From positions 2,533,001-2,597,000 of the forward strand of contig NZ_CP151951.1 of assembly GCF_038592985.1 (NCBI RefSeq): a stretch of DNA of 64,000 bases, read 5' to 3'. Made by a program: the position numbers and the translations under genes. The notes under the pieces are model-generated. The model was given only the letters and a program-made list of their open reading frames with translations. It searched no databases and had not been told where the DNA came from. This document shows positions 1-64,000 of this stretch, piece by piece; positions within the stretch are counted from its first letter, which is position 1; the number at the start of each line of letters is the position of its first letter. Source of the DNA: Paenibacillus sp. FSL R10-2782 (GTDB lineage Bacteria > Bacillota > Bacilli > Paenibacillales > Paenibacillaceae).

Positions 1-3000
1 CATGTGCTTGAGCAAATCGTGAACAATCCGCATATCCATGTGAATGAGCTGGAATTGGTAACACCGGAAGAGCAAGCGCAGATTGTTCAGGTTTGGGGCG
101 ATACGGCGGCAGCTTATCCGCAGGATCAGACGTTAAGTGCGCTGTTCGAGGAACAGGCGGCACGAACACCGGATCAGGTGGCGGTGCTGTTTGGAGCAGA
201 GACGCTGACCTACCGCGAGCTGAACGAGCGGGCGAATCGTCTGGCGCGGACGCTGCGTGCAGAAGGCGTGGAACCGGATCAGCCAGTGGGCATTCTGGTA
301 CAGCGCTCGCTGGAAATGATCGTGGGCATCTATGCGATCCTCAAGGCAGGCGGAGCCTACGTGCCGATTGATCCAGAATATCCGGCGGAGCGGATCCGCT
401 TTATGCTGGAGGACTCGGGAGCGAAGCTGGTACTGACGCAATCGCGTTTGGAAGAGCAAGCGTCGCTGAGCTTCGACGGCAAGGTGCTGGTGCTGGACAG
501 CGAAGAAATGTACCACGCAGATGGCTCGAATCTGGAGCCGCTGGCCGGGCCGCGTCATGTAGCCTACGTAATTTATACCTCTGGTTCTACAGGGAAACCG
601 AAGGGCGTTATGGTCGAGCACCATTCCGTGCTGAACCGGATTTTGTGGATGCATGATCGGTATGGATTGAGTGCGGAGGATACGATCCTGCAAAAGACCG
701 CCTTCACATTCGACGTATCGGTGTGGGAGCTGTTCTGGTGGTCGATGGTTGGCTCGAAGGTGAGTCTGCTGTCGGTTGGCGGGGAAAAGAATCCGGAGGA
801 CATCGTAGACACGATTGCCCGCGATGGCGTAAGCACGATGCACTTTGTGCCTGCGATGCTGCATGCGTTCCTGGAGTATGTGGAGCAGCAGCCGCAGGAA
901 GTGATGCAAGAGAAGCTGGGAACGTTAAGACACGTATTTGCCAGTGGAGAAGCGTTGCCGCCGCAGCATGTGGCACGTTTCCAACGACTCGTGTCAGGTA
1001 TCGTTGGAGCGAAGCTGATCAACCTGTACGGCCCAACCGAAGCGACGGTGGACGTATCGTACTTTGATTGCGAGCCGACGGAGGAATATGGGGTTATTCC
1101 GATCGGAAAACCGATTCAGAACATCCGTCTGTACATTGTGAAGGAAGGCACGGAACAATTGCAGCCGATTGGGGTTGCAGGGGAGCTGTGCATCGGCGGT
1201 GTAGGCGTAGCGCGAGGCTATCTGAACCGTCCAGAACTGACGGCAGAGAAATTCGTTGCCGATCCGTTTGCGGATGGCGAAGCAGGCTATGAACGGATGT
1301 ACCGCACGGGTGATTTGGCGAGATGGATGCCGGACGGCAACATCGAGTACTTGGGCCGGATTGACCATCAGGTGAAAATCCGGGGGTACCGGATCGAGCT
1401 GGGCGAGGTCGAATCGCAGCTGTTGAAGGTGGAGTCGGTACGAGAAGCCGTCGTCATGGCCCGTGCGGATGAAACAGGCCAAAAACAAATGGTGGCGTAC
1501 TACGTTGCCGGGCAGGAAATCGGAGCCAGCGAGCTAAGAAGTGAGCTGGGCCGAGAGCTGCCAAGCTATATGGTGCCATCGTACTTTGTACAACTGGAGC
1601 AGATGCCGCTGAGTCCGAACGGCAAAATCGACCGCAAGGCATTGCCAGCACCGGAAGACAGCCTGCAAAGCGGAGCCGACTATGTCGCACCGCGGACGTG
1701 GGTGGAAGTGAAGCTGGCGCAAATTTGGCAGGATGTGCTGGGCTTGGCGCAGGTCGGCGTGAAGGAAAACTTCTTCGAGATTGGCGGACACTCGCTGCGT
1801 GCGACAACCCTGGCATCGAGGATTCACAAGGAGCTGAACAAGCCGCTTCCACTGCGCAGTATTTTTGAAGCACCAACGATTGAACAACTGGCAGCGGTTC
1901 TGGAAAGTCTGGATCAAGTGGCGTATGCTTCCATTCCGGTGACGGGAGCTCGTGATTTCTATCCGTTATCCTCGGCGCAAAAACGACTGTATGTGCTGCA
2001 TCAGTTCGACCCGAATGATGTGAACTACAACATGCCGTCCGTGCTGCAAGTGAGTGGTCCGCTGGACGTGAAACGAGTAGAAGACGTATTCCGTCAACTA
2101 ATCGCTCGCCATGCGACCTTGCGTACCCGCTTTGAACTGGTGGACAGTGAGCCGATGCAATGGATTGAGGACACGGTGTCGTTCGAGGTGGAATATGCAA
2201 AGGTACAGGCAGAGCGTGCGACGATTACAGATATGGACACGATGGTTAGCAAGGAAGCGCAAGAGCAGGTGCGGCGCTTTGTCCGTCCGTTCGATCTGCA
2301 AGCTGCACCGCTGCTGCGGGTAGGCTTGGTGGACCTGGGCGTTCAAGGAGCAGAGCAAGAATCGCAGCATTTGCTCATGCTCGACATGCATCATATCGTT
2401 TCGGATGGTGTGTCCATGGAGGTACTGACCGATGAATTTGTCCGCTTGTATGACGGTGAAGAGCTATCGCCATTGCGGATTCAGTACAAGGATTATGCGG
2501 TATGGCAGCAAAGCGAAGCCCATCAGGAGTGGATGCAGCGTCAGGAAGCGTACTGGCTCGACACCTTCCGGGGTGAACTGCCTGTGCTGGATATGGCAAC
2601 CGACTTTGCCCGCCCGGCAATGCAGAGTACAGCAGGGAATACGATCGAATTCGGACTGGGGCTTGAAGTTAGTGAAGGCCTGAAAGAACTGGCTGCACAA
2701 ACAGGCTCCACGCTGTATATGGTGCTACTGGCGGCGTACACCGCGCTCTTGCATAAATACACGGGCCAAGAGGATATCGTGGTTGGAACGCCGATTGCCG
2801 GAAGACCGCATGCGGAACTGGAGAGCTTGGTAGGTGTATTCATTAACACGTTGGCGATCCGTAATTATCCGTCTGGCGACAAATCATATCTTGATTATTT
2901 GCAAGAGGTCAAGGAGCATGCGCTCAGTGCTTATGAGCATCAAGACTATCCTTTTGAAGAGCTGGTTGAGAAACTCAATTTAACGCGGGATACAAGTCGG

Positions 3001-6000
3001 AATGCGATGTTTGACACGATGTTTGAGTTGAAAACATTGGAGCAGCAGGAATTGCAGCTGGAAGGTCTTACTCTAAATTCGTATCCGATGGAAAATAATA
3101 CTGCCAAATTTGATCTGACCCTGGATGCAGTGGAGCAGCCGGAAGGTATTCTGTGCAGTCTGGAGTACAGCACGGCGCTGTACAAACCTGAAACCATCGC
3201 GCGATTGGCCAAGCATTTTACCGAACTTGTTCGTGCGATTACACTTGATCCGCAGCAGCCACTGGCAGCTTTGGATATGGTACCCGTCGAGGAAAAAGCA
3301 CAAATCATCTACGGTTTTGGAGATGTGGGGGTATCGGATGTTGCTGCTGTTGAAGCAGGAGCCCTGTTCCATACCTTTGTGGAAGAACAGGCGCAGCTTG
3401 TCCCGGATCACGTGGCGGTTGTGTATGAGGATCAACAACTTACGTACCGTCAACTGAACGAGCGTGCGAACCAATTGGCTCGTAGATTGCGGAATGAAGG
3501 TATTGGACGCGAGTCGATTGTTGGCATCTTGAGCGAACGCTCGGTAGACATGCTGGTCGGCGTACTGGCAGTGTGGAAGGCTGGAGGCGCATATGTGCCG
3601 CTGGATGCAGATTATCCGTCGGAACGTATTCGTTTCATGCTGGAGGACAGTGGTGCTACGGTGCTGCTGACCCAAACAGGCTTGCAGGAGCGTGCGCAGG
3701 TATGGCTGGAGGAAAGCCGAGGGGCCTTGGCCGGACGGAAGTCTGAGGGCCAACTGGAAACGGCGGTTAGCGCTGAGACGGTGGAATCAGGTACCCTCCA
3801 TGGAGACCCGAGTTTAACATTAGACTGGCCATCTGACAGTAAAGCAACATCCGAACCAGTAACTGGACTGTGCTTGCAGACAATGCTGGCGTTGGACGAT
3901 GAGTCGCTGTACACCGGAGACACCACGGATATCGAACCTATCAACGAACCGCAGGATCTGGCGTATGTGATCTACACCTCTGGAACAACGGGACGTCCGA
4001 AGGGAGTCATGATCGAGCATCACAGCTTGGTGAATACGGCTGCAGCGTATCGCCGGGATTACCGTCTGTATCAGTTCCCGGTACGGCTGCTGCAACTGGC
4101 GAGCTTCTCCTTCGACGTATTTGTCGGGGATATTGCGCGGGCGCTCTATAACGGCGGAACAATGGTCATTTGTCCGAAAGACGACCGGATTGATCTCAGC
4201 CGTCTGTATGACTGGATTCACGATTATCAGATTACGGTGTTTGAATCGACCCCAGCCCTGATCGTACCGTTCATGCAGCATGTGCATGAACAGGGACTGG
4301 ACATGAGCAGTCTGGAGCTACTCATCACCAGCTCGGATAGCTGCAACGTGGCGGATTACCGAGTGCTGCAAGAGCGGTTTGGTGCAGCTACTCGTATTAT
4401 TAACAGCTATGGTGTAACGGAAGCGGCGATTGACTCCAGCTTCTACGACGAAGAGCTGTCGAAGCTGCCAAGCAGCGGCAGTGTGCCGATTGGTCAGGCG
4501 TGGCTGAATGCCCGTTTTTATATCGTAGACAGCCAACTGAATCCGGTGCCTATCGGCGTACTGGGCGAGCTGTGTATTGGCGGAGCCGGGGTGGCACGGG
4601 GCTACCTGAACCGTGCCGACCTGACGGCCGAGAAATTCGTGGCGAATCCGTACGTGCCGGGTGAACGATTGTACCGCACAGGCGATTTGGCGCGGTGGAT
4701 GCCGGACGGGAACGTTGACTTTATCGGGCGGATGGACTATCAGGTCAAAATCCGGGGCTACCGGATTGAACTGGGCGAGGTGGAAGCGCAGCTGCTGACC
4801 GTGGATGGTATTGAAAAAGCCATGGTCACCGCCTGGGAAAACGAAGATGGCAACAAGGACCTGTGTGCGTATCTTGTAGCCTCAGAGGCACTGAGTTTGC
4901 CGGAGCTACGCAACGCGCTGCAGCCAAAGCTGCCGGGCTATATGATCCCGACGTACGTCGTACAACTGGATCATTTCCCGCTGACACCAAATGGAAAAAT
5001 AGACCGCAAAGCGTTGCCTGCGCCGGAAGCACGCTTGGGAGGCACGGAGTACGTTGTGCCGCGGACATTGCTGGAAGAGCAACTGGTACGTATCTGGCAA
5101 AGTGTACTGAACCATTCGCAGATAGGCATTAAGGATAACTTCTTTGAAGTGGGAGGACATTCTCTGCGCGCCACAACACTGGTGGCGAAAATTCATCAGG
5201 AGCTGCATCACAAGCTGGCGCTGCGAGATATTTTCCAATATCCGACGATTGAGCAATTGGTGCAGGTGATGGGTGAACATCAGACACAGCACACGTATGT
5301 ATCTATACCTGTTGTGAAGGAGCGCGCATATTATCCAGTTTCCTCGGCGCAAAAACGGATGTATGTTTTGAGTCACTTGGAAGGTGGAGAGGTTAGCTAC
5401 AACATGCCGGAAGCCTTGATTATTGAAGGTTCCCTGGATAAAACGCGACTGGAGCAAGCCTTCCGCCAGCTGATTGCACGTCATGAAACCCTGCGAACCA
5501 GATTCGATATGGTGGGGGGCGAGGTTGTTCAACGTATTGATCCAAGTGTTGAATTCAACGTGGAGTATGTGCAGGCAAGCGAAGAAGAGACACAGCAGTA
5601 CGCACTGGACTTTGTACGTGCATTTGATCTCGCGCAAGCACCGTTGCTGCGGGTTCAGTTGGTGGAAAACGGACCGCAACGTCACGTTATGCTCTATGAC
5701 ATGCACCATATTATTTCGGATGGCGTTACTGAGGGAATTATCGTGCAGGAGCTCTCTCAATTGTATGCAGGCAATGAGCTGCCGCCACTTCGCATCCAGT
5801 ACAAGGACTATGCCGTTTGGCAGCATGAAGATATGCAAAGTGAACGTCTTCGTGAGCAAGAAAGCTATTGGCTGAAAACCATGGCTGGTGAAATTCCGGC
5901 GCTGGATATGCCAACAGATTTTGCAAGACCAGCCGTACAGCGTCTAGAAGGAGCTCGACTGGATTTTGCAATCAGCATGGAGGATAGCGAGCAGTTGAAA

Positions 6001-9000
6001 CAGCTGGCCGCTCAAACAGGATCAACCTTGTACATGGTGTTGCTGGCAGCGTATAGCACGCTCTTGCATAAATATTCGGGGCAGGAGGACATTATCGTCG
6101 GAACGCCGATTGCCGGAAGACCACACGCGGAGTTGGGTGGCCTGATAGGTGTATTCCTCAACACGTTGGCGATCCGTAATTATCCGTCTGGCGACAAATC
6201 GTTCCTCGATTACCTGCAGGAGGTCAAGGAGCATGCGCTCAGTGCTTATGAGCATCAAGACTATCCTTTTGAAGAGCTGGTTGAAAAGCTGAATTTGACA
6301 CGGGATACGAGCCGGAATGCGTTGTTTGACACAATGTTTGAGTTGAAAACATTTGAGCAGCAGGAGTTGCAGTTGGAAGGTCTGACCTTAAAGCCGTATC
6401 CGACGGAAAATAATACTGCCAAATTTGATCTGACTCTGGATGCAGTAGAGCAGCCGGAAGGTATTCTGTGCAGTCTGGAATACAGCACGGTGCTGTATAA
6501 GCCTGAAACCATTGCACGATTGGCCAAGCATTTTACCGAACTCGTTCGTGCGATTACACTTGATCCACAGCAGCCACTGGCAGCTTTGGATATGGTAACC
6601 GTCGAGGAAAAAGCACAAATCATCTACGGTTTTGGAGATGTGGGTGTATCGGGTGTTGCTGCCGTTGAAGCAGGAGCCCTGTTCCATACCTTTGTGGAAG
6701 AACAGGCGCAGCTTGTCCCGGATCACGTGGCGGTTGTGTACGAGGAGCAACAACTTACGTACCGCAAACTGAACGAGCGTGCGAACCAATTGGCTCGTAG
6801 ATTGCGAAATGAAGGCATTGGACGCGAGTCGATTGTCGGCATCTTGAGCGAACGATCGGTGGACATGCTGGTGGGCGTACTGGCGGTGTGGAAGGCTGGA
6901 GGCGCATATGTGCCGCTGGATGCAGACTATCCGTCGGAGCGTATTCGTTTCATGCTGGAGGACAGTGGCGCGACGGTGCTACTGACCCAAACAGGCTTGC
7001 AGGAGCGTGCACAAGTATGGCTGGAGGAAAGCCAAGCTATATCCGAACCAGCAGCAGGACTGCGCCTGCAGACCGTACTGGCGCTGGACGATGAGTCGCT
7101 GTACATCGGGGATACCACAGATGTCGAACACATCAACGAGCCGCAGGATCTGGCGTATGTGATCTACACCTCCGGTACAACGGGACGTCCGAAGGGCGTC
7201 ATGATCGAGCATCGGAGCTTGGTGAATACGGCTGCAGCATATCGCCGGGATTACCGTCTGAACCAATTCCCGGTACGATTGCTGCAACTGGCAAGCTTCT
7301 CCTTCGACGTATTCGTCGGGGATATCGCACGGGCGCTCTATAACGGCGGAACGATGGTTATCTGCCCGAAAGACGACCGGATTGATCCAAGCCGTCTGTA
7401 CAGCTGGATTCGTGACTATCAGGTTACGGTGTTCGAATCGACACCGGCCTTGATCGTACCATTCATGCAGCATGTGCATGAACACGGACTGGACATGAGC
7501 AGTCTGGAGCTGCTGATCACCAGCTCGGATAGCTGCAGCGTGACAGATTACCGGGTGCTGCAAGAACGATTTGGTGCAGATATTCGCATCATTAACAGCT
7601 ACGGCGTAACGGAAGCGGCGATTGACTCCAGCTTTTACGATGAAGAGCTGTCGAAGCTGCCAAGCAGCGGCAGTGTACCGATTGGTCAGGCGTGGCTGAA
7701 CGCCCGCTTTTATATCGTAGACAGCCAACTGAATCCGGTGCCTGTCGGCGTACTGGGTGAGCTATGCATTGGCGGCGCCGGGGTAGCACGCGGATACCTG
7801 AACCGTGCCGACCTGACGGCCGAGAAATTCGTGGCGAATCCGTACGTGCCGGGTGAACGGTTGTATCGGACGGGTGATTTGGCGCGGTGGATGCCGGACG
7901 GGAATGTGGACTTCATCGGCCGGATGGACTATCAAGTCAAAATCCGGGGCTACCGGATCGAGCTGGGCGAGATCGAAACCGTGATCCAGCGGGTGCCGGG
8001 CGTGCGTCAAGCGGTCGTGATCGACCGGACAGATGAGCGTGGGCACAAGTATTTGTGCGGCTATATCACGGGAGAAGCGGAGCTGCGGATCGAGGAGGTA
8101 CAGGCTGAGCTGGAAGCAGGGCTGCCAGCGCACATGGTGCCAGCACGCTTGATGCGACTGGAGACGATCCCGCTGACGAGCAACGGCAAAATCGACCGCA
8201 AGGCGTTGCCGGAGCCGGAAGGCAGCATCCATACAGGTGCAGCCTATGTGGCACCGCGTACAACGGTAGAGCAGGTGCTGGCTTCGGTATGGGCCGGGGT
8301 GCTCGGCGTGGAAGCGGTAGGCACACAGGATAACTTCTTCGAGCTGGGCGGCGATTCGATCAAGGCGCTGCAGGTATCATCCCGATTGCTGCAAGCAGGC
8401 TATCGACTGAACATGAAAGACCTGTTCAGCAATCCAACGGTGTCTGCATTGGCGCTGAAAGTCCAATCCGTGACAAGATTGGCAGATCAGAGCGAAGTAG
8501 TGGGTGCTGTGAAGCTGACACCTGTTCAACAATGGTTCTTTGAGCAAAACCTGACGGATGCTCATCACCATAACCAGTCCATCATGCTGCATAGCAAGGA
8601 CGGTTTTGATGAAACGGCATTGCGTACAGCGATGGAGCAAATTGTTAGCCATCACGACGCGCTGCGTACCATTTTCCGTCCTACCGATCACGGATACGAA
8701 GCATGGAGCCGTGCGATTGGTGAGGGTAAGCTGTACACGCTGGAACAGACGGACTTCCGCAATGAGACTGAGGTGTCTGCGGCCATTGAGGCCAAAGCGA
8801 ATGAAATTCAAGCTGGAATTGATTTGAGTGAAGGACCGCTGGTGAAGCTGGGGCTGTTCCATTGCCCAGATGGAGATCATTTGCTGATTGCGATTCATCA
8901 CTTAGTGGTGGACACTGTATCCTGGCGCATTTTGTTCGAGGATATTACGACAGCCTATGAGCAGGCATTGAACGGACAAGCGGCTCGTCTTCCGTACAAA

Positions 9001-12000
9001 ACGGATTCGTTCCGCATCTGGGCTGATGGACAATCTCAATATGCGAACGGTCAGGAAATTGCAGCGGAACTCGCATTCTGGCAAGAAATTGAACAGGGAA
9101 TGTATGAGCCGCTTCCAAAAGACCAGCCACAGTCCTATTCATTAAATAGGGACAGCGAGATCGTTACTGCCACGTGGACAGCTCAGGAAACGGAGCAACT
9201 GTTAAAACAGGCGCATCGTGCCTACAACACGGATATGAATGATTTGCTGCTTACGGCATTGGGAATGACGATTCATCGCTGGGCAGGCATTGGACGAGTG
9301 CTCGTCAACCTGGAAGGTCATGGACGGGAATCCATTTTGCCAGAGCTGGATATTACTCGCACCGTTGGCTGGTTTACGACTCAATTCCCGGTTGTGCTGG
9401 ATATGAGCGTGGGACAAGGCCTTTCACAGTGCATCAAAAATGTGAAAGAAGGGCTGCGTCGCATCCCGCAAAAGGGTATTGGCTACGGTATTTTGAGATA
9501 CCTGTCCGCCGCACGTGAGCAAGAGCGTTTTGTAACCGAACCTGAAATCAGTTTTAACTATTTAGGACAATTTGATCAAGATATGCAAAATCAATCCATT
9601 GACGTATCTCATTACTCCAGCGGTGAAGAGCTTGGCGCACATGCAGCCAGATCGCACACGCTAGACATTAATGGAATGATTTCCGAGGGCGAACTGCAAT
9701 TGACGATCAGCTACAGCAATCAGGAATATCGCCGTGAGACGATGGAGCAGCTAGCCGAGGAGTTCAGAACTAGCTTGCGGGAAATCATTGCGCATTGCGC
9801 AGGCCGCAAACAGCAGGAGCTGACCCCAAGCGATGTAATGCTTAAAAATGTAACCATGGCTGAGCTGGATCAATTGGTAGAGCGGACTCGTGACATTGGC
9901 GAACTGGAAAATGTATATGCGTTAACGCCGATGCAAAAAGGTATGCTGTTCCATAGTCTGATGGATGCAGAGTCAGGTGCTTATTTTGAACAAACGACAT
10001 TTGATTTGCGCGGACGCTTCCAGGCGAATATTTTCCAAGATAGCTTGAATCATTTGGCGCAGCGGCATGAGATTTTTAGAGCTAATTTCTACAGTGGTTG
10101 GCAGGATGAGCCTGTGCAGGTCATTTTCCGCCGCAAGGATATTGGTTTCAAATATGAAGATCTGCGTCATTTGGATGAGCAGGAGCGTGACACGTATGTG
10201 AAGGAATTTATTCGTAAAGACAAGGCAGCCGGATTCGATTTGTCCCGTGATGCATTGATGCGCGTGGCGATTTTACGAACAGGTGATGAGGATTATTATT
10301 TTGTGTGGAGCTCTCATCACATCTTGATGGATGGCTGGTGTGTGGCGTTGGTAACGGATGAGGTGTTTGAGGCTTATTTTGCAGCCGTCGAGCATAGGGA
10401 ACCGAAGCTTGCCCCAGTTACTCCATACAGTCAGTATATTGAGTGGCTTGAAGCACAGGATGTAGAGGCTGCATCTTCATACTGGAAGGATTATTTGCTC
10501 GACTATGATCAGCAAACTTCGATTCCGACCGGAAAAGTAGGCGTGAAAGCGGACGGTGCACAATTTGAGCATGTGCTGTGCGATCTGGGCAAGGATTTGA
10601 CAGGCCGCATTGAAATGGTTGCCAAGCAGCACCACGTGACCACGAATACATTATTGCAAACGGCATGGGGCTTGCTGCTTCAAAAGTACAACGGTAGTGA
10701 CGACGCTGTTTTTGGCGGCGTAGTGTCTGGTCGTCCGGCTGATATTTCGGGTATCGAAAATATGGTGGGCTTGTTCATTAACACCATCCCGGTACGCATT
10801 CGCAGTGGAGCTGAGGAAACCTTTGCCGACATGATCAAAGCGAATCAGCAGCAGGCGCTGGCTTCTCAAGCGTATGAAACGTATCCGCTATATGAAATTC
10901 AAGCCTTAAGCGAGCAAAAGCAAGACCTGATCAACCACATTATCGTGTTTGAAAACTATCCGGTGGAGGAGCAGGTCGAGCAGCTTGGCGAAGGTGCAGA
11001 ATCGGATTTTGAAATTAGCAACGCAGGCATGATTGAACAAACCAACTATGATTTCAATCTGCTCGTCATTCCGCAGGAAGCGATGAAAATCCGATTTGAG
11101 TACAATGCAAAGCTCTATGATCGTGAAGCCGTTGAACGGACTCAGGGCCATCTGGTGCAGTTGCTGGAGCAGGTGGTAGCGAATCCGGACATTCGGGTAC
11201 ATGAGCTGGATATGTTAAGCGAGCAGGAGCGAGAGCAAATTCTGGGTGCATGGGGGAATACGGCGGCTGAGTACCCAAGCGAGCAGACGATCCATGGCTT
11301 GTTCGAGACACAAGCAGCGCAGACACCGGAGCAGGCAGCGTTGTTCTTCGAAGGAGAGCAGTTGACCTACCGTGAGTTGAATGAACGTGCGAATCGTCTG
11401 GCTCGTACCTTGCGCAGTCAAGGCGTGACGAAGGATCGTCTAGTGGGTCTGATGACCGAGCGTTCGGTAGACATGATTGTGGGCATCTTCGGGATTTTGA
11501 AAGCCGGGGGCGCATATGTGCCAATTGATCCGACGTATCCAGAGGAGCGTATCCGCTACATGCTGGATGACTCAGGGGCAGAGCTGTTGTTGACGCAAAG
11601 CCATCTGGTGGACAAAGCAGCTTTTGACGGCCATGTGCTGGTGCTGGATGGGGCACAGGGTGTGTATCACAAGGATGGTTCCAATCTGGAGCCGTTGTCC
11701 GGGCCAAACGATCTGGCGTATGTGATTTATACGTCAGGTACGACGGGTCAGCCGAAGGGTGTAATGCTGGAGCATCACGGGCTGTGCAATCTGAAAACGT
11801 ATTTTGACCAGACACTTCGGATCAGCACGTCGGATCATGCGTTATTGTTCGCCAGCTATTCGTTTGATGCGGCTTGCTGGGAAATCTTCCAGGCACTGTT
11901 CTGCGGAGCTACGTTGTACGTGCCAACGTCAGAGACGATTTTGGACTATGAGAGATTCGAGCATTACATGAAAGAACATCAGATTACGGTGGCGACATTA

Positions 12001-15000
12001 CCACCGACCTATGCGGTGTATCTGGAACCGGAGCATATGCCGAACCTGCGTACTCTGTTCACTGCCGGATCAGCATCATCAACAGAGCTGGTGCACAAGT
12101 GGAAGGATCAGGTGGCGTACTACAACGGTTACGGTCCGACCGAAAACTCGGTAGCAACGTCGGTTTGGTCGGTATCCGAAGACGAGAGAGCAGGCCAACT
12201 GATTTCCATCGGACGTCCTATTCCGAATCATCGGGTATACATGGTGGATGTGCATGGACATTTGGCTCCAATAGGCGTAGCGGGTGAACTGTGTGTATCT
12301 GGTCCGGGTCTGGCCCGTGGCTATCTGGATCGTCCAGAAATGACGGCTGAAAAATTCGTACCGAATCCGTTTGCGGCTGGCGAAGCGGGCTATGAACGGA
12401 TGTACCGTACGGGTGACTTGGCGAGATGGATGCCGGATGGCAATATCGAATATTTAGGCCGGATCGACCATCAGGTCAAAATCCGGGGCTACCGGATCGA
12501 GCTGGGCGAGGTTGAGGCCCAAATGCTGAAAGTGGAAGATGTGCAAGAGGTCATTGTGCTGGCCCAGGCGGACGAGCAGGGGCAAAATCAACTGGTGGCG
12601 TACTATGTTGCTGAACGGGAAGTGAACGCAGGAGAGCTGCGCAGCTTACTGGGCGCGGAGCTTCCAAATTACATGGTGCCTTCGTATTTGGTACAGCTGG
12701 AGCACATGCCATTGACACCGAACGGCAAAATCGACCGCAAGGCACTACCAGCACCGGAAGACAGCCAGCAAAGCGGAGCGGATTATGTCGCACCGCGGAC
12801 GTGGGTGGAAGTGAAGCTGGCACAAATTTGGCAGGATGTACTGGGCTTGGCGCAGGTCGGCGTGAAGGAAAACTTCTTCGAGATTGGCGGACACTCGCTG
12901 CGTGCGACAACCCTGGCCTCGAAGATTCACAAGGAGCTGAACAAGCCGCTTCCACTGCGCAGTATTTTTGAAGCACCAACAATTGAACAACTGGCAGCGG
13001 TTCTGGAAAGTCTGGATCAAGTGGTGTATGCTTCCATTCCGGTAACGGAAACCCGTGATTTCTATCCGTTGTCTTCGGCGCAAAAACGACTGTATGTGCT
13101 GCATCAGTTCGACCCGAATGATGTGAACTACAACATGCCGTCCGTGCTGCAAGTGAGTGGTCCGCTGGACGTGAAACGAGTAGAAGACGTATTCCGTCAA
13201 CTAATCGCCCGCCATGCGACCTTGCGTACCCGCTTTGAACTGGTGGACAGTGAGCCGATGCAATGGATTGAGGACACGGTGCCATTCGAGGTGGAATATG
13301 CAAAGGTACGGGCAGAGGGTGCGACGATTACAGATACGGACACGATGGTTAGCAAGGAAGCACAAGAGCAGGTGCGACGCTTTGTCCGTCCGTTCGATCT
13401 GGAAGCTGCGCCGCTGCTGCGGGTAGGCTTGGTAGACCTGGGCGTTCAAGGAGCAGAGCAAGAATTGCAGCATTTGCTCATGCTCGACATGCATCATATC
13501 GTTTCGGATGGTGTGTCCATGGGCATACTGACCGATGAATTTGTCCGCTTGTATGAGGGTGAAGAGCTATCGCCATTGCGGATTCAGTACAAGGATTATG
13601 CGGTATGGCAGCAAAGCGAAGCCCATCAGGAGTGGATGCAGCGTCAGGAAGCGTACTGGCTCGACACCTTCCGGGGTGAGTTGCCTGTGCTGGATGTACC
13701 TACGGACTTTGCCCGTCCGGCGGTACGAAATACGGCAGGGGATACGGTCGTGTTCGGACTGGAGCATGAAGTTAGCGAACGCCTGAAAGAACTGGCGGCG
13801 CACACAGGCTCCACGCTGTATATGGTGCTGCTGGCGGCATACACTGCGCTCTTGCATCAATACAGCGGACAAGAGGATATTGTGGTCGGTACGCCGATTG
13901 CAGGACGACCACATGCGGATCTGGAGCCGATCCTCGGGATGTTCGTCGGAACGTTGGCATTACGGAACTATCCAACGGCGGAGCATACCTTCCGCAGCTA
14001 TGTGGAAGAAGTGAAAGTTCATGCTCTGCAAGCCTACGAGCATCAGGACTATCCATTTGAGGAACTGGTGGAAAAGCTGAATGTGAAGCGGGATATGAGT
14101 CGCAATCCGTTGTTCGATACGATGTTTACGCTGCAAACCACTGAGGAAGGCGAACTGCAGCTGGCAGACCTTAGCTTCCGTCCATACGGCTTGGAACAAA
14201 CGCCAGCCAAGTTTGATTTGACGCTGGAAGCCAGAGAGGAAGAGGCAGGTATTCAGTTCGGATTGCAGTATGCAACCGCGTTGTATCAACGGGAAACCGT
14301 AGAACGGATGACACGTCACTTCATTCGTTTGGCCGAAGCCGTGGCAGCGAACCCGGATGCGAAGCTGGGTGAGCTGGAGCTGATAACGGCGGAAGAAACC
14401 GAGCGGATTCTGAAGGTGTTCAACGATCCGAACGCGCATAGCGTGCGTGGAGGAGCACAAGGTCGTGCGCTCAGCGAACGCTTTGAAGAGCAGGCGAAGC
14501 GCAGTCCTGAGCGGGTAGCGGTCGTGTCTGGGGACACGAAACTGACCTACGCTGAGCTGAACGAGCAAGCGAACCGATTAGCCCGTGTGTTACGGGAGAA
14601 AGGGGTCGAAGCAGATCAACCGGTAGGTATATTGCTGGAACGTTCTGCGGATATCCTGGTGTGCATTATGGGGGTACTTAAGGCTGGAGGCGCGTATGTG
14701 CCGATGGATAGCATGTATCCGCAGGAACGCATCGACTACATGCTCCAAGACAGTGGGGCAACGGTCGTGATTACAAGCAGAGTCGCCCAGCTATCACTCA
14801 GCTTGCCATCCACAGTACAGGCTGTAGTCCTTGATGACGAGGACGTTCAGACTCAGTTGAATGTACAGGATGCGAGCAACCTGGTCCCTGTTGTTGGCCC
14901 GCACAACCTGGCCTATATGATTTACACGTCAGGTACAACCGGCCAGCCGAAAGGGGTCATGATTGAGCAGGGCAGTGTCAGCAATCTGGTAGATGCTTTA

Positions 15001-17658
15001 TCTGAGCGGGTATACAGCCACTATGAGCAGCCGCTTCATGTCGCATGGCTGTCGGCATTTGTATTTGACGCTTCGGTGAAGCAAATCTTTGCCAGCTTGC
15101 TGTTAGGCCATACCTTGCATGTGGTATCCCGTGACGTAAGCCTGAGCGGGGAGCAATTGATCGCCTACTACCGCACGCACCGGATCGACCTGTCAGACGG
15201 CACACCTGCGCATCTGCATATTTTGAACGAAAGCGTCAGCGTGACGGAAGCGCCAGAAGTGAAGCATTACCTGATCGGAGGCGAAGCATTATCTGTACAA
15301 CTGGTCAATGTGTTCCTGCACAAGTGGTCCGGGTACCGCCCGATGATTACCAATGTGTATGGTCCGACCGAAACGACGGTAGATGCGACAGCTTATACGA
15401 TTGAAGATGTAGAAGCCCTAAACGTGCTGCTGGAAAAAGGTGAGCACACGGTATCCATCGGAACGCCGATAGCGAACCAGTCCGTGTATATTCTCAACAC
15501 CAGACAACAGTTGGTGCCGATCGGTATCGCGGGTGAGCTCTATATCGGGGGGGCAGGTGTAGGACGAGGATATCTGAATCTGCCGGAACTGACGGCAGAG
15601 AAGTTCCTCCCGAATCCGTTCGCCTCAGCTTCACTGGAAGCTGAACAAGCTCCAGATGTTCATAGCCATCGCATGTATCGGACGGGCGACCTAGCACGGT
15701 GGCTGCCGGATGGCAGCATCGAGTATTTGGGCCGGATCGACCACCAAGTGAAAATTCGGGGGTATCGGATCGAACTGGGTGAGGTGGAAGCACAACTGCT
15801 GACCGTGGACGGCATTCAGAAGACCGTGGTCACGGCATGGGAAAACGAAGACGGACACAAGGACCTGTGTGCCTACATCGTAGCCACAGCACCGCTGAGT
15901 CTGCCGGAGCTGCGCAACGCACTGCAGCCTAAGCTGCCGGATTACATGATCCCGACGTATGTTGTACAACTGGATCGCTTCCAGCTGACCCCAAGCGGAA
16001 AAATCGACCGCAAGGCGTTGCCTGCGCCGGAAGCACGCCTCGAAGGAGGCCTGGAGTACGTTGCGCCGCGGACGCCACTTGAAGCCAAGCTTGCTCAAAT
16101 CTGGCAGGATGTATTGAAGCTGTCCAGCGTAGGAGTTACCGACTCATTCTTCGACATGGGTGGACACTCCCTGCGGGCAACAACGCTGGTGGCCAAAATC
16201 CATCAGGAGCTGGACAGCCGGATTACACTTCGTGAGGTGTTCCAGCACATTACGATTGAGCAGCAAGCCCAACTGATAGCTACGCACGGCACAGACACCT
16301 ATACGGTGATCCCTGCGGCGGCGAAACAGGCCTACTACCCGGTTTCCTCGGCTCAAAAACGGCTGTACATTTTGAGCCATCTGGAAGGCGGGGATGTCAG
16401 CTACAACATGCCGGGTGTGCTAACGGTGGAAGGTCCGCTCCAGGCAGATCGACTGGAGGCTGCGTTCTGTCAGTTAATTGAGCGTCATGAAACGTTGCGT
16501 ACTTCCTTTGAAATGGTGGAAGGTGAGGTCGTTCAGCGAGTTTACGATCAGGTTGAATTTGCTGTAGAACGCCTGCAGGTCAGTGAACACGAAGCCGAAG
16601 CGTATATCGAGTCATTTGTACGCAGCTTTGATCTTCGGCAGGCACCGCTGCTGCGCGTTCGTCTCATTCAAACCGGATCAGAGCGCCACTTTTTGATGTA
16701 CGATATGCACCATATTATTTCGGATGGTGTATCGTCTGACAATATCGTGCAGGAGCTGGTACAGCTGTACGAGGGACAGAAATTGGAGCCGTTGCAAATT
16801 CAGTACAAGGACTTTGCCGTGTGGCAGCAGCAGGAAATGCAGCGTGAGTCATATCAACGTCGGGAACACTTCTGGCTGGAGCATTTAGCCGGAGAGTTAC
16901 CGGTACTGGATCTGCCGATTGCTTATCCAAGACCTGCTGTTCGCAGCTTCGAGGGCGCACTGTATGATTTTACAGTTGACCCGAATGTATCCGCGCAGCT
17001 GCACCGAATTGTGGCTCAGACCGGAAGTACGCTGTACATGGTACTTTTGAGCGCCTACACCGTTCTGTTGTCCAAATACAGCGGTCAGGACGATTTGGTC
17101 ATCGGTACTCCGGTAGCAGGCCGCCTGTTGCCTGAACTGGAGCCACTTATCGGAATGTTCGTCAATACGCTAGCCATCCGGCATCAGCCGAAGGGCAGCC
17201 AAACATTCCACAGCTACTTGCTGGAAGTCAGAGATCGTACACTGCAAGCCTTCGAGCATCAGGATTATCCATTGGAAGAGTTGGTGGAAAAGCTGGATGT
17301 AGCACGGGATGCAAGCCGTAACCCGTTGTTTGACACCATGTTTGTACTGCAAAATATAGAGTCGCAGGAAGCGAAGCTTGAGACCCTGTCCTTCAGTCCG
17401 TATGTTCAGGAGCATAATATCTCCAAATTCGATCTTACCTTGTCCATGAGTGATGAAGACGGGGTGATCAAGGGTTCCTTCGAATATTGCACGAAGCTGT
17501 TTGGAGCAGACGCTATTGAACGATTAACGGGAGATTTGATAGCGATCCTGTCACAGGTAGGGGCCAACCCGGATTTGCTGTTAAGCGATATTCAGGTGAC
17601 CTCCACCGACGAGAAGCCGGAAGGCTTTTCACCGGATTCCATCGACTTTGTTTTCTAA
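1..17658 (+). CDS. triD: Tridecaptin-type NRPS, 3' part (modules for residues 6-10)
   Basis: The gene is open at the left edge: the frame continues through base 1, so the GTG at base 4 is internal. Domain order is end of a C domain, A1-T1-C1, A2-T2-C2, A3-T3-E1, C3-A4-T4, C4-A5-T5, C5. Pocket residues (positions 235/236/239/278/299/301/322/330) read DVWHFSLV in A1 (Ser, as in EntF), DVGEISSI in A2 and A3 (2,4-diaminobutyrate, as in polymyxin synthetases), DAWTFAGV in A4 (Phe) and DAKDLGVV in A5 (Glu). A-domain core motifs lie near 571, 3970, 7162, 11728 and 14920. Carrier serines lie near 1790, 5160, 8355, 12895 and 16170; T3 has the LGGDSIKA form usual before an epimerization domain. C1, C2, C4 and C5 have intact HHxxSDG motifs. 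C3 has HHILMDGWC, as expected for a D-donor condensation domain after E1. E1 reads HHLVVDT where HHLVVDG is usual. The order Ser-Dab-D-Dab-Phe-Glu equals tridecaptin A residues 6-10. Modules 1-5 would lie to the left. The protein ends in a complete C domain plus a short acidic tail. Confidence 0.93.
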   Translation, partial: HVLEQIVNNPHIHVNELELVTPEEQAQIVQVWGDTAAAYPQDQTLSALFEEQAARTPDQVAVLFGAETLTYRELNERANRLARTLRAEGVEPDQPVGILVQRSLEMIVGIYAILKAGGAYVPIDPEYPAERIRFMLEDSGAKLVLTQSRLEEQASLSFDGKVLVLDSEEMYHADGSNLEPLAGPRHVAYVIYTSGSTGKPKGVMVEHHSVLNRILWMHDRYGLSAEDTILQKTAFTFDVSVWELFWWSMVGSKVSLLSVGGEKNPEDIVDTIARDGVSTMHFVPAMLHAFLEYVEQQPQEVMQEKLGTLRHVFASGEALPPQHVARFQRLVSGIVGAKLINLYGPTEATVDVSYFDCEPTEEYGVIPIGKPIQNIRLYIVKEGTEQLQPIGVAGELCIGGVGVARGYLNRPELTAEKFVADPFADGEAGYERMYRTGDLARWMPDGNIEYLGRIDHQVKIRGYRIELGEVESQLLKVESVREAVVMARADETGQKQMVAYYVAGQEIGASELRSELGRELPSYMVPSYFVQLEQMPLSPNGKIDRKALPAPEDSLQSGADYVAPRTWVEVKLAQIWQDVLGLAQVGVKENFFEIGGHSLRATTLASRIHKELNKPLPLRSIFEAPTIEQLAAVLESLDQVAYASIPVTGARDFYPLSSAQKRLYVLHQFDPNDVNYNMPSVLQVSGPLDVKRVEDVFRQLIARHATLRTRFELVDSEPMQWIEDTVSFEVEYAKVQAERATITDMDTMVSKEAQEQVRRFVRPFDLQAAPLLRVGLVDLGVQGAEQESQHLLMLDMHHIVSDGVSMEVLTDEFVRLYDGEELSPLRIQYKDYAVWQQSEAHQEWMQRQEAYWLDTFRGELPVLDMATDFARPAMQSTAGNTIEFGLGLEVSEGLKELAAQTGSTLYMVLLAAYTALLHKYTGQEDIVVGTPIAGRPHAELESLVGVFINTLAIRNYPSGDKSYLDYLQEVKEHALSAYEHQDYPFEELVEKLNLTRDTSRNAMFDTMFELKTLEQQELQLEGLTLNSYPMENNTAKFDLTLDAVEQPEGILCSLEYSTALYKPETIARLAKHFTELVRAITLDPQQPLAALDMVPVEEKAQIIYGFGDVGVSDVAAVEAGALFHTFVEEQAQLVPDHVAVVYEDQQLTYRQLNERANQLARRLRNEGIGRESIVGILSERSVDMLVGVLAVWKAGGAYVPLDADYPSERIRFMLEDSGATVLLTQTGLQERAQVWLEESRGALAGRKSEGQLETAVSAETVESGTLHGDPSLTLDWPSDSKATSEPVTGLCLQTMLALDDESLYTGDTTDIEPINEPQDLAYVIYTSGTTGRPKGVMIEHHSLVNTAAAYRRDYRLYQFPVRLLQLASFSFDVFVGDIARALYNGGTMVICPKDDRIDLSRLYDWIHDYQITVFESTPALIVPFMQHVHEQGLDMSSLELLITSSDSCNVADYRVLQERFGAATRIINSYGVTEAAIDSSFYDEELSKLPSSGSVPIGQAWLNARFYIVDSQLNPVPIGVLGELCIGGAGVARGYLNRADLTAEKFVANPYVPGERLYRTGDLARWMPDGNVDFIGRMDYQVKIRGYRIELGEVEAQLLTVDGIEKAMVTAWENEDGNKDLCAYLVASEALSLPELRNALQPKLPGYMIPTYVVQLDHFPLTPNGKIDRKALPAPEARLGGTEYVVPRTLLEEQLVRIWQSVLNHSQIGIKDNFFEVGGHSLRATTLVAKIHQELHHKLALRDIFQYPTIEQLVQVMGEHQTQHTYVSIPVVKERAYYPVSSAQKRMYVLSHLEGGEVSYNMPEALIIEGSLDKTRLEQAFRQLIARHETLRTRFDMVGGEVVQRIDPSVEFNVEYVQASEEETQQYALDFVRAFDLAQAPLLRVQLVENGPQRHVMLYDMHHIISDGVTEGIIVQELSQLYAGNELPPLRIQYKDYAVWQHEDMQSERLREQESYWLKTMAGEIPALDMPTDFARPAVQRLEGARLDFAISMEDSEQLKQLAAQTGSTLYMVLLAAYSTLLHKYSGQEDIIVGTPIAGRPHAELGGLIGVFLNTLAIRNYPSGDKSFLDYLQEVKEHALSAYEHQDYPFEELVEKLNLTRDTSRNALFDTMFELKTFEQQELQLEGLTLKPYPTENNTAKFDLTLDAVEQPEGILCSLEYSTVLYKPETIARLAKHFTELVRAITLDPQQPLAALDMVTVEEKAQIIYGFGDVGVSGVAAVEAGALFHTFVEEQAQLVPDHVAVVYEEQQLTYRKLNERANQLARRLRNEGIGRESIVGILSERSVDMLVGVLAVWKAGGAYVPLDADYPSERIRFMLEDSGATVLLTQTGLQERAQVWLEESQAISEPAAGLRLQTVLALDDESLYIGDTTDVEHINEPQDLAYVIYTSGTTGRPKGVMIEHRSLVNTAAAYRRDYRLNQFPVRLLQLASFSFDVFVGDIARALYNGGTMVICPKDDRIDPSRLYSWIRDYQVTVFESTPALIVPFMQHVHEHGLDMSSLELLITSSDSCSVTDYRVLQERFGADIRIINSYGVTEAAIDSSFYDEELSKLPSSGSVPIGQAWLNARFYIVDSQLNPVPVGVLGELCIGGAGVARGYLNRADLTAEKFVANPYVPGERLYRTGDLARWMPDGNVDFIGRMDYQVKIRGYRIELGEIETVIQRVPGVRQAVVIDRTDERGHKYLCGYITGEAELRIEEVQAELEAGLPAHMVPARLMRLETIPLTSNGKIDRKALPEPEGSIHTGAAYVAPRTTVEQVLASVWAGVLGVEAVGTQDNFFELGGDSIKALQVSSRLLQAGYRLNMKDLFSNPTVSALALKVQSVTRLADQSEVVGAVKLTPVQQWFFEQNLTDAHHHNQSIMLHSKDGFDETALRTAMEQIVSHHDALRTIFRPTDHGYEAWSRAIGEGKLYTLEQTDFRNETEVSAAIEAKANEIQAGIDLSEGPLVKLGLFHCPDGDHLLIAIHHLVVDTVSWRILFEDITTAYEQALNGQAARLPYKTDSFRIWADGQSQYANGQEIAAELAFWQEIEQGMYEPLPKDQPQSYSLNRDSEIVTATWTAQETEQLLKQAHRAYNTDMNDLLLTALGMTIHRWAGIGRVLVNLEGHGRESILPELDITRTVGWFTTQFPVVLDMSVGQGLSQCIKNVKEGLRRIPQKGIGYGILRYLSAAREQERFVTEPEISFNYLGQFDQDMQNQSIDVSHYSSGEELGAHAARSHTLDINGMISEGELQLTISYSNQEYRRETMEQLAEEFRTSLREIIAHCAGRKQQELTPSDVMLKNVTMAELDQLVERTRDIGELENVYALTPMQKGMLFHSLMDAESGAYFEQTTFDLRGRFQANIFQDSLNHLAQRHEIFRANFYSGWQDEPVQVIFRRKDIGFKYEDLRHLDEQERDTYVKEFIRKDKAAGFDLSRDALMRVAILRTGDEDYYFVWSSHHILMDGWCVALVTDEVFEAYFAAVEHREPKLAPVTPYSQYIEWLEAQDVEAASSYWKDYLLDYDQQTSIPTGKVGVKADGAQFEHVLCDLGKDLTGRIEMVAKQHHVTTNTLLQTAWGLLLQKYNGSDDAVFGGVVSGRPADISGIENMVGLFINTIPVRIRSGAEETFADMIKANQQQALASQAYETYPLYEIQALSEQKQDLINHIIVFENYPVEEQVEQLGEGAESDFEISNAGMIEQTNYDFNLLVIPQEAMKIRFEYNAKLYDREAVERTQGHLVQLLEQVVANPDIRVHELDMLSEQEREQILGAWGNTAAEYPSEQTIHGLFETQAAQTPEQAALFFEGEQLTYRELNERANRLARTLRSQGVTKDRLVGLMTERSVDMIVGIFGILKAGGAYVPIDPTYPEERIRYMLDDSGAELLLTQSHLVDKAAFDGHVLVLDGAQGVYHKDGSNLEPLSGPNDLAYVIYTSGTTGQPKGVMLEHHGLCNLKTYFDQTLRISTSDHALLFASYSFDAACWEIFQALFCGATLYVPTSETILDYERFEHYMKEHQITVATLPPTYAVYLEPEHMPNLRTLFTAGSASSTELVHKWKDQVAYYNGYGPTENSVATSVWSVSEDERAGQLISIGRPIPNHRVYMVDVHGHLAPIGVAGELCVSGPGLARGYLDRPEMTAEKFVPNPFAAGEAGYERMYRTGDLARWMPDGNIEYLGRIDHQVKIRGYRIELGEVEAQMLKVEDVQEVIVLAQADEQGQNQLVAYYVAEREVNAGELRSLLGAELPNYMVPSYLVQLEHMPLTPNGKIDRKALPAPEDSQQSGADYVAPRTWVEVKLAQIWQDVLGLAQVGVKENFFEIGGHSLRATTLASKIHKELNKPLPLRSIFEAPTIEQLAAVLESLDQVVYASIPVTETRDFYPLSSAQKRLYVLHQFDPNDVNYNMPSVLQVSGPLDVKRVEDVFRQLIARHATLRTRFELVDSEPMQWIEDTVPFEVEYAKVRAEGATITDTDTMVSKEAQEQVRRFVRPFDLEAAPLLRVGLVDLGVQGAEQELQHLLMLDMHHIVSDGVSMGILTDEFVRLYEGEELSPLRIQYKDYAVWQQSEAHQEWMQRQEAYWLDTFRGELPVLDVPTDFARPAVRNTAGDTVVFGLEHEVSERLKELAAHTGSTLYMVLLAAYTALLHQYSGQEDIVVGTPIAGRPHADLEPILGMFVGTLALRNYPTAEHTFRSYVEEVKVHALQAYEHQDYPFEELVEKLNVKRDMSRNPLFDTMFTLQTTEEGELQLADLSFRPYGLEQTPAKFDLTLEAREEEAGIQFGLQYATALYQRETVERMTRHFIRLAEAVAANPDAKLGELELITAEETERILKVFNDPNAHSVRGGAQGRALSERFEEQAKRSPERVAVVSGDTKLTYAELNEQANRLARVLREKGVEADQPVGILLERSADILVCIMGVLKAGGAYVPMDSMYPQERIDYMLQDSGATVVITSRVAQLSLSLPSTVQAVVLDDEDVQTQLNVQDASNLVPVVGPHNLAYMIYTSGTTGQPKGVMIEQGSVSNLVDALSERVYSHYEQPLHVAWLSAFVFDASVKQIFASLLLGHTLHVVSRDVSLSGEQLIAYYRTHRIDLSDGTPAHLHILNESVSVTEAPEVKHYLIGGEALSVQLVNVFLHKWSGYRPMITNVYGPTETTVDATAYTIEDVEALNVLLEKGEHTVSIGTPIANQSVYILNTRQQLVPIGIAGELYIGGAGVGRGYLNLPELTAEKFLPNPFASASLEAEQAPDVHSHRMYRTGDLARWLPDGSIEYLGRIDHQVKIRGYRIELGEVEAQLLTVDGIQKTVVTAWENEDGHKDLCAYIVATAPLSLPELRNALQPKLPDYMIPTYVVQLDRFQLTPSGKIDRKALPAPEARLEGGLEYVAPRTPLEAKLAQIWQDVLKLSSVGVTDSFFDMGGHSLRATTLVAKIHQELDSRITLREVFQHITIEQQAQLIATHGTDTYTVIPAAAKQAYYPVSSAQKRLYILSHLEGGDVSYNMPGVLTVEGPLQADRLEAAFCQLIERHETLRTSFEMVEGEVVQRVYDQVEFAVERLQVSEHEAEAYIESFVRSFDLRQAPLLRVRLIQTGSERHFLMYDMHHIISDGVSSDNIVQELVQLYEGQKLEPLQIQYKDFAVWQQQEMQRESYQRREHFWLEHLAGELPVLDLPIAYPRPAVRSFEGALYDFTVDPNVSAQLHRIVAQTGSTLYMVLLSAYTVLLSKYSGQDDLVIGTPVAGRLLPELEPLIGMFVNTLAIRHQPKGSQTFHSYLLEVRDRTLQAFEHQDYPLEELVEKLDVARDASRNPLFDTMFVLQNIESQEAKLETLSFSPYVQEHNISKFDLTLSMSDEDGVIKGSFEYCTKLFGADAIERLTGDLIAILSQVGANPDLLLSDIQVTSTDEKPEGFSPDSIDFVF
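1620..2600 (+). repeat. Intragenic repeat R1, copy 1 (T1 plus N-lobe of C1)
   Basis: This stretch is nearly identical to about 12723-13703, at an offset of 11103 bases. It covers the end of A1, all of T1 and the N-lobe of C1, including the HHIVSDG motif. Identity falls off sharply near 2600. The pattern indicates recent duplication or gene conversion between the Ser and Phe modules. Confidence 0.85.
2836..4780 (+). repeat. Intragenic repeat R2, copy 1 (C1 C-lobe plus Dab A2 domain)
   Basis: This stretch is nearly identical to about 6151-7972, apart from a 41-codon insertion at about 3718-3843. It covers the C-lobe of C1, the linker and most of A2. Both copies carry the same Dab pocket residues. 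The copies diverge after the shared motif KIRGYRIELGE. Confidence 0.85.
6151..7972 (+). repeat. Intragenic repeat R2, copy 2 (C2 C-lobe plus Dab A3 domain)
   Basis: Second copy of the Dab unit, lacking the 41-codon insertion of copy 1. After about 7975 the A3 C-terminal subdomain differs from that of A2 and leads to a T domain of the pre-epimerization type. Confidence 0.85.
12723..13703 (+). repeat. Intragenic repeat R1, copy 2 (T4 plus N-lobe of C4)
   Basis: Second copy of the T domain plus C-domain N-lobe. It follows the Phe adenylation domain A4 and continues into a C-lobe different from that of C1. Confidence 0.85.
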
Positions 17659-17823
17659 ATCAGTTTTCTAAAATACAATGATTTCACTTTGCGTGTGCAG
17701 AGGGCGGCGGCTTGTCCGACTGCCCTTGCCTGCAAAGTATTATTTTTCCGACACAACGCTCATCTACGTAATAACGCACCATTCCAACCGGGGTACAGAC
17801 CCCATGAAGCAGGAGGGATGTCA

Positions 17824-20800
17824 TTGAAAGCCTTATTTGAGAAGGAAAAAAATTACTGGAGTCATAAGCTGGAATCTGAGGATCATATCATCTGCCTGCC
17901 ATATACCAACAACGTGTCCAAGGATGCAACTGCAACGAATTTAAATTCCCTTACGTACACGCTCACATTTCCATCTGAAATTTCCGGGCGAATATTGTCT
18001 ATAACAGGTGGCGCTCCATGGGCAGTGTTTATGGTTCTGCTTGCTGGAGTAGAAAGCCTGTTACATAAATACACAGGTGAGGAACGTGTGCTGTTGGGCA
18101 TTCCGGTAGCCAAGTCTGGCAACGGTGCTACAAAGCCGATCAATCATCTGCTCATACTGAAAAACTCGCTGGATTCTACAACGACCTTCAAAGCCTTGCT
18201 GTCTCAAATCAAAACCTCTGTCAGCGAAGCGATTGAGCACCAAAATATACCTTTTTGGAACTATACCGAGGGGCTTGAAATTCCACGTAACGAGGATGAA
18301 CAGCCTCTTATTCACACCACGGCATCCTTGCAAAACATCCATATTTCCGATTTTTCGAATCATGTACAATCTGAGCTGGATTTTCAATTTCAATGGGACA
18401 ACGCAGCGGTTTCCCTGAATCTGAATTACAGTAGCCATCGCTATAATGAGGCGACAATTGAACGCTTTGTTGAGCAGCTGTTGCGGTTGTACAGCGTTGT
18501 TTTGCATCAGCCAGAGCTGGCAATTTCCACAGCACAGGTGTTGTCAGAGCAAGAAGTGGAGCAACTGGTTCATACCTTCAACGATACAACTGCGGATTAT
18601 CCACGTCATGCGTCCATACATGAGTTGTTTGAGAAACAGGCGAAGCAGGCACCGGAGCAGGTGGCGGTAGTGTTCGGAAAAGACAGTCTGACCTATGGAG
18701 AATTGAATGAAAAAGCTAACCGTCTGGCTCATACATTACGTAAGCAGGGGATCTGCACCGAGCAGACTGTCGGTATTGTGGCTGAACGCTCGATGGAAAT
18801 GATCGTCGGTATGCTCGCGATTCTCAAAGCAGGCGGGGCCTATGTGCCGATTGACTCTGATTATCCGGATGAACGCGTGCGCTATTTGCTGGAGGATTCT
18901 GGTGCAAACCTACTTCTAGTGCAGCGGATGGAGCATCGGCCCGCTGATTTTCAGGGGATTGTGCTTGACCTGAGCGATTCAGCAATCTATGGAACGAATG
19001 ATGCTGATCGTTTCGATCTGGTTTTGCCGAACGATAACGAGACATATGCTGACAGAGCTGGCATCGGATATGTAGATTGCTTAAACCCGCTCTATTCCAT
19101 TTCCGCTAGTCCTGAGCTTGCTTCTACTACAAGCACACAACCAGAAATCCTGCAACCAGAAGTTACGCAATCAGAACAAGCGAAGGCAGCAGCTGCTGAT
19201 CGCTTGGCATACGTTATGTACACCTCAGGGACAACAGGCCAGCCGAAAGGCGTTATGGTGGAGCACCGTAATGTCGTGCGTCTGGTGAAAAATACAAACT
19301 ATGCGCAATTGGATGCGGATACGCGCATTTTGCAGACCGGGGCTGTTGTCTTCGATGCGTCCACCTTCGAAATTTGGGGTGCGCTATTGAATGGTGGACA
19401 GCTGGTACTGGTGAGTCAGGATGTCATTTTGGACGCGCCGAAGCTTAAGGAAGCTGTTCGCAGCCACGGCATTACGACGATGTGGCTGACTGCGCCGCTC
19501 TTTAACCAGCTGTCCCAGCAGGACCTGGAGCTGTTCGGGGGAATCCGTGAGCTGTTGGTTGGCGGTGATGTGCTGTCCGTCCCGCATATTAACCGGGTGC
19601 TGGAGGCCCATCCGTCTCTTCGGATCATCAATGGCTACGGCCCGACGGAAAACACAACCTTTTCCACAACACATGCGATTACTGGCGTGCAAGCAGAATC
19701 GGTACCGATTGGCAGCCCGATCCATAACTCAACGGCGTATGTCGTGGATCGTTCGATGCAGCTCCAGCCTGTCGGAGCATGGGGAGAGCTGATCGTCGGC
19801 GGTGACGGGGTGGCACGTGGATACCGCAACCGCCCGGACCTGACGGCAGAAAAGTTCATCGACAGCCCGTTCCGCAGTGGAGAACGGTGCTATCGCACAG
19901 GCGACCTGGTGCGCTGGAATGCGGACGGGACGCTGGAATACAAGGGACGGATCGACGCCCAGGTGAAAATCCGTGGGTATCGGATCGAGCTGGGCGAGGT
20001 GGAAGCACAGCTGTTGAAGCTGGAGGCGGTGCGAGAAGCGGTCGTAATTGCACGAGAGGATGAGCAGGGGCAAAAGCAGCTCTGCGCTTATGTGGTGACC
20101 CATGAGGAGGTAACGGCAAGTGAGTTGCGCAGCGCTTTGAGCCAGGAACTGCCGGGCTACATGGTGCCATCGTATTTTGTACAGCTGGAGCAATTGCCAC
20201 TGACGCCCAACGGTAAGGTGGATCGGCGGGCGCTGCCGCAACCGGAGGGAAGTATAAGCTCAGGCGCAGAATATGTACCTCCTCAAAATCAATTACAAGT
20301 ACAACTGGCGAGTATCTGGAAAGATGTGCTGGAGCTTGAGCGCATCGGGATTAAGGATAACTTTTTTGAAGCAGGAGGGCACTCCTTGCGGGCGACACAT
20401 GTCATATCGCTGATTCATAAGGAGCTGCATAAAAATGTGCAGCTAAAGGACCTGTTTCAGCACCCGACGATTGAACAGCTTGCACACGTTATTGAAGCGC
20501 TGGAGCAAACCGCCTTTGAATCCATACCTGTTACCGAGAATAAGCCATTTTATGCGGTATCCTCGGCACAAAAACGAATGTATATCCTCAATCAGCTTGA
20601 TGGAGCGGGAATTAGCTATAACATCCCTGGTGCTCTGACACTGACAGGTTCACTTGATCATAAGGCACTGGACAATGCGTTCCGCCAGCTTATTGACCGC
20701 CATGAAACATTGCGTACCAGCTTTGAGACCATGAACGGTGAACCTGTCCAGCGAGTACATGACGAGGTTCCTTTTCACATGGAGTTGATTCATGCCCACG

Positions 20801-23800
20801 GCGCTGACCCTAAGGAGACGGATGAACTGGTACGCGGCTTTGTCCAGCCGTTTGATCTTGGACAGGCTCCGCTATTCCGAGCCGGTTTGATTGAAACAGA
20901 ACCAGAGCATTATATTTTACTGCTGGATATGCATCACATCATTTCGGACGGTACCTCTATAAATGTGCTGATTCAGGACTTCGTCCGTTTATATACAGGT
21001 GACACGCTGCCACCGCTGCGCATTCAGTATAAGGACTACGCCGCCTGGCAACAGGAGCAGCAGCAACATGAACGCTACCAGGAGCAGGAACGCTACTGGC
21101 TAAATACCTTCGCGGGAGAGCTACCCGTGCTGGATATACCGACCGATTATCCACGCCCGGCGGTGAGAAGCTTTGAAGGAGATGTACTGGAATTTACGCT
21201 CGATCAACGGCAGAGCGAAGGTTTAAAAAGCATTGCGGTACAGACGGAATCGACATTATATATGGTGCTGTTGGCTGCTTATACGTCTTTGCTTAGCCAC
21301 TACAGCGGGCAGGAGGATATTATTGTCGGTTCGCCGATTGCGGGGCGGCCCCATGCGGATCTTGGTAGCCTGATCGGGATGTTTGTGAATACACTGGCAA
21401 TCCGCAATGTTCCGGAAGGTAGTAAGACCTTCCGCGATTATGTATTGGAGGTCAAGGAAAACGCGCTGAGGGCATTTGAACATCAGGATTATCCGTTTGA
21501 AGAGCTGGTGGACAAGCTGGGCGTGGATCGAGATTTAAGCCGTAATCCGTTATTTGATACCATGTTTGCTCTGCAAAATTTGGAGCAAAAGGAGCAGCAA
21601 CTGGAAGACTTGCAATTGACACCCTATCCGAGTGAACAAAATACCGCAAAATTTGATTTGAGTCTGTTCGCGATGGAGGATGGGGAGCAAATTGCCTGCG
21701 GTCTTCAATACGGAACCCGGCTGTACAAACGGGAAACCATCGAACGACTGGCTGCACATTTGCAGCAGCTTATCCATACGGTGATAGAACAGCCGGATAT
21801 CGCTCTTTCGGCTATTGAAATGGTTTCGTCCCAAGAAAAAGAGCAGATTCTAATGCAATTCAACGATACAGTAGCAGACTATCCGTATCCACGTGATCAA
21901 GTCCTGCATGGGCTGTTCGAGGAACAGGCAGCACAATCACCGGATCGGCTGGCCGTCACCTTCGCGGACACACAGCTCACCTACCGCGAACTGAAGGAGC
22001 GCTCCGACCGTCTGGCACGTATACTCGCTTCCCATGGGATACGGCGCGGCTCCGAGCCAGAGATACAGCGAGTAGGGATTATGGCGGAGCGTTCCATTGA
22101 AATGATCGTCGGCATGCTGGCCATTTTAAAAGCTGGGGGAGCTTACGTTCCCATTGATCCCGAATATCCTGAGGAGCGTATCCGTTATTTACTGGAGGAT
22201 TCCAGTGCTAGGCTGTTACTGTCACAGCGACGTGAGCAGGTTCCTTTTGAACCAGGTATTCCGATCATAGACTTGAGTGATGAACAACGATGGAGTAGCG
22301 AATCTGAACTTTATGCTCATGTGGATGAATCATTTGCGATTCCAATGGAGGGATCTTCCTCGGATCTTGCGTATGTGATCTACACCTCTGGTACAACAGG
22401 CAAGCCGAAGGGCGTGATGATCGATCACAGCAATGTCGTGCGTTTGGTGAAAAACAAAAGCTATGCCTCGCTTGACGAGCATACGCGTATGCTGCAAATG
22501 GGTGCAGTTGTGTTCGATGCCTCCACGTTTGAAATCTGGGGAACGCTGCTGAATGGGGGTCAACTGTATGTGGTAAGCCATGACACTATCTTGGACGCCG
22601 CCAAGCTCAAACAGGTGATTGATAAGTATCGTATTAGTACCATGTTCATGACCACAGCTTTATTCAATCAGCATTCACAGGAAGCTATTGGAGTGTTTGC
22701 TTCCCTTAAAGAATTGCTTGTGGGTGGTGATGTGTTGTCCATACCACACGTCAATCGTGTGCTGAAGGAGCACCCGCAGCTTCGTTTGGCCAATATTTAT
22801 GGGCCGACGGAGAACACTACCTTTTCCACCATCTATGACATTACAGAACCGCAAACCCAAGCTATTCCCATTGGGCGTCCGATTGATCATTCAACCACAT
22901 ATGTGGTCAATCGTTCATTGAAGCTGCAGCCAATCGGAGCCTGGGGGGAGCTGATCGTCGGTGGTGATGGTGTGGGACGTGGATATTTGAATCGGCCGGA
23001 GCTCACGGCTGAAAAGTTTATAGAAAGTCCGTTCCGGCCCGGGGAGCACTGCTATCGTACAGGCGATTTAGTACGTTGGCGCGCAGATGGCGTGTTGGAG
23101 TACAAGGGAAGAATGGATGAGCAGGTCAAAATTCGCGGCTACCGCATTGAGCTGGGTGAAATAGAAACCCGTTTGTCCACGATTGCAGGGGTGAAGGAAT
23201 CAATTGTTACCGTACGGCAGGACGATAACGGGCAAAAACAGCTGTGTGCGTATTTTGTAACAGACAGCGAATTGAGCGCCAGCGACTTACGTAACATTTT
23301 GTCGCAGGATCTTCCTGGCTATATGGTGCCTTCCTACTTTGTGCAGCTTTCCAGATTGCCTTTGACGCTGAATGGTAAAGTAGACCGCAGGGCCCTGCCT
23401 GCACCGGAGCAAAACGTCGATACAGGCATGGATTATGTGGCACCCGAGACGGATGTTCAGCAAGCACTAGCTACCGCCTGGGGGGCAATTCTTGGGATTC
23501 AGCGAGTGGGCATACAGGATAACTTTTTCCATCTGGGTGGCGACTCCATCAAGGCCATTCAAGTGTCGTCCCGATTGTTTCAGGCTGGATACAAGCTGGA
23601 AATGAAGGACTTGTTCAAATACCCGACGATTGCGGGACTAAGCAAATTTATTCAGCCTGTTAACCGAATAGCAGAGCAGGGAGAGGTTACAGGTTCTGTT
23701 TTGCTTACACCGATTCAGCGCTGGTTTTTTGAACAGTCAACGGCAGAGCCGCACTATTTTAACCAATCTGTCATGCTTTATCGACAAGAAGGCTACGATG

Positions 23801-26800
23801 AACAGGCACTTCGGCAGGCACTCAACCAGATTACATCGCACCATGATGCATTGCGTATGGTTTTTCGTTCGTCGGAGAACGGGTATACGGCATGGAATCG
23901 TGGTATAGAGGAAGGCGAACCATACCATCTGGAAATCTTTGATTATAGGGACAGCAAAGTAAACGAGGGCGATTTGGCGAAGATGGTTGAAGCCAATTGC
24001 AATGAAATTCAATCCAGCATTTCCCTAAGCGAAGGGCCGCTCATGAGGCTGGGGCTGTTCCGTTGCCCGGATGGAGATCATCTGCTGGTCGCGATTCACC
24101 ATTTGGTGGTGGACGGGGTATCCTGGCGCATTTTATTCGAGGATTTGGCAACTGCTTATGATCAGGCCTCCAAGGGGGAATCGGTGATTCAGTTGCCTCA
24201 TAAAACGGATTCGTTCCAAACGTGGGCCCAGCAGCTGTACGCTTATGCCAATAGCCCAGCCATGGAACGTGAGCGCTCGTACTGGGAGGATCTTGCACAA
24301 GCCGAGCTGGCTCCCTTGCCGCAGGATTACGGGCATCATGAGCACAAAAATTCGTTGATTGGTGACAGTGAGTCGGTTACCGCTGTATGGACTAGTGCGG
24401 AGACAGAGCAACTGCTCAAGCAGGCCAATCGTGCCTACCACACGGAGGTTAACGATCTGTTGCTGACAGCGGTAGGGATGGCATTGCAAGCGTGGAGCGG
24501 AAATGAGCGTTTCCTGATAAATCTGGAGGGGCATGGACGCGAAGCTATTTTACCTGAGGTAGACATTACCCGAACCATTGGGTGGTTTACAAGCCAATAT
24601 CCTGTTTTGCTTAATATGCCGCAAGAAATTACTCTTTCGCAACGGATTAAGCATGTGAAGGAAGGACTGCGCGGCATCCCGCAAAAAGGGATTGGCTACG
24701 GTGTACTGAAATATGTAGCTGATCACCAGGAGCAGGTAACATCTCCAGCCTTATTTGAGGCAGATCCAGAAATAAGCTTTAACTATTTGGGACAATTCGA
24801 TCAGGATATGAAAGGAAATGATCTGGAGTCATCCCCTTACAGTGGGGGCATGCCACTAAGCCCGACCATGGCTCGGACGTATACGCTGGATTTTGGCGGC
24901 ATTATTTCGGGAGGTCAGCTGGGTCTGACGATTAGCTATAGCCGTACCAGCTATCGACCAGAGACGATAGAGCGGTTGGCGAAATTACTGGAATCGAGCC
25001 TGCGTGAAATTTTGACGCATTGCATTCATAAAGAACAGCCGGAGCTGACCCCAAGTGATATTTCCTATAAAGGAATGAGTGTGGAGGGCTTGGGCAGCCT
25101 GTTATCTGAAATGGGTGCTGCGGGTGAGGTTGACAATGTATATGCACTGACCCCGATGCAAAAAGGGATGCTGTTTCACAGCCAACTGGATAGTCAAGCA
25201 GCCGCGAATGACGCGTATTTTGAGCAGGTTTCTTATGATATGCGAGGTCGGATGGACATTCGGGCTTTTGCAGAAAGCCTGAATATTCTGGTTCGGCGAC
25301 ATGAGGCGCTGCGTACACATTTTTATTTTGGCCGGGATACGGAGCCGTTGCAGGTGGTGTATCGAAGTCGGGATTGCGGCTTTCAATATGAGGATTTACA
25401 CAAGCTGGATGTGGGTACAAGAGATACCTGGGTGAAAAACTTCGAGTTGGAGGATAGAGCACGGGGCTTTGATCTGCGTCGGGATGTCCTGCTGCGTGTA
25501 GCGATTTTACGTACCGGAGAAGACAGCTATCATTTTGTATGGAGCTTCCATCATATCGTCATGGACGGCTGGTGTCTGTCCCTTATAAATAAAGAAGTGT
25601 TTGAAAGCTATGCAGCACTTCAGGAGGGCAGAGTGCCAGAGCTGGCACCGGCAGTGCCGTACAGCAGCTTTATTGAATGGCTGGAAGCACAGGATGGCAA
25701 GGCGGCAGCCGACTACTGGAGCAGCTATTTATCCGGGTATGAGCAGCAAACAGCACTACCAGCTATAAAATCCGGTCGCAAGAGTGAAGGCTACACGGCC
25801 AGCGATTGGGCGACGGATTGGGAGCGTGAGCTGACCCTCCGGGTGGAGGAAACGGCTAAGCGGTATCAGGTGACCATGAATACGTTATTACAAACCGTAT
25901 GGGGGATTGTGCTGCAAAAATATAACAACCACAGTGATGTTGTATTTGGCAGTGTTGTCTCAGGTCGTCCATCGGATATTATCGGGGTCGAGGATATTAT
26001 CGGTTTGTTCATTAATACCATTCCCGTTCGTATCCGCTGCGAGGCAGGGGAATCTTTTGCAGAAGTGATGCAGAAAATGCAGGAGCAGGCGCTGGCTTCG
26101 CATGCGTATGATACGTATCCACTGTTTGAAATTCAGGCATTGACCGACCAGAAGCAGGATTTAATTAACCATATTATGGTGTTTGAAAATTATCCGGTGG
26201 AGGAGCAGGTCGAGGAACTGGGAAGTGACGGGCAGGATGCATTCCCGATTTCCAACGTGGTGGCTGCAGAGCAGACCAACTACGATCTGAACCTTGTCGT
26301 TATGCCGGGAGAATGCATAAAGATTCGTTTTATGTATAACGCGTTAAGCTTTGATCAAACAGACATTGAGCGTCTGCATGGACATTTTGTGAATCTGCTG
26401 GAGCAAGTTTTGCTGAACCCGAGTGTTTGCGTAGAAGAGCTGGAACTGGTTACAGCGGCGGAAAAACAACAGATTACAGGAGAGTTTAATGACACTGCCT
26501 CTGCATATCCACGGAATCAGACGATCCAAAAATTGTTTGAGGAGCAGGCTGAGCGCACGCCGGATCATATTGCCGTAGCTTTGGGTCATCAATCATTGAC
26601 CTATCGGGAGCTCAATGAAACAGCCAACCGATTAGCGCATACGCTGCGGGATGCAGGGGTGAAGCCCGACGAACCTGTTGGCATTTTGACGGAGCGCTCG
26701 CTGGATATGATTACTGGAACACTCGCTATTTTGAAGGCTGGAGGCGCGTATGTGCCGGTAGACCCTCAATATCCAGAGGACCGTATCCGTTATATGCTGG

Positions 26801-29001
26801 AGGACTCGGGAGCCAAGCTGCTGCTGGCACAGCAGGATTTACTGGATCGTTGCTATTTTGACGGACAGATTGTCAATCTGAATGATGATACGTCCTACAG
26901 TACGGATCATTCCAATCTGGGGATGGATGGAGCAGGCCATCATGCCGCTTATGTCATTTATACCTCAGGCTCCACAGGCAAGCCTAAAGGCGTCGTTGTT
27001 GAGCATCAAAGTGTCGTGCGCTTGGTCCGCAATACGGATTATGTACCATTTGATGAATCGATCCGCATGCTGCAGACTTGCGCGTTTGTATTCGATGTGT
27101 CTACGTTTGAAATTTGGGGCGCGCTGCTGAACGGCGGTCAGCTTGTACTCGTGCATAAGGATGATCTTCTGGACGCGTCCAAGCTCAAGGAGACGATACG
27201 GGATCATCGCATCACTATGATGTGGCTGACTACACCGTTATTTAATCAGCTTTCGCAGCAGGACAGTAAGCTTTTTGGCGAAGTGAAGTATTTACTGGTT
27301 GGTGGTGATGTTTTGTCTGCGCCCCATATTAACCGGGTCCTGCGTGATAATCCGGACATGAATATCATTAACGGCTATGGGCCAACGGAAAATACAACCT
27401 TTTCGACGACGTATCACATTACGGAAGAACAGCTGGATTCTGTGCCGATCGGACGTCCCATCCGCAATTCGACGGCGTATGTTGTGGATAAGTCATTTAA
27501 CCTGCAGCCGGTCGGAGCCTGGGGTGAGCTGGTTGTCGGCGGAGACGGAGTTGCACGCGGTTATCTGAACCGTCCTGAGCTGACGGCTGAGAGATTTCTT
27601 GCTAACCCGTGGATGGACGGAGATCGCCTATACTGTACCGGAGACCTTGTTCGCTGGCGTGAAGACGGCATGCTGGAATACGCCGGACGGATTGATCAAC
27701 AGGTTAAAATTCGCGGTTACCGGATTGAGCTTGGCGAGGTGGAGGCGCGGCTGGCAAATGTACCGTCCGTGCGGGATAGCGTTGTCATCGCTTTACGGGA
27801 TGGAACAGGCCAGCAGCAATTATGTGCTTACTTCACTGCCGATGAACAGCTGACCATCCGTGAGATTCGAGCTGTGATGTCGGCCAGTCTGCCGAACTAT
27901 ATGATTCCATCCGCATTCGTACAGCTGGATCGGTTACCGCTGACGACAAACGGCAAAATCGACCGCAAAGCTTTACCTGTGCCGGACAAAGCGCTGCACA
28001 CGGGCATAGAATATGTCGCACCGCGAACCGATGTGGAGCAGTTGCTGGCAGCCATTTGGCAGGAAGTGCTCGAAATCCCGCAAGTGGGTATCCACGATGA
28101 CTTTTTCACGTTGGGGGGACATTCCTTGAAAGTGCTGGAGCTTGTACGCAAAGTCCACCTTGCCACAGACATCGAGCTTCCAATCCGCAGTGTTCTGGAG
28201 TTCCCGACCATCGAAGAGCAGGCGCTCGCATTATTGAAATCGGATTTGCAATCTAAGGCAGATAGTCCAATCATTCGATTGAATGAACACGGTCCTGTCT
28301 CCATCTTCTGCTTTCCGCCCATGCTTGGATACGGGCTGTCGTTCGCGGAGCTTGCGAAACAACTGGATCAGGATGCAGTCGTGTATGGATTGGAGTTCGT
28401 AGATGATGCTTCGGATGAACAGGAAATGCTGGCACGGTATGTTGATTTGATCGTCAGCACGCAAGCGCAAGGTCCGTATGTGCTGCTTGGTTATTCCATC
28501 GGCGGTAATCTGGCGCATAAGGTAGCTGACACACTGGAGCGTCAAGGTCATGCTGTATCCGACATTTTGATGCTCGATTCGGTCAAAAGGAAGGAAGCCC
28601 TGCCCTTCACAGTCGAAGAAACAGAGCACGAAATTCATGCCATGCTGGAACAGGTTCCCGAATCCTACCGTGAGCTGTTGAATGAAACGTACCAGCGTAA
28701 AATGATCGCTTACGCGGTGTATGGCAACCAGCTTGTGAATACAGAGAGCGTTCAGGCGAATATTCACGGCTTTGTCGCCGTTGGATCGGAAACGGTCAAG
28801 GGTACAGGAGACAATCGACTTTTGTGGAAGGACGCTACACAAGGAAGCTATGAAGAGCATAGCTTGATTGGCAATCATTATGAACTGCTTGAACCCGGAT
28901 TTATCGAGGAAAATGTAAAAAGTATCCGAGCCGCAATACAAAACATAACCCGGAACATGGACAAAGACATAGCACAAGATTTGGCTCATCATAATTCTTG
29001 A
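17824..29001 (+). CDS. triE: Tridecaptin-type NRPS with terminal thioesterase (residues 11-13)
   Basis: I chose the TTG at 17824 because an AGGAGG (17811-17816) sits seven bases upstream. The ATG at 17818 is only one base from it, though it would add just two residues. The N-terminus (about residues 1-250) is only the C-terminal lobe of a C domain, without an HHxxxDG motif. Then follow A6-T6-C6, A7-T7-E2, C7-A8-T8-TE. Pocket residues are DAFWLGGT in A6 (Val), DAFFLGIT in A7 (Ile-like) and DVFWLGGT in A8 (Val-type pocket narrowed at 236, possibly Ala). A-domain core motifs lie near 19215, 22378 and 26955; carrier serines near 20385, 23545 and 28125. E2 has an intact HHLVVDGVSWR near 24097; C7 has the D-donor type HHIVMDGWC near 25550. 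The thioesterase (about 28265-28940) has GYSIGG near 28490, a downstream Asp in LMLDS and a His in GNHYELL. Tridecaptin A ends Val-D-allo-Ile-Ala and is linear, so the thioesterase should release by hydrolysis. Confidence 0.92.
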   Translation: MKALFEKEKNYWSHKLESEDHIICLPYTNNVSKDATATNLNSLTYTLTFPSEISGRILSITGGAPWAVFMVLLAGVESLLHKYTGEERVLLGIPVAKSGNGATKPINHLLILKNSLDSTTTFKALLSQIKTSVSEAIEHQNIPFWNYTEGLEIPRNEDEQPLIHTTASLQNIHISDFSNHVQSELDFQFQWDNAAVSLNLNYSSHRYNEATIERFVEQLLRLYSVVLHQPELAISTAQVLSEQEVEQLVHTFNDTTADYPRHASIHELFEKQAKQAPEQVAVVFGKDSLTYGELNEKANRLAHTLRKQGICTEQTVGIVAERSMEMIVGMLAILKAGGAYVPIDSDYPDERVRYLLEDSGANLLLVQRMEHRPADFQGIVLDLSDSAIYGTNDADRFDLVLPNDNETYADRAGIGYVDCLNPLYSISASPELASTTSTQPEILQPEVTQSEQAKAAAADRLAYVMYTSGTTGQPKGVMVEHRNVVRLVKNTNYAQLDADTRILQTGAVVFDASTFEIWGALLNGGQLVLVSQDVILDAPKLKEAVRSHGITTMWLTAPLFNQLSQQDLELFGGIRELLVGGDVLSVPHINRVLEAHPSLRIINGYGPTENTTFSTTHAITGVQAESVPIGSPIHNSTAYVVDRSMQLQPVGAWGELIVGGDGVARGYRNRPDLTAEKFIDSPFRSGERCYRTGDLVRWNADGTLEYKGRIDAQVKIRGYRIELGEVEAQLLKLEAVREAVVIAREDEQGQKQLCAYVVTHEEVTASELRSALSQELPGYMVPSYFVQLEQLPLTPNGKVDRRALPQPEGSISSGAEYVPPQNQLQVQLASIWKDVLELERIGIKDNFFEAGGHSLRATHVISLIHKELHKNVQLKDLFQHPTIEQLAHVIEALEQTAFESIPVTENKPFYAVSSAQKRMYILNQLDGAGISYNIPGALTLTGSLDHKALDNAFRQLIDRHETLRTSFETMNGEPVQRVHDEVPFHMELIHAHGADPKETDELVRGFVQPFDLGQAPLFRAGLIETEPEHYILLLDMHHIISDGTSINVLIQDFVRLYTGDTLPPLRIQYKDYAAWQQEQQQHERYQEQERYWLNTFAGELPVLDIPTDYPRPAVRSFEGDVLEFTLDQRQSEGLKSIAVQTESTLYMVLLAAYTSLLSHYSGQEDIIVGSPIAGRPHADLGSLIGMFVNTLAIRNVPEGSKTFRDYVLEVKENALRAFEHQDYPFEELVDKLGVDRDLSRNPLFDTMFALQNLEQKEQQLEDLQLTPYPSEQNTAKFDLSLFAMEDGEQIACGLQYGTRLYKRETIERLAAHLQQLIHTVIEQPDIALSAIEMVSSQEKEQILMQFNDTVADYPYPRDQVLHGLFEEQAAQSPDRLAVTFADTQLTYRELKERSDRLARILASHGIRRGSEPEIQRVGIMAERSIEMIVGMLAILKAGGAYVPIDPEYPEERIRYLLEDSSARLLLSQRREQVPFEPGIPIIDLSDEQRWSSESELYAHVDESFAIPMEGSSSDLAYVIYTSGTTGKPKGVMIDHSNVVRLVKNKSYASLDEHTRMLQMGAVVFDASTFEIWGTLLNGGQLYVVSHDTILDAAKLKQVIDKYRISTMFMTTALFNQHSQEAIGVFASLKELLVGGDVLSIPHVNRVLKEHPQLRLANIYGPTENTTFSTIYDITEPQTQAIPIGRPIDHSTTYVVNRSLKLQPIGAWGELIVGGDGVGRGYLNRPELTAEKFIESPFRPGEHCYRTGDLVRWRADGVLEYKGRMDEQVKIRGYRIELGEIETRLSTIAGVKESIVTVRQDDNGQKQLCAYFVTDSELSASDLRNILSQDLPGYMVPSYFVQLSRLPLTLNGKVDRRALPAPEQNVDTGMDYVAPETDVQQALATAWGAILGIQRVGIQDNFFHLGGDSIKAIQVSSRLFQAGYKLEMKDLFKYPTIAGLSKFIQPVNRIAEQGEVTGSVLLTPIQRWFFEQSTAEPHYFNQSVMLYRQEGYDEQALRQALNQITSHHDALRMVFRSSENGYTAWNRGIEEGEPYHLEIFDYRDSKVNEGDLAKMVEANCNEIQSSISLSEGPLMRLGLFRCPDGDHLLVAIHHLVVDGVSWRILFEDLATAYDQASKGESVIQLPHKTDSFQTWAQQLYAYANSPAMERERSYWEDLAQAELAPLPQDYGHHEHKNSLIGDSESVTAVWTSAETEQLLKQANRAYHTEVNDLLLTAVGMALQAWSGNERFLINLEGHGREAILPEVDITRTIGWFTSQYPVLLNMPQEITLSQRIKHVKEGLRGIPQKGIGYGVLKYVADHQEQVTSPALFEADPEISFNYLGQFDQDMKGNDLESSPYSGGMPLSPTMARTYTLDFGGIISGGQLGLTISYSRTSYRPETIERLAKLLESSLREILTHCIHKEQPELTPSDISYKGMSVEGLGSLLSEMGAAGEVDNVYALTPMQKGMLFHSQLDSQAAANDAYFEQVSYDMRGRMDIRAFAESLNILVRRHEALRTHFYFGRDTEPLQVVYRSRDCGFQYEDLHKLDVGTRDTWVKNFELEDRARGFDLRRDVLLRVAILRTGEDSYHFVWSFHHIVMDGWCLSLINKEVFESYAALQEGRVPELAPAVPYSSFIEWLEAQDGKAAADYWSSYLSGYEQQTALPAIKSGRKSEGYTASDWATDWERELTLRVEETAKRYQVTMNTLLQTVWGIVLQKYNNHSDVVFGSVVSGRPSDIIGVEDIIGLFINTIPVRIRCEAGESFAEVMQKMQEQALASHAYDTYPLFEIQALTDQKQDLINHIMVFENYPVEEQVEELGSDGQDAFPISNVVAAEQTNYDLNLVVMPGECIKIRFMYNALSFDQTDIERLHGHFVNLLEQVLLNPSVCVEELELVTAAEKQQITGEFNDTASAYPRNQTIQKLFEEQAERTPDHIAVALGHQSLTYRELNETANRLAHTLRDAGVKPDEPVGILTERSLDMITGTLAILKAGGAYVPVDPQYPEDRIRYMLEDSGAKLLLAQQDLLDRCYFDGQIVNLNDDTSYSTDHSNLGMDGAGHHAAYVIYTSGSTGKPKGVVVEHQSVVRLVRNTDYVPFDESIRMLQTCAFVFDVSTFEIWGALLNGGQLVLVHKDDLLDASKLKETIRDHRITMMWLTTPLFNQLSQQDSKLFGEVKYLLVGGDVLSAPHINRVLRDNPDMNIINGYGPTENTTFSTTYHITEEQLDSVPIGRPIRNSTAYVVDKSFNLQPVGAWGELVVGGDGVARGYLNRPELTAERFLANPWMDGDRLYCTGDLVRWREDGMLEYAGRIDQQVKIRGYRIELGEVEARLANVPSVRDSVVIALRDGTGQQQLCAYFTADEQLTIREIRAVMSASLPNYMIPSAFVQLDRLPLTTNGKIDRKALPVPDKALHTGIEYVAPRTDVEQLLAAIWQEVLEIPQVGIHDDFFTLGGHSLKVLELVRKVHLATDIELPIRSVLEFPTIEEQALALLKSDLQSKADSPIIRLNEHGPVSIFCFPPMLGYGLSFAELAKQLDQDAVVYGLEFVDDASDEQEMLARYVDLIVSTQAQGPYVLLGYSIGGNLAHKVADTLERQGHAVSDILMLDSVKRKEALPFTVEETEHEIHAMLEQVPESYRELLNETYQRKMIAYAVYGNQLVNTESVQANIHGFVAVGSETVKGTGDNRLLWKDATQGSYEEHSLIGNHYELLEPGFIEENVKSIRAAIQNITRNMDKDIAQDLAHHNS

Positions 29002-29057
29002 AAATCTACGGTCGATGATTTGACTGGAGTTCACTAATTTTTAATCTGTAACCCATG

Positions 29058-29110
29058 AATCCTGATCGAACATGTAAGAAGCCTGCTGCTTACGTGATTC
29101 GCTCAGGATT
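29058..29110. repeat. Imperfect inverted repeat between triE and triF
   Basis: AATCCTGATCGAA at 29058-29070 pairs with TTCGCTCAGGATT at 29098-29110 with one mismatch. The inner ATGTAAG/CTTACGT segments can extend the stem. Neither side has a run of T, so a simple intrinsic terminator is unlikely. It could be a processing or regulatory hairpin in the triE-triF transcript. Confidence 0.55.
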
Positions 29111-29261
29111 CGCTCTATCATCTGCACTCCCTCTATGGGAAGTACGATGATTCCATAGCGCCATGCTGATGGCTCCGAACCGGAGTGAAAATATCTGCTC
29201 CGCTATGCAATCACCGCACTGTATCAATGAACGTACTTCATACGTAAGGATGGTACTTCAT

Positions 29262-31163
29262 ATGAAGAATAGGGGCATATGTTGCCTATCCGTATTCATA
29301 GTATCGTTATTTCTCTGGAACCTGCTCATTGCTCCAGCATCGGCAACAGGTAGCTTAACGCCGAATCTATTGGAAAAAGCAGTGGATCACATCATGATCA
29401 CAGAATTGGATAAATGGCATATTCCGGGGGCTGCCGTCGTCGTGACCCAGGGAGATCAAATACTTTTTAGCAAAGGGTATGGATATGCAGACCTGGAGCG
29501 AACAATAGCCTTCGACCCAGCGAAGACCATTGTTCGTGTCGGATCTCTAACCAAATCTTTTAGTGCAAGCGCCGCTATGCAGCTGGTTGAGCGAAACAAG
29601 CTCGATTTGAATGAAGACATAAACAGCTATCTCTATAGCTATAAAGCTTCGCAATACTCCAATCAGCCTTTTAATCTGCATCAGCTTTTGACACACACCT
29701 CGGGATTGGACGAAGCGCTGTACGGCATTAACAGCTCGACCAAGGCAGGCACTTTGCCTACAGAGCAGTATCTCAGCACTTATTTTCAAAATCAGCCGCC
29801 CATTCGTGAGCCTGGAATTCAGTTTGATTACAGTAATGTCGCCTACGGTCTGGTCGGTAATATTGTGGAGCAAGTAAGCGGTCAGGGACTGAATGATTAC
29901 CTTCGCACACATCTGTTCCAGCCGATGAATATGCCGAGCGCGACACTGGATTTGCCGCTGAATAATCCGGCACTGGCTCAATCGTATCGTTGGAAACATG
30001 GAGCGTATTTGAAACAGCCTTTTTCGTATATTAATCTGCCGGGGGCAGGAGCGTTGAGCATCACACCCAACGAATTTTCACATTATCTGATTACTCATTT
30101 AAACGAAGGCAAGTATGAGGGAAAAGCGGTACTCCAGCCCCAAACGGTAAAAGCCATGCATACACAGCAATTTGCAGCAGATCCACGTCTGGATGGTGTG
30201 GGCTACGGATTTTTCCGTGGCCAACTGGAGACGGGAGTACCCATGCTGTGGGCTACCGGGGAAATTGATGATTTTATTTCCGAAATGGTACTGATTCCGT
30301 CCCAAAAGATTGGTATTTTTGTGACCATTAATACGGCTGACACGGACACCCTGCTTCATGGAGAAGTCATAAATGCGATAGCCCAAATGCTGCCCGCAGA
30401 GCCGCAGGCCGATTCTCAGTCACTGGCTCCTTCTGCTACCCAAGTGAAGCTTCCGCCAGAGATCGAGGGCGTATATCAGGTGAATGTGAACCCCGTTCAT
30501 GGGTGGGGGAAATGGATTCGGATGCTGGGAAGCATTAAATACACCGTTCAGATTCAAGATGATCATACGTTAATTGTTAACGGTGTGTACCCGAATGAAA
30601 ATGAAGCAACGAACAAAGTTTTTCAAGCAGCAGGCGATGGGCTGTTTGTGGAAAAGGGGGGCCAGCTTAAAATTTTGCTATATCCGCAAAACGGTACATG
30701 GATGATGGTCGCCCCGGATAGTAAGACCATGAAGCAGACGACACTTTGGCACCGTACCTGGACGCTGCTTGTCAACTACGCTGCTGCCTCCTTGTTTTTT
30801 ATCACGACCCTGCTGATTTGGGTCGTAAGGTATGCAATAAGATCTATCCGCAAAAATAAAGTTCACATTTCTTCCAACCTTGCATTCATCGCGTTACTGA
30901 ATACGATTTTTCTCGGCGTACAGTTTATTTATGGAAATAGTCAGATTGTATATGGTTATCCAGCCTGGTATGTGTGGGGGATTTGTACGCTCCCACTGAT
31001 TTCAGCGCTCATTGCTGTATGGGTATTGATCGTGAATGGTGCAAAGCTGATTACGGGGGAAAGGAGAGGTAGAGCCACAGGCAAAATCCTGTTTGCGGTG
31101 CTCACATTGCTGCATACTGTATATCTTTTTTATTGGAATTTTCTCCCTGTTCATTATTCGTAA
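29262..31163 (+). CDS. triF: Membrane-anchored S12-family D-stereospecific peptidase (self-resistance)
   Basis: The start chosen is the ATG at 29262 (MKNRG), with AAGGA about 11 bases upstream; an in-frame ATG at 29163 would add a non-signal-like leader. The protein is 633 residues. It has an N-terminal signal peptide (about residues 3-26, ending APASA). A class C beta-lactamase/PBP-type hydrolase domain follows, with the serine-lysine motif SLTKS and the tyrosine motif YSN. After a linker beta-domain, the last 130 residues contain about four hydrophobic segments. This matches the D-stereospecific resistance peptidases BogQ and TriF, which cleave nonribosomal peptides at D-residues outside the cell. 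Immediate downstream position to triE on the same strand supports the assignment. The proposed role is hydrolysis of tridecaptin at a D-residue to protect the producer. Confidence 0.85.
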   Translation: MKNRGICCLSVFIVSLFLWNLLIAPASATGSLTPNLLEKAVDHIMITELDKWHIPGAAVVVTQGDQILFSKGYGYADLERTIAFDPAKTIVRVGSLTKSFSASAAMQLVERNKLDLNEDINSYLYSYKASQYSNQPFNLHQLLTHTSGLDEALYGINSSTKAGTLPTEQYLSTYFQNQPPIREPGIQFDYSNVAYGLVGNIVEQVSGQGLNDYLRTHLFQPMNMPSATLDLPLNNPALAQSYRWKHGAYLKQPFSYINLPGAGALSITPNEFSHYLITHLNEGKYEGKAVLQPQTVKAMHTQQFAADPRLDGVGYGFFRGQLETGVPMLWATGEIDDFISEMVLIPSQKIGIFVTINTADTDTLLHGEVINAIAQMLPAEPQADSQSLAPSATQVKLPPEIEGVYQVNVNPVHGWGKWIRMLGSIKYTVQIQDDHTLIVNGVYPNENEATNKVFQAAGDGLFVEKGGQLKILLYPQNGTWMMVAPDSKTMKQTTLWHRTWTLLVNYAAASLFFITTLLIWVVRYAIRSIRKNKVHISSNLAFIALLNTIFLGVQFIYGNSQIVYGYPAWYVWGICTLPLISALIAVWVLIVNGAKLITGERRGRATGKILFAVLTLLHTVYLFYWNFLPVHYS

Positions 31164-31330
31164 ACATTTTAAGCGTTTTGCATCAATCCCAAGAGCCATT
31201 TTTTAATCAGCCATATAGAGATGGAGACTAATTTACAAAACATTACATGTCCGAACATAAATGAATGCTACAATTTATACTTGGTTCCCCATCAACGGGG
31301 GCGAAAACTAACATATAGGAGGAATAGGAA

Positions 31331-34300
31331 TTGGGAATCATTCGACTTTTTACATCCCGCAGCTTTAAATACGCAACTGCAATGGTGTTCACTTTGTCGT
31401 TGTACGCTGGTGCTGTGAGCAGCCTAAACCCTGCATCGGCGGAAGGTCCGGCTGATCCGGCCCCTTTTATCGCCGCCAAGGTGGTCAATGAGAATGCTGG
31501 CAAAAAAGTATTGTTCGATAATACACACGGACAGACAGCTGGCGCTGCAGACTGGGTCATTGACGGAGGTTTTTCAGACTTTGGGCAGGCCCTTGCGAAT
31601 CGTGGCTATGATGTACATGAGCTTCGCAAATCTACGCCGATTACTTACAATGATCTGAAGGATTATGATGTATTTGTGACAGCAGAGCCGAATATTCCTT
31701 TCAAACAAAGCGAACAGGCTGCGATGGAGCAGTATGTCAAAGCAGGCAACAGCATTTTCTTCATTGGAGATCACTATAATGCGGACCGCAACAAGAACCG
31801 TTGGGACGGATCGGAGAGTATTAACGGCTACCGTCGTGGAGCATGGGAAGATCCAGCCAAGGGAATGAGTGCGGAAGAAAGAAGCTCGGCAGCGATGCAG
31901 GGCGTAGTCAGCTCGGATTGGCTGGGTAGCCAGTTTGGCGTGCGTTTTCGCTACAATGCATTAGGCGATATTACCGCTAATCAAGTTGTAGAGCCTGCGC
32001 AGGCGTTCGGCATTACAGCTGGGGTGAGCAATGTCGCCATGCATGCAGGATCAACACTGGCGATTATCGACCCGGCGAAAGCCAAGGGGATCGTATATCT
32101 CCCTAAAACCAATCAGGCTTGGGGCAACGCGGTAGATCAGGGCGTCTATAACGGAGGCGGCATACCGGAAGGACCCTATGCAGCCGTATCCAAAGTAGGA
32201 CTCGGCAAAGCGGCCTTCCTGGGAGATTCATCTCCTGTTGAAGATGCGACGCCAAAATATCTGCGCGAAGAGACAGGAACCAAGAAGACGACGTATGACG
32301 GCTTTAAGGAGCAAGATGATGCCGTGTTGCTGGTTAATATCGTCGATTGGTTATCCAAGAAGGAGAACTACACCAGTCTGACGGATGTGAAAAGCTTGCA
32401 GCTTGATCAGCCGACAGCACTGCTGCCTTTTGAGGAGCCGCAGGCTTCGACGGAGCCACAAGCCGAGCCTTGGTCCGCTCCCGCAGCAGGCTACAAGTGG
32501 TGGGATCAGCAGACCTACAAGCCCGGAGCCTATGGCAGCTCTACGGCCAGTACGCAGCCTGTTTACAGCATCGTTCGTCAGGATCAGCTGCCGAATGCAG
32601 AGCCTTTTCAAATTCGAATTACTGCGGACCAACTGGCTCCGAATACCACGGTTAGCGGATTCAGCACAGGTATTTATGTAGCGGGCGGCAATCAGGTAGC
32701 CCAGATTCAAAACCAGGATGGCACCTGGCCGACCTCGTACGGCTATAGCGGAGCATTCAGCCTAGAGTCCGACAGCAAGGGACATGCCTACAAAGACCTC
32801 ACCGTACGGATCAAACCGGGAACCAGCGGTTCAGCCAGTCTTAGACTGAGACAAAACGGCAGCAACCTGTTGACCCAATCGGTCGTGCTGGCAGATGTTC
32901 CGGCCCAGCCGTTGCCAGAGGAAGGGAATACCGTCCCGGCTCGTATCAGTGTTGCAGAAGCACGGAGCCTCCCGGCTGGCAAAGTGGTTACACTGGCAGG
33001 TACGGTGACGACCGAGCCGGGTGCATATGGCGGGCAAGCCTTTTATATGCAGGATGAAAGCGGCGGTATTTATGTATATCAAAACCAAAGCGGTTTTCAC
33101 CAAGGTGATCAGGTGAAAATTACGGCATCCTTGGCGCTGTATAACAGCGAGCTGGAGCTGACCGATCCGGTTGCTATTGAAAAAACAGGTGAAGGACAGC
33201 TTCCAGAAGCTGTACAGATCACCGAGCTAAGCGATGCTAACCAAGGGCAGTTGGTCGAGCTTCCACATGCCATTATTCGTAATGTAGTAGACGCGACTCC
33301 CGTCGGTTCGTTTGAATTTGATGCGGTGTCCGGTGAGATAAGCCACCATGTGCGTGTGGATGCACGTACAGGCGTAACACGGACCTCTTTTCCATATCAA
33401 GAAGGACAGCAAGTGAAGATTAAGGGGATTTCAGCGATTTTCAAAGGGAATTACCAGTTAAAGCCTCGTGGTCTCGATGATTTTACTGCTCAGGCAGGGG
33501 CGACATTGCAAGAGGTGAAGCTTTCACTGGATCAAACAGCTCTCAATGTTGGAGATACAGCAGTAACACATCTCAGTGGTACGCTCACGGATGGCAGCCA
33601 AGCCGATTTAAGTTATGCGTCCGTTCAGTATGCCAGCAGTCAGGAGTCTGTTACCCTCGATACGTATGGACAAATTAAGGCAGAAAAAGAGGGGAGCGCC
33701 GAAATTACGGCCAGCGTAACCCTTGAAGGTAAAACCATCGTATCCAATCCAGTAACCGTTACAGTCCGGAAAGCCGTTGCAGGGGAAGTGCCGGGCAAAC
33801 CTGTACTGTCCCATGATAACGGGCAGAATACCGGATTGAAGGACGGCGATTATAATATCACCATGAATCTATGGTGGGGTACGAACGGTGACGAACTCAA
33901 GCTGTATGAAAACGGCGAGTTGATCGGGACTCAACCGTTGAAATCCGCCTCCCCCAGGGCACAGAACGCAGTCATCCCGGTAAAGGGCAAGGCAAATGGC
34001 ACTTATACGTACACCGCTGAGCTGATCAACGCTTCCGGTAAAACGGTGAGTGACCCGTTAACCGTCGAAGTGACCGATGCTTCGCCCGGCATTCCGGTAC
34101 TGTCTCACAACAACTGGGATGGTGACGGAAATTACACCGTTGCTATGAACATGTGGTGGGGCACGAATGCGACCCAATACCATTTATATGAAAATGGTGA
34201 GCTGATCGACACGCAAGAGCTGCCTAACCAAACGCCGCAGGCCCAAAGTGCAGTCACAGATATCCAAGGCCGCAAATCGGGCACTTATGAGTATCGGGCC

Positions 34301-34366
34301 GAGCTCGTCAATGAATCAGGAGAAACTTCTAGCAAAACGATAATCGTTCAAGTGAAGGACCGTTAA
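31331..34366 (+). CDS. Large secreted multidomain protein (GATase-like, OB-fold, Big_2, tandem C-terminal modules)
   Basis: The start is a TTG with AGGAGG eight bases upstream (31317-31322). The 1011-residue product begins with a signal peptide (about residues 1-37, ending PASAEG). Residues about 55-350 resemble a GATase/DUF4350-like fold ([31 protein letters not shown]). A region near residues 535-720 resembles the OB-fold nucleic-acid-binding modules of secreted nucleases ([18 protein letters not shown]). Residues about 725-815 look like a bacterial Ig-like Big_2 domain. Two repeats of about 95 residues then share the pattern PVLSH...N.WWGTN...LYENGELI, as in accessory modules of Paenibacillus chitinases. 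There is no LPXTG anchor. Function is unknown; a role on extracellular polymers or nucleic acids is possible. A strong terminator follows, so it is probably transcribed separately from the tri genes. Confidence 0.8.
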
Positions 34367-34373
34367 ATTGTAA

Positions 34374-34413
34374 GAGCATCTATTGACTTCTCAAGTGTCG
34401 ATAGATGCTCTTT
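34374..34413 (+). terminator. Intrinsic terminator of the secreted protein gene
   Basis: GAGCATCTATTGAC pairs with GTCGATAGATGCTC, a 14-base stem including one G-U pair and a nine-base loop. TTT follows. It begins seven bases after the stop codon. Confidence 0.85.
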
Positions 34414-34452
34414 CGTATTATTAGGTCAGCCAGAAACTTTGGGTTGACCCAT

Positions 34453-34590
34453 TTAAGATTGGGTTGGTTGAGCCGAGAGATTCTCTATATTGGTAGAGCC
34501 AAAGAAGAATAAAACAATCAGAATTGTAATAATAACAAACTCTGCAAAATGCTCTCCATCAAACTCACTTGGCGCAAGCTCACTCACCAC
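34453..34590 (-). CDS. Small single-pass membrane protein (45 aa)
   Basis: This gene is short and easily missed. On the minus strand a GTG at 34590 is preceded by AAAGGGG six bases upstream and opens a 45-codon frame ending at 34453. The product starts VVSELAPSEFDGEHFAEF, then has a hydrophobic helix (VIITILIVLFFFG), then a polar tail. It lies 26 bases downstream of the 117-residue hypothetical gene on the same strand, so the two probably form an operon. The layout recalls small spore-associated membrane peptides of Bacillus such as YjcZ, but the similarity is only in size and hydrophobicity. Function unknown. Confidence 0.5.
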   Translation of the reverse strand: MVSELAPSEFDGEHFAEFVIITILIVLFFFGSTNIENLSAQPTQS

Positions 34591-34616
34591 AAATAACCCC
34601 TTTCGTAATCGGCATA

Positions 34617-34970
34617 TTACTTTTGCATTTTCTTTTGAAAGGCTTGCATCACTTGATCCAGCGTCATATTCCCGTTATCATTTAAAAATTTCACCATATT
34701 ATCGACATTGGAAGGGTCTGCTGCTAATGTTTTGTATTTTCCCGTTAATCCCACAAGCAGCGTTGCTTGTCTGTATAAAGTAACGGAATCGACATGTAGC
34801 TTTCCTGTTAATAACAGGGCTGCTACGATGACCTCCACATTTTTTCCATGCAGTGCGGAGAAGATAGCCGAGTTACTGTTTAACCCATTTTTCTTTTGTC
34901 CGTTGGGGTTAGGGGATGATTTGGATTTTTGATTGCGATTTTGGTTTCCATTTTTTCCTAAGGAAGTCAT
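34617..34970 (-). CDS. Hypothetical 117-residue protein
   Basis: I chose the ATG at 34970 (MTSLGKN) because GGAGG stands eight bases upstream; a longer TTG frame from 35021 would read through an inverted repeat. The first 35 residues are Asn/Lys/Gln-rich and probably disordered. The remainder is a compact, probably alpha-helical domain (SAIFSALHGKNVEVIVAALL...), ending in a Lys/Gln-rich helix. There is no signal peptide or clear membrane helix. I do not recognise the family. It is probably cotranscribed with the 45-residue membrane protein downstream. Confidence 0.6.
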   Translation of the reverse strand: MTSLGKNGNQNRNQKSKSSPNPNGQKKNGLNSNSAIFSALHGKNVEVIVAALLLTGKLHVDSVTLYRQATLLVGLTGKYKTLAADPSNVDNMVKFLNDNGNMTLDQVMQAFQKKMQK

Positions 34971-34991
34971 TGAATCTTCCTCCCGCCATAT

Positions 34992-35022
34992 GTTGTCCTT
35001 GCCATTGCGGGACAAGGACAAC
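34992..35022. repeat. Perfect 10-bp inverted repeat upstream of the 117-residue gene
   Basis: GTTGTCCTTG (34992-35001) and CAAGGACAAC (35013-35022) are exact complements with an 11-base loop. It lies in the presumed leader of the minus-strand gene starting at 34970. No T-run follows on either strand, so it is better read as an operator or leader hairpin than a terminator. Confidence 0.5.
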
Positions 35023-35246
35023 GGAACTGCACGTACTCATTCAAAATGCCGTTATATTCATATGATATGCGAACCAGAAAGCGTTGGTTACTGTAAGAAT
35101 AACCCTGTCTGGGTGAACCCGACTCCTATCACCCTGTAATTTCTTTTCGCATGTTGGCTCAATATAGAGTAAACTACAATAAAGAAAGCTAAATGCGTTG
35201 GTAATCGAATGATGCAAAATGCTGAAATAGGAGTTGTAGATAAAAT

Positions 35247-35726
35247 ATGTCGAATGAAGAAGTTTTGTTGACTAAAGAGGGATTGACCAAGCTGGAGGAT
35301 GAGCTTAAGGAACTGAAGACCGTAAAACGCAAGGAACTCGCCGAACGGCTTAAGCTGGCGATCAGCTACGGCGATTTGAAAGAAAATAGTGAGTATCACT
35401 CAGCCAAGGATGACCAAGCGTTTATGGAAACCCGGATTCTCATATTGGAGAAGATGCTGACCAAAGCTCGGGTCGTAGATGAGAGCAGTTTGGATCTTAG
35501 AACCGTTAGTATCGGATCGACAGTCATTCTGAATGACATCGAATTTTCAGAGAAGATGGAGTACAAAATTGTAAGTCCTGCTGAGGCGGACGTGCTGGAT
35601 AATAAAATCTCCTACGAAAGCCCTCTAGGCAAGGAGCTTTTGGGTAAAGAAGTGGGCAGTATCGTTCATGTGAATGCACCCATGGCTGTCATCAAATACG
35701 AACTGCTCGAAATTAAGCTGACGTAA
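35247..35726 (+). CDS. greA: Transcript cleavage/elongation factor GreA
   Basis: The 159-residue product has the normal length for GreA. Its N-terminal part forms the coiled-coil finger that enters the RNA polymerase secondary channel, with the conserved tip GDLKENSEYH carrying the acidic residues that position Mg2+ for cleavage of backtracked RNA. The C-terminal half is the FKBP-like polymerase-binding domain (SIGSTVILND, SPLGKELLGK). The start ATG has AGGAG 13 bases upstream, rather far. It is monocistronic, with a terminator just after the stop. Many Paenibacillus genomes carry more than one Gre-family gene, so whether this is the main copy cannot be told from here. Confidence 0.92.
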   Translation: MSNEEVLLTKEGLTKLEDELKELKTVKRKELAERLKLAISYGDLKENSEYHSAKDDQAFMETRILILEKMLTKARVVDESSLDLRTVSIGSTVILNDIEFSEKMEYKIVSPAEADVLDNKISYESPLGKELLGKEVGSIVHVNAPMAVIKYELLEIKLT

Positions 35727-35731
35727 TCCGT

Positions 35732-35766
35732 TCCCGATTCCCTTTTATGAGGGGGCCGGGATTTTT
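35732..35766 (+). terminator. Intrinsic terminator of greA
   Basis: TCCCG...CCC pairs with GGG...CGGGA around a TTTTATGA loop and is followed by TTTTT. It lies six bases beyond the greA stop. Confidence 0.85.
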
Positions 35767-35872
35767 ACTTTTTAACGAGCACATTTTTAAGCCAATAGCC
35801 GTCCCACCGGAGCGCAGGGTGCGCTCCATATGTGAGACAGGGGGTACATAGTATCTGCTATAACACTGCAAG

Positions 35873-36412
35873 CTAGTCCGTCATTAGAAAACCAGCGTTC
35901 TCCAATGCGGCACAGGCTTCATTAATTTTAGCTTCATCAGGGGCATGCAAGGTATGAAGGTGAATACCTCCGGTCAGCTGGGACAGATAAGTCGCTTGGG
36001 TGGAGCTGATTTTGCGGATAAAATCGTCCACTTCCTTGCGGGTTCCGACCCGAATCGGAGCAGTCAGATCACCGTATACGGGATGCTCCACAATAACATC
36101 CTGTACACTTACGCCATAGTCGACGATCAGCTTTAGTTCTTCTTCTGTCTGTTCAGGTCGGTGCTTGCACACGATAATACGTGAGGCCGGGGGAGCGACC
36201 TGACCCGCAGGCTCCATATAAATATATCCTTGGCTCGTTGCAAGAATAGGCTCCTGGCCAGCTTTTAACAGGGAAATATCCTGTACGATTACTTGTCTGG
36301 AGACGGAAGCCCTGCGTGCCAGCTCGCTCCCGGTCAGCGGGGACTCGCTCTTAAGCCACTGCAGTAGCTGTTCGCGGCGTTCCGTGCCCATCCGTTTTAA
36401 AGGTTCAGTCAA
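35873..36412 (-). CDS. niaR: NAD biosynthesis repressor NiaR (HTH plus 3H domain)
   Basis: The 179-residue product has an N-terminal winged helix-turn-helix (residues about 10-60, TGSELARRASVSRQVIVQDI). A 3H ligand domain follows, with its conserved histidines visible in CKHRPEQ, EHPVYGD and GGIHLHTLHAP. NiaR (YrxA) binds nicotinic acid and represses NAD synthesis genes. The start is a TTG whose bases overlap the stop of nadS (TTGA), with AAGGAG nine bases upstream, so the two genes are translationally coupled. The operator is in the nadS-nadA intergenic region, making this an autoregulated divergent unit. Confidence 0.93.
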   Translation of the reverse strand: MTEPLKRMGTERREQLLQWLKSESPLTGSELARRASVSRQVIVQDISLLKAGQEPILATSQGYIYMEPAGQVAPPASRIIVCKHRPEQTEEELKLIVDYGVSVQDVIVEHPVYGDLTAPIRVGTRKEVDDFIRKISSTQATYLSQLTGGIHLHTLHAPDEAKINEACAALENAGFLMTD

Positions 36413-37563
36413 CGGGATAAGCTCCTTTCTTGTCTGCTTGTCAGGTCTGTTAAAATATCCACCAACACATCCAGATCCCCGGCGGTTGTTGTTCTTCCGA
36501 AGGAAATACGGATAAATTGCAATGCCTCCCGACCGGATGCTCCAAGCGCCTGTAAAGCAGGTGAAGGCTCGTGATGTCCGGCAGAACAGGCGCTTCCGGT
36601 GGATATACAGACACCGCTACGGTTACATTCCAGCATAACATATTGTCCCTCATAACCGTGAAAAAAACATCCCAGTATATGACTGAGTCTCTCAATCTTA
36701 TTGTTTTCCTGTGCGGCCAAACGCACTGGAATTGATCTTTCCTGAATTTTGGTGAAAAAAAACTGTCTCAGTGCGGTGTATCGTTCCTGATGTAGCTCCA
36801 TTTGTTCGGTCATCATTTCCGCTGCCGCAACAAACGCTGCAATGCCGGGAACGTTGACTGTTCCGGGGCGAAAGCCGTTTTCATGCAGTGTATCAGGGTA
36901 CACAGGGCGCCACGGCGTTCCCGGCTTGAGATATACCGCCCCCACACCCTTGGGACCATACACTTTATGGCTTGATATAGAGATAGCGTCCACCCCCAAG
37001 GCTACTACATCAATGGGAATGTTCCCAAAGGTCTGGACTGCGTCGCTGTGCAGCACAATCCCTCGTTTCCGTAGCAGGGGAGACAAGGTGGCAAGATCCT
37101 GAATAAGCCCGGTTTCCGAGTTGGCGTGCTGTACGGATACAAGCCCGGTGTCTTCTCTGAGATAAGGTAAGAGAATATCACGGGTGATTCGACCTTCCTT
37201 GTCCGGCTGTACAATGGTCAGCTCATAGCCCTGCCGCTCCAGCAAAGCAGCCAGATTGTACATCGAATGGTGCTCCAGGGCGCTCATGATCCAGTGCTTT
37301 TTATGCTGTGGCAGTCCGTTCAGGATGGACTGTACAGCCAGCATGTTAGACTCCGTTCCCCCTGTTGTAAAATAAACTCCTTTCTTTTGACCTCCAATCA
37401 TGTCTGCGATCCGTTGTCTGCTAAAATCCAGTGCATAAGCCGCTTGACCGCCTGCATCATGGAGGCTGCTGGCATTTCCGAACATTTCCTTATTTAATGT
37501 GTTATACATATTCAAAGCTTCGTCACACATCGGTGTAGAAGCGGCGTAGTCCAGATAAATCAT
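36409..37563 (-). CDS. nadS: NifS-type cysteine desulfurase for NadA Fe-S maturation
   Basis: The start is the ATG at 37563 (MIYLDYAAST), with a GGGGGAG seven bases upstream; an upstream in-frame extension lacks a ribosome site. The 384-residue product is a fold-type I PLP enzyme: the PLP lysine is in SSHKVYGPKG and the active cysteine in STGSACSAGHHEPS. In bacilli the nifS-like gene next to yrxA and opposite the nad genes supplies sulfur for the 4Fe-4S cluster of quinolinate synthase. Here it is divergent from nadA and overlaps niaR by four bases. Confidence 0.92.
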   Translation of the reverse strand: MIYLDYAASTPMCDEALNMYNTLNKEMFGNASSLHDAGGQAAYALDFSRQRIADMIGGQKKGVYFTTGGTESNMLAVQSILNGLPQHKKHWIMSALEHHSMYNLAALLERQGYELTIVQPDKEGRITRDILLPYLREDTGLVSVQHANSETGLIQDLATLSPLLRKRGIVLHSDAVQTFGNIPIDVVALGVDAISISSHKVYGPKGVGAVYLKPGTPWRPVYPDTLHENGFRPGTVNVPGIAAFVAAAEMMTEQMELHQERYTALRQFFFTKIQERSIPVRLAAQENNKIERLSHILGCFFHGYEGQYVMLECNRSGVCISTGSACSAGHHEPSPALQALGASGREALQFIRISFGRTTTAGDLDVLVDILTDLTSRQERSLSR

Positions 37564-37634
37564 GGCGAATCTCCCCCTGCGAAAAATAATTCCATCCAAA
37601 AAGCCTTGAGATTATTGTAGGCATGTGTAAATAT

Positions 37635-37650
37635 AAGTGTCAAGACACTT
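37635..37650. promoter_or_regulatory. NiaR operator between nadS and nadA
   Basis: AAGTGTCAAGACACTT has 7-bp perfect arms around a 2-bp centre and matches the TGTC-N2-GACA core of NiaR sites in Firmicutes. It lies 71 bases upstream of nadS and 81 upstream of nadA, where it can control both promoters. AT-rich flanks extend the symmetry (GTGT upstream, ACAC downstream). Confidence 0.88.
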
Positions 37651-37731
37651 GTAAATATATATGTACACACAGCGCTTGTCTATTACTGGGAAGGCGGGCA
37701 GATAAGCCACAGAGATAATGGAGGGATTCAA

Positions 37732-38838
37732 ATGTCTATGCTTGACGTTTTACAAGGAAATCGTGGACTCATGCCAGAGTACTACAAGACACTGACGGTT
37801 GCTGATATGGAGCAGCGTGTCGCCCAGCTAAAGCAAAAATGGGGACAAAAGCTGCTAATTCCGGGCCATCACTATCAGAAGGATGAGGTTATTCAGTTTG
37901 CAGATATGACAGGGGATTCCCTTCAGCTTGCCCAAATGGCGGCACAAAATCAGGAAGCAGAATTTATTGTGTTTTGTGGAGTGCATTTTATGGCAGAAAC
38001 AGCGGATATGCTGACTACGGATCGGCAAACGGTCGTGCTGCCGGATATGCGCGCAGGCTGCTCGATGGCAGATATGGCGAATATGGAGCAGACAGAGCGG
38101 GCCTGGAAGCATTTGCAGGAGATGGTAGGCGACACAATCATCCCACTGACCTATGTGAATTCCACGGCAGAAATTAAAGCTTTTGTCGGGAGACATGGCG
38201 GGGCTACGGTAACCTCTTCGAATGCCAAGCAAGTGCTGGACTGGGCGCTGAAGCAGAAGGAACGCATTTTGTTTTTGCCGGATCAGCACCTGGGCCGCAA
38301 CACAGCTTATGATCTTGGAATTCCGCTGAATGAAATGGCGGTGTGGAATCCAATGGCCGATCAACTGGAGACGGACCGTGACCCGGCAGCCGTAAAAATT
38401 ATTTTATGGAAAGGGCATTGCTCTGTTCATGAAAAATTTACAGTCGAGAATATCCGTCATATCCGTGAGCGTGACGAAAACATCCGGGTCATTGTTCATC
38501 CCGAATGCTCTTATGAGGTTGTTCAGCTTGCAGATTGCGCGGGCTCCACGAAATTCATCATCGACACGATCCATGCGGCAGAGCCGGGGACAAAATGGGC
38601 CGTTGGTACGGAAATGAATCTCGTGCAGCGTATCCGGCAGCAGTACCCTGAACAGCAAATTGAATCGCTCAATCCCGATATGTGTCCCTGCCTGACGATG
38701 AACCGGATTGATCTTCCCCATCTGCTGTGGGCGATGGAGCAGATTGACCGTGGAGAGCCTGTGGGTGTGATTCGTGTTAACGATCAGGTTAGGCAGGATG
38801 CTGTGCTGGCCCTGAACCGCATGCTTGCTATCCGTTAA
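37732..38838 (+). CDS. nadA: Quinolinate synthase NadA
   Basis: NadA condenses iminoaspartate with dihydroxyacetone phosphate to quinolinate, the NAD precursor, using a 4Fe-4S cluster. The 368-residue length fits the Bacillus type. Conserved pieces are [16 protein letters not shown], the cysteine in [18 protein letters not shown] and the C-terminal [11 protein letters not shown]; three of these cysteines hold the cluster. The ATG has GGAGGG about seven bases upstream. It stands alone: nadB and nadC, often adjacent in bacilli, are not here, and the next gene is on the other strand. Repression by NiaR is expected from the operator upstream. Confidence 0.95.
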
Positions 38839-38847
38839 GGTTTGAAA

Positions 38848-40206
38848 TTATTTTAAAGATGCAGGGAGCTTGACAGCATGCAGACGGTTGCCGCTTTGAA
38901 TAAATATCATCCCGCCGGATTTGAGCGTTGGACCGAAGGAGCGTGATCCAATGTTGACGGTAAACACGGGTTTCAAGGTCATCAGGTCATAACCATGAAA
39001 CACGCCATCTGATTGTCCAACATAGACCCCTTTGCCGAATACGTCAGCCTGAATGGTTGGATTATCTCCGTAATCATAATGGATGAATTGCCCGGAGGCC
39101 AACTTCATGGCAATCAATCCACCAGTGCTAAAATCCTGGTAGAACATGCGGCCTTCATGAATGGACCATAAAGGAACAAGCTGCTCATAGCCATTTTGCG
39201 ACCACTTGCGAGCAGGTTTGCTGTCTGGCTTGTAGTTCCAGAAGTCATAGGAAGCCAGTGCCTTTCCCTGAAAAACATAAAGGTCTTTGCCGTCCAGAAA
39301 AGCAGAGCCATGAATGCCTCCGGATCGGAAGATACCGTCTTTATTCTCAGGGTCGGTCCAGCGGTATTGGCGCTCCCCTTTGGATTCTCCTGTCTTGAGA
39401 TTATACTGTGCTATCGTAATCTTTCTGTTTACCGGGTCGTCATCCATCATAAACGTGTTGACAACAGAGTAGACGACCCCGTTTTTAATGGTTAGTGGAA
39501 AGGAAGTTCTGAAGCTTTCCCAAAGCTTTTTGCCAGTTTTAGCGTCATAGGCATTAATCTGTTCAAAGGTCAGGCTGCCCTGTACGTTATAGTTGCGGAT
39601 AAGGACACCATCAGTTTCCATTAACTGGTTCAGACCGTGGTACGAGTCCTTATCCTCACTGATTTTCCATTTGAGCTTGCCGCTAGCAGCATCAACGGCA
39701 GCCGTTTGCTCCGACTGTGTAATGTATACTGTAGAGTCGATTCTATAAATATGATCTGCCTTGGTAAATCCTAATGAAGTGGTCCATGCTTTCTTGCCTG
39801 ATTCTCTAACGGCATAGATGGAACCGCTCTGTGTCATTCCGTAGATGGTGTCGTTGCTATGAATCAAAACAGGGGTAAGCTGATTGCCATATTGCCACAA
39901 TTTCCGTCCCGAAGTACCTTCCAGGGCAACCAGTCTGTGGTTAGAATCCACTGCGAACACCTTACCGTTTTCCGCAACCGCACCTGCCTGATCTGGAACC
40001 TGATTTCTATCGATTGGGATAACGGGAAAAGACCAGGACGGCTTGATCACAGGCGCTTGGATTGGAGAACTATAAGCCCCGTTGCTCATAGAAACCGTCG
40101 CTTGCTCTGCATTTGCTTTTAAGGCAAACCCACCGCCAGTCAAAGGCAGCCCGATGCTGACTATCGCCAATCCTGTTAGCAATGAGCTATGTATCGTTTT
40201 CTTCAT
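38848..40206 (-). CDS. Secreted PQQ-like beta-propeller protein
   Basis: The 452-residue product has a signal peptide (residues about 1-34, ending ANA) and then repeated blades of the PQQ/BamB type: GKVFAVDSNHRLVALEGTSGRKLWQYG, YITQSEQTAAVDAASGKLKWKI, NAYDAKTGKKLWESF and ASYDFWNY. This is a secreted or surface beta-propeller, perhaps a scaffold or ligand-binding protein. There is no lipobox or cell-wall anchor. It is not BamB itself, because the host is Gram-positive. AGGAG precedes the ATG by nine bases. It converges on nadA with nine bases between the stops. No specific function can be given. Confidence 0.8.
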   Translation of the reverse strand: MKKTIHSSLLTGLAIVSIGLPLTGGGFALKANAEQATVSMSNGAYSSPIQAPVIKPSWSFPVIPIDRNQVPDQAGAVAENGKVFAVDSNHRLVALEGTSGRKLWQYGNQLTPVLIHSNDTIYGMTQSGSIYAVRESGKKAWTTSLGFTKADHIYRIDSTVYITQSEQTAAVDAASGKLKWKISEDKDSYHGLNQLMETDGVLIRNYNVQGSLTFEQINAYDAKTGKKLWESFRTSFPLTIKNGVVYSVVNTFMMDDDPVNRKITIAQYNLKTGESKGERQYRWTDPENKDGIFRSGGIHGSAFLDGKDLYVFQGKALASYDFWNYKPDSKPARKWSQNGYEQLVPLWSIHEGRMFYQDFSTGGLIAMKLASGQFIHYDYGDNPTIQADVFGKGVYVGQSDGVFHGYDLMTLKPVFTVNIGSRSFGPTLKSGGMIFIQSGNRLHAVKLPASLK

Positions 40207-40410
40207 TCATGCTTGCTCCTTTAATAGTTAAATTGGGTGTAAGGCTTGGGTAAGCCATCCTTTGATTAGACTGTAAAAAGAACCAAAAGTTTCATAATCC
40301 ATTTCATTTTCATTTTCAGTTCTTTTTTGAGTAAGAGGGATGCTTAAATTTAGTAGTACGACAACCTGTTGTATCACTTTCTAATGTAATAGTCGCTTGC
40401 CTGGTTTCGT

Positions 40411-40418
40411 GCTATAAT
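40411..40418 (+). promoter_or_regulatory. Extended -10 promoter element for the leader ORF-yidC operon
   Basis: TGCTATAAT is a perfect TATAAT with an extended TGn element. The -35 region (TAGTCG near 40390) is weak, which an extended -10 can compensate. Transcription would begin about 25 bases before the leader ORF start. Confidence 0.55.
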
Positions 40419-40448
40419 CGTAGCAACGAATCGAAGGAGGTGAATCCC

Positions 40449-40769
40449 TTGTTTGAGCTTCAGGACCTGCTCCCCTACTTATTTACGATCGGCTTGCTGT
40501 GTACGGTAACCTACGCATATCTCGCTCATTTGCACGGCAATGTGCCTGAATGCTGGATAGAAGGCGGGGCCGTGCGGTCGCATGCTTCTCCGCTGATGCC
40601 GTTAACTGCCCGCGGGCAGGACATGCCTGTCCGGCTGGCACGTCATATCCGGCGGAAGGAAGCGCCGGATGAAGACGCGTCAGATTGTTCCCCCTTGTTG
40701 AACGATGGCACAGCCAATCAACGAGGAGGAACATATGAAACGATTCAAGGGATTCACCTTTTGGGGTAA
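40449..40769 (+). CDS. MifM-like regulatory leader peptide upstream of yidC (predicted)
   Basis: I chose the TTG at 40449, with GGAGG eight bases upstream (40436-40440). The 106-residue product has one N-terminal transmembrane helix (residues about 7-28, LLPYLFTIGLLCTVTYAYLA), then a basic, then an acidic soluble stretch (ARHIRRKEAPDEDASDC; D74-E75-D76). The frame runs over the yidC ribosome site and ends 35 bases inside yidC. In B. subtilis, MifM is a small membrane protein encoded just before yidC2; its nascent chain stalls at acidic codons near its C-terminus when insertion fails, opening a hairpin that hides the yidC2 ribosome site. Here the same parts are present: membrane segment, acidic patch and hairpin. 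The overall sequence is not one I can align to MifM with confidence. The alternative is a plain translationally coupled small membrane protein. Confidence 0.7.
   Translation: MFELQDLLPYLFTIGLLCTVTYAYLAHLHGNVPECWIEGGAVRSHASPLMPLTARGQDMPVRLARHIRRKEAPDEDASDCSPLLNDGTANQRGGTYETIQGIHLLG
40687..40732 (+). promoter_or_regulatory. Hairpin sequestering the yidC Shine-Dalgarno
   Basis: GTTCCCCCTTGTTG (40687-40700) pairs with CAACGAGGAGGAAC (40719-40732) through 13 of 14 positions (one G-U, one C-A mismatch) around an 18-base loop. The 3' arm contains the whole GGAGG of yidC, two bases before its ATG. A ribosome on the upstream frame near its acidic DED codons (40668-40676) would reach the foot of the 5' arm. 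Confidence 0.75.
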
Positions 40770-41568
40770 AAAAGAACGGATATTCGGAATTATGGTAGCG
40801 CTGGCGGTGGTTATGCTGCTTTCCGGCTGCGGCGCGAATGCTGCGGAGATTAATGCACAGACACCCGGATTTTTTAATCATTATGTGGTGTTCCCGCTAT
40901 CCTGGCTCATTCAGCAATTAGCGCAATGGTTTGGCGGAAGCTTTGGACTGGCGATCATGTCATTGACGTTAATCGTCCGTCTGGCGTTACTGCCGCTTAT
41001 GATGCGCCAAACTCGTGCTCAACAGGGGATGAAGCGCAAAATGAGCGCTATGCAGCCCGACTTAGACCGAATTAAGAAGAAGTACGAAAATAAGAAGGAT
41101 GCTGTCAGCCAGCAGAGTATGCAGCAGGAAATGATGTCACTTTACAAAGAGCATCAATTTAATCCGCTGAATATCGGCTGTCTGCCTGTTCTCATTCAGC
41201 TACCCATATTGAGCGGTATGTACACAGCCATCCGCTTAACCCCGGAACTGGCGTCTCATTCGTTCCTATGGTTCCGGCTCGGACAGCCGGACTGGATTTT
41301 AGCGATCATCGTCGCAGTCGTTTATTTGGCACAGGCCAAGCTATCCCAGCTTCAAATGACGGCTGACCAGCGCAAGCAGTTTGCGATCATGGGATATCTT
41401 TCGCCCATTATGATGGCTGTTTTTTCTTTTAATGCGCCTGCTGCCATGCCGTTATACTGGACGGTAAGTGGTACCTTTTTACTGTTGCAGTCGCTATGGT
41501 TCCGTAGACGCTATCCAACGGAGGAAGCAGAGGATAAGGTTAAGCTTGGAGAAGCTACGGCAACCTAA
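40735..41568 (+). CDS. yidC: Membrane protein insertase YidC/OxaA
   Basis: The start is the ATG at 40735 (MKRFKG), with GAGGAGG upstream inside the hairpin. The 277-residue product has a lipoprotein signal (VVMLLSGC), so it is anchored by a lipidated Cys. The five-helix YidC core carries the conserved Arg of the hydrophilic groove in LTLIVRLALLPL, and a charged cytoplasmic hairpin (MKRKMSAMQPDLDRIKKKYENKK). It inserts and folds inner-membrane proteins alone or with SecYEG. Paenibacillus species usually have two paralogues. The leader-peptide arrangement suggests this is the inducible copy, functionally like B. subtilis YidC2 (YqjG). A terminator follows. Confidence 0.92.
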   Translation: MKRFKGFTFWGKKERIFGIMVALAVVMLLSGCGANAAEINAQTPGFFNHYVVFPLSWLIQQLAQWFGGSFGLAIMSLTLIVRLALLPLMMRQTRAQQGMKRKMSAMQPDLDRIKKKYENKKDAVSQQSMQQEMMSLYKEHQFNPLNIGCLPVLIQLPILSGMYTAIRLTPELASHSFLWFRLGQPDWILAIIVAVVYLAQAKLSQLQMTADQRKQFAIMGYLSPIMMAVFSFNAPAAMPLYWTVSGTFLLLQSLWFRRRYPTEEAEDKVKLGEATAT

Positions 41569-41629
41569 AAAAGATGATGTTAGTTTAAATATGGGAATTG
41601 TGTTTATCGTTTGTAGTATGTAATAACAG

Positions 41630-41674
41630 GATGCCCTTCGAGCCGTTATAAGGTTTGAGAGGCATCTTTTTTTT
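41630..41674 (+). terminator. Intrinsic terminator after yidC
   Basis: GATGCC...GAGCC pairs with GGTTTGAG...GGCATC, including G-U pairs, and a run of eight T follows. Confidence 0.8.
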
Positions 41675-41828
41675 ATGCTTATTGTGGACATTTAGCTTGC
41701 GTTAATTTAGTGATTATGAAATCCTTATTGGATAAGTTAATTCTTAGAAGTTGGGAGAGGCTATATGAAAAAATCAACCTGTGGGTAAAGTAAACACACG
41801 AATGAATATCACGGAGGACAAACAAGAC

Positions 41829-42497
41829 ATGAAACAAACACCAACAAAGCTTCCCATCTCCTTAGCCCTGCTTACATGTGTAGTATGTGCGCTCGGTTTC
41901 GGTTTAATCGCATTATGGGTTAGCGACCATCAAGTACGGTATTTTGACCAGAAAATCATTACGGATATTCAACAGTTGGAGTCGCCTGCCATGACCCGTC
42001 TAATGAAATCTTTCACTATGATCGGAAGCGGAATTCCGGTTGTGATTATTATTTTAATCGCTATGTTTGTGCTGCACAGAGTATTGGGACACCGCAGAGA
42101 ACTGCTATTTTTGGCGATTGCTGTGCTGGGCTCGGCGCTGTTGAATACGGTTTTGAAATGGATATTTCAGCGTGCCAGACCCGAAATTAACCGTATTATT
42201 GAAGCGAATGGGTACAGCTTTCCGAGCGGACATTCCATGACCGCTTTTAGTATGTATGCGGCGTTGACGTTTTTAGTGTGGAAACATGTTCCTTTCAGGT
42301 CAGGCCGTATCCTTCTTATTGTGCTCAGCAGCCTGCTGATTATAGCGATCGGGACAAGCCGCATTTATTTGGGTGTACATTATCCGAGTGACGTTGTGGG
42401 TGGCTATTTTATGAGTGGCTGTTGGATGGCTGCCTGTATTTGGTTTTATCAGCGTTATGAAGAACGAATAAATGTAGCCTCGTCACGGCGGCGTTAA
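41829..42497 (+). CDS. PAP2-family membrane phosphatase
   Basis: The ATG at 41829 (MKQTPTK) has GGAGG 11 bases upstream; in-frame GTG 41781 and ATG 41802 lack a ribosome site. The 222-residue protein has about five to six membrane helices. It carries the three PAP2 motifs: KWIFQRARP, PSGHSMT and SRIYLGVHYPSDV. Such enzymes dephosphorylate lipid phosphates, for example undecaprenyl pyrophosphate (BcrC type) or phosphatidylglycerol phosphate. The sequence alone does not choose between these. It is monocistronic. Its 5' leader contains a possible seven-codon ORF (41765-41788, MKKSTCG) with GAGAGG four bases before its ATG. Confidence 0.9.
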   Translation: MKQTPTKLPISLALLTCVVCALGFGLIALWVSDHQVRYFDQKIITDIQQLESPAMTRLMKSFTMIGSGIPVVIIILIAMFVLHRVLGHRRELLFLAIAVLGSALLNTVLKWIFQRARPEINRIIEANGYSFPSGHSMTAFSMYAALTFLVWKHVPFRSGRILLIVLSSLLIIAIGTSRIYLGVHYPSDVVGGYFMSGCWMAACIWFYQRYEERINVASSRRR

Positions 42498-42777
42498 GTT
42501 TGTACATTTAATCCTTGGTATGCTGTCAGAACTAATGAGAACAGCCAGGATAACCCCAAGCACTCGCAAAGCCAACCTAAGCCAGTTCATTGATCCAGTG
42601 AGGTAAGTATAGTCTACATTAATTAACATGAATAAATTACTCCTTAACATCAAAAAATGAATTACAAAATTACTTTATAGAGCGTCCCAACGAATAAAAG
42701 CTAAAAATCAAATAAAAAAATGCATGTCTTCTCCATTACTCCATTTGTTTTTCTATAGGAAATTAGGTGGTTTTGCG

Positions 42778-43488
42778 ATGGAAAAATCAGTACTGATCAT
42801 TGATGATGAAGAGAAAATATCCAGATTACTCCAATTGGAATTATCCCACGAAGGTTATGCAGTTGAAATCGCTCAGACGGGCAAAGAAGGACTGGAAAAA
42901 GCTTTGGCACACACATGGGATATCATCATTTTGGATGTGATGCTGCCTGAGCTTAACGGAGTCGAGGTGCTAAAGCAGATTCGAAAAGTGGACCATCATA
43001 CACCCATAATTATGGTCACTGCACGTAACAAAACTACTGACAAGGTCTCCGGTCTGGATGAAGGTGCGAATGACTACATTACGAAACCTTTTGAAATCGA
43101 GGAGCTATTAGCGCGGATGCGGGCCAGTATGAGACATCAATTGGAATCCAAAGCTACCTCTTCTCAAGCAGAGGACAAACTGTCGTATCTTCGGGTCGAT
43201 AGCTTGGAACTGGAACCCAAGACACGTTCTGTGGTGCGGGAAGGGAAGCGAATCGAACTGACACCCAAAGAATTTGATCTGCTTCATTACCTCATGGAGC
43301 ACAAAAATCAAGTATTGCAGCGGGATCAAATGATTCAGGACGTGTGGGGGTTTGATTTTGTGGGGGATACGAATGTAGTCGATGTGTATATCAGATATGT
43401 TCGTAAAAAAGTGGATCATGGCTACAAAAAAAAGCTGATTAAAACTGTTCGTGGCGTAGGGTATTGCATTAGGGAGGAAGACCATTGA
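42778..43488 (+). CDS. OmpR-family response regulator
   Basis: The start is the ATG at 42778 (MEKSVLIID), with AGGTGG seven bases upstream. The 236-residue product has a receiver domain with acidic pocket DDEE, phospho-acceptor Asp in ILDVMLPE, Thr in MVTAR and Lys in ITKPFE. The C-terminal winged helix DNA-binding domain (ELTPKEFDLLHYLMEHK, RYVRKKVD, VRGVGYCIR) is of the OmpR/PhoB type. It overlaps the kinase gene by four bases, so the pair is translationally coupled. The regulon is unknown. Confidence 0.93.
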   Translation: MEKSVLIIDDEEKISRLLQLELSHEGYAVEIAQTGKEGLEKALAHTWDIIILDVMLPELNGVEVLKQIRKVDHHTPIIMVTARNKTTDKVSGLDEGANDYITKPFEIEELLARMRASMRHQLESKATSSQAEDKLSYLRVDSLELEPKTRSVVREGKRIELTPKEFDLLHYLMEHKNQVLQRDQMIQDVWGFDFVGDTNVVDVYIRYVRKKVDHGYKKKLIKTVRGVGYCIREEDH

Positions 43489-44861
43489 AGCTGCGAACCA
43501 AAATTACCCTGCTCAGCTCGATTCTGGTGATGACCATTCTCCTGTTTGTAGACGTTACCGTTCATCTGTTGTTTGTCAAAATCGCCACTCGTAATGAAAG
43601 AGAAGTGCTGCAAAATAAGTGGACTGAAATCATGTCCGAAACCGGTTCCAAGATGATTCTAAAAAATGCATGGGGACCTGAGTTGAAGGATGAGCTTTCA
43701 GGAGACACCATCCTCAGGGTTTTTGATCAGCAATCCCGCCTTCTGTATGAAGTAAGTCGTCAGTCCCGCTTCAAGCTGGGCGATATACGTTTTAATCCTT
43801 CTCAAAGCTCACAGCTAACAGATGTACAGGGTCATAAAATCTTGGTCATTCATCTTCCACTACTTTCTCCAGAGGGAAATCAAGAGGGAACGCTGGAGAT
43901 CGTGGAAAAATGGGATGCGCTCGAAAACAACCTCGATATTTTAAATACGATCCTGGTCACCTCGACTACAGGAGCCATGCTGCTTAGTCTTGTAGGCAGC
44001 ACGATTTTAGCGAATGCCATATTGCTACCGATTTCGAGCAGTATCCAGACGATGCAGGAAATTGAACGAAGCCTTAAATTCAAAAAAATCCCTGCTCGCG
44101 CTCACAATCAAGATGAATTGTCCCAAATGACCGCAACCTTTAATCGAATGATGGACAGATTGGAGGAGAGCTTTCAAAGCCAGCAACAATTCGTCTCAGA
44201 TGCTTCGCATGAGCTGAATACGACATTAATGATCATTGAGGGTTATGCTAATATGCTGCGACGGTGGGGCACGCATGACGAGGACATTCATAAGGAATCC
44301 ATTGAATCGATTTATGAAGAAACTCAGCGGATGCGCACGATGACACAGCAATTACTGACTTTGGCTTCTTCACAGCAGAAAGATCCGGAGCCGTATGAAC
44401 AGATAGAGCTGGTCAATTGCTGTCAACAGGTAGTAGCACATCTGAAGCCTGTACATGATCGTCAAATCACTATTTTTACAGATGAAAAAGAAATTTGGCT
44501 TGATGTCAGCCTTGCAAAAATCAAGCAGTTATTAGTTATATTGCTTGATAATGCTTTAAAGTACAGCTCAGATCCCATCGATATCCAGTTGTCTACAGAT
44601 GAAAAGGATGTGTACATCCGCGTCAAGGATTATGGAATCGGGATACCAGAGCACGAAATCAAGCGAGTCTTTGAACGATTTTATCGGGTAGATAGCTCTC
44701 GTCATCGTAAAACAGGAGGAACCGGGCTTGGGCTACCGATTGCCAAGGCTATTACAGACGTGCATCAGGGGACGATACGTATAGAAAGCGTAGAAGGAAA
44801 AGGAACGGAGGTGACCGTCTCGCTCCCTAGAATACAACAGGAAGGGCTGTCCCTACAGTAG
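43485..44861 (+). CDS. Two-component sensor histidine kinase
   Basis: The start is a TTG overlapping the regulator's stop, with GGGAGG upstream. The 458-residue protein has TM1 (about residues 8-28), an extracytoplasmic sensor of about 125 residues, TM2 (about 152-182), HAMP, HisKA and HATPase. The phospho-acceptor box reads DASHELNTTLMII instead of the usual SHELRTPL: the acceptor His is kept, but the R and P are replaced. The ATPase domain is normal (LLDNALKYS, DYGIGIPE, FERFYRVD, GGTGLGLP). The signal is unknown; the extracellular loop is too short on familiar motifs to guess. Confidence 0.92.
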   Translation: MKLRTKITLLSSILVMTILLFVDVTVHLLFVKIATRNEREVLQNKWTEIMSETGSKMILKNAWGPELKDELSGDTILRVFDQQSRLLYEVSRQSRFKLGDIRFNPSQSSQLTDVQGHKILVIHLPLLSPEGNQEGTLEIVEKWDALENNLDILNTILVTSTTGAMLLSLVGSTILANAILLPISSSIQTMQEIERSLKFKKIPARAHNQDELSQMTATFNRMMDRLEESFQSQQQFVSDASHELNTTLMIIEGYANMLRRWGTHDEDIHKESIESIYEETQRMRTMTQQLLTLASSQQKDPEPYEQIELVNCCQQVVAHLKPVHDRQITIFTDEKEIWLDVSLAKIKQLLVILLDNALKYSSDPIDIQLSTDEKDVYIRVKDYGIGIPEHEIKRVFERFYRVDSSRHRKTGGTGLGLPIAKAITDVHQGTIRIESVEGKGTEVTVSLPRIQQEGLSLQ

Positions 44862-44892
44862 ACGTATCTACTCGCGGAACAGCCCTTATTTG
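44842..44892 (+). terminator. Terminator overlapping the kinase 3' end
   Basis: AAGGGCTGTCCC pairs with GGAACAGCCCTT with one mismatch; an inner GTAG/CTAC extends the stem and ATTTG follows. The stop codon lies inside the hairpin. Confidence 0.7.
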
Positions 44893-44944
44893 CTGATATT
44901 TTGTAAGTGGTTACAGATGAATGAGAATGTAATCTATATGTGTC

Positions 44945-45418
44945 CTAGAGGACACGACGTGCTGTAGTGTAATGGGAGCTCCACCAACCTGAATTCAGGT
45001 CCGTAATCGTTACGCCGCCTTTACCGAATGTGTGTAAAATTTTGCCGTCCCCCATATAAATCGCTACATGGTGAATTGGAGCATAGAAAAAGACTAGATC
45101 GCCTTTTTGTAGCTGACTACGTGGTACAAAAGTGCCGACAGTCGATTGCTGTCTGGAAGAGCGCGGCAGATTGATGCCGTTTTGCCCAAAAACATATTGA
45201 GTAAATGAAGAGCAATCAAAAGAGCTTGTGTTGCCCGCTGGTGCTCCATGCTGATAGCGTACACCCATAAACTGAGAACCTGTGGAAATAATCTGATCAG
45301 CTTTATCTACCGAAGCAGCATGAGTGGTGGTTGGTGCAACAACGAAACTCCCGGCGCCGAATGCCAATGTCATTGTAAAGCAAATACCCATCCATAATTT
45401 TTTTGAAGTATGTCTCAT
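44945..45418 (-). CDS. Secreted NlpC/P60 cell-wall endopeptidase
   Basis: The start is the ATG at 45418 (MRHTSKK), with GGAGG eight bases upstream; the long upstream extension lacks a ribosome site. The 157-residue product has a signal peptide (residues about 1-35, ending HAA) and a single NlpC/P60 domain. The catalytic Cys is in FDCSSFTQYVF, and the His and downstream residues in HHVAIYMGDGKILHTFGK. Such enzymes cut D-gamma-Glu-diaminopimelate bonds in peptidoglycan stems. There are no SH3 or LysM binding repeats, so it is a minimal enzyme. Confidence 0.9.
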   Translation of the reverse strand: MRHTSKKLWMGICFTMTLAFGAGSFVVAPTTTHAASVDKADQIISTGSQFMGVRYQHGAPAGNTSSFDCSSFTQYVFGQNGINLPRSSRQQSTVGTFVPRSQLQKGDLVFFYAPIHHVAIYMGDGKILHTFGKGGVTITDLNSGWWSSHYTTARRVL

Positions 45419-45778
45419 GTAAATTACCTCCATTATTTCGTATTTTGTATCTATCATGATGTCCTTGAGATGACAATAACACAAATAAAATATCCGAAAT
45501 TTACCACTAAAGGTTACAATCCTGTTACCCCAACGGTTTTCCCTCATTTATTAGAAAACGATGAGAATTTTCACCTTATTTTGAGTTGACAAAATATGAA
45601 GCTTCCCCTTATTCCTGGGCACGTATGACAAAAAATGACCTGGAGACGATTTGCACAAGCAATCACGCAAAATATACATACCTATATACTACGGTTTATA
45701 TCTTGTACGGGAATAAGCTCAGTCTCCCGTTCATTTCCTAAAAAGCACACCGTATTCCGATCAGGAAGGGGAATTCGT
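45419..45778. promoter_or_regulatory. 360-bp divergent intergenic region with one promoter candidate
   Basis: This gap separates the minus-strand NlpC gene from the glycosyltransferase. TTGCAC (45651-45656), a 16-base spacer and TATACA (45673-45678) could promote the glycosyltransferase, giving a leader of about 90 bases. A TTGACA at 45586-45591 has no convincing -10. An open frame runs through 45635-45778 but has no ribosome site before its start. I see no riboswitch or RNA gene. Confidence 0.35.
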
Positions 45779-46819
45779 ATGGCTTTAAAGCAGGTTAAAA
45801 CATCCAAAGGCCAACGTCTAACCATTGTTCAGGTCATCTCCAACTATCCCAATGCACAGCCGGTACCCTCCATAAAGGGTGGAACGGAAAAGGTCGTGTA
45901 TGAACTAACGGAGGAACTGGTAAGACGAGGGCATCACGTATCTTTGTTTGCCGCCCGTGGCAGCAGGAGCAGCGCGCGGCTGATTACCTATCCCAAGGGA
46001 TTAAAGCACGATCAGATCCCTCAGTACGTACTTCAGCGGATGCCTCCCGGCACGCAAATCATTCATGATCATACCTTTCGTTCTGCTCTAGGACGCAGGA
46101 AGCTACCTTGTCCATCAGTATGTACAGTTCATCTTCCCGTGAAGAGACACGGTAAAAACCCGGTATTTGTCAGTAAACGGGCACGCCAGCTTATGGGCGG
46201 GGGCAAAGGATTTTATGTGTATAACGGTATCAACACACATGAATACGAGTTCAGCAGCGAGAAGCGCGGCTATTTGCTGTTCATGGGCAGGATTATACGT
46301 AATAAGGGTGTATTGCAAGCTATTCAGGTTGCAGAGCGAACAGGAAAAAGATTGCTTATTGCCGGTCCTATCAGAGCACCTTTATTTTTTCGCCAGGAGA
46401 TTCAAAAGCGAATTCAGCACAATCCCAAAATCCGCTATGTGGGGGCGGTGGGAGGTAATCAAAAGCAGAAATTGCTTAAGCATGCGGAATGTCTGTTGTT
46501 CCCGACATTGTGGGAAGAGCCCTTCGGTCTTGTGATGGTAGAGGCGATGGCCTGTGGAACACCCGTACTGGCTTTAAAAAATGGCTCCGTTCCCGAGGTG
46601 CTTTCAGGCTTTCCAGAGCTGATTTGTAATTCTGTTGGCCAAATGGCACGAAAGGTAAAACAAAAAAATTACCCGTCACCAGCCAAGCTTCGCCTGTATG
46701 TCACGCAAAGATTTACTAACAAACAGATGACCGACAAATATGTGAAACTATATCGTGAAATAATCCGACGGCAAGGAGAGGAGAAAAGGGATCGAAAGCC
46801 TGAGCCTAAACGGAGGTGA
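45779..46819 (+). CDS. GT4-family glycosyltransferase
   Basis: The ATG at 45779 (MALKQVK) follows GGAAGGGG by eight bases. The 346-residue product has the GT-B fold of GT4 enzymes: IVQVISNYPNAQPVPSIKGGTEKVVYEL at the N-terminus, FMGRIIRNKGV in the middle and the E-x7-E nucleotide-sugar motif EEPFGLVMVEAMACGTPV. The C-terminus is a very basic tail (RRQGEEKRDRKPEPKRR). The next gene starts only a few bases after its stop, so the two are an operon. Neighbours suggest synthesis of a surface or spore-coat glycan. Substrate unknown. Confidence 0.9.
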   Translation: MALKQVKTSKGQRLTIVQVISNYPNAQPVPSIKGGTEKVVYELTEELVRRGHHVSLFAARGSRSSARLITYPKGLKHDQIPQYVLQRMPPGTQIIHDHTFRSALGRRKLPCPSVCTVHLPVKRHGKNPVFVSKRARQLMGGGKGFYVYNGINTHEYEFSSEKRGYLLFMGRIIRNKGVLQAIQVAERTGKRLLIAGPIRAPLFFRQEIQKRIQHNPKIRYVGAVGGNQKQKLLKHAECLLFPTLWEEPFGLVMVEAMACGTPVLALKNGSVPEVLSGFPELICNSVGQMARKVKQKNYPSPAKLRLYVTQRFTNKQMTDKYVKLYREIIRRQGEEKRDRKPEPKRR

Positions 46820-46824
46820 AGGGA

Positions 46825-47547
46825 ATGAAGGTAAAAAAGCATATGCTTGGAAAGGGTTGTTCCTGGGTGACTCCATATTATATAGCCACCGGGAGACAGA
46901 GAGGTCCGCATGTGATGGTGGTCGCGGGCATCCACGGCAAGGAAATCGCAAGCATCCGCGCGGCTGAGAAGCTGGTGGAGCTGTTGAATCAGCAGAAGCT
47001 GCTAATCAGCCAAGGCAAGCTTATAGTCGTGCCTATTGTCAACCAAGCAGCTTACCGCAAACGGATTAGGGGGATACCTGATCTGAATCGAACCTTTCCA
47101 CGCAATAATAAGCAGGCGGCATCCAATCCACTTTCCGCTGCGGTATTCCAATTAACACGAAAGCATCAACCTGAGTGGTATCTCGATCTGCATGAAGCCA
47201 ACGGATTGTCACAAAAGGATGCCAGGGTGCTTGGTCAAACACTAATTTCCAATAAAGGAAATCCGGTAGTCCCTGCAGTGCGTCGAACTATAAAGCGAAT
47301 GAACCGTTCCATCAAGGACAAAGGCCGCCATTTCAACCTTCGGTTGCATGAGCTTCCAGGTTCCTCACGTACAGCGGCCGCACGTATCTTAGGCGCACGC
47401 GCGGTCACCGTGGAAACAGGCTGGAGTCTGCCCAAGAATGTACGTATAAAGTATCAGTTGGAGATCATGCAGCATTTCTTAAAAGAAGCCAGGATGATCA
47501 AGGCCAACGAGGTATATCTATCTTCCAAGGTTAGAGCTGTAACCTAA
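46825..47547 (+). CDS. Zinc carboxypeptidase/deacylase-like protein (succinylglutamate desuccinylase family)
   Basis: The ATG at 46825 has GGAGGTGA with eight bases of spacing; the start overlaps the SD region at the end of the upstream gene. The 240-residue product shows the M14/AstE-like zinc motif HGKE in AGIHGKEIASIRA, a substrate-site DLNRTFP and a later metal His in WYLDLHEANG, with VETGWSLP near the C-terminus. These enzymes cleave N-acyl amino acids or C-terminal residues. Being in an operon with a glycosyltransferase, it may act on an amide-linked group of a surface polymer, but this is inference. No signal peptide, so it is cytoplasmic. Confidence 0.8.
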   Translation: MKVKKHMLGKGCSWVTPYYIATGRQRGPHVMVVAGIHGKEIASIRAAEKLVELLNQQKLLISQGKLIVVPIVNQAAYRKRIRGIPDLNRTFPRNNKQAASNPLSAAVFQLTRKHQPEWYLDLHEANGLSQKDARVLGQTLISNKGNPVVPAVRRTIKRMNRSIKDKGRHFNLRLHELPGSSRTAAARILGARAVTVETGWSLPKNVRIKYQLEIMQHFLKEARMIKANEVYLSSKVRAVT

Positions 47548-47570
47548 TTAAAATGTATCATGACAAAATA

Positions 47571-47627
47571 AAAATCGCTTCTTGAGCAAGGGATTTTCCT
47601 TTCCTACACTCAAGAGCGATTTTTTTA
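47571..47627 (+). terminator. Intrinsic terminator of the glycosyltransferase operon
   Basis: AAATCGCTTCTTGAG pairs with CTCAAGAGCGATTT, with one bulge, and a T-run follows. It starts about 25 bases after the stop. Confidence 0.85.
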
Positions 47628-47677
47628 TTTGTCATTCTCGTACACAAATGGATACATATTAGTGGCATCGATATGCG

Positions 47678-49021
47678 TCAGGCTTCGGATTTAAAGAAGG
47701 CGCTCACCAAGCTTTCTCCCAGACGAACCTCGATCAGCTCCAATGGTTTATCGAGATCGGCACGGATCGTGTGATACATATCAACCGGAATGCGAAAGAC
47801 TGAACCGCTTGCCGCCATAAAGCGTTCTCCGTTCAGCATGACCTCCCCCCGTCCGGAAACAATCGTCCACACTTTCAGCCCACTGCCGTGAAGCTGTCCG
47901 TTTAAGCGATGGTCTGGCAGCACCGTCAAGCGTATGGCAAGAATATCGTTCAAGCTCCGATGATCATATTCGTCCAGCACCCGGTAGCTGCCCCAGGAGG
48001 TTTCACCATGCATAGGGCGTAACTGAAGAGTCCCCAGCTTCTCCTTGATCGCGTGGGCATGACTTTTGGCGGCAATGAGGATGCCATCGGGGCTGGCAGC
48101 AGCAATAATATCCTCCACGCCAATGACATGAAGCGGATAGGGCAGCTCATTGACGATATGCGTACCATGAGCGGGGCCACTGATCTGTCCGCGTCCAGTC
48201 ACTCGGTTGCCCAGTTGCTCCGTTAATGCTTGCCAACTGCCGATATCACGCCATTCACCCTCGTAGGGCAGGACGACGGCATGTTCGGCACGCTCCGCAA
48301 TCTCCTCGTCGAAGCTGCGAACAGGGAGGCAGTCATACATCGCGCATAATGCCTTGTCGTCCAGCGGCAAATGACTACGCTCCATGCAGGCCAGCATATA
48401 TCGTAGCTTAAAAGCGTAAATGCCGCAATTCCAGAGCGCACCTTGGCTGATAAGCTGTTGCGCCCCCAAGTGATCCGGCTTTTCTGTGAAGCGGTCAACT
48501 GACGCATAGGAGATGTTTCCTTTCATGATCCTCTCCTGACCCGGAACGATATATCCGTATTGGTCGGAGGGATGAGTGGGCCTTGTCCCAAGCATGGCCA
48601 GATCGGTTCCACGATCAAGCAACAAACAGGAAAGCGCCGCTACATGGTGGAAGAAATCCTCTCCCGCAAACATATCCGCTGGAGCTATACAAACAATTTC
48701 GTCCAGCCCCACGCCTTTGGCGTGAAAATGAGCGGCTGCCAGTGCAGCTGCGGTGAAGGTTCCCCGTTTGGCAGGTTCGCCTAGTACGGGCAGACGACCT
48801 TCCGTATGGCGGTAGGCTAAATTTACCTGGCTTTGATGAGCCAGCAGCAGGGCAGAGGAATCCAGCCCCGCTACAGTAAGCTGTCGGACCACCCGAGTGA
48901 GCATGGATTCCTTTTGCCCGTCAGGGGCAGGCAACAGTCGGAGAAACAGCTTCGAGCGGATATCGTTGGACAATGGCCACAGCCGTTTTCCAGCACCACC
49001 GCATAGCAATACGATGTGCAC
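47678..49021 (-). CDS. manC: Mannose-1-phosphate guanylyltransferase with C-terminal cupin
   Basis: The start chosen is the GTG at 49021, with AGGAGG eight bases upstream; it places the nucleotide-binding motif at the N-terminus as is normal. The 447-residue product has LLCGGAGKRLWPLS, FTEKPD, NCGIYAFKL and WRDIGSW of the GDP-mannose pyrophosphorylase fold, then a C-terminal cupin (GSYRVLDEYDHRS..., FRIPVDMYHTIRA) like the isomerase-type domain of ManC/AlgA. It makes GDP-mannose from mannose-1-P and GTP. After the G-loop it reads RSKLFLRLL where typical enzymes have a PKQF-like sequence, so nucleotide specificity is a little uncertain. The cupin's isomerase activity is not certain. Confidence 0.85.
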   Translation of the reverse strand: MHIVLLCGGAGKRLWPLSNDIRSKLFLRLLPAPDGQKESMLTRVVRQLTVAGLDSSALLLAHQSQVNLAYRHTEGRLPVLGEPAKRGTFTAAALAAAHFHAKGVGLDEIVCIAPADMFAGEDFFHHVAALSCLLLDRGTDLAMLGTRPTHPSDQYGYIVPGQERIMKGNISYASVDRFTEKPDHLGAQQLISQGALWNCGIYAFKLRYMLACMERSHLPLDDKALCAMYDCLPVRSFDEEIAERAEHAVVLPYEGEWRDIGSWQALTEQLGNRVTGRGQISGPAHGTHIVNELPYPLHVIGVEDIIAAASPDGILIAAKSHAHAIKEKLGTLQLRPMHGETSWGSYRVLDEYDHRSLNDILAIRLTVLPDHRLNGQLHGSGLKVWTIVSGRGEVMLNGERFMAASGSVFRIPVDMYHTIRADLDKPLELIEVRLGESLVSAFFKSEA

Positions 49022-49061
49022 AGGCACTTCCTCCTTCGATACAGATCCATTATGGATCACA

Positions 49062-49892
49062 TCATTTTGCGGAATTTTGTTGATTTTTAACAAGCTGATA
49101 CACTTTACGTTGATGAAAGGATAGAGAACGATGTTTTTTAGCGTAGGCATCCAATTGTTTTTGCGAGAGGGAAGAAGCCCGACAATGAAGCGCTTTATTA
49201 AGTGACTTGCGTAAAATCATCCGAGAGGGCTGCTTGCTGTACAGATCGTTGGCATACGTCTCATATTCGGAAAAACCAAACTGTTTTTTCCGATCTATAC
49301 TTTGGATAATCGCGTTGTACCAGGGTTTTCCATGACGGGCCTCAATGACCTGCTTGAGCCGGGTGAGTCGCGCTTTTTCAAATAGCATATAGTGAGTAAC
49401 AAAGGACTTTGGTGAAGGGGCTTTCACGCCCATAAGCTTGCGGTAGGTGCGAAAATACTCAGGCTGGCTCCAGCTCCGATAGTAAAATATCGTTTTGCCA
49501 TCCTTTCGAAACACATGTGGACGAATCAAAATCGTATCCGCATCAATGACGAGAAAGAAAGAAGCTTTACTGATTTTATCGCCGTTCATTTTGAGCAATT
49601 GCTGATACAGCCAGCCTGAGCGGTCCCAGCGTGCTGTACCATAACGGATATGTTTTTTTGTGATGGGTAGCACCGTCTTTTCATCTACAAATGTACAGCC
49701 TTTGCTTGCACATAGTCGACGAATTCCAGCGCTTTGCGGTGAAACGATATATATTGTTCCAATTCGGTGCTGCACGTGACGGCGAAGGCTGTTAATTACC
49801 AGTGGCAAAGTGGCTATATCTTTATCAATTGCAGGAATCAGAACATCGATGGTAAGAGAACCCTTCTGTGGCCCATCCGATTGCACTGACAT
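49062..49892 (-). CDS. DUF6492-like DxD glycosyltransferase
   Basis: The ATG at 49892 (MSVQSDG) follows AAGGAG by eight bases. The 276-residue product starts with a nucleotide-sugar fold (TIDVLIPAIDKDIATLPLV) and has a DAD metal-binding motif in FFLVIDADTILIRP. Later motifs are YYRSWSQPEYF, THYMLFEK and FSEYETYAND, typical of a group of bacterial glycosyltransferases seen in polysaccharide clusters. It lies directly upstream of manC on the same strand (gap about 40 bases), and so probably uses or depends on GDP-mannose. It is cytoplasmic. The acceptor is unknown. Confidence 0.8.
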   Translation of the reverse strand: MSVQSDGPQKGSLTIDVLIPAIDKDIATLPLVINSLRRHVQHRIGTIYIVSPQSAGIRRLCASKGCTFVDEKTVLPITKKHIRYGTARWDRSGWLYQQLLKMNGDKISKASFFLVIDADTILIRPHVFRKDGKTIFYYRSWSQPEYFRTYRKLMGVKAPSPKSFVTHYMLFEKARLTRLKQVIEARHGKPWYNAIIQSIDRKKQFGFSEYETYANDLYSKQPSRMILRKSLNKALHCRASSLSQKQLDAYAKKHRSLSFHQRKVYQLVKNQQNSAK

Positions 49893-50103
49893 GTTTTTCA
49901 CTCCTTATATAAGCAAATGTACGCGTCCGGCGTCTTATCCTATCGTATGCCTGGACAGGCAACTTCGACCGGGCAAGGCCAAACGTCCATTTCTAAGCAG
50001 AACAGGGCTGATGTAGCTTTCGGCTAGGGAGTTGTTGCATACGATGGATTGATCTTTTTGTAACAGGTGCGTTCTACCTTGGGATTAGAGAGGAGAGGGG
50101 CAA

Positions 50104-50979
50104 GTGAATTCTTCACAAGCACAGGCTTTGCTCAGCAAGTGGCATAAAACCCAATTGCTTCTCCCGCATCGCGGCATCAAGCCGTTTGTGCCGGATACCC
50201 GAAGATATACCAAAGCGAATTTGAAGTCAATGCTGGAGAAGTACGGTATGGTCTATGTAAAGCCCGAGCGAGGTACGTTCGGTAAAGGTGTCATGAGAGT
50301 AGAGCAGGAGGAAGGTCAGCGGTTTGCCTATCAACATGAGGAAAAGCGTGTGGAGTTCAAAAATGTAGAGGCACTATATGCCAGCCTGTCGAAGAAAACG
50401 GGGAAGAAAAGCTATCTCATTCAAAAGGGAATCCATTTACTGCGTCATCAGAAGCGTTACTTTGATATCCGGGTCATGGTGCAGCGCAATGCAAAAGGGC
50501 CATGGGAATCTACCGGAATTATTGGTCGGCTCGGTCATCCCCGCAAAATCGTAACCAACTATCATAGCGGTGGTACGCCGATGGCACTGGAGGAGCTGCT
50601 AAAGTCTCATTTATCCCAAAGCAAACAGGCTGAGCTGATAAAGAAACTGAATGCCCTGGGCATTACCATTGCCTCACAGCTGCAAAAAACATATCCGAAT
50701 TTCCGGCAAATCGGAGTGGACATTGGACTGGATCGCAGCTTTACCCCATGGATTATTGAGGTGAATACGAAGCCTGATCCATACATTTTTAATCAATTAA
50801 AAGATAAGTCTATGTACCGCAAAGTAATAAGCTATTGGCGACTGGCCAATGAAAAGAAGAAAGTAACGGTCCCGAGCGAAGATAAGAATAAGGCTAAAAG
50901 TAAAGATAAGAATAACAGTAACAGTAACAGTAAAGACGCTAAAAAAGCTAAAAAAGCTAAAAAAGCAAAAAGTTCATGA
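50104..50979 (+). CDS. YheC/YheD-family ATP-grasp protein
   Basis: The GTG at 50104 follows GAGAGGGG. The 291-residue product is an ATP-grasp protein like Bacillus YheC/YheD, spore-coat-associated proteins of unknown reaction. Visible ATP-grasp elements are YVKPERGTFGKGVMRV, YLIQKGIHLL, RYFDIRVMVQR and the Mg-binding IGVDIGLDRSFTPWIIEVNTKPDP. The last 45 residues are a low-complexity tail encoded by short tandem repeats (AACAGT about 50914-50931; GCTAAAAAA about 50938-50964), giving Ser/Asn and Lys/Ala runs. Context with the glycan genes suggests a coat or surface assembly role. Confidence 0.85.
   Translation: MNSSQAQALLSKWHKTQLLLPHRGIKPFVPDTRRYTKANLKSMLEKYGMVYVKPERGTFGKGVMRVEQEEGQRFAYQHEEKRVEFKNVEALYASLSKKTGKKSYLIQKGIHLLRHQKRYFDIRVMVQRNAKGPWESTGIIGRLGHPRKIVTNYHSGGTPMALEELLKSHLSQSKQAELIKKLNALGITIASQLQKTYPNFRQIGVDIGLDRSFTPWIIEVNTKPDPYIFNQLKDKSMYRKVISYWRLANEKKKVTVPSEDKNKAKSKDKNNSNSNSKDAKKAKKAKKAKSS
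50914..50964 (+). repeat. Short tandem repeats encoding a Lys-rich tail
   Basis: Three copies of AACAGT (50914-50931) are followed by three copies of GCTAAAAAA (50938-50964) at the end of the ATP-grasp gene. Such microsatellites can change length, and here they keep the frame because both unit lengths are multiples of three. Confidence 0.8.
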
Positions 50980-51024
50980 GCGAGGAAACGTTACAGTGAC
51001 TGAGAAGCTCTGAACCAGAGAAAT

Positions 51025-51060
51025 AAAAGGATGAATGCCTTATTGATTCATCCTTTTATA
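51025..51060 (+). terminator. Intrinsic terminator after the ATP-grasp gene
   Basis: AAAAGGATGAAT (51025-51036) and ATTCATCCTTTT (51046-51057) form a perfect 12-base stem with a nine-base loop. The stem ends in T's. Confidence 0.85.
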
Positions 51061-51101
51061 TGCTCATTTTCCTGGTTTATGCCGCTGCTCGAAGTCTCTG
51101 A

Positions 51102-51139
51102 TTGTACAGTCATGATACAAAATGAAAATGGGTTGTACA
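51102..51139. promoter_or_regulatory. Pair of TTGTACA boxes upstream of the DUF421 gene
   Basis: TTGTACA occurs at 51102-51108 and 51133-51139, 31 bases apart (about three helical turns). The first is followed by a TACAA half-site; the second lies within the palindrome TTGTACAA. This may be a regulator-binding region. Confidence 0.35.
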
Positions 51140-51232
51140 AACGATACAGCCTTGACCTATCGAAATGAATGTAATGAAAAAAGAGGAATTGGAAAAGCTA
51201 TATGAAAACAATGAGAACTGGAGTTTTGGTAT

Positions 51233-51940
51233 ATGGAAATATGGGAAATAATATTTAGGTCTGTACTAGCCTTTACCATCATGATGCTCATAGCACGTAT
51301 TTTAGGCAAATCCACCATTGCGCAAATGACCTATCATGATTTTGTAGCCGCGATTACCTTGGGGGCCATTACTGCGAATATTTCCTTTAATAATACAATA
51401 GATATTTGGCTCTTATTAACAGCTCTATTGACCTTTACCGTCATTGCTTACCTTCTGATGTTTTTTTCCATGAAGAACCGCAAGCTGCGAAACTGGTTTT
51501 CGGGAAAACCAACCGTGTTGATCCAAGAAGGAAAAATTTTGGAGGGTAATATGAGAAAGCTTAAGATTACGCTGGATACTTTGAATCAAGAGCTAAGGGG
51601 GAAAAATATTTTTAATATTCAAGATGTTCAGTATGCCGTACTTGAGTTGAATGGTAGCATTTCCGTACTACCCAAGCAGGAGTGTATGCCTGTAACCAGA
51701 AAAGATTTACATTTGGACGTTCGTTCCAAACAGACTTTTCCCATTGAATTAGTTATGGACGGACACATTGTGGAAGCAAATTTAAAGCAGAATGACATTA
51801 CAACCGAGTGGTTACATTCGCAGATAAAAAAGAAAGGGCTTTCTATTGAAAATGTCAATTATGCCGTAATTAGTTCTGATGGAAAAGTATATTTTGATGA
51901 ATATGAGGATCAAATTGAACATCCTGTTGATAAAGAATGA
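51233..51940 (+). CDS. DUF421 membrane protein (YetF family)
   Basis: The 235-residue product begins with three membrane segments (about residues 6-25, 38-55, 58-80; ARILGKSTIAQMTYHDFVAAITLGAITA is a family hallmark). A cytoplasmic domain follows (KPTVLIQEGKILEGNMRKLKIT, YAVLELNGSISVLPK). Bacillus relatives YetF, YdfR and YkjA are linked to spore membranes and stress resistance; the biochemical role is unknown. It is probably transcribed alone. Confidence 0.85.
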   Translation: MEIWEIIFRSVLAFTIMMLIARILGKSTIAQMTYHDFVAAITLGAITANISFNNTIDIWLLLTALLTFTVIAYLLMFFSMKNRKLRNWFSGKPTVLIQEGKILEGNMRKLKITLDTLNQELRGKNIFNIQDVQYAVLELNGSISVLPKQECMPVTRKDLHLDVRSKQTFPIELVMDGHIVEANLKQNDITTEWLHSQIKKKGLSIENVNYAVISSDGKVYFDEYEDQIEHPVDKE

Positions 51941-51946
51941 ATAGAT

Positions 51947-51976
51947 TTGATTTTATTCACATTAAAGGCATATAAT
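51947..51976 (+). promoter_or_regulatory. Sigma-A promoter of the oxalate decarboxylase gene
   Basis: TTGATT (51947-51952), an 18-base spacer and a perfect TATAAT (51971-51976) precede the gene by about 60 bases. Confidence 0.65.
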
Positions 51977-51980
51977 AGAT

Positions 51981-52000
51981 ATGTTTAAATAAGTAAACAT
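51981..52000. promoter_or_regulatory. Candidate operator overlapping the oxdC transcription start
   Basis: ATGTTTA and TAAACAT are exact 7-base inverted arms around six bases (AATAAG). The element starts four bases after the -10, so a bound protein would block initiation. The regulator is not identified. Confidence 0.5.
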
Positions 52001-52034
52001 AGACATATAAAATGGTTTTGAGGAGGAATCGGCT

Positions 52035-53066
52035 ATGAAATCATTTAAGTATGCTTTGGAGAAAAAGGAACCCAGAACCGGACCGGGAGGTATTACACGT
52101 GGGGCTTCGGTTCATGATTTTCCTGTATCGGAAGGAATAGCAGGGGTTTCCATGCGTCTGGAGCCGGGTGGTATGCGTGAGCTTCACTGGCATGCCAATG
52201 CGGCTGAATGGGCTTATGTGATTAGCGGCTCCTGTCGGACAACGGTTATCCATCCGGATGGTTCTTCATATGTCGATATTTTCAATCCCGGTGATGTATG
52301 GTATTTTCCGCGTGGTTATGGTCATTCCATTCAAGGTCTTGGTCCTGGAGAGTGTCATTTTATATTGATTTTTGATAATGGAGATTTTTCGGAGGACCAC
52401 ACGTTCAGTATAACGGATTTCATAGCGCAAACTCCTGCGGAGGTTGTCATGCAGAATCTGGGACTTGCAGCCGACGAACTGGCTCTTATGCCAGATAAGG
52501 AAGCCTATTTTGCAAAAGGACCTGTACCTTCTAACGGATCACATGATGCATATCCTCGCATTTCTTCCGATCTGGTCACTAAACATCGGTATCCTCTATT
52601 GGCCAAACAGCCCAGGTTGGCACCAGGTGGAGGGACGCAGCGGACCGTTACGGTAGAAGATTTTCCGATTTCTTCGACGATGGCAGGATCTGTAATTGAA
52701 CTGGAGCCAGGCGGATTGCGAGAAATGCATTGGCATCCCAATGCGGACGAATGGCAATACTATTTGGATGGGAATGCAGAAATGACTGTATTTCTCGCTG
52801 AAGGGAATGCAGTGACAGAGCAGTTTGAAGCCGGAGATGTTGGGTATGTACCGATGGGAGCCGGACATTATATTAAAAATACCGGATCGGAGATATGCCG
52901 GATTTTGATTGGTTTTAACAGTGGTCATTACGAAGCCATTGATCTGAGTGAGTGGCTGGCTGGGAATCCTGTTGATGTATTAGCAACGAATCTGCACCTT
53001 CCTAGAGCAATAGCGAATAAACTGCCGCACAAATCGGTGTTCATCGCCCCAACATCCAAATCATAA
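52035..53066 (+). CDS. oxdC: Bicupin oxalate decarboxylase (OxdC/OxdD family)
   Basis: The 343-residue product has two cupins, each with a Mn-binding set: HWHANAAEW plus GHS in the first (about residues 50-96), MHWHPNADEW plus GHY in the second (about 230-280). The enzyme converts oxalate to formate and CO2, consuming protons, and so can help in acid. Bacillus OxdC is about 385 residues; this one is short at the N-terminus by roughly 40. The lid loop reads SEDHT where B. subtilis OxdC has SENST, so the catalytic Glu is kept, favouring decarboxylase over oxidase activity. GGAGG precedes the ATG. Whether it is OxdC (cytoplasm) or OxdD (spore) is unsettled; there is no signal peptide. Confidence 0.87.
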   Translation: MKSFKYALEKKEPRTGPGGITRGASVHDFPVSEGIAGVSMRLEPGGMRELHWHANAAEWAYVISGSCRTTVIHPDGSSYVDIFNPGDVWYFPRGYGHSIQGLGPGECHFILIFDNGDFSEDHTFSITDFIAQTPAEVVMQNLGLAADELALMPDKEAYFAKGPVPSNGSHDAYPRISSDLVTKHRYPLLAKQPRLAPGGGTQRTVTVEDFPISSTMAGSVIELEPGGLREMHWHPNADEWQYYLDGNAEMTVFLAEGNAVTEQFEAGDVGYVPMGAGHYIKNTGSEICRILIGFNSGHYEAIDLSEWLAGNPVDVLATNLHLPRAIANKLPHKSVFIAPTSKS

Positions 53067-53077
53067 AACAACGAAAC

Positions 53078-53123
53078 AGCCCGCTTTTGGCTCCCGTATG
53101 TATGGGGGAGCCAAAAGCGGGCT
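53078..53123 (+). terminator. Strong intrinsic hairpin after oxdC
   Basis: AGCCCGCTTTTGGCTCCC and GGGAGCCAAAAGCGGGCT form an 18-base stem with a short loop. It begins 11 bases beyond the stop. Only a weak T-run (ATTAG) follows, but the stem is very stable. Confidence 0.75.
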
Positions 53124-53297
53124 ATTAGTCAGGGTATCGGTACTGTACTTTAAATAATTCTATGCAGTGAATTTAAAATTGAACAACCTGCAACACTGTG
53201 CTATTCTTATACAAAAGTGAAGTTTAACGTAGTGAAAATAGTCTTTTTATTATGTTTTTAAACATCAGATGATATGATCATTAGGAGGAGGAAAGCT

Positions 53298-54077
53298 ATG
53301 AACTCTGTTATTGAACTTAACAATGTTAGCTGGAAAAGGGACAATCGCACCATACTGGATCAAATCAACTGGCAGGTAGCCGAGGGAGAGCACTGGGCTG
53401 TACTTGGATTGAATGGATCAGGTAAAACAACGATGCTGAATATGATCAATGGTTACATATGGCCAACTACAGGCAGTGTCGGTGTGCTGGGTCACGCCTT
53501 CGGGGATGTGGATCTGAGGGAGCTGCGCAAATCTATCGGCTGGGTCAGCTCCTCGTTGCAGGAAAGAATCAATGGTAGCCAGCGCACGCAGGATGTGGTT
53601 ATTAGCGGTAAATTTGCCTCCATTGGACTTTATGATCAAACAACGGATACGGATTATGAGCAGGCCGTACTCCTCATGACCCAACTGGGCTGTGCTCATC
53701 TCGTGGACCGATTGTATCAGGGGTGCTCACAGGGGGAAAAGCAAAAAGTGCTTATTGCCCGCGCGCTAATGGCCTCGCCCAAGCTATTGATTTTGGACGA
53801 GGCGTGTAACGGTCTGGACTTCTTTTCCCGGGAGGCACTACTAACTAGCATCCGTCAGCTGTCCGAGTCTCCTGGTGCGCCGAATTTGCTGTACGTTACA
53901 CATCATATCGAAGAAATTCTGCCGATGTACACGCATACGATTTTGATTCGCCGTGGCACTGTTTTTGCCAAAGGCAGAACGACTGATATTCTGAGCAGTG
54001 AAACGCTTAGCGATTTTTTTGAAACGCCGGTGCAGGTAGAGTGGAGACAGGAACGTGCATGGCTCTCTATGGAGTAG
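53298..54077 (+). CDS. ABC transporter ATP-binding protein, YlmA-like
   Basis: The ATG at 53298 (MNSVIELN) follows GGAGGAGG by seven bases. The 259-residue product has Walker A GLNGSGKTT, Q-loop region VSSSLQERI, the signature CSQGEKQK (departing from LSGGQ), Walker B LLILDEACNGLD and a His switch VTHHIEEI. It resembles B. subtilis YlmA and ModF-like ATPases, which have no permease gene beside them. None is present here either, so it may be a stand-alone ABC protein. Substrate unknown. Confidence 0.85.
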   Translation: MNSVIELNNVSWKRDNRTILDQINWQVAEGEHWAVLGLNGSGKTTMLNMINGYIWPTTGSVGVLGHAFGDVDLRELRKSIGWVSSSLQERINGSQRTQDVVISGKFASIGLYDQTTDTDYEQAVLLMTQLGCAHLVDRLYQGCSQGEKQKVLIARALMASPKLLILDEACNGLDFFSREALLTSIRQLSESPGAPNLLYVTHHIEEILPMYTHTILIRRGTVFAKGRTTDILSSETLSDFFETPVQVEWRQERAWLSME

Positions 54078-54151
54078 AGAGTCAATGCGGTTTATTCTTT
54101 TTCAATCCTGACTACAATGACATAGGAGAACCATTGTAGAGAGGTGAATGA

Positions 54152-54556
54152 ATGTCAGAGCATCCATTACAATCTTTTGTAAAAACGGCGAAAGATCACT
54201 TAAAGGACATGATGAACGTCAATACGGCCATTGGAGAGCCGATTACCGTGTCTGACGGCACCATTATCATACCGGTTTGTAAAGTGAGCTATGGCTTTGC
54301 GGCAGGTGGAAGCGATTGGGAAAGGCACAATCAGGAATCCGCAAGGGTGATGCCGTCATTTGGTGGAGGTATGGGCGGAGGTGTGTCCGTAACACCTCTC
54401 GCAATTTTAATTATCGGCAAAATGGGTGTTCAAACGGTCTACCTGGATAACTCTCCTACTGTATACGACAAGATTTTGGATATGGCGCCACAACTTTTGG
54501 ATAAATTGAACAATCTTATTAAGCAATACCAAACAGGAGATGATAACAGTCAGTGA
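54152..54556 (+). CDS. gerW: Spore protein GerW (YtfJ)
   Basis: The 134-residue product matches the GerW/YtfJ family: a leading helix region, then DGTIIIPVCKVSYGFAAGGSDW and the glycine-rich GGGMGGGVSVTPLAILIIGK. YtfJ is expressed in the forespore of B. subtilis and supports germination. AGAGG precedes the ATG by about six bases. It converges on ppk, the coding ends overlapping by seven bases. It is the clearest marker in the window that the host forms endospores. Confidence 0.9.
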   Translation: MSEHPLQSFVKTAKDHLKDMMNVNTAIGEPITVSDGTIIIPVCKVSYGFAAGGSDWERHNQESARVMPSFGGGMGGGVSVTPLAILIIGKMGVQTVYLDNSPTVYDKILDMAPQLLDKLNNLIKQYQTGDDNSQ

Positions 54557-56673
54557 ATCAGGTCTGACTCGTTTGGGTATGCAGAGGCTGCCAATGGGGT
54601 TATGCAGTCGTTTTGAATAGGAAAGGAGTTGTTTTTCCTTACTACCAGATTTTTGACCTCTGACTGGCTACGGCAGGGGGGCTGTTCATTGTGCGCCATA
54701 ACATATCGTCCATCGGGAAGCAGCTGTCGGGCTTTAATATTATCGTTCAGCAACAGCAATAAATATTGGGTGACGACAGATTGATGTTCTTCATTCAATA
54801 GTGGGCACATTAATTCAATCCGCTTGTCCATATTTCTGGTCATCCAGTCCGCACTGGATAGCCACAATTGGGGTATGCCGGCATTCTCAAAATAAAAAAT
54901 TCGAGAATGTTCCAAAAATCGGCCAACAATGCTGCGAACGGTAATATTGTCGCTCAGTCCGGGAATTCCTGGACGCAAGCAGCAGATCCCACGAACGATC
55001 AGATCAATTCGGACGCCTGCCTGGGAAGCTGCGTATAGCTCGTCGACCAACTGTTTATTTGACAGCGAATTCATTTTGGCTATAATCCTTGCAGGTTTAC
55101 CGCTCAAGGCATTTTCCACTTCGCGCTGAATACATCCCAACAACCGTTGTTTCAAATGAGCCGGTGCTACGCTGAGGTAATGCCACTGGCTTGGGGCGGA
55201 AAATCCCGTAATCTTGTTGAATAAATTGGACACATCTTCACCGATCTCTGGATCGGAAGAGAAAAGTCCGATATCTGTAAATATTTGCGCCGACACTTCA
55301 TTGTAATTTCCGGTTGCGACATGAATGTAACGTCTAAGAGAATCCGCTTCCTTGCGTACAACCAAAATCATTTTGGCATGAATTTTCAACCCGGACAGGC
55401 CGTAGACGACATGGCATCCTGATTTTTCCAATTCTTTTGCCCACCCAATATTTTTGGCTTCATCGAAGCGTGCTTTCAATTCGACGACTACAGTGACCTG
55501 CTTTCCTGCTTCGGCAGCTCGATTCAAAGATCGGATAATCTGTGAATTGCCGTTTACGCGATACAAGGTCATTTTGATAGCCATAACGGATGGATCGGCA
55601 GCAGCATGTCCGACAAAATCGTTAACAACGTCAAACGATTCATACGGATGAAATAAGAGCACATCTTTTTTTCGCAGCACTGAAAAAAAATCGTCCGTGT
55701 TCGTGAACTCCCACGGATATAGAGGATCAAATCTCGAATGCTTGAGATGCTCATAACCCTCAATCGAATTGGCGAATGACATATAGTAGCTTAAGTCAAT
55801 AGGTCCATTATTCGTAATTAAAAACTGGCTTTCAATTTCCAGTTCTTTTTCTAGTAATTCCAGTGCAAATGGATCAAATCCCTGTTCTATTTCCAAACGA
55901 ATCGGAGTGCCCCATTTTCTTGCGCGCAATACTTTCTCCACTTCATCAAGGATATCTTCAGCCTCTTCCTCGTTTAAATCAAGGTCTGCATTTCGAGTTA
56001 AACGGAATGTATGGAAAGTAACAGGCGTATACGTAGTAAACAAAGTCTGAATATGCTGCTTAATCAAATCTTCGAGCAAAATAAACTGCCAATGATCATG
56101 AGCTGATAGAGACGGAACTTTAATATAGCGAGGCAGATTGGACGGAATTTCAACCAAGGCAATATAAGCGTCCTTTCCCGATGCATCGGAAGGCGGCTTC
56201 AAACAGACGGCCAAATATACACTTTTCGAACGAATCAGAGGAAAAGGGCGGCTTTTATCGATAGCTAGAGGGGTTAGCACCGGAAATACTTTTTCAAGAT
56301 AATAGGTTTCCATTTCTTTCTGCTGAGTAGGATTAAGCTCACAATAAGCAGTAAAAATAAGGCCCTCTTCCTTTAACAGTTGAATAATCCGCACATGGGT
56401 TGCATACTGATCTGCTACTAATTGCTCAATCATGGCGATTACTTTATCTTGTAGCTGTTGCGGGGTAAAGCCAGTGAAATCGATCTCTTGATTGCCCGCT
56501 CTAATTTTATCCATAAGTCCTGCGACCCTGACACTGACAAACTCATCCAGATTGGTGGAAACAATCGATATGAACTTTGTTCGCTCCAATAGAGGAGTGC
56601 TTTCGTCTTGCGCTTCCTCAAGAACACGTCTGTTAAATTGAAGCCAGCTTATCTCACGATTAATATAGTTCAC
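54550..56673 (-). CDS. ppk: Polyphosphate kinase PPK1
   Basis: The start chosen is the GTG at 56673 (VNYINREISWLQFN), because GGAGG stands eight bases before it; an ATG at 56688 is the first codon over that SD. The 707-residue product has the four PPK1 domains: N-terminal helical (NREISWLQFNRRVLEEA), head, and two phospholipase-D-like catalytic domains. The autophosphorylated His is in LKIHAKMILV, with GNYNEVSAQIFTDIGLFS and the later RGICCLRPGIPG. It makes polyphosphate from ATP and runs reversibly. No ppx gene is beside it. Confidence 0.95.
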   Translation of the reverse strand: MNYINREISWLQFNRRVLEEAQDESTPLLERTKFISIVSTNLDEFVSVRVAGLMDKIRAGNQEIDFTGFTPQQLQDKVIAMIEQLVADQYATHVRIIQLLKEEGLIFTAYCELNPTQQKEMETYYLEKVFPVLTPLAIDKSRPFPLIRSKSVYLAVCLKPPSDASGKDAYIALVEIPSNLPRYIKVPSLSAHDHWQFILLEDLIKQHIQTLFTTYTPVTFHTFRLTRNADLDLNEEEAEDILDEVEKVLRARKWGTPIRLEIEQGFDPFALELLEKELEIESQFLITNNGPIDLSYYMSFANSIEGYEHLKHSRFDPLYPWEFTNTDDFFSVLRKKDVLLFHPYESFDVVNDFVGHAAADPSVMAIKMTLYRVNGNSQIIRSLNRAAEAGKQVTVVVELKARFDEAKNIGWAKELEKSGCHVVYGLSGLKIHAKMILVVRKEADSLRRYIHVATGNYNEVSAQIFTDIGLFSSDPEIGEDVSNLFNKITGFSAPSQWHYLSVAPAHLKQRLLGCIQREVENALSGKPARIIAKMNSLSNKQLVDELYAASQAGVRIDLIVRGICCLRPGIPGLSDNITVRSIVGRFLEHSRIFYFENAGIPQLWLSSADWMTRNMDKRIELMCPLLNEEHQSVVTQYLLLLLNDNIKARQLLPDGRYVMAHNEQPPCRSQSEVKNLVVRKNNSFPIQNDCITPLAASAYPNESDLIH

Positions 56674-56838
56674 AGCGCATGCCTCCATCTGCCTATTCTT
56701 TTTTTCTAAATAATAAATACCGTATTTTTTGAAACAATTGCCATGTGGCGCTGAGGCGAATCGTGATCGTGTCGGGAATATTCTCATGTTCGTTTTTAGT
56801 CATGATTGTCAGGTTCCTCTCGTTTTTAAAATAGGGAA

Positions 56839-56864
56839 AACTCGCTAAACGAAGTTAGCGAGTT
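56839..56864 (-). terminator. Terminator of the glycine-zipper gene (minus strand)
   Basis: AACTCGCTAA and TTAGCGAGTT are perfect 10-base arms with a six-base loop. Read on the minus strand the stem is followed by TTCCCTATTTT. It sits just downstream of the gene ending at 56879. Confidence 0.75.
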
Positions 56865-56878
56865 ACATGGATATTTTT

Positions 56879-57271
56879 TTATTCGTGAGATGCTGTCGTC
56901 TGCATTGCATCCGCGACCGGGCTCGTTATGGACTCGGTTACTTTCGATGCGTACTGTGTCATGTTGCTGACCAAACGATTGTTAAGAAGCACATTGCCTG
57001 CTTGCATTCCAACTGTTTGGCCCACACTGTTCCCTAACAACCCACCAACAACGGAACCAAGGACTGTCCCTACTCCTGGCAGCAACGAAGTTCCAAGGAT
57101 AGCCCCATACTCAATACCGGCCATGACGCCGAGTGCTCCTGTCAGATTCCCCGACGTATGAACCATATAATCTTTGTTATCCATATGTCCTTTCGTCAAG
57201 CTAATGGTATTCTGCAGTTGGGTTATACCTCCGGAGATAAGACCTCCCCATAATGAACCGCCTTGAAGCAT
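56879..57271 (-). CDS. Glycine-zipper membrane-associated protein
   Basis: The ATG at 57271 (MLQGGSLWGGL) follows AAGGAG by eight bases. The 130-residue product has no signal peptide but a long Gly/Ala-rich hydrophobic hairpin (about residues 50-100; GALGVMAGIEYGAILGTSLLPGVGTVLGSVVGGLLG) with GxxxG repeats, typical of membrane-inserting glycine zippers. The ends are polar. Together with the small helical protein upstream (same strand) it faces the fused P-type ATPase across a shared 155-base promoter region. Function unknown; a structural membrane component is a reasonable guess. Confidence 0.7.
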   Translation of the reverse strand: MLQGGSLWGGLISGGITQLQNTISLTKGHMDNKDYMVHTSGNLTGALGVMAGIEYGAILGTSLLPGVGTVLGSVVGGLLGNSVGQTVGMQAGNVLLNNRLVSNMTQYASKVTESITSPVADAMQTTASHE

Positions 57272-57357
57272 GCTGATCTCTCCTTTATTTGATTTTTTAT
57301 TCCAGGATAGTGGTTCCCCATGATGCGTTTTTTTAATTATTTTACATTTGCCAATTG

Positions 57358-57573
57358 TTACGGAAGCCAAACCTTTTCTGTATTTTTTTCTTCATTTTTT
57401 ACTGCTTCTGCGGATTGTTGCTCTCTAGTGCCGTCTTTGACTTGATCCGCAAGCTCAAGCACAATTCCTGCTCCTTTAACGGCAAGTTTGCGTGCGGCTT
57501 TTCGGGCTTCGGGGGACACAGCAAGTGCTAAAGCGGCAGCAGTGAAAATAATACCAAGCGGTGATTTAACCAC
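57358..57573 (-). CDS. Small DUF5132-like protein
   Basis: The GTG at 57573 is preceded by AAGGAG eight bases upstream. The 71-residue product has an N-terminal hydrophobic helix (GIIFTAAALALAV) and an amphipathic basic helix (EARKAARKLAVKGAGIVLELADQVKD), ending in an acidic tail. The pattern is like that of the DUF5132-like protein encoded just after the ATPase. It is divergent from the ATPase and cotranscribed with the glycine-zipper gene, 86 bases downstream. Function unknown. Confidence 0.6.
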   Translation of the reverse strand: MVKSPLGIIFTAAALALAVSPEARKAARKLAVKGAGIVLELADQVKDGTREQQSAEAVKNEEKNTEKVWLP

Positions 57574-57728
57574 AATACCCTCTCCTTAAAAAAGTTTGTT
57601 AATAAAATAATTCCTTAATATGAAATTTTTATACTGGTTTACATTCAGAAAACAAAATGCATATTCTGCTAACTATTGTTAATCATAAGTAAAGCTGATT
57701 TTTTGATTATGGAAAAGGGAGGATAGAT

Positions 57729-60700
57729 ATGGTATCGCTGCGAAACAAAAACAGGTTTCTTCATGTCCTTCCTGGCAGGATACGGATGGAAATTTACGGC
57801 TTGAAGGGAAGCAAAGCTGCCGCAGAGCTTTTAGTCAAAAGCTTGTCCACTTGTAGTGGGATTTACAGAGCGGAACCCTGTACAGTGACGGGCAGAGTGC
57901 TGCTTCTTTACGATGTAAAGCTTGTTTCTGAGCAGCACATTTTCCATATAATCCGCGAAATAGAAGATGGGATCTGTTCGGCCAATCTAACAGCCCGCCC
58001 GGATACCCACAACGAGGTTACCGGGTCGAAGGAAGCGAAGCGAGAAGCTGCCGCTGCTCAGGCTGAATTGGATATTCCTTGTGATTTGCCGATGATCCCA
58101 ACGGCGCCTAAGACGAATACGGGCGAGCCAAGGGAAAAAGTCCCCATTGCATTGGCTATTTCCATGAGTGGTTTAGCCGTGCTGGGAATCAAGCAGGTCT
58201 TTTTCGGACGTTCAGCCCTGGCAAGAAGTCCGGCGACGTTCTTTTTATCGGCGCTCGTATCTGTCGTAACCGGCTACCCTTTTCTCAAACGAGGAATTCA
58301 GACCTATTCGGATAAGAAAAAAATAAACTCAGATCTCATTTTAGGTACAAGCGCTCTTGCTCTTGCGCTTATGGGCGAAAATCTTGTAGCGCTTGCCGGA
58401 CACAGCATTTTGCAATATGTAAACTGGAAGCGAAGCCACTCTGTATTAAATGGACAGCAAGGGGCTTCTTTGTCACCGGAAATTCAAGCATATAGCGATA
58501 AAGCAGGCAAATTAGGGTTTGTTGCAGCCGGAATGACTTGGGCCGTTACCCGGAATCCGTTCCGTGCCATCGCCGTGCTTCTGGCAGCAAATCCGCGGGT
58601 GATAACCGTACCTGCTGAGTATGCCTGGAAACAGGCCGAGCTCGTTTCAGAAGAAAGAAAATACGTAGTTCCGGAAAAAGGATCACTATCTCAACTCGCT
58701 CGAACGAAAACGATTTTATTTGAAGATTCATCACTCCTGTTTAACCGTTCAGAGGTTGAAGAAATTCAATGTATGGCGGAGAAGGAGCAAGAGGCGGATA
58801 AAGTGATCTGTTTGGCGGCTTCATTAATGGAGAAAACAGAACATCCGTGGAAAGAAGAGGTGTTCAGCAAGGCTAAACGAACTTGCCGGACGATCCGCAC
58901 TGCTTTTCATGTGGAAGAAGAGTCACAGGGTATAAAAGGAAAAGTCAATGATAGACAGATTATTATTGGCAGCTACAAATATATGGAGGAACACGGTATT
59001 GATTGCAGTTCCTATGAGCTTAAATCAAAGAGGCTTGCAAGAAAAGATTACGACGTTCTTTTGGTCGGAAGCCAGGGGAATGGCAAAGCCGAATGTCTTG
59101 GGTTAATTTCCAGACATCGGCAATTAACGGTCAACGAATACGGCTCTGCCGCCTTTTCATTCAGCGAAAAAGGCTGGAGGCTTGGACTGTTGAATAACAG
59201 TCTGCAACTCAGCGCTGACGAGCTTTTGCAATACGATATGGATACAAGCTGGTCCTCTTTTGAACAAGGCGAAGTGATTGAACGAATCGCAGTGCTCAAG
59301 CAGCAAGGCGAAGAGGTTTTATTTGTCGCCGGTCTGGAGCAAAATCCGCTCAATGAGTTCTATAAAGAAGCCGGATTCCAGACGATTTCTATTCATGAGC
59401 TACAACCTATTCAGGAAAGCGCTTTGTACGCCGAGAAAACAGAACAAATCGTAAACGAGCATACTTTAATTGCTAAAAAATGGAATATTTTCGGATCTGC
59501 TTTTGCTACATTAGGCATGATTAGTGCCCCAGTGGTCAGTTTGATCGGTGATGCTTTATCGCTTGTGTTTATATCCAGAATGAAAAACAGGAGTGAAGCC
59601 TTGCCAGCTCCACCGGAAATGGCTTATAAGGACGAGGCTGCGGCCGCTTCCGAAGCCTTTGCCTGGCACCAGCTACCTAGCGAACAGATTATCGCAAAGT
59701 TTCAAACAAACCTGCAAAACGGGTTGACGTTAGATCAGGTTCTTTCTATAAGAAACCAATATGGTTCAAATCAGCTTGAGAGTAAAAAACCTACTCCTTG
59801 GCTCATTGCATATTTGAGCCAATTCAAGGAATTCACAACTCTGATCCTCCTTGGCACAAGTGCACTCGCCTTTCTTACGGGGGGATTATTCGATGGACTT
59901 GCAATGGGGGCAATCCTGCTTGCGAACGCCGCAATTGGCACGATTCAAGAACGTAAAGCGGAAAAAGTTGTGGACAAGCTGAATCAATTTCAACCCCCGG
60001 TATGTAAAGTCATCAGACAAGGCCAGCACGTAGAGCTAAACGCTGTGGAATTGGTGCCCGGCGATATCGTTTCCCTGGAAGCAGGGGATCGCATTCCAGC
60101 CGATATTCGGTTGATCAACTCATGGAACATGCGAGTCAATGAGTCGACCCTGACTGGGGAATCTGTTCCCATCGAAAAGAATGAGTCATCTCTCTCAGAA
60201 GATTGTGCTTTATCTGAGCGAACCAACATGCTCTTCATGGGAACCGACGTGTGCGGAGGCAAGGGAATGGGTATTGTTGTACAAACCGGGATGAATACTG
60301 AGATGGGGCATTTAATGTCGCTTTTAAAGCAGCAGGAAAAAGAAGTAACCCCTTTACAGGAAAAAGTAACGTCAATTAGTAAAAAATTTGTGAAAGGCGC
60401 TCTTATCGTTGGAGGGATCGTATTCGCAATTGGTATGTTCCGTGGCATCCCTTTTCCACAAATGATTTCGACTTCGATCACACTGGCGGCTTCTGCCATC
60501 CCTGAAGGGCTTCCGGTCACCATCACGATTGCCCTCAGCGCAGGTATCTTCCGTATGGCGAAGAAAAACGCGCTGATCCGAAAGCTCTCCTCATTGGAAA
60601 CATTAGGAAGAACTACGGTTATTTGCACAGACAAGACAGGCACGTTAACCAAAAATGAAATGACGGTAAAAGCGCTCTCTACCGCGGATCGCGCATGGAC

Positions 60701-62408
60701 TGTAACAGGCGATGGTTACGAACCGACAGGAGCATTGGAGGAGCTTGCTCCAGAGGCTGCTGCAGCAGCGGCAGGGCTCAAAAATGTAGGAAGTTACGAA
60801 AGCCCTTCAGCCGATCCTGATTTGACTCGCTTGCTGCAAATCTGCTTGCTATGCAATAACAGCAAGCTTGAGCAGCAGGAAGGACAGTGGATGACCAAAG
60901 GGGATCCGACTGAGGGCGCGCTTTTGACGCTTGCAGCCAAAAACGGACTGTGGCTTAACGATATGACCCATTGGCATCGCGGGCATGAAATTCCATTTGA
61001 TTCTAAAACCGCGAAAATGAGCGTGGTTTGCAAGGATGTTCGGGCGGAGCAGGAATGCTATCTCTTTTCCAAAGGAGCCGTTGAGACGATTCTCCGCCAT
61101 TGCAATCGATATCAAAAGAACGGAGATATATTGCCTCTATCCGAAGAACAGAAGCAGCACATTATACAGCAAAATGAAAAGTTTTCAGCGGCAGCGTTGC
61201 GTGTGCTTGCTTTCGCGTATCGACCTTTGGATGAGAGTATCGATAACGAATCCATTGATGACGAACGTGAATTAATTTATGTCGGCATGACCGGCATGAT
61301 GGATCCTCCCAAACCGGAAGTAGAACAAAATATTCAGGAAGCTTTTGCACTTGGGCTAAAACCTGTGATGATTACTGGTGACCATCCGATTACCGCCATT
61401 GCCATCGCGAAGCAACTCGGAATTTACAGTGATGATGCGCAGAGTGTTATAACTGGGCATGAGCTTGACCGTTTATCAGACGAAGAGTTGAGCCAAATTG
61501 TGGAGCAAGTATCCATTTTTGCCCGGGTCACGCCTGAGCATAAGCTTCGCATTGTAACAGCGCTGCAAAAACGAGGACAAATCGTTGCTATGACTGGCGA
61601 TGGCGTCAACGATACGCCTGCTATCAAACAAGCCAACGTTGGTATCGCAATGGGAAGAACAGGAACGGAAGTAACGAAGGAAACTGCGGATATGGTGCTA
61701 ACGGAAGATCATTTCGGCACGATTCTGGAGGGGGTCAAAGAAGGCCGAACAATTATTGGAAATATTCGTAAGGCACTCGGCTGTTTATTAACCGGAAATC
61801 TGGCTGAGATCATCGTCACCAGCGTTGCCGTGATGGTTGGATTGCCGATCCCTTTGGTTCCTATTCAAATTCTGCTGATGAATTTGTTGACCGATGCTTT
61901 GCCGGCAATGGTTCTCGCTGTAAATCCAGGGCAGAAAACGAAGCAGCAGAAACGAATCGATTTCATCGATAAAGACCTGTACCAGAAAGTGATTACAAGA
62001 GGGGTTCTGCTGGGATTGGGATCGCTCGGCTTATTTGCTGCAAGCCTTGCAGTCGGTACGCCAATGCCTGTCGCTCAGAGCGTTGCTTTTGCAACATTGG
62101 TCTCAGGGCAATTGATCCAAACCTTTTCGTGGCGACAAGAAGGCTCTGAAGAAACAGTGCGCGATTGGACGAAAGATCGCTTTTTGATCGGGGCTCTCTG
62201 CGTTTCTTGGCTGGCTCTGCTAGGAGCGCTGTATATTCCGCCATTGGCTGGGTTTTTCCATACCGCCAGTCTGCCGCTGAAATATTGGATTCCCATCCTT
62301 GGTGTAGCCGGATCGGTATCTCTTTTGTCCAAACCGATTTTGGCTCTAATTTCAAAAAAGCAAGCAATCAGGGCTTTGCCTGCAAATCAAACCTATGCTG
62401 CGGCTTAA
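57729..62408 (+). CDS. Fused pseudo-P1B/P2-like P-type ATPase (1559 aa)
   Basis: The ATG has GGGAGG seven bases upstream. Residues 1-90 are an HMA-like fold with an arginine-rich motif (LPGRIR, 14-19) and no metal-binding CxxC. Residues about 140-640 are a degenerate P1B-type ATPase: where a metal ATPase has the transmembrane CPC it reads NPR (about residue 288), and where it has the phosphorylation motif DKTGT it reads EDSSL (about residue 331); the HP of the nucleotide domain survives in KTEHPW. Residues about 660-1540 are a complete pump of the Ca2+-ATPase type: TGES (about 808), PEGLP (about 925), DKTGTLT (about 968) and GDGVND (about 1290), with C-terminal membrane helices. Mycobacterial CtpI/CtpH have a similar large size and layout. 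The ion is not predictable. Small helical genes follow in the same operon. Confidence 0.85.
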   Translation: MVSLRNKNRFLHVLPGRIRMEIYGLKGSKAAAELLVKSLSTCSGIYRAEPCTVTGRVLLLYDVKLVSEQHIFHIIREIEDGICSANLTARPDTHNEVTGSKEAKREAAAAQAELDIPCDLPMIPTAPKTNTGEPREKVPIALAISMSGLAVLGIKQVFFGRSALARSPATFFLSALVSVVTGYPFLKRGIQTYSDKKKINSDLILGTSALALALMGENLVALAGHSILQYVNWKRSHSVLNGQQGASLSPEIQAYSDKAGKLGFVAAGMTWAVTRNPFRAIAVLLAANPRVITVPAEYAWKQAELVSEERKYVVPEKGSLSQLARTKTILFEDSSLLFNRSEVEEIQCMAEKEQEADKVICLAASLMEKTEHPWKEEVFSKAKRTCRTIRTAFHVEEESQGIKGKVNDRQIIIGSYKYMEEHGIDCSSYELKSKRLARKDYDVLLVGSQGNGKAECLGLISRHRQLTVNEYGSAAFSFSEKGWRLGLLNNSLQLSADELLQYDMDTSWSSFEQGEVIERIAVLKQQGEEVLFVAGLEQNPLNEFYKEAGFQTISIHELQPIQESALYAEKTEQIVNEHTLIAKKWNIFGSAFATLGMISAPVVSLIGDALSLVFISRMKNRSEALPAPPEMAYKDEAAAASEAFAWHQLPSEQIIAKFQTNLQNGLTLDQVLSIRNQYGSNQLESKKPTPWLIAYLSQFKEFTTLILLGTSALAFLTGGLFDGLAMGAILLANAAIGTIQERKAEKVVDKLNQFQPPVCKVIRQGQHVELNAVELVPGDIVSLEAGDRIPADIRLINSWNMRVNESTLTGESVPIEKNESSLSEDCALSERTNMLFMGTDVCGGKGMGIVVQTGMNTEMGHLMSLLKQQEKEVTPLQEKVTSISKKFVKGALIVGGIVFAIGMFRGIPFPQMISTSITLAASAIPEGLPVTITIALSAGIFRMAKKNALIRKLSSLETLGRTTVICTDKTGTLTKNEMTVKALSTADRAWTVTGDGYEPTGALEELAPEAAAAAAGLKNVGSYESPSADPDLTRLLQICLLCNNSKLEQQEGQWMTKGDPTEGALLTLAAKNGLWLNDMTHWHRGHEIPFDSKTAKMSVVCKDVRAEQECYLFSKGAVETILRHCNRYQKNGDILPLSEEQKQHIIQQNEKFSAAALRVLAFAYRPLDESIDNESIDDERELIYVGMTGMMDPPKPEVEQNIQEAFALGLKPVMITGDHPITAIAIAKQLGIYSDDAQSVITGHELDRLSDEELSQIVEQVSIFARVTPEHKLRIVTALQKRGQIVAMTGDGVNDTPAIKQANVGIAMGRTGTEVTKETADMVLTEDHFGTILEGVKEGRTIIGNIRKALGCLLTGNLAEIIVTSVAVMVGLPIPLVPIQILLMNLLTDALPAMVLAVNPGQKTKQQKRIDFIDKDLYQKVITRGVLLGLGSLGLFAASLAVGTPMPVAQSVAFATLVSGQLIQTFSWRQEGSEETVRDWTKDRFLIGALCVSWLALLGALYIPPLAGFFHTASLPLKYWIPILGVAGSVSLLSKPILALISKKQAIRALPANQTYAAA

Positions 62409-62445
62409 ACGGCCGCAGTAATACTTAATTACTAGGAGGATCACG

Positions 62446-62709
62446 ATGCTGCAAAATAACATTGATAAAATTGTAATTGGCACTGCGCTCGCCTTTGCCG
62501 CTTCTGCTTTGCTTCCTATTGCTAAAACTACTTTCCGCCCTCTTGCCGAAGCTGGTATGCAAGGCGGAGCCAACTTGATCAATCGGAGCAAATCTTACAT
62601 TGAATTAGCCCGGCAAGAAGTGGAAGATATCGTTGCCGAGGCCCAATTTGAAAGAATGAAAAAGCAGCTTGACCAAGAAATCGCATTGCTTGACAATACC
62701 CAAAAATGA
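62446..62709 (+). CDS. DUF5132-like small helical protein
   Basis: The ATG follows GGAGGATC. The 87-residue product has a hydrophobic helix (IVIGTALAFAASALLPIA) and a charged amphipathic helix (SYIELARQEVEDIVAEAQFERMKKQLDQEI). It resembles DUF5132 proteins, found near P-type ATPases with HMA-like N-termini. It starts 37 bases after the ATPase stop. It may scaffold or regulate the pump at the membrane. Role inferred only. Confidence 0.65.
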   Translation: MLQNNIDKIVIGTALAFAASALLPIAKTTFRPLAEAGMQGGANLINRSKSYIELARQEVEDIVAEAQFERMKKQLDQEIALLDNTQK

Positions 62710-62722
62710 GGAGAACAGATAA

Positions 62723-62947
62723 ATGAACGAACAAAGTATAGATAATCATTTACGTGAAGCCTTATTGCACTTGGAATCTGCCTTAAACCAGAGCGTAAGA
62801 TGCGTCCTTGAAAACGATAGCACGAAAAAAGAAATAGGTTTAAAGTGGGAACGATTTCTTGGAGAATTTATGGGACAAATCCGGGAAAAGGGAAAAAAAT
62901 CAAGATTAAATCTGCTGGGCTGGATCAGTTTTCCACGAATACGCTAA
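62723..62947 (+). CDS. Small hypothetical protein (74 aa)
   Basis: It lies 13 bases after the previous gene with GAGGAG before the ATG. The 74-residue product is mostly helical (DNHLREALLHLESALNQSVRCVL) and ends in a basic tail (KKSRLNLLGWISFPRIR). There is no membrane helix. I do not recognise the family. By position it is the last gene of the ATPase operon. Confidence 0.55.
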   Translation: MNEQSIDNHLREALLHLESALNQSVRCVLENDSTKKEIGLKWERFLGEFMGQIREKGKKSRLNLLGWISFPRIR

Positions 62948-62953
62948 TCAATT

Positions 62954-62986
62954 GTATGCAGCCTAAGTCGACAGCAGGCTGCATAC
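62954..62986. terminator. Inverted repeat ending the ATPase operon
   Basis: GTATGCAGCCT (62954-62964) and AGGCTGCATAC (62976-62986) pair perfectly over 11 bases. It lies between convergent genes and can serve both strands. A further T-run (TCTTTTTT, about 63009) lies downstream. Confidence 0.6.
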
Positions 62987-63017
62987 TGGATTCTCTATAC
63001 CCCAGAGAGTCTTTTTT

Positions 63018-63947
63018 CTAGCTATCCTGTACAATCATAATGAGGATAGGTAAAATCAGGAATGAGGCTAAAGTGCTCCACAGGATACAGGTGGACACGA
63101 GTTTGGGCGATGCATTGAATTTTTCTGCCAAGATGACAGCATTCACGGCAACCGGCATGGAAGCCAGGATAAAGAGCACGGAGAACAAAAGGCCCGATAT
63201 CCCCAGGATCAGCATGGCAAGACAGGCCGCAAGCGGAGAGAGCAGAAGCCGAATGATAAGCCCTGCGTAGCTGGCTTTTTTAATAGACGGCTCCAGCTTG
63301 AATATTTTTACATAAGCCACCTGGGTGCCAAGGATTGCCAGCACGACTGGAGAATAGGCTGCTGCAATCATCGAGACACCCGATTGGACGCCGGAGGGCA
63401 GATGCCAATCCAGTAGTCGAAGGCTCAGCGCGAGTAATGCCGCATAGATCGCAGGCAGCGAGAATACGGACTTGAAGGCGCTTTGAACGGAAAATTCAGA
63501 GCGGGCCGCAAAGTAAACTCCAAGGGTATTGACCAGAATCATCTGGATGACAACATACACAGAGGCCTTGTCCAATCCAAGCTGTCCAAAGGCTAGTAAA
63601 ATGAGCGGTAATCCATAATTTGCACTGTTGGTCAGCGTGGAGATCAAGGTGAGTCCAGCCGTTTCAGGGGCGCTTAGCTTAAAAATTTTTCCTGAAAGCT
63701 GTGCAATTCCCCATAACAGCAGCAGATTCAAGATCGAAAAGGCGGCTGTTTGCGCCACATCATGCAAAGAAAGCTGTGCCTTGAGCAACGTGTCCAGAAT
63801 CATCGCGGGACTTAAAAAATATAAGTATAAAGTCGAGAGCGGTTTCGTTTCCAGCTTCATGAATTTGCCGAGTAAAAAACCGGCGATTACCGGAAGGGAC
63901 AGCGGAACGATAACGGATAAAAGAGTTGAAAGTACAATTTGAATCAT
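63018..63947 (-). CDS. AEC-family transporter
   Basis: The ATG at 63947 (MIQIV) has AGGTGG five bases upstream; a GTG nine bases earlier is possible. The 309-residue product is almost entirely hydrophobic, with about ten membrane helices in two halves typical of the auxin efflux carrier family (SLPVIAGFLLGKFMKL, FLSPAMILDTLLK, TNSANYGLPLILLAFG; second half with SPVVLAILGTQVAYV, SMPVAVNAVILAEKF). Bacterial members move dicarboxylates such as malate or other anions; the substrate here is unknown. It converges on the ATPase operon. Confidence 0.88.
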   Translation of the reverse strand: MIQIVLSTLLSVIVPLSLPVIAGFLLGKFMKLETKPLSTLYLYFLSPAMILDTLLKAQLSLHDVAQTAAFSILNLLLLWGIAQLSGKIFKLSAPETAGLTLISTLTNSANYGLPLILLAFGQLGLDKASVYVVIQMILVNTLGVYFAARSEFSVQSAFKSVFSLPAIYAALLALSLRLLDWHLPSGVQSGVSMIAAAYSPVVLAILGTQVAYVKIFKLEPSIKKASYAGLIIRLLLSPLAACLAMLILGISGLLFSVLFILASMPVAVNAVILAEKFNASPKLVSTCILWSTLASFLILPILIMIVQDS

Positions 63948-64000
63948 GAAATCCACCTATCCTTTCTGTAATGACATTTTTCATTATAAGGCGCAGCTTT

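Follow-up and report, generated by a model that had tools for sequence, protein, structure and literature searches.

Organisation of the yidC2 locus

In the window, which is the entire stretch of 64,000 nucleotides that was analysed, a leader reading frame of 106 aa (40449..40769, forward strand; stop codon at 40767-40769) lies directly upstream of yidC2 (40735..41568, forward strand). The latter gene encodes a secondary YidC insertase of 277 aa (PF02096, E 1.1e-43; TIGR03592, E 1.3e-50) and is the proposed target of regulation; the leader itself is a candidate arrest peptide of the MifM type. It starts with a TTG at 40449, behind the near-perfect Shine-Dalgarno sequence AAGGAGGTGA (40434..40443, forward strand), and Shine-Dalgarno-like sequences were also seen in relatives. 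A GTG in the same frame is present at 40440, but it is located within this Shine-Dalgarno sequence. The leader overlaps yidC2, whose ATG is at 40735, by 35 nt. The first-pass annotation had described a frame of 106 residues with a strong ribosome-binding site directly before yidC, a single membrane helix and a run of the frame into yidC, and all of these features were found again in our analysis.

An extended -10 promoter element, TGCTATAAT (40410..40418, forward strand), ends 30 nt 5' of the leader start. With a regular expression, a TATAAT-like element was detected 28-61 nt 5' of the leader start in 19 of 26 loci, and none was detected in the other seven (L105, L116, L117, L120, L127, L130 and L133). 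The leader starts of relatives were picked by a script that scores Shine-Dalgarno matches and, by this script's choice, TTG is the start in 90 of 106 leader loci.

The leader has one hydrophobic segment, which a hydropathy scan places at about codons 7-25 (40467..40523, forward strand) and which is predicted to span the membrane, its best 19-residue mean hydropathy of 1.61 being only moderate. This value exceeds 1.6 in 60 of 75 distinct leader proteins; at L105, the best hydropathy window is located elsewhere than the N-terminal one. The N-terminal flank of the segment carries a charge of -2 and the C-terminal part a charge of +3, suggesting an N-out/C-in orientation. Judged by charge alone, the N-terminal flank is neutral or negative in all 75 distinct leaders and the C-terminal part is positive in 49 of them. 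The leader had no matches in Pfam or NCBIfam up to an E-value of 1, and Rfam likewise gave none at E-values up to 1 across 40300-40900. A phage origin was considered and rejected, as the core pattern was found in 26 stretches of viral contigs and none of these was confirmed as a relative.

A hairpin over the yidC2 Shine-Dalgarno sequence

The Shine-Dalgarno sequence of yidC2, AGGAGG (40724..40729, forward strand), is buried completely in a hairpin with a 5' arm at 40686..40701 and a 3' arm, which holds this sequence, at 40718..40733 (both forward strand), as judged from folding, regional structures and covariation. The hairpin consists of six base pairs (40686-40691/40728-40733) and nine base pairs (40693-40701/40718-40726), with a 1x1 internal loop between them. 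The first-pass annotation had correctly placed a hairpin over the yidC Shine-Dalgarno sequence, but its size, given as 14 positions at 40687-40732, had to be extended to 15 pairs at 40686-40733. The region 40670-40750 folds at -31.3 kcal/mol, versus -15.0 +/- 2.9 kcal/mol in shuffled sequences (z = -5.6), and none of 200 shuffles was as good. Together with the covariation described below, these energies rule out a chance hairpin.

Since the available loci are partly of the same species, stem counts were based on 69 distinct regions from the core to the yidC start, with identical regions taken once. In the corresponding alignment (A2), 87.4% of the cells of a 10-pair stem are paired, versus 76.5% in shuffles, and when the stem registers were slid only 28.6-72.5% were paired. 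The misregister by MAFFT of some divergent stems in this alignment, for example that of L127, lowers these pair counts. Changes on both sides were observed in 7 of the 10 stem pairs, which are the compensatory changes that had been named beforehand as a check of the sensor reading. The double-changed cells numbered 63, versus 17.7 +/- 3.3 in shuffles that ignore kinship, and none of 500 shuffles reached this number. The count of double-changed pairs was less striking, as 41 of the 500 shuffles reached seven. Examples of compensation include L026 and L136 (C-G to U-A), and L069 and L123 with several pairs each.

Occurrence of the leader and association with a second YidC

Two YidC genes are present in the host genome (G000), which is a single contig of 5.6 Mb. 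The gene that fits the YidC family model better is at G000:C1:5601122-5601664, at a distance of about 2 kb from the end of the contig; yidC2 is the second. A search with the window's own leader protein as the query gave matches in 35 of 59 genomes, the host genome included. Among 296 genomes of the order, from 48 genera, a profile of 30 leader frames from these first matches (A1) detected the leader in 96 genomes and 14 genera; all 37 named loci among the matches are labelled Paenibacillus, and it is from these names that the order and family labels used here were inferred. One of the loci, L050 (NZ_JAGGNR010000008.1), is titled Paenibacillus polymyxa ISL-58 and has a leader of 116 aa of the type found in amylolyticus and xylanexedens loci, which is unlike the 106-aa type of terrae and brasilensis loci; the name of this record may be wrong.

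Among the 59 genomes, 39 encode YidC twice and 20 once, and a further profile (A6) detected the leader in 36. All of these leaders belong to genomes with two YidC proteins (36 of 39), and none was found in the 20 genomes with one. As seen when the two lists were compared by eye, each of the 36 leaders shares contig and strand with the second, lower-scoring YidC gene and is located directly upstream of it. In the sampled genus, G018 and G020 are the two members with one YidC, and they are also the two that have no leader. Three genomes with two YidC proteins (G047, G055 and G056) gave no leader match at E-values up to 0.01. The second YidC proteins of G047 and G055 are very divergent, with scores of 100.5 and 105.2 bits, respectively.

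Conserved core, fixed spacing and selection on the leader protein

The second half of the leader contains a conserved core, VRLARHIRRKEAPDEDASDC (codons 61-80; 40629..40688, forward strand), which was delimited by alignment, dN/dS values and the RNA model and is the proposed arrest sequence. In an alignment of 30 sequences, R65, R68, R69, E71, P73, D74, D76 and C80 of this half are invariant. The same is true for L84, Q91, G93 and G94, the invariance of which can be explained by the stem. In a wider set of 33 leaders, P73 alone is invariant, with R69 and D74 nearly so.

The core ends at residue 75-81 in 106 of 107 loci (at residue 76 in 79 of these), L053 with its truncated frame and no recognised core being left out of the 106. 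The distance from the core to the yidC start is 50-64 nt in 104 of 106 loci, the two left out (L110 and L118) having no yidC start according to the script. The membrane segment and the core are separated by a poorly conserved spacer with a median of 51 residues (5-95% range 47-53; 75 distinct proteins), which is more than 30 residues and near the median of MifM. The overall length of the leader varies from 82 to 150 aa across loci, with the starts chosen by the script.

Selection was assessed in two clades, clade A with 15 loci (13 distinct) and clade B with 45 loci (34 distinct). The dN/dS values for clades A and B were, respectively, 0.06 and 0.05 for the membrane segment, 0.26 and 0.20 for the spacer, and 0.03 and 0.13 for codons 61-80; this is the purifying selection on the acidic core that the first-pass annotation had proposed to look for. 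For the stem codons, the values were 0.60 and 1.28, with depressed dS, and for the overlap with yidC they were 0.88 and 2.00, with little synonymous change. The low synonymous change in the stem and the overlap presumably reflects constraints that the RNA and the other gene impose. Thus, the protein is constrained up to the core and hardly beyond it, a pattern expected for an arrest peptide but not for a protein that acts in its entirety.

These data bear on the view that the leader is a working small membrane protein, for example a partner of YidC, that is co-transcribed with yidC2, the hairpin merely setting the expression ratio of the two. The strong conservation of the membrane segment (dN/dS 0.05-0.06) would agree with such a function. 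However, the constraint on the protein stops at the core, the length of the leader is variable, with L127, L129 and L131 stopping a few codons past the core, and a stem that sequesters the Shine-Dalgarno sequence is located at a nearly fixed distance 3' of the core. We therefore regard a working membrane protein as highly improbable, and a monitoring substrate remains our preferred reading of the leader.

Continuation of the leader frame into yidC2

In 62 of the 69 distinct loci, the leader extends 31-163 nt beyond the yidC start, and in the other seven (L120, L122, L126, L127, L129, L131 and L132) it ends before yidC. L118, which is outside the 69, likewise stops early. The overlap is also present in 6 of the 7 loci from other families that have yidC. 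Between the core and the yidC start, a stop codon in the leader frame was found in 7 of the 69 loci, and stops in the two other frames were found in 49 and 32 loci. When the letters of the loop were shuffled, 22.7 loci would be expected to have a stop in the leader frame, an estimate that ignores kinship. The leader frame is thus kept free of stops in more loci than expected by chance, with the caveat that the loci are not independent of one another. The simplest explanation would be that termination in the loop would leave the stem open, whereas a ribosome that passes would let it close behind.

A frame that extends through the stem into yidC is common in genes with ordinary translational coupling, and its occurrence in 62 of the 69 distinct loci could be read in this way: any ribosome on the leader would open the stem for yidC2, and the sequence of the peptide would be irrelevant. 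However, coupling leaves unexplained why there is strong purifying selection on the membrane segment and the core and none past the stem, why the core ends at residue 75-81, and why the leader is tied to the second YidC. It is, in our view, a very unlikely account of the locus compared with a nascent-chain sensor of the MifM type.

Sequence relationship with MifM

A profile of 33 leaders (A3) was searched against 398 Bacilli genomes without use of genomic context. Of the 35 matches, 27 were in the same family and 8 elsewhere, the latter with E-values of 3e-9 to 2.5e-4; a yidC frame follows directly in seven of these eight. In the remaining one, L141 (G396:C1:160242-162642), the beginning of yidC seems to have been lost by a deletion: relative to the closely related L140, about 27 codons including the yidC start are apparently missing and the leader frame continues, and the script found no open frame of more than 150 aa on the leader strand of this region.

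In profile comparisons, A3 matched the seven upstream open reading frames (uORFs) from outside the family at 99.1%, and these in turn matched Bacillus MifM at 59% in the same functional register. The direct comparison of A3 with 17 Bacillus MifM sequences by hhalign gave 66% with an E-value of 5.6e-5, which applies to a single comparison, and placed RHIRRKEAPDEDAS on KVFRMNSPVNDEED, with MifM K76-D89 aligned on R65-S78 of the window. The important residues of MifM are reported to lie between R69 and A90, and stalling to occur at codons 89-92 (PMC6037786). As K76-D89 is the arrest segment of MifM, the functional register of this alignment is right. W73 of MifM falls on R62 of the window, and 15 of 85 distinct proteins have a Trp at this position when a fixed offset is used. 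The criterion described for MifM is a five-residue window with a charge below -0.3 within residues 70-100 (PMC10987492), and by a simple count of K, R, D and E such a window is present in 85 of 85 distinct leaders.

Searches of Bacillus genomes with profile A6 are regarded as supporting evidence only, because in some of them, for example at G696:C1:4076749, the best match is elsewhere. Of 44 Bacillus genomes, only 27 had a match to this profile at the mifM locus (E-values 0.005-0.12, threshold 1), and the genome with a MifM identical to that of B. subtilis had none there at the same threshold. The matches elsewhere are to a frame of 116 aa, far from mifM, in genomes of the genus Bacillus (G696:C1:4076749-4076967, G694:C1:4069415-4069633 and G700:C1:3716819-3717037), with E-values of 4e-4 to 3e-3 that may be due to chance. 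The B. subtilis MifM sequence matched locus L159 at 100%, where mifM lies in front of a frame of 275 aa that was recognised as YidC by eye.

At the sequence level, the direct connection to MifM is thus weak, and homology to MifM proper rests on the intermediates. This leaves room for a separate origin of the same mechanism, i.e. a convergence on the MifM design like that of CliM or ApcA, which would contest the family name and not the mechanism. Such an origin would be in line with the weak direct profile match to Bacillus MifM (66%) and with the arrest peptides of other motifs that are described before yidC in other groups (PMC10987492, PMC13183943). The uORFs that precede yidC in other Bacilli speak against it as intermediates, with matches of 99.1% to A3 and of 59% to Bacillus MifM and with an agreeing functional register, and we consider convergence unlikely.

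Species-specific stalling on MifM is reported to be decided by the uL22 hairpin (PMC10987492). This hairpin is nearly identical in the host genome and in the Bacillus genome with the identical MifM, so that the ribosomal tunnel is at least no bar to MifM-like arrest. In G044, a leader-bearing genome from another family, the uL22 stretch departs more.

Predicted position of the stalled ribosome

If the leading edge of the ribosome is taken as +15 from the P site, a ribosome with the final D of the DED (codon 76) in this site has its edge at about 40689, at the base of the outer stem. With codons 77, 78, 79 and 80 in the P site, the edge is at 40692, 40695, 40698 and 40701, the last of these being the end of the 5' arm. 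Covering most of the 5' arm thus needs codons 78-80 in the P site, while codon 77 leaves the stem half-open in the model.

The accessibility of the yidC2 Shine-Dalgarno sequence was modelled for the 69 regions, with neither tRNA nor helicase action included. Without a ribosome, the median accessibility was 0.17, and in none of the regions was it above 0.5. With the last acidic residue in the P site, the median was 0.23, and it rose to 0.50 one codon later and to 0.93 two codons later, where 59 of the 69 regions were above 0.5; it fell back to 0.56-0.63 at +3 to +6 codons, and to 0.56-0.67 when +7 is included. For L001, the values at +1 to +4 were 0.50, 0.98, 0.96 and 0.96. These stronger signals come from a model that ends at the start codon; an earlier model with 40 nt of yidC added was weaker, with medians of just 0.34-0.41 between +2 and +10. 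Applied to MifM, the model that ends at the start codon gave 0.96 at D89 and 0.66, 0.55 and 0.55 at the next three codons, these being the known stall sites of MifM.

The modelling therefore favours a stall at about codons 78-80 over one at codons 74-76. A stall near D74-D76, as put forward in the first-pass annotation, is not favoured, as the stem in the model stays closed until later codons occupy the P site; the related statement that a ribosome there would reach the foot of the 5' arm is correct, with its edge at about 40689 for D76, but most of the arm would be covered only from codons 78-80. In the hhalign register, MifM residues 89-92 fall on residues 78-81 of the window, in agreement with the RNA model.

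Proposed mechanism

Genomic context, spacing, profile comparison, selection and stem covariation support the earlier reading of the locus as a MifM-type sensor. Judged from the sequence, the leader is very probably a monitoring substrate of this type, an assessment that covers the mechanism and not the descent. In the proposed mechanism, the N-terminal helix of the leader would be a client of YidC that inserts N-out/C-in, and the core, about 51 residues past the helix, would halt the ribosome with approximately codons 78-80 in the P site. As long as insertion works, the pull on the helix would free the chain, the ribosome would proceed, and the hairpin would re-form over the Shine-Dalgarno sequence and keep yidC2 expression low. 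Since the frame spans the hairpin and 35 nt of yidC2, the released ribosome would also cross the yidC2 start and stop beyond it. When insertion fails, the stalled ribosome would cover the 5' arm, expose the Shine-Dalgarno sequence and thereby allow yidC2 to be translated.

The overlap could conceivably be a selected second gate, in which the released ribosome sweeps the yidC2 site, neither holding the stem open nor admitting a 30S subunit, but we offer this idea only tentatively. If it is true, yidC2 would be shut off more tightly than by B. subtilis mifM, and the short leaders that do not overlap yidC would represent a simplified form.

Should the proposed mechanism be true, Paenibacillus and its relatives would join the bacteria in which nascent-chain stalling mediates feedback on YidC. 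The leaders also amount to 85 distinct natural versions of a single proposed arrest peptide, in which the residues that must be kept are set apart from those dictated by the RNA stem. The published MMseqs2 cluster of MifM comprises 572 proteins (PMC10987492). Paenibacillus is not named in the main texts of PMC10987492, PMC7897499 and PMC13183943, and the 592 Firmicutes genomes of PMC10987492 may well include it. Our searches of one literature collection returned no paper that contains both MifM and Paenibacillus, no title on this leader, and no occurrence of the MifM acidic motif as a literal string.

Comparison with known YidC-controlling arrest peptides

We consider the system very likely to be a sensor of the known MifM kind, in a layout in which the leader overlaps yidC2. 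MifM of B. subtilis arrests the ribosome that translates it when membrane insertion is failing, and expression of the second yidC gene is thereby turned on. As in B. subtilis, a small uORF precedes the secondary yidC gene (yidC2/yqjG in that species) in a genome with two YidC genes. The leader shares with MifM an N-terminal membrane segment and an arrest-like segment of about 20 residues with an acidic run at its end, and the distance from the membrane segment to the acidic residues is 51 residues versus a published median of 54 for MifM (PMC10987492). In both cases, a stem covers the yidC Shine-Dalgarno sequence, the acidic run ending 51 nt (mifM) or 58 nt (window) before the yidC start.

Several differences should be noted. 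The acidic run is about 12 residues nearer to the N-terminus (residues 74-76, versus 86-89 in MifM), the core reads RRKEAPDED where MifM has FRMNSPVNDEED, the leader starts with TTG, the Trp of MifM is not kept, and the stall is a predicted one. Most prominently, the leader overlaps yidC2 and reads through the whole stem, whereas a mifM of the B. subtilis type (L159) ends 30 nt before yidC2; the first-pass annotation had rightly pointed out that the frame extends beyond the DED, unlike MifM. A frame that ends before yidC, with arrest a few codons 5' of its stop codon, characterises mifM of B. subtilis but is not among the published criteria for classification. The overlapping layout may therefore be a variant of the known MifM kind. 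In most of the loci examined, the leader passes the RNA switch and enters the gene that it would control, which is something that the SecM/MifM scheme does not need.

Two other systems are comparable. CliM of Clostridia (uC_KYxIW) is also encoded by a uORF before yidC, with a stem over the yidC start and a membrane segment (PMC13183943), but it has a K-Y-x-I-W motif and belongs to another class of bacteria. ApcA of Actinobacteria is an arrest peptide that is encoded 5' of yidC2 and contains one or two membrane segments (PMC7897499), and it differs by its R-A-P-G motif (PMC10987492). The short leaders of one genus (g18: L127, L129, L131 and L148-L152) stop a few codons past the acidic run and have a W-I-x-R-x-x-R-R core close to WIRKVFRMN of MifM; in the script's reading, L127, L129 and L131 start with CTG. 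These short leaders are a natural link between the overlapping and the short layouts.
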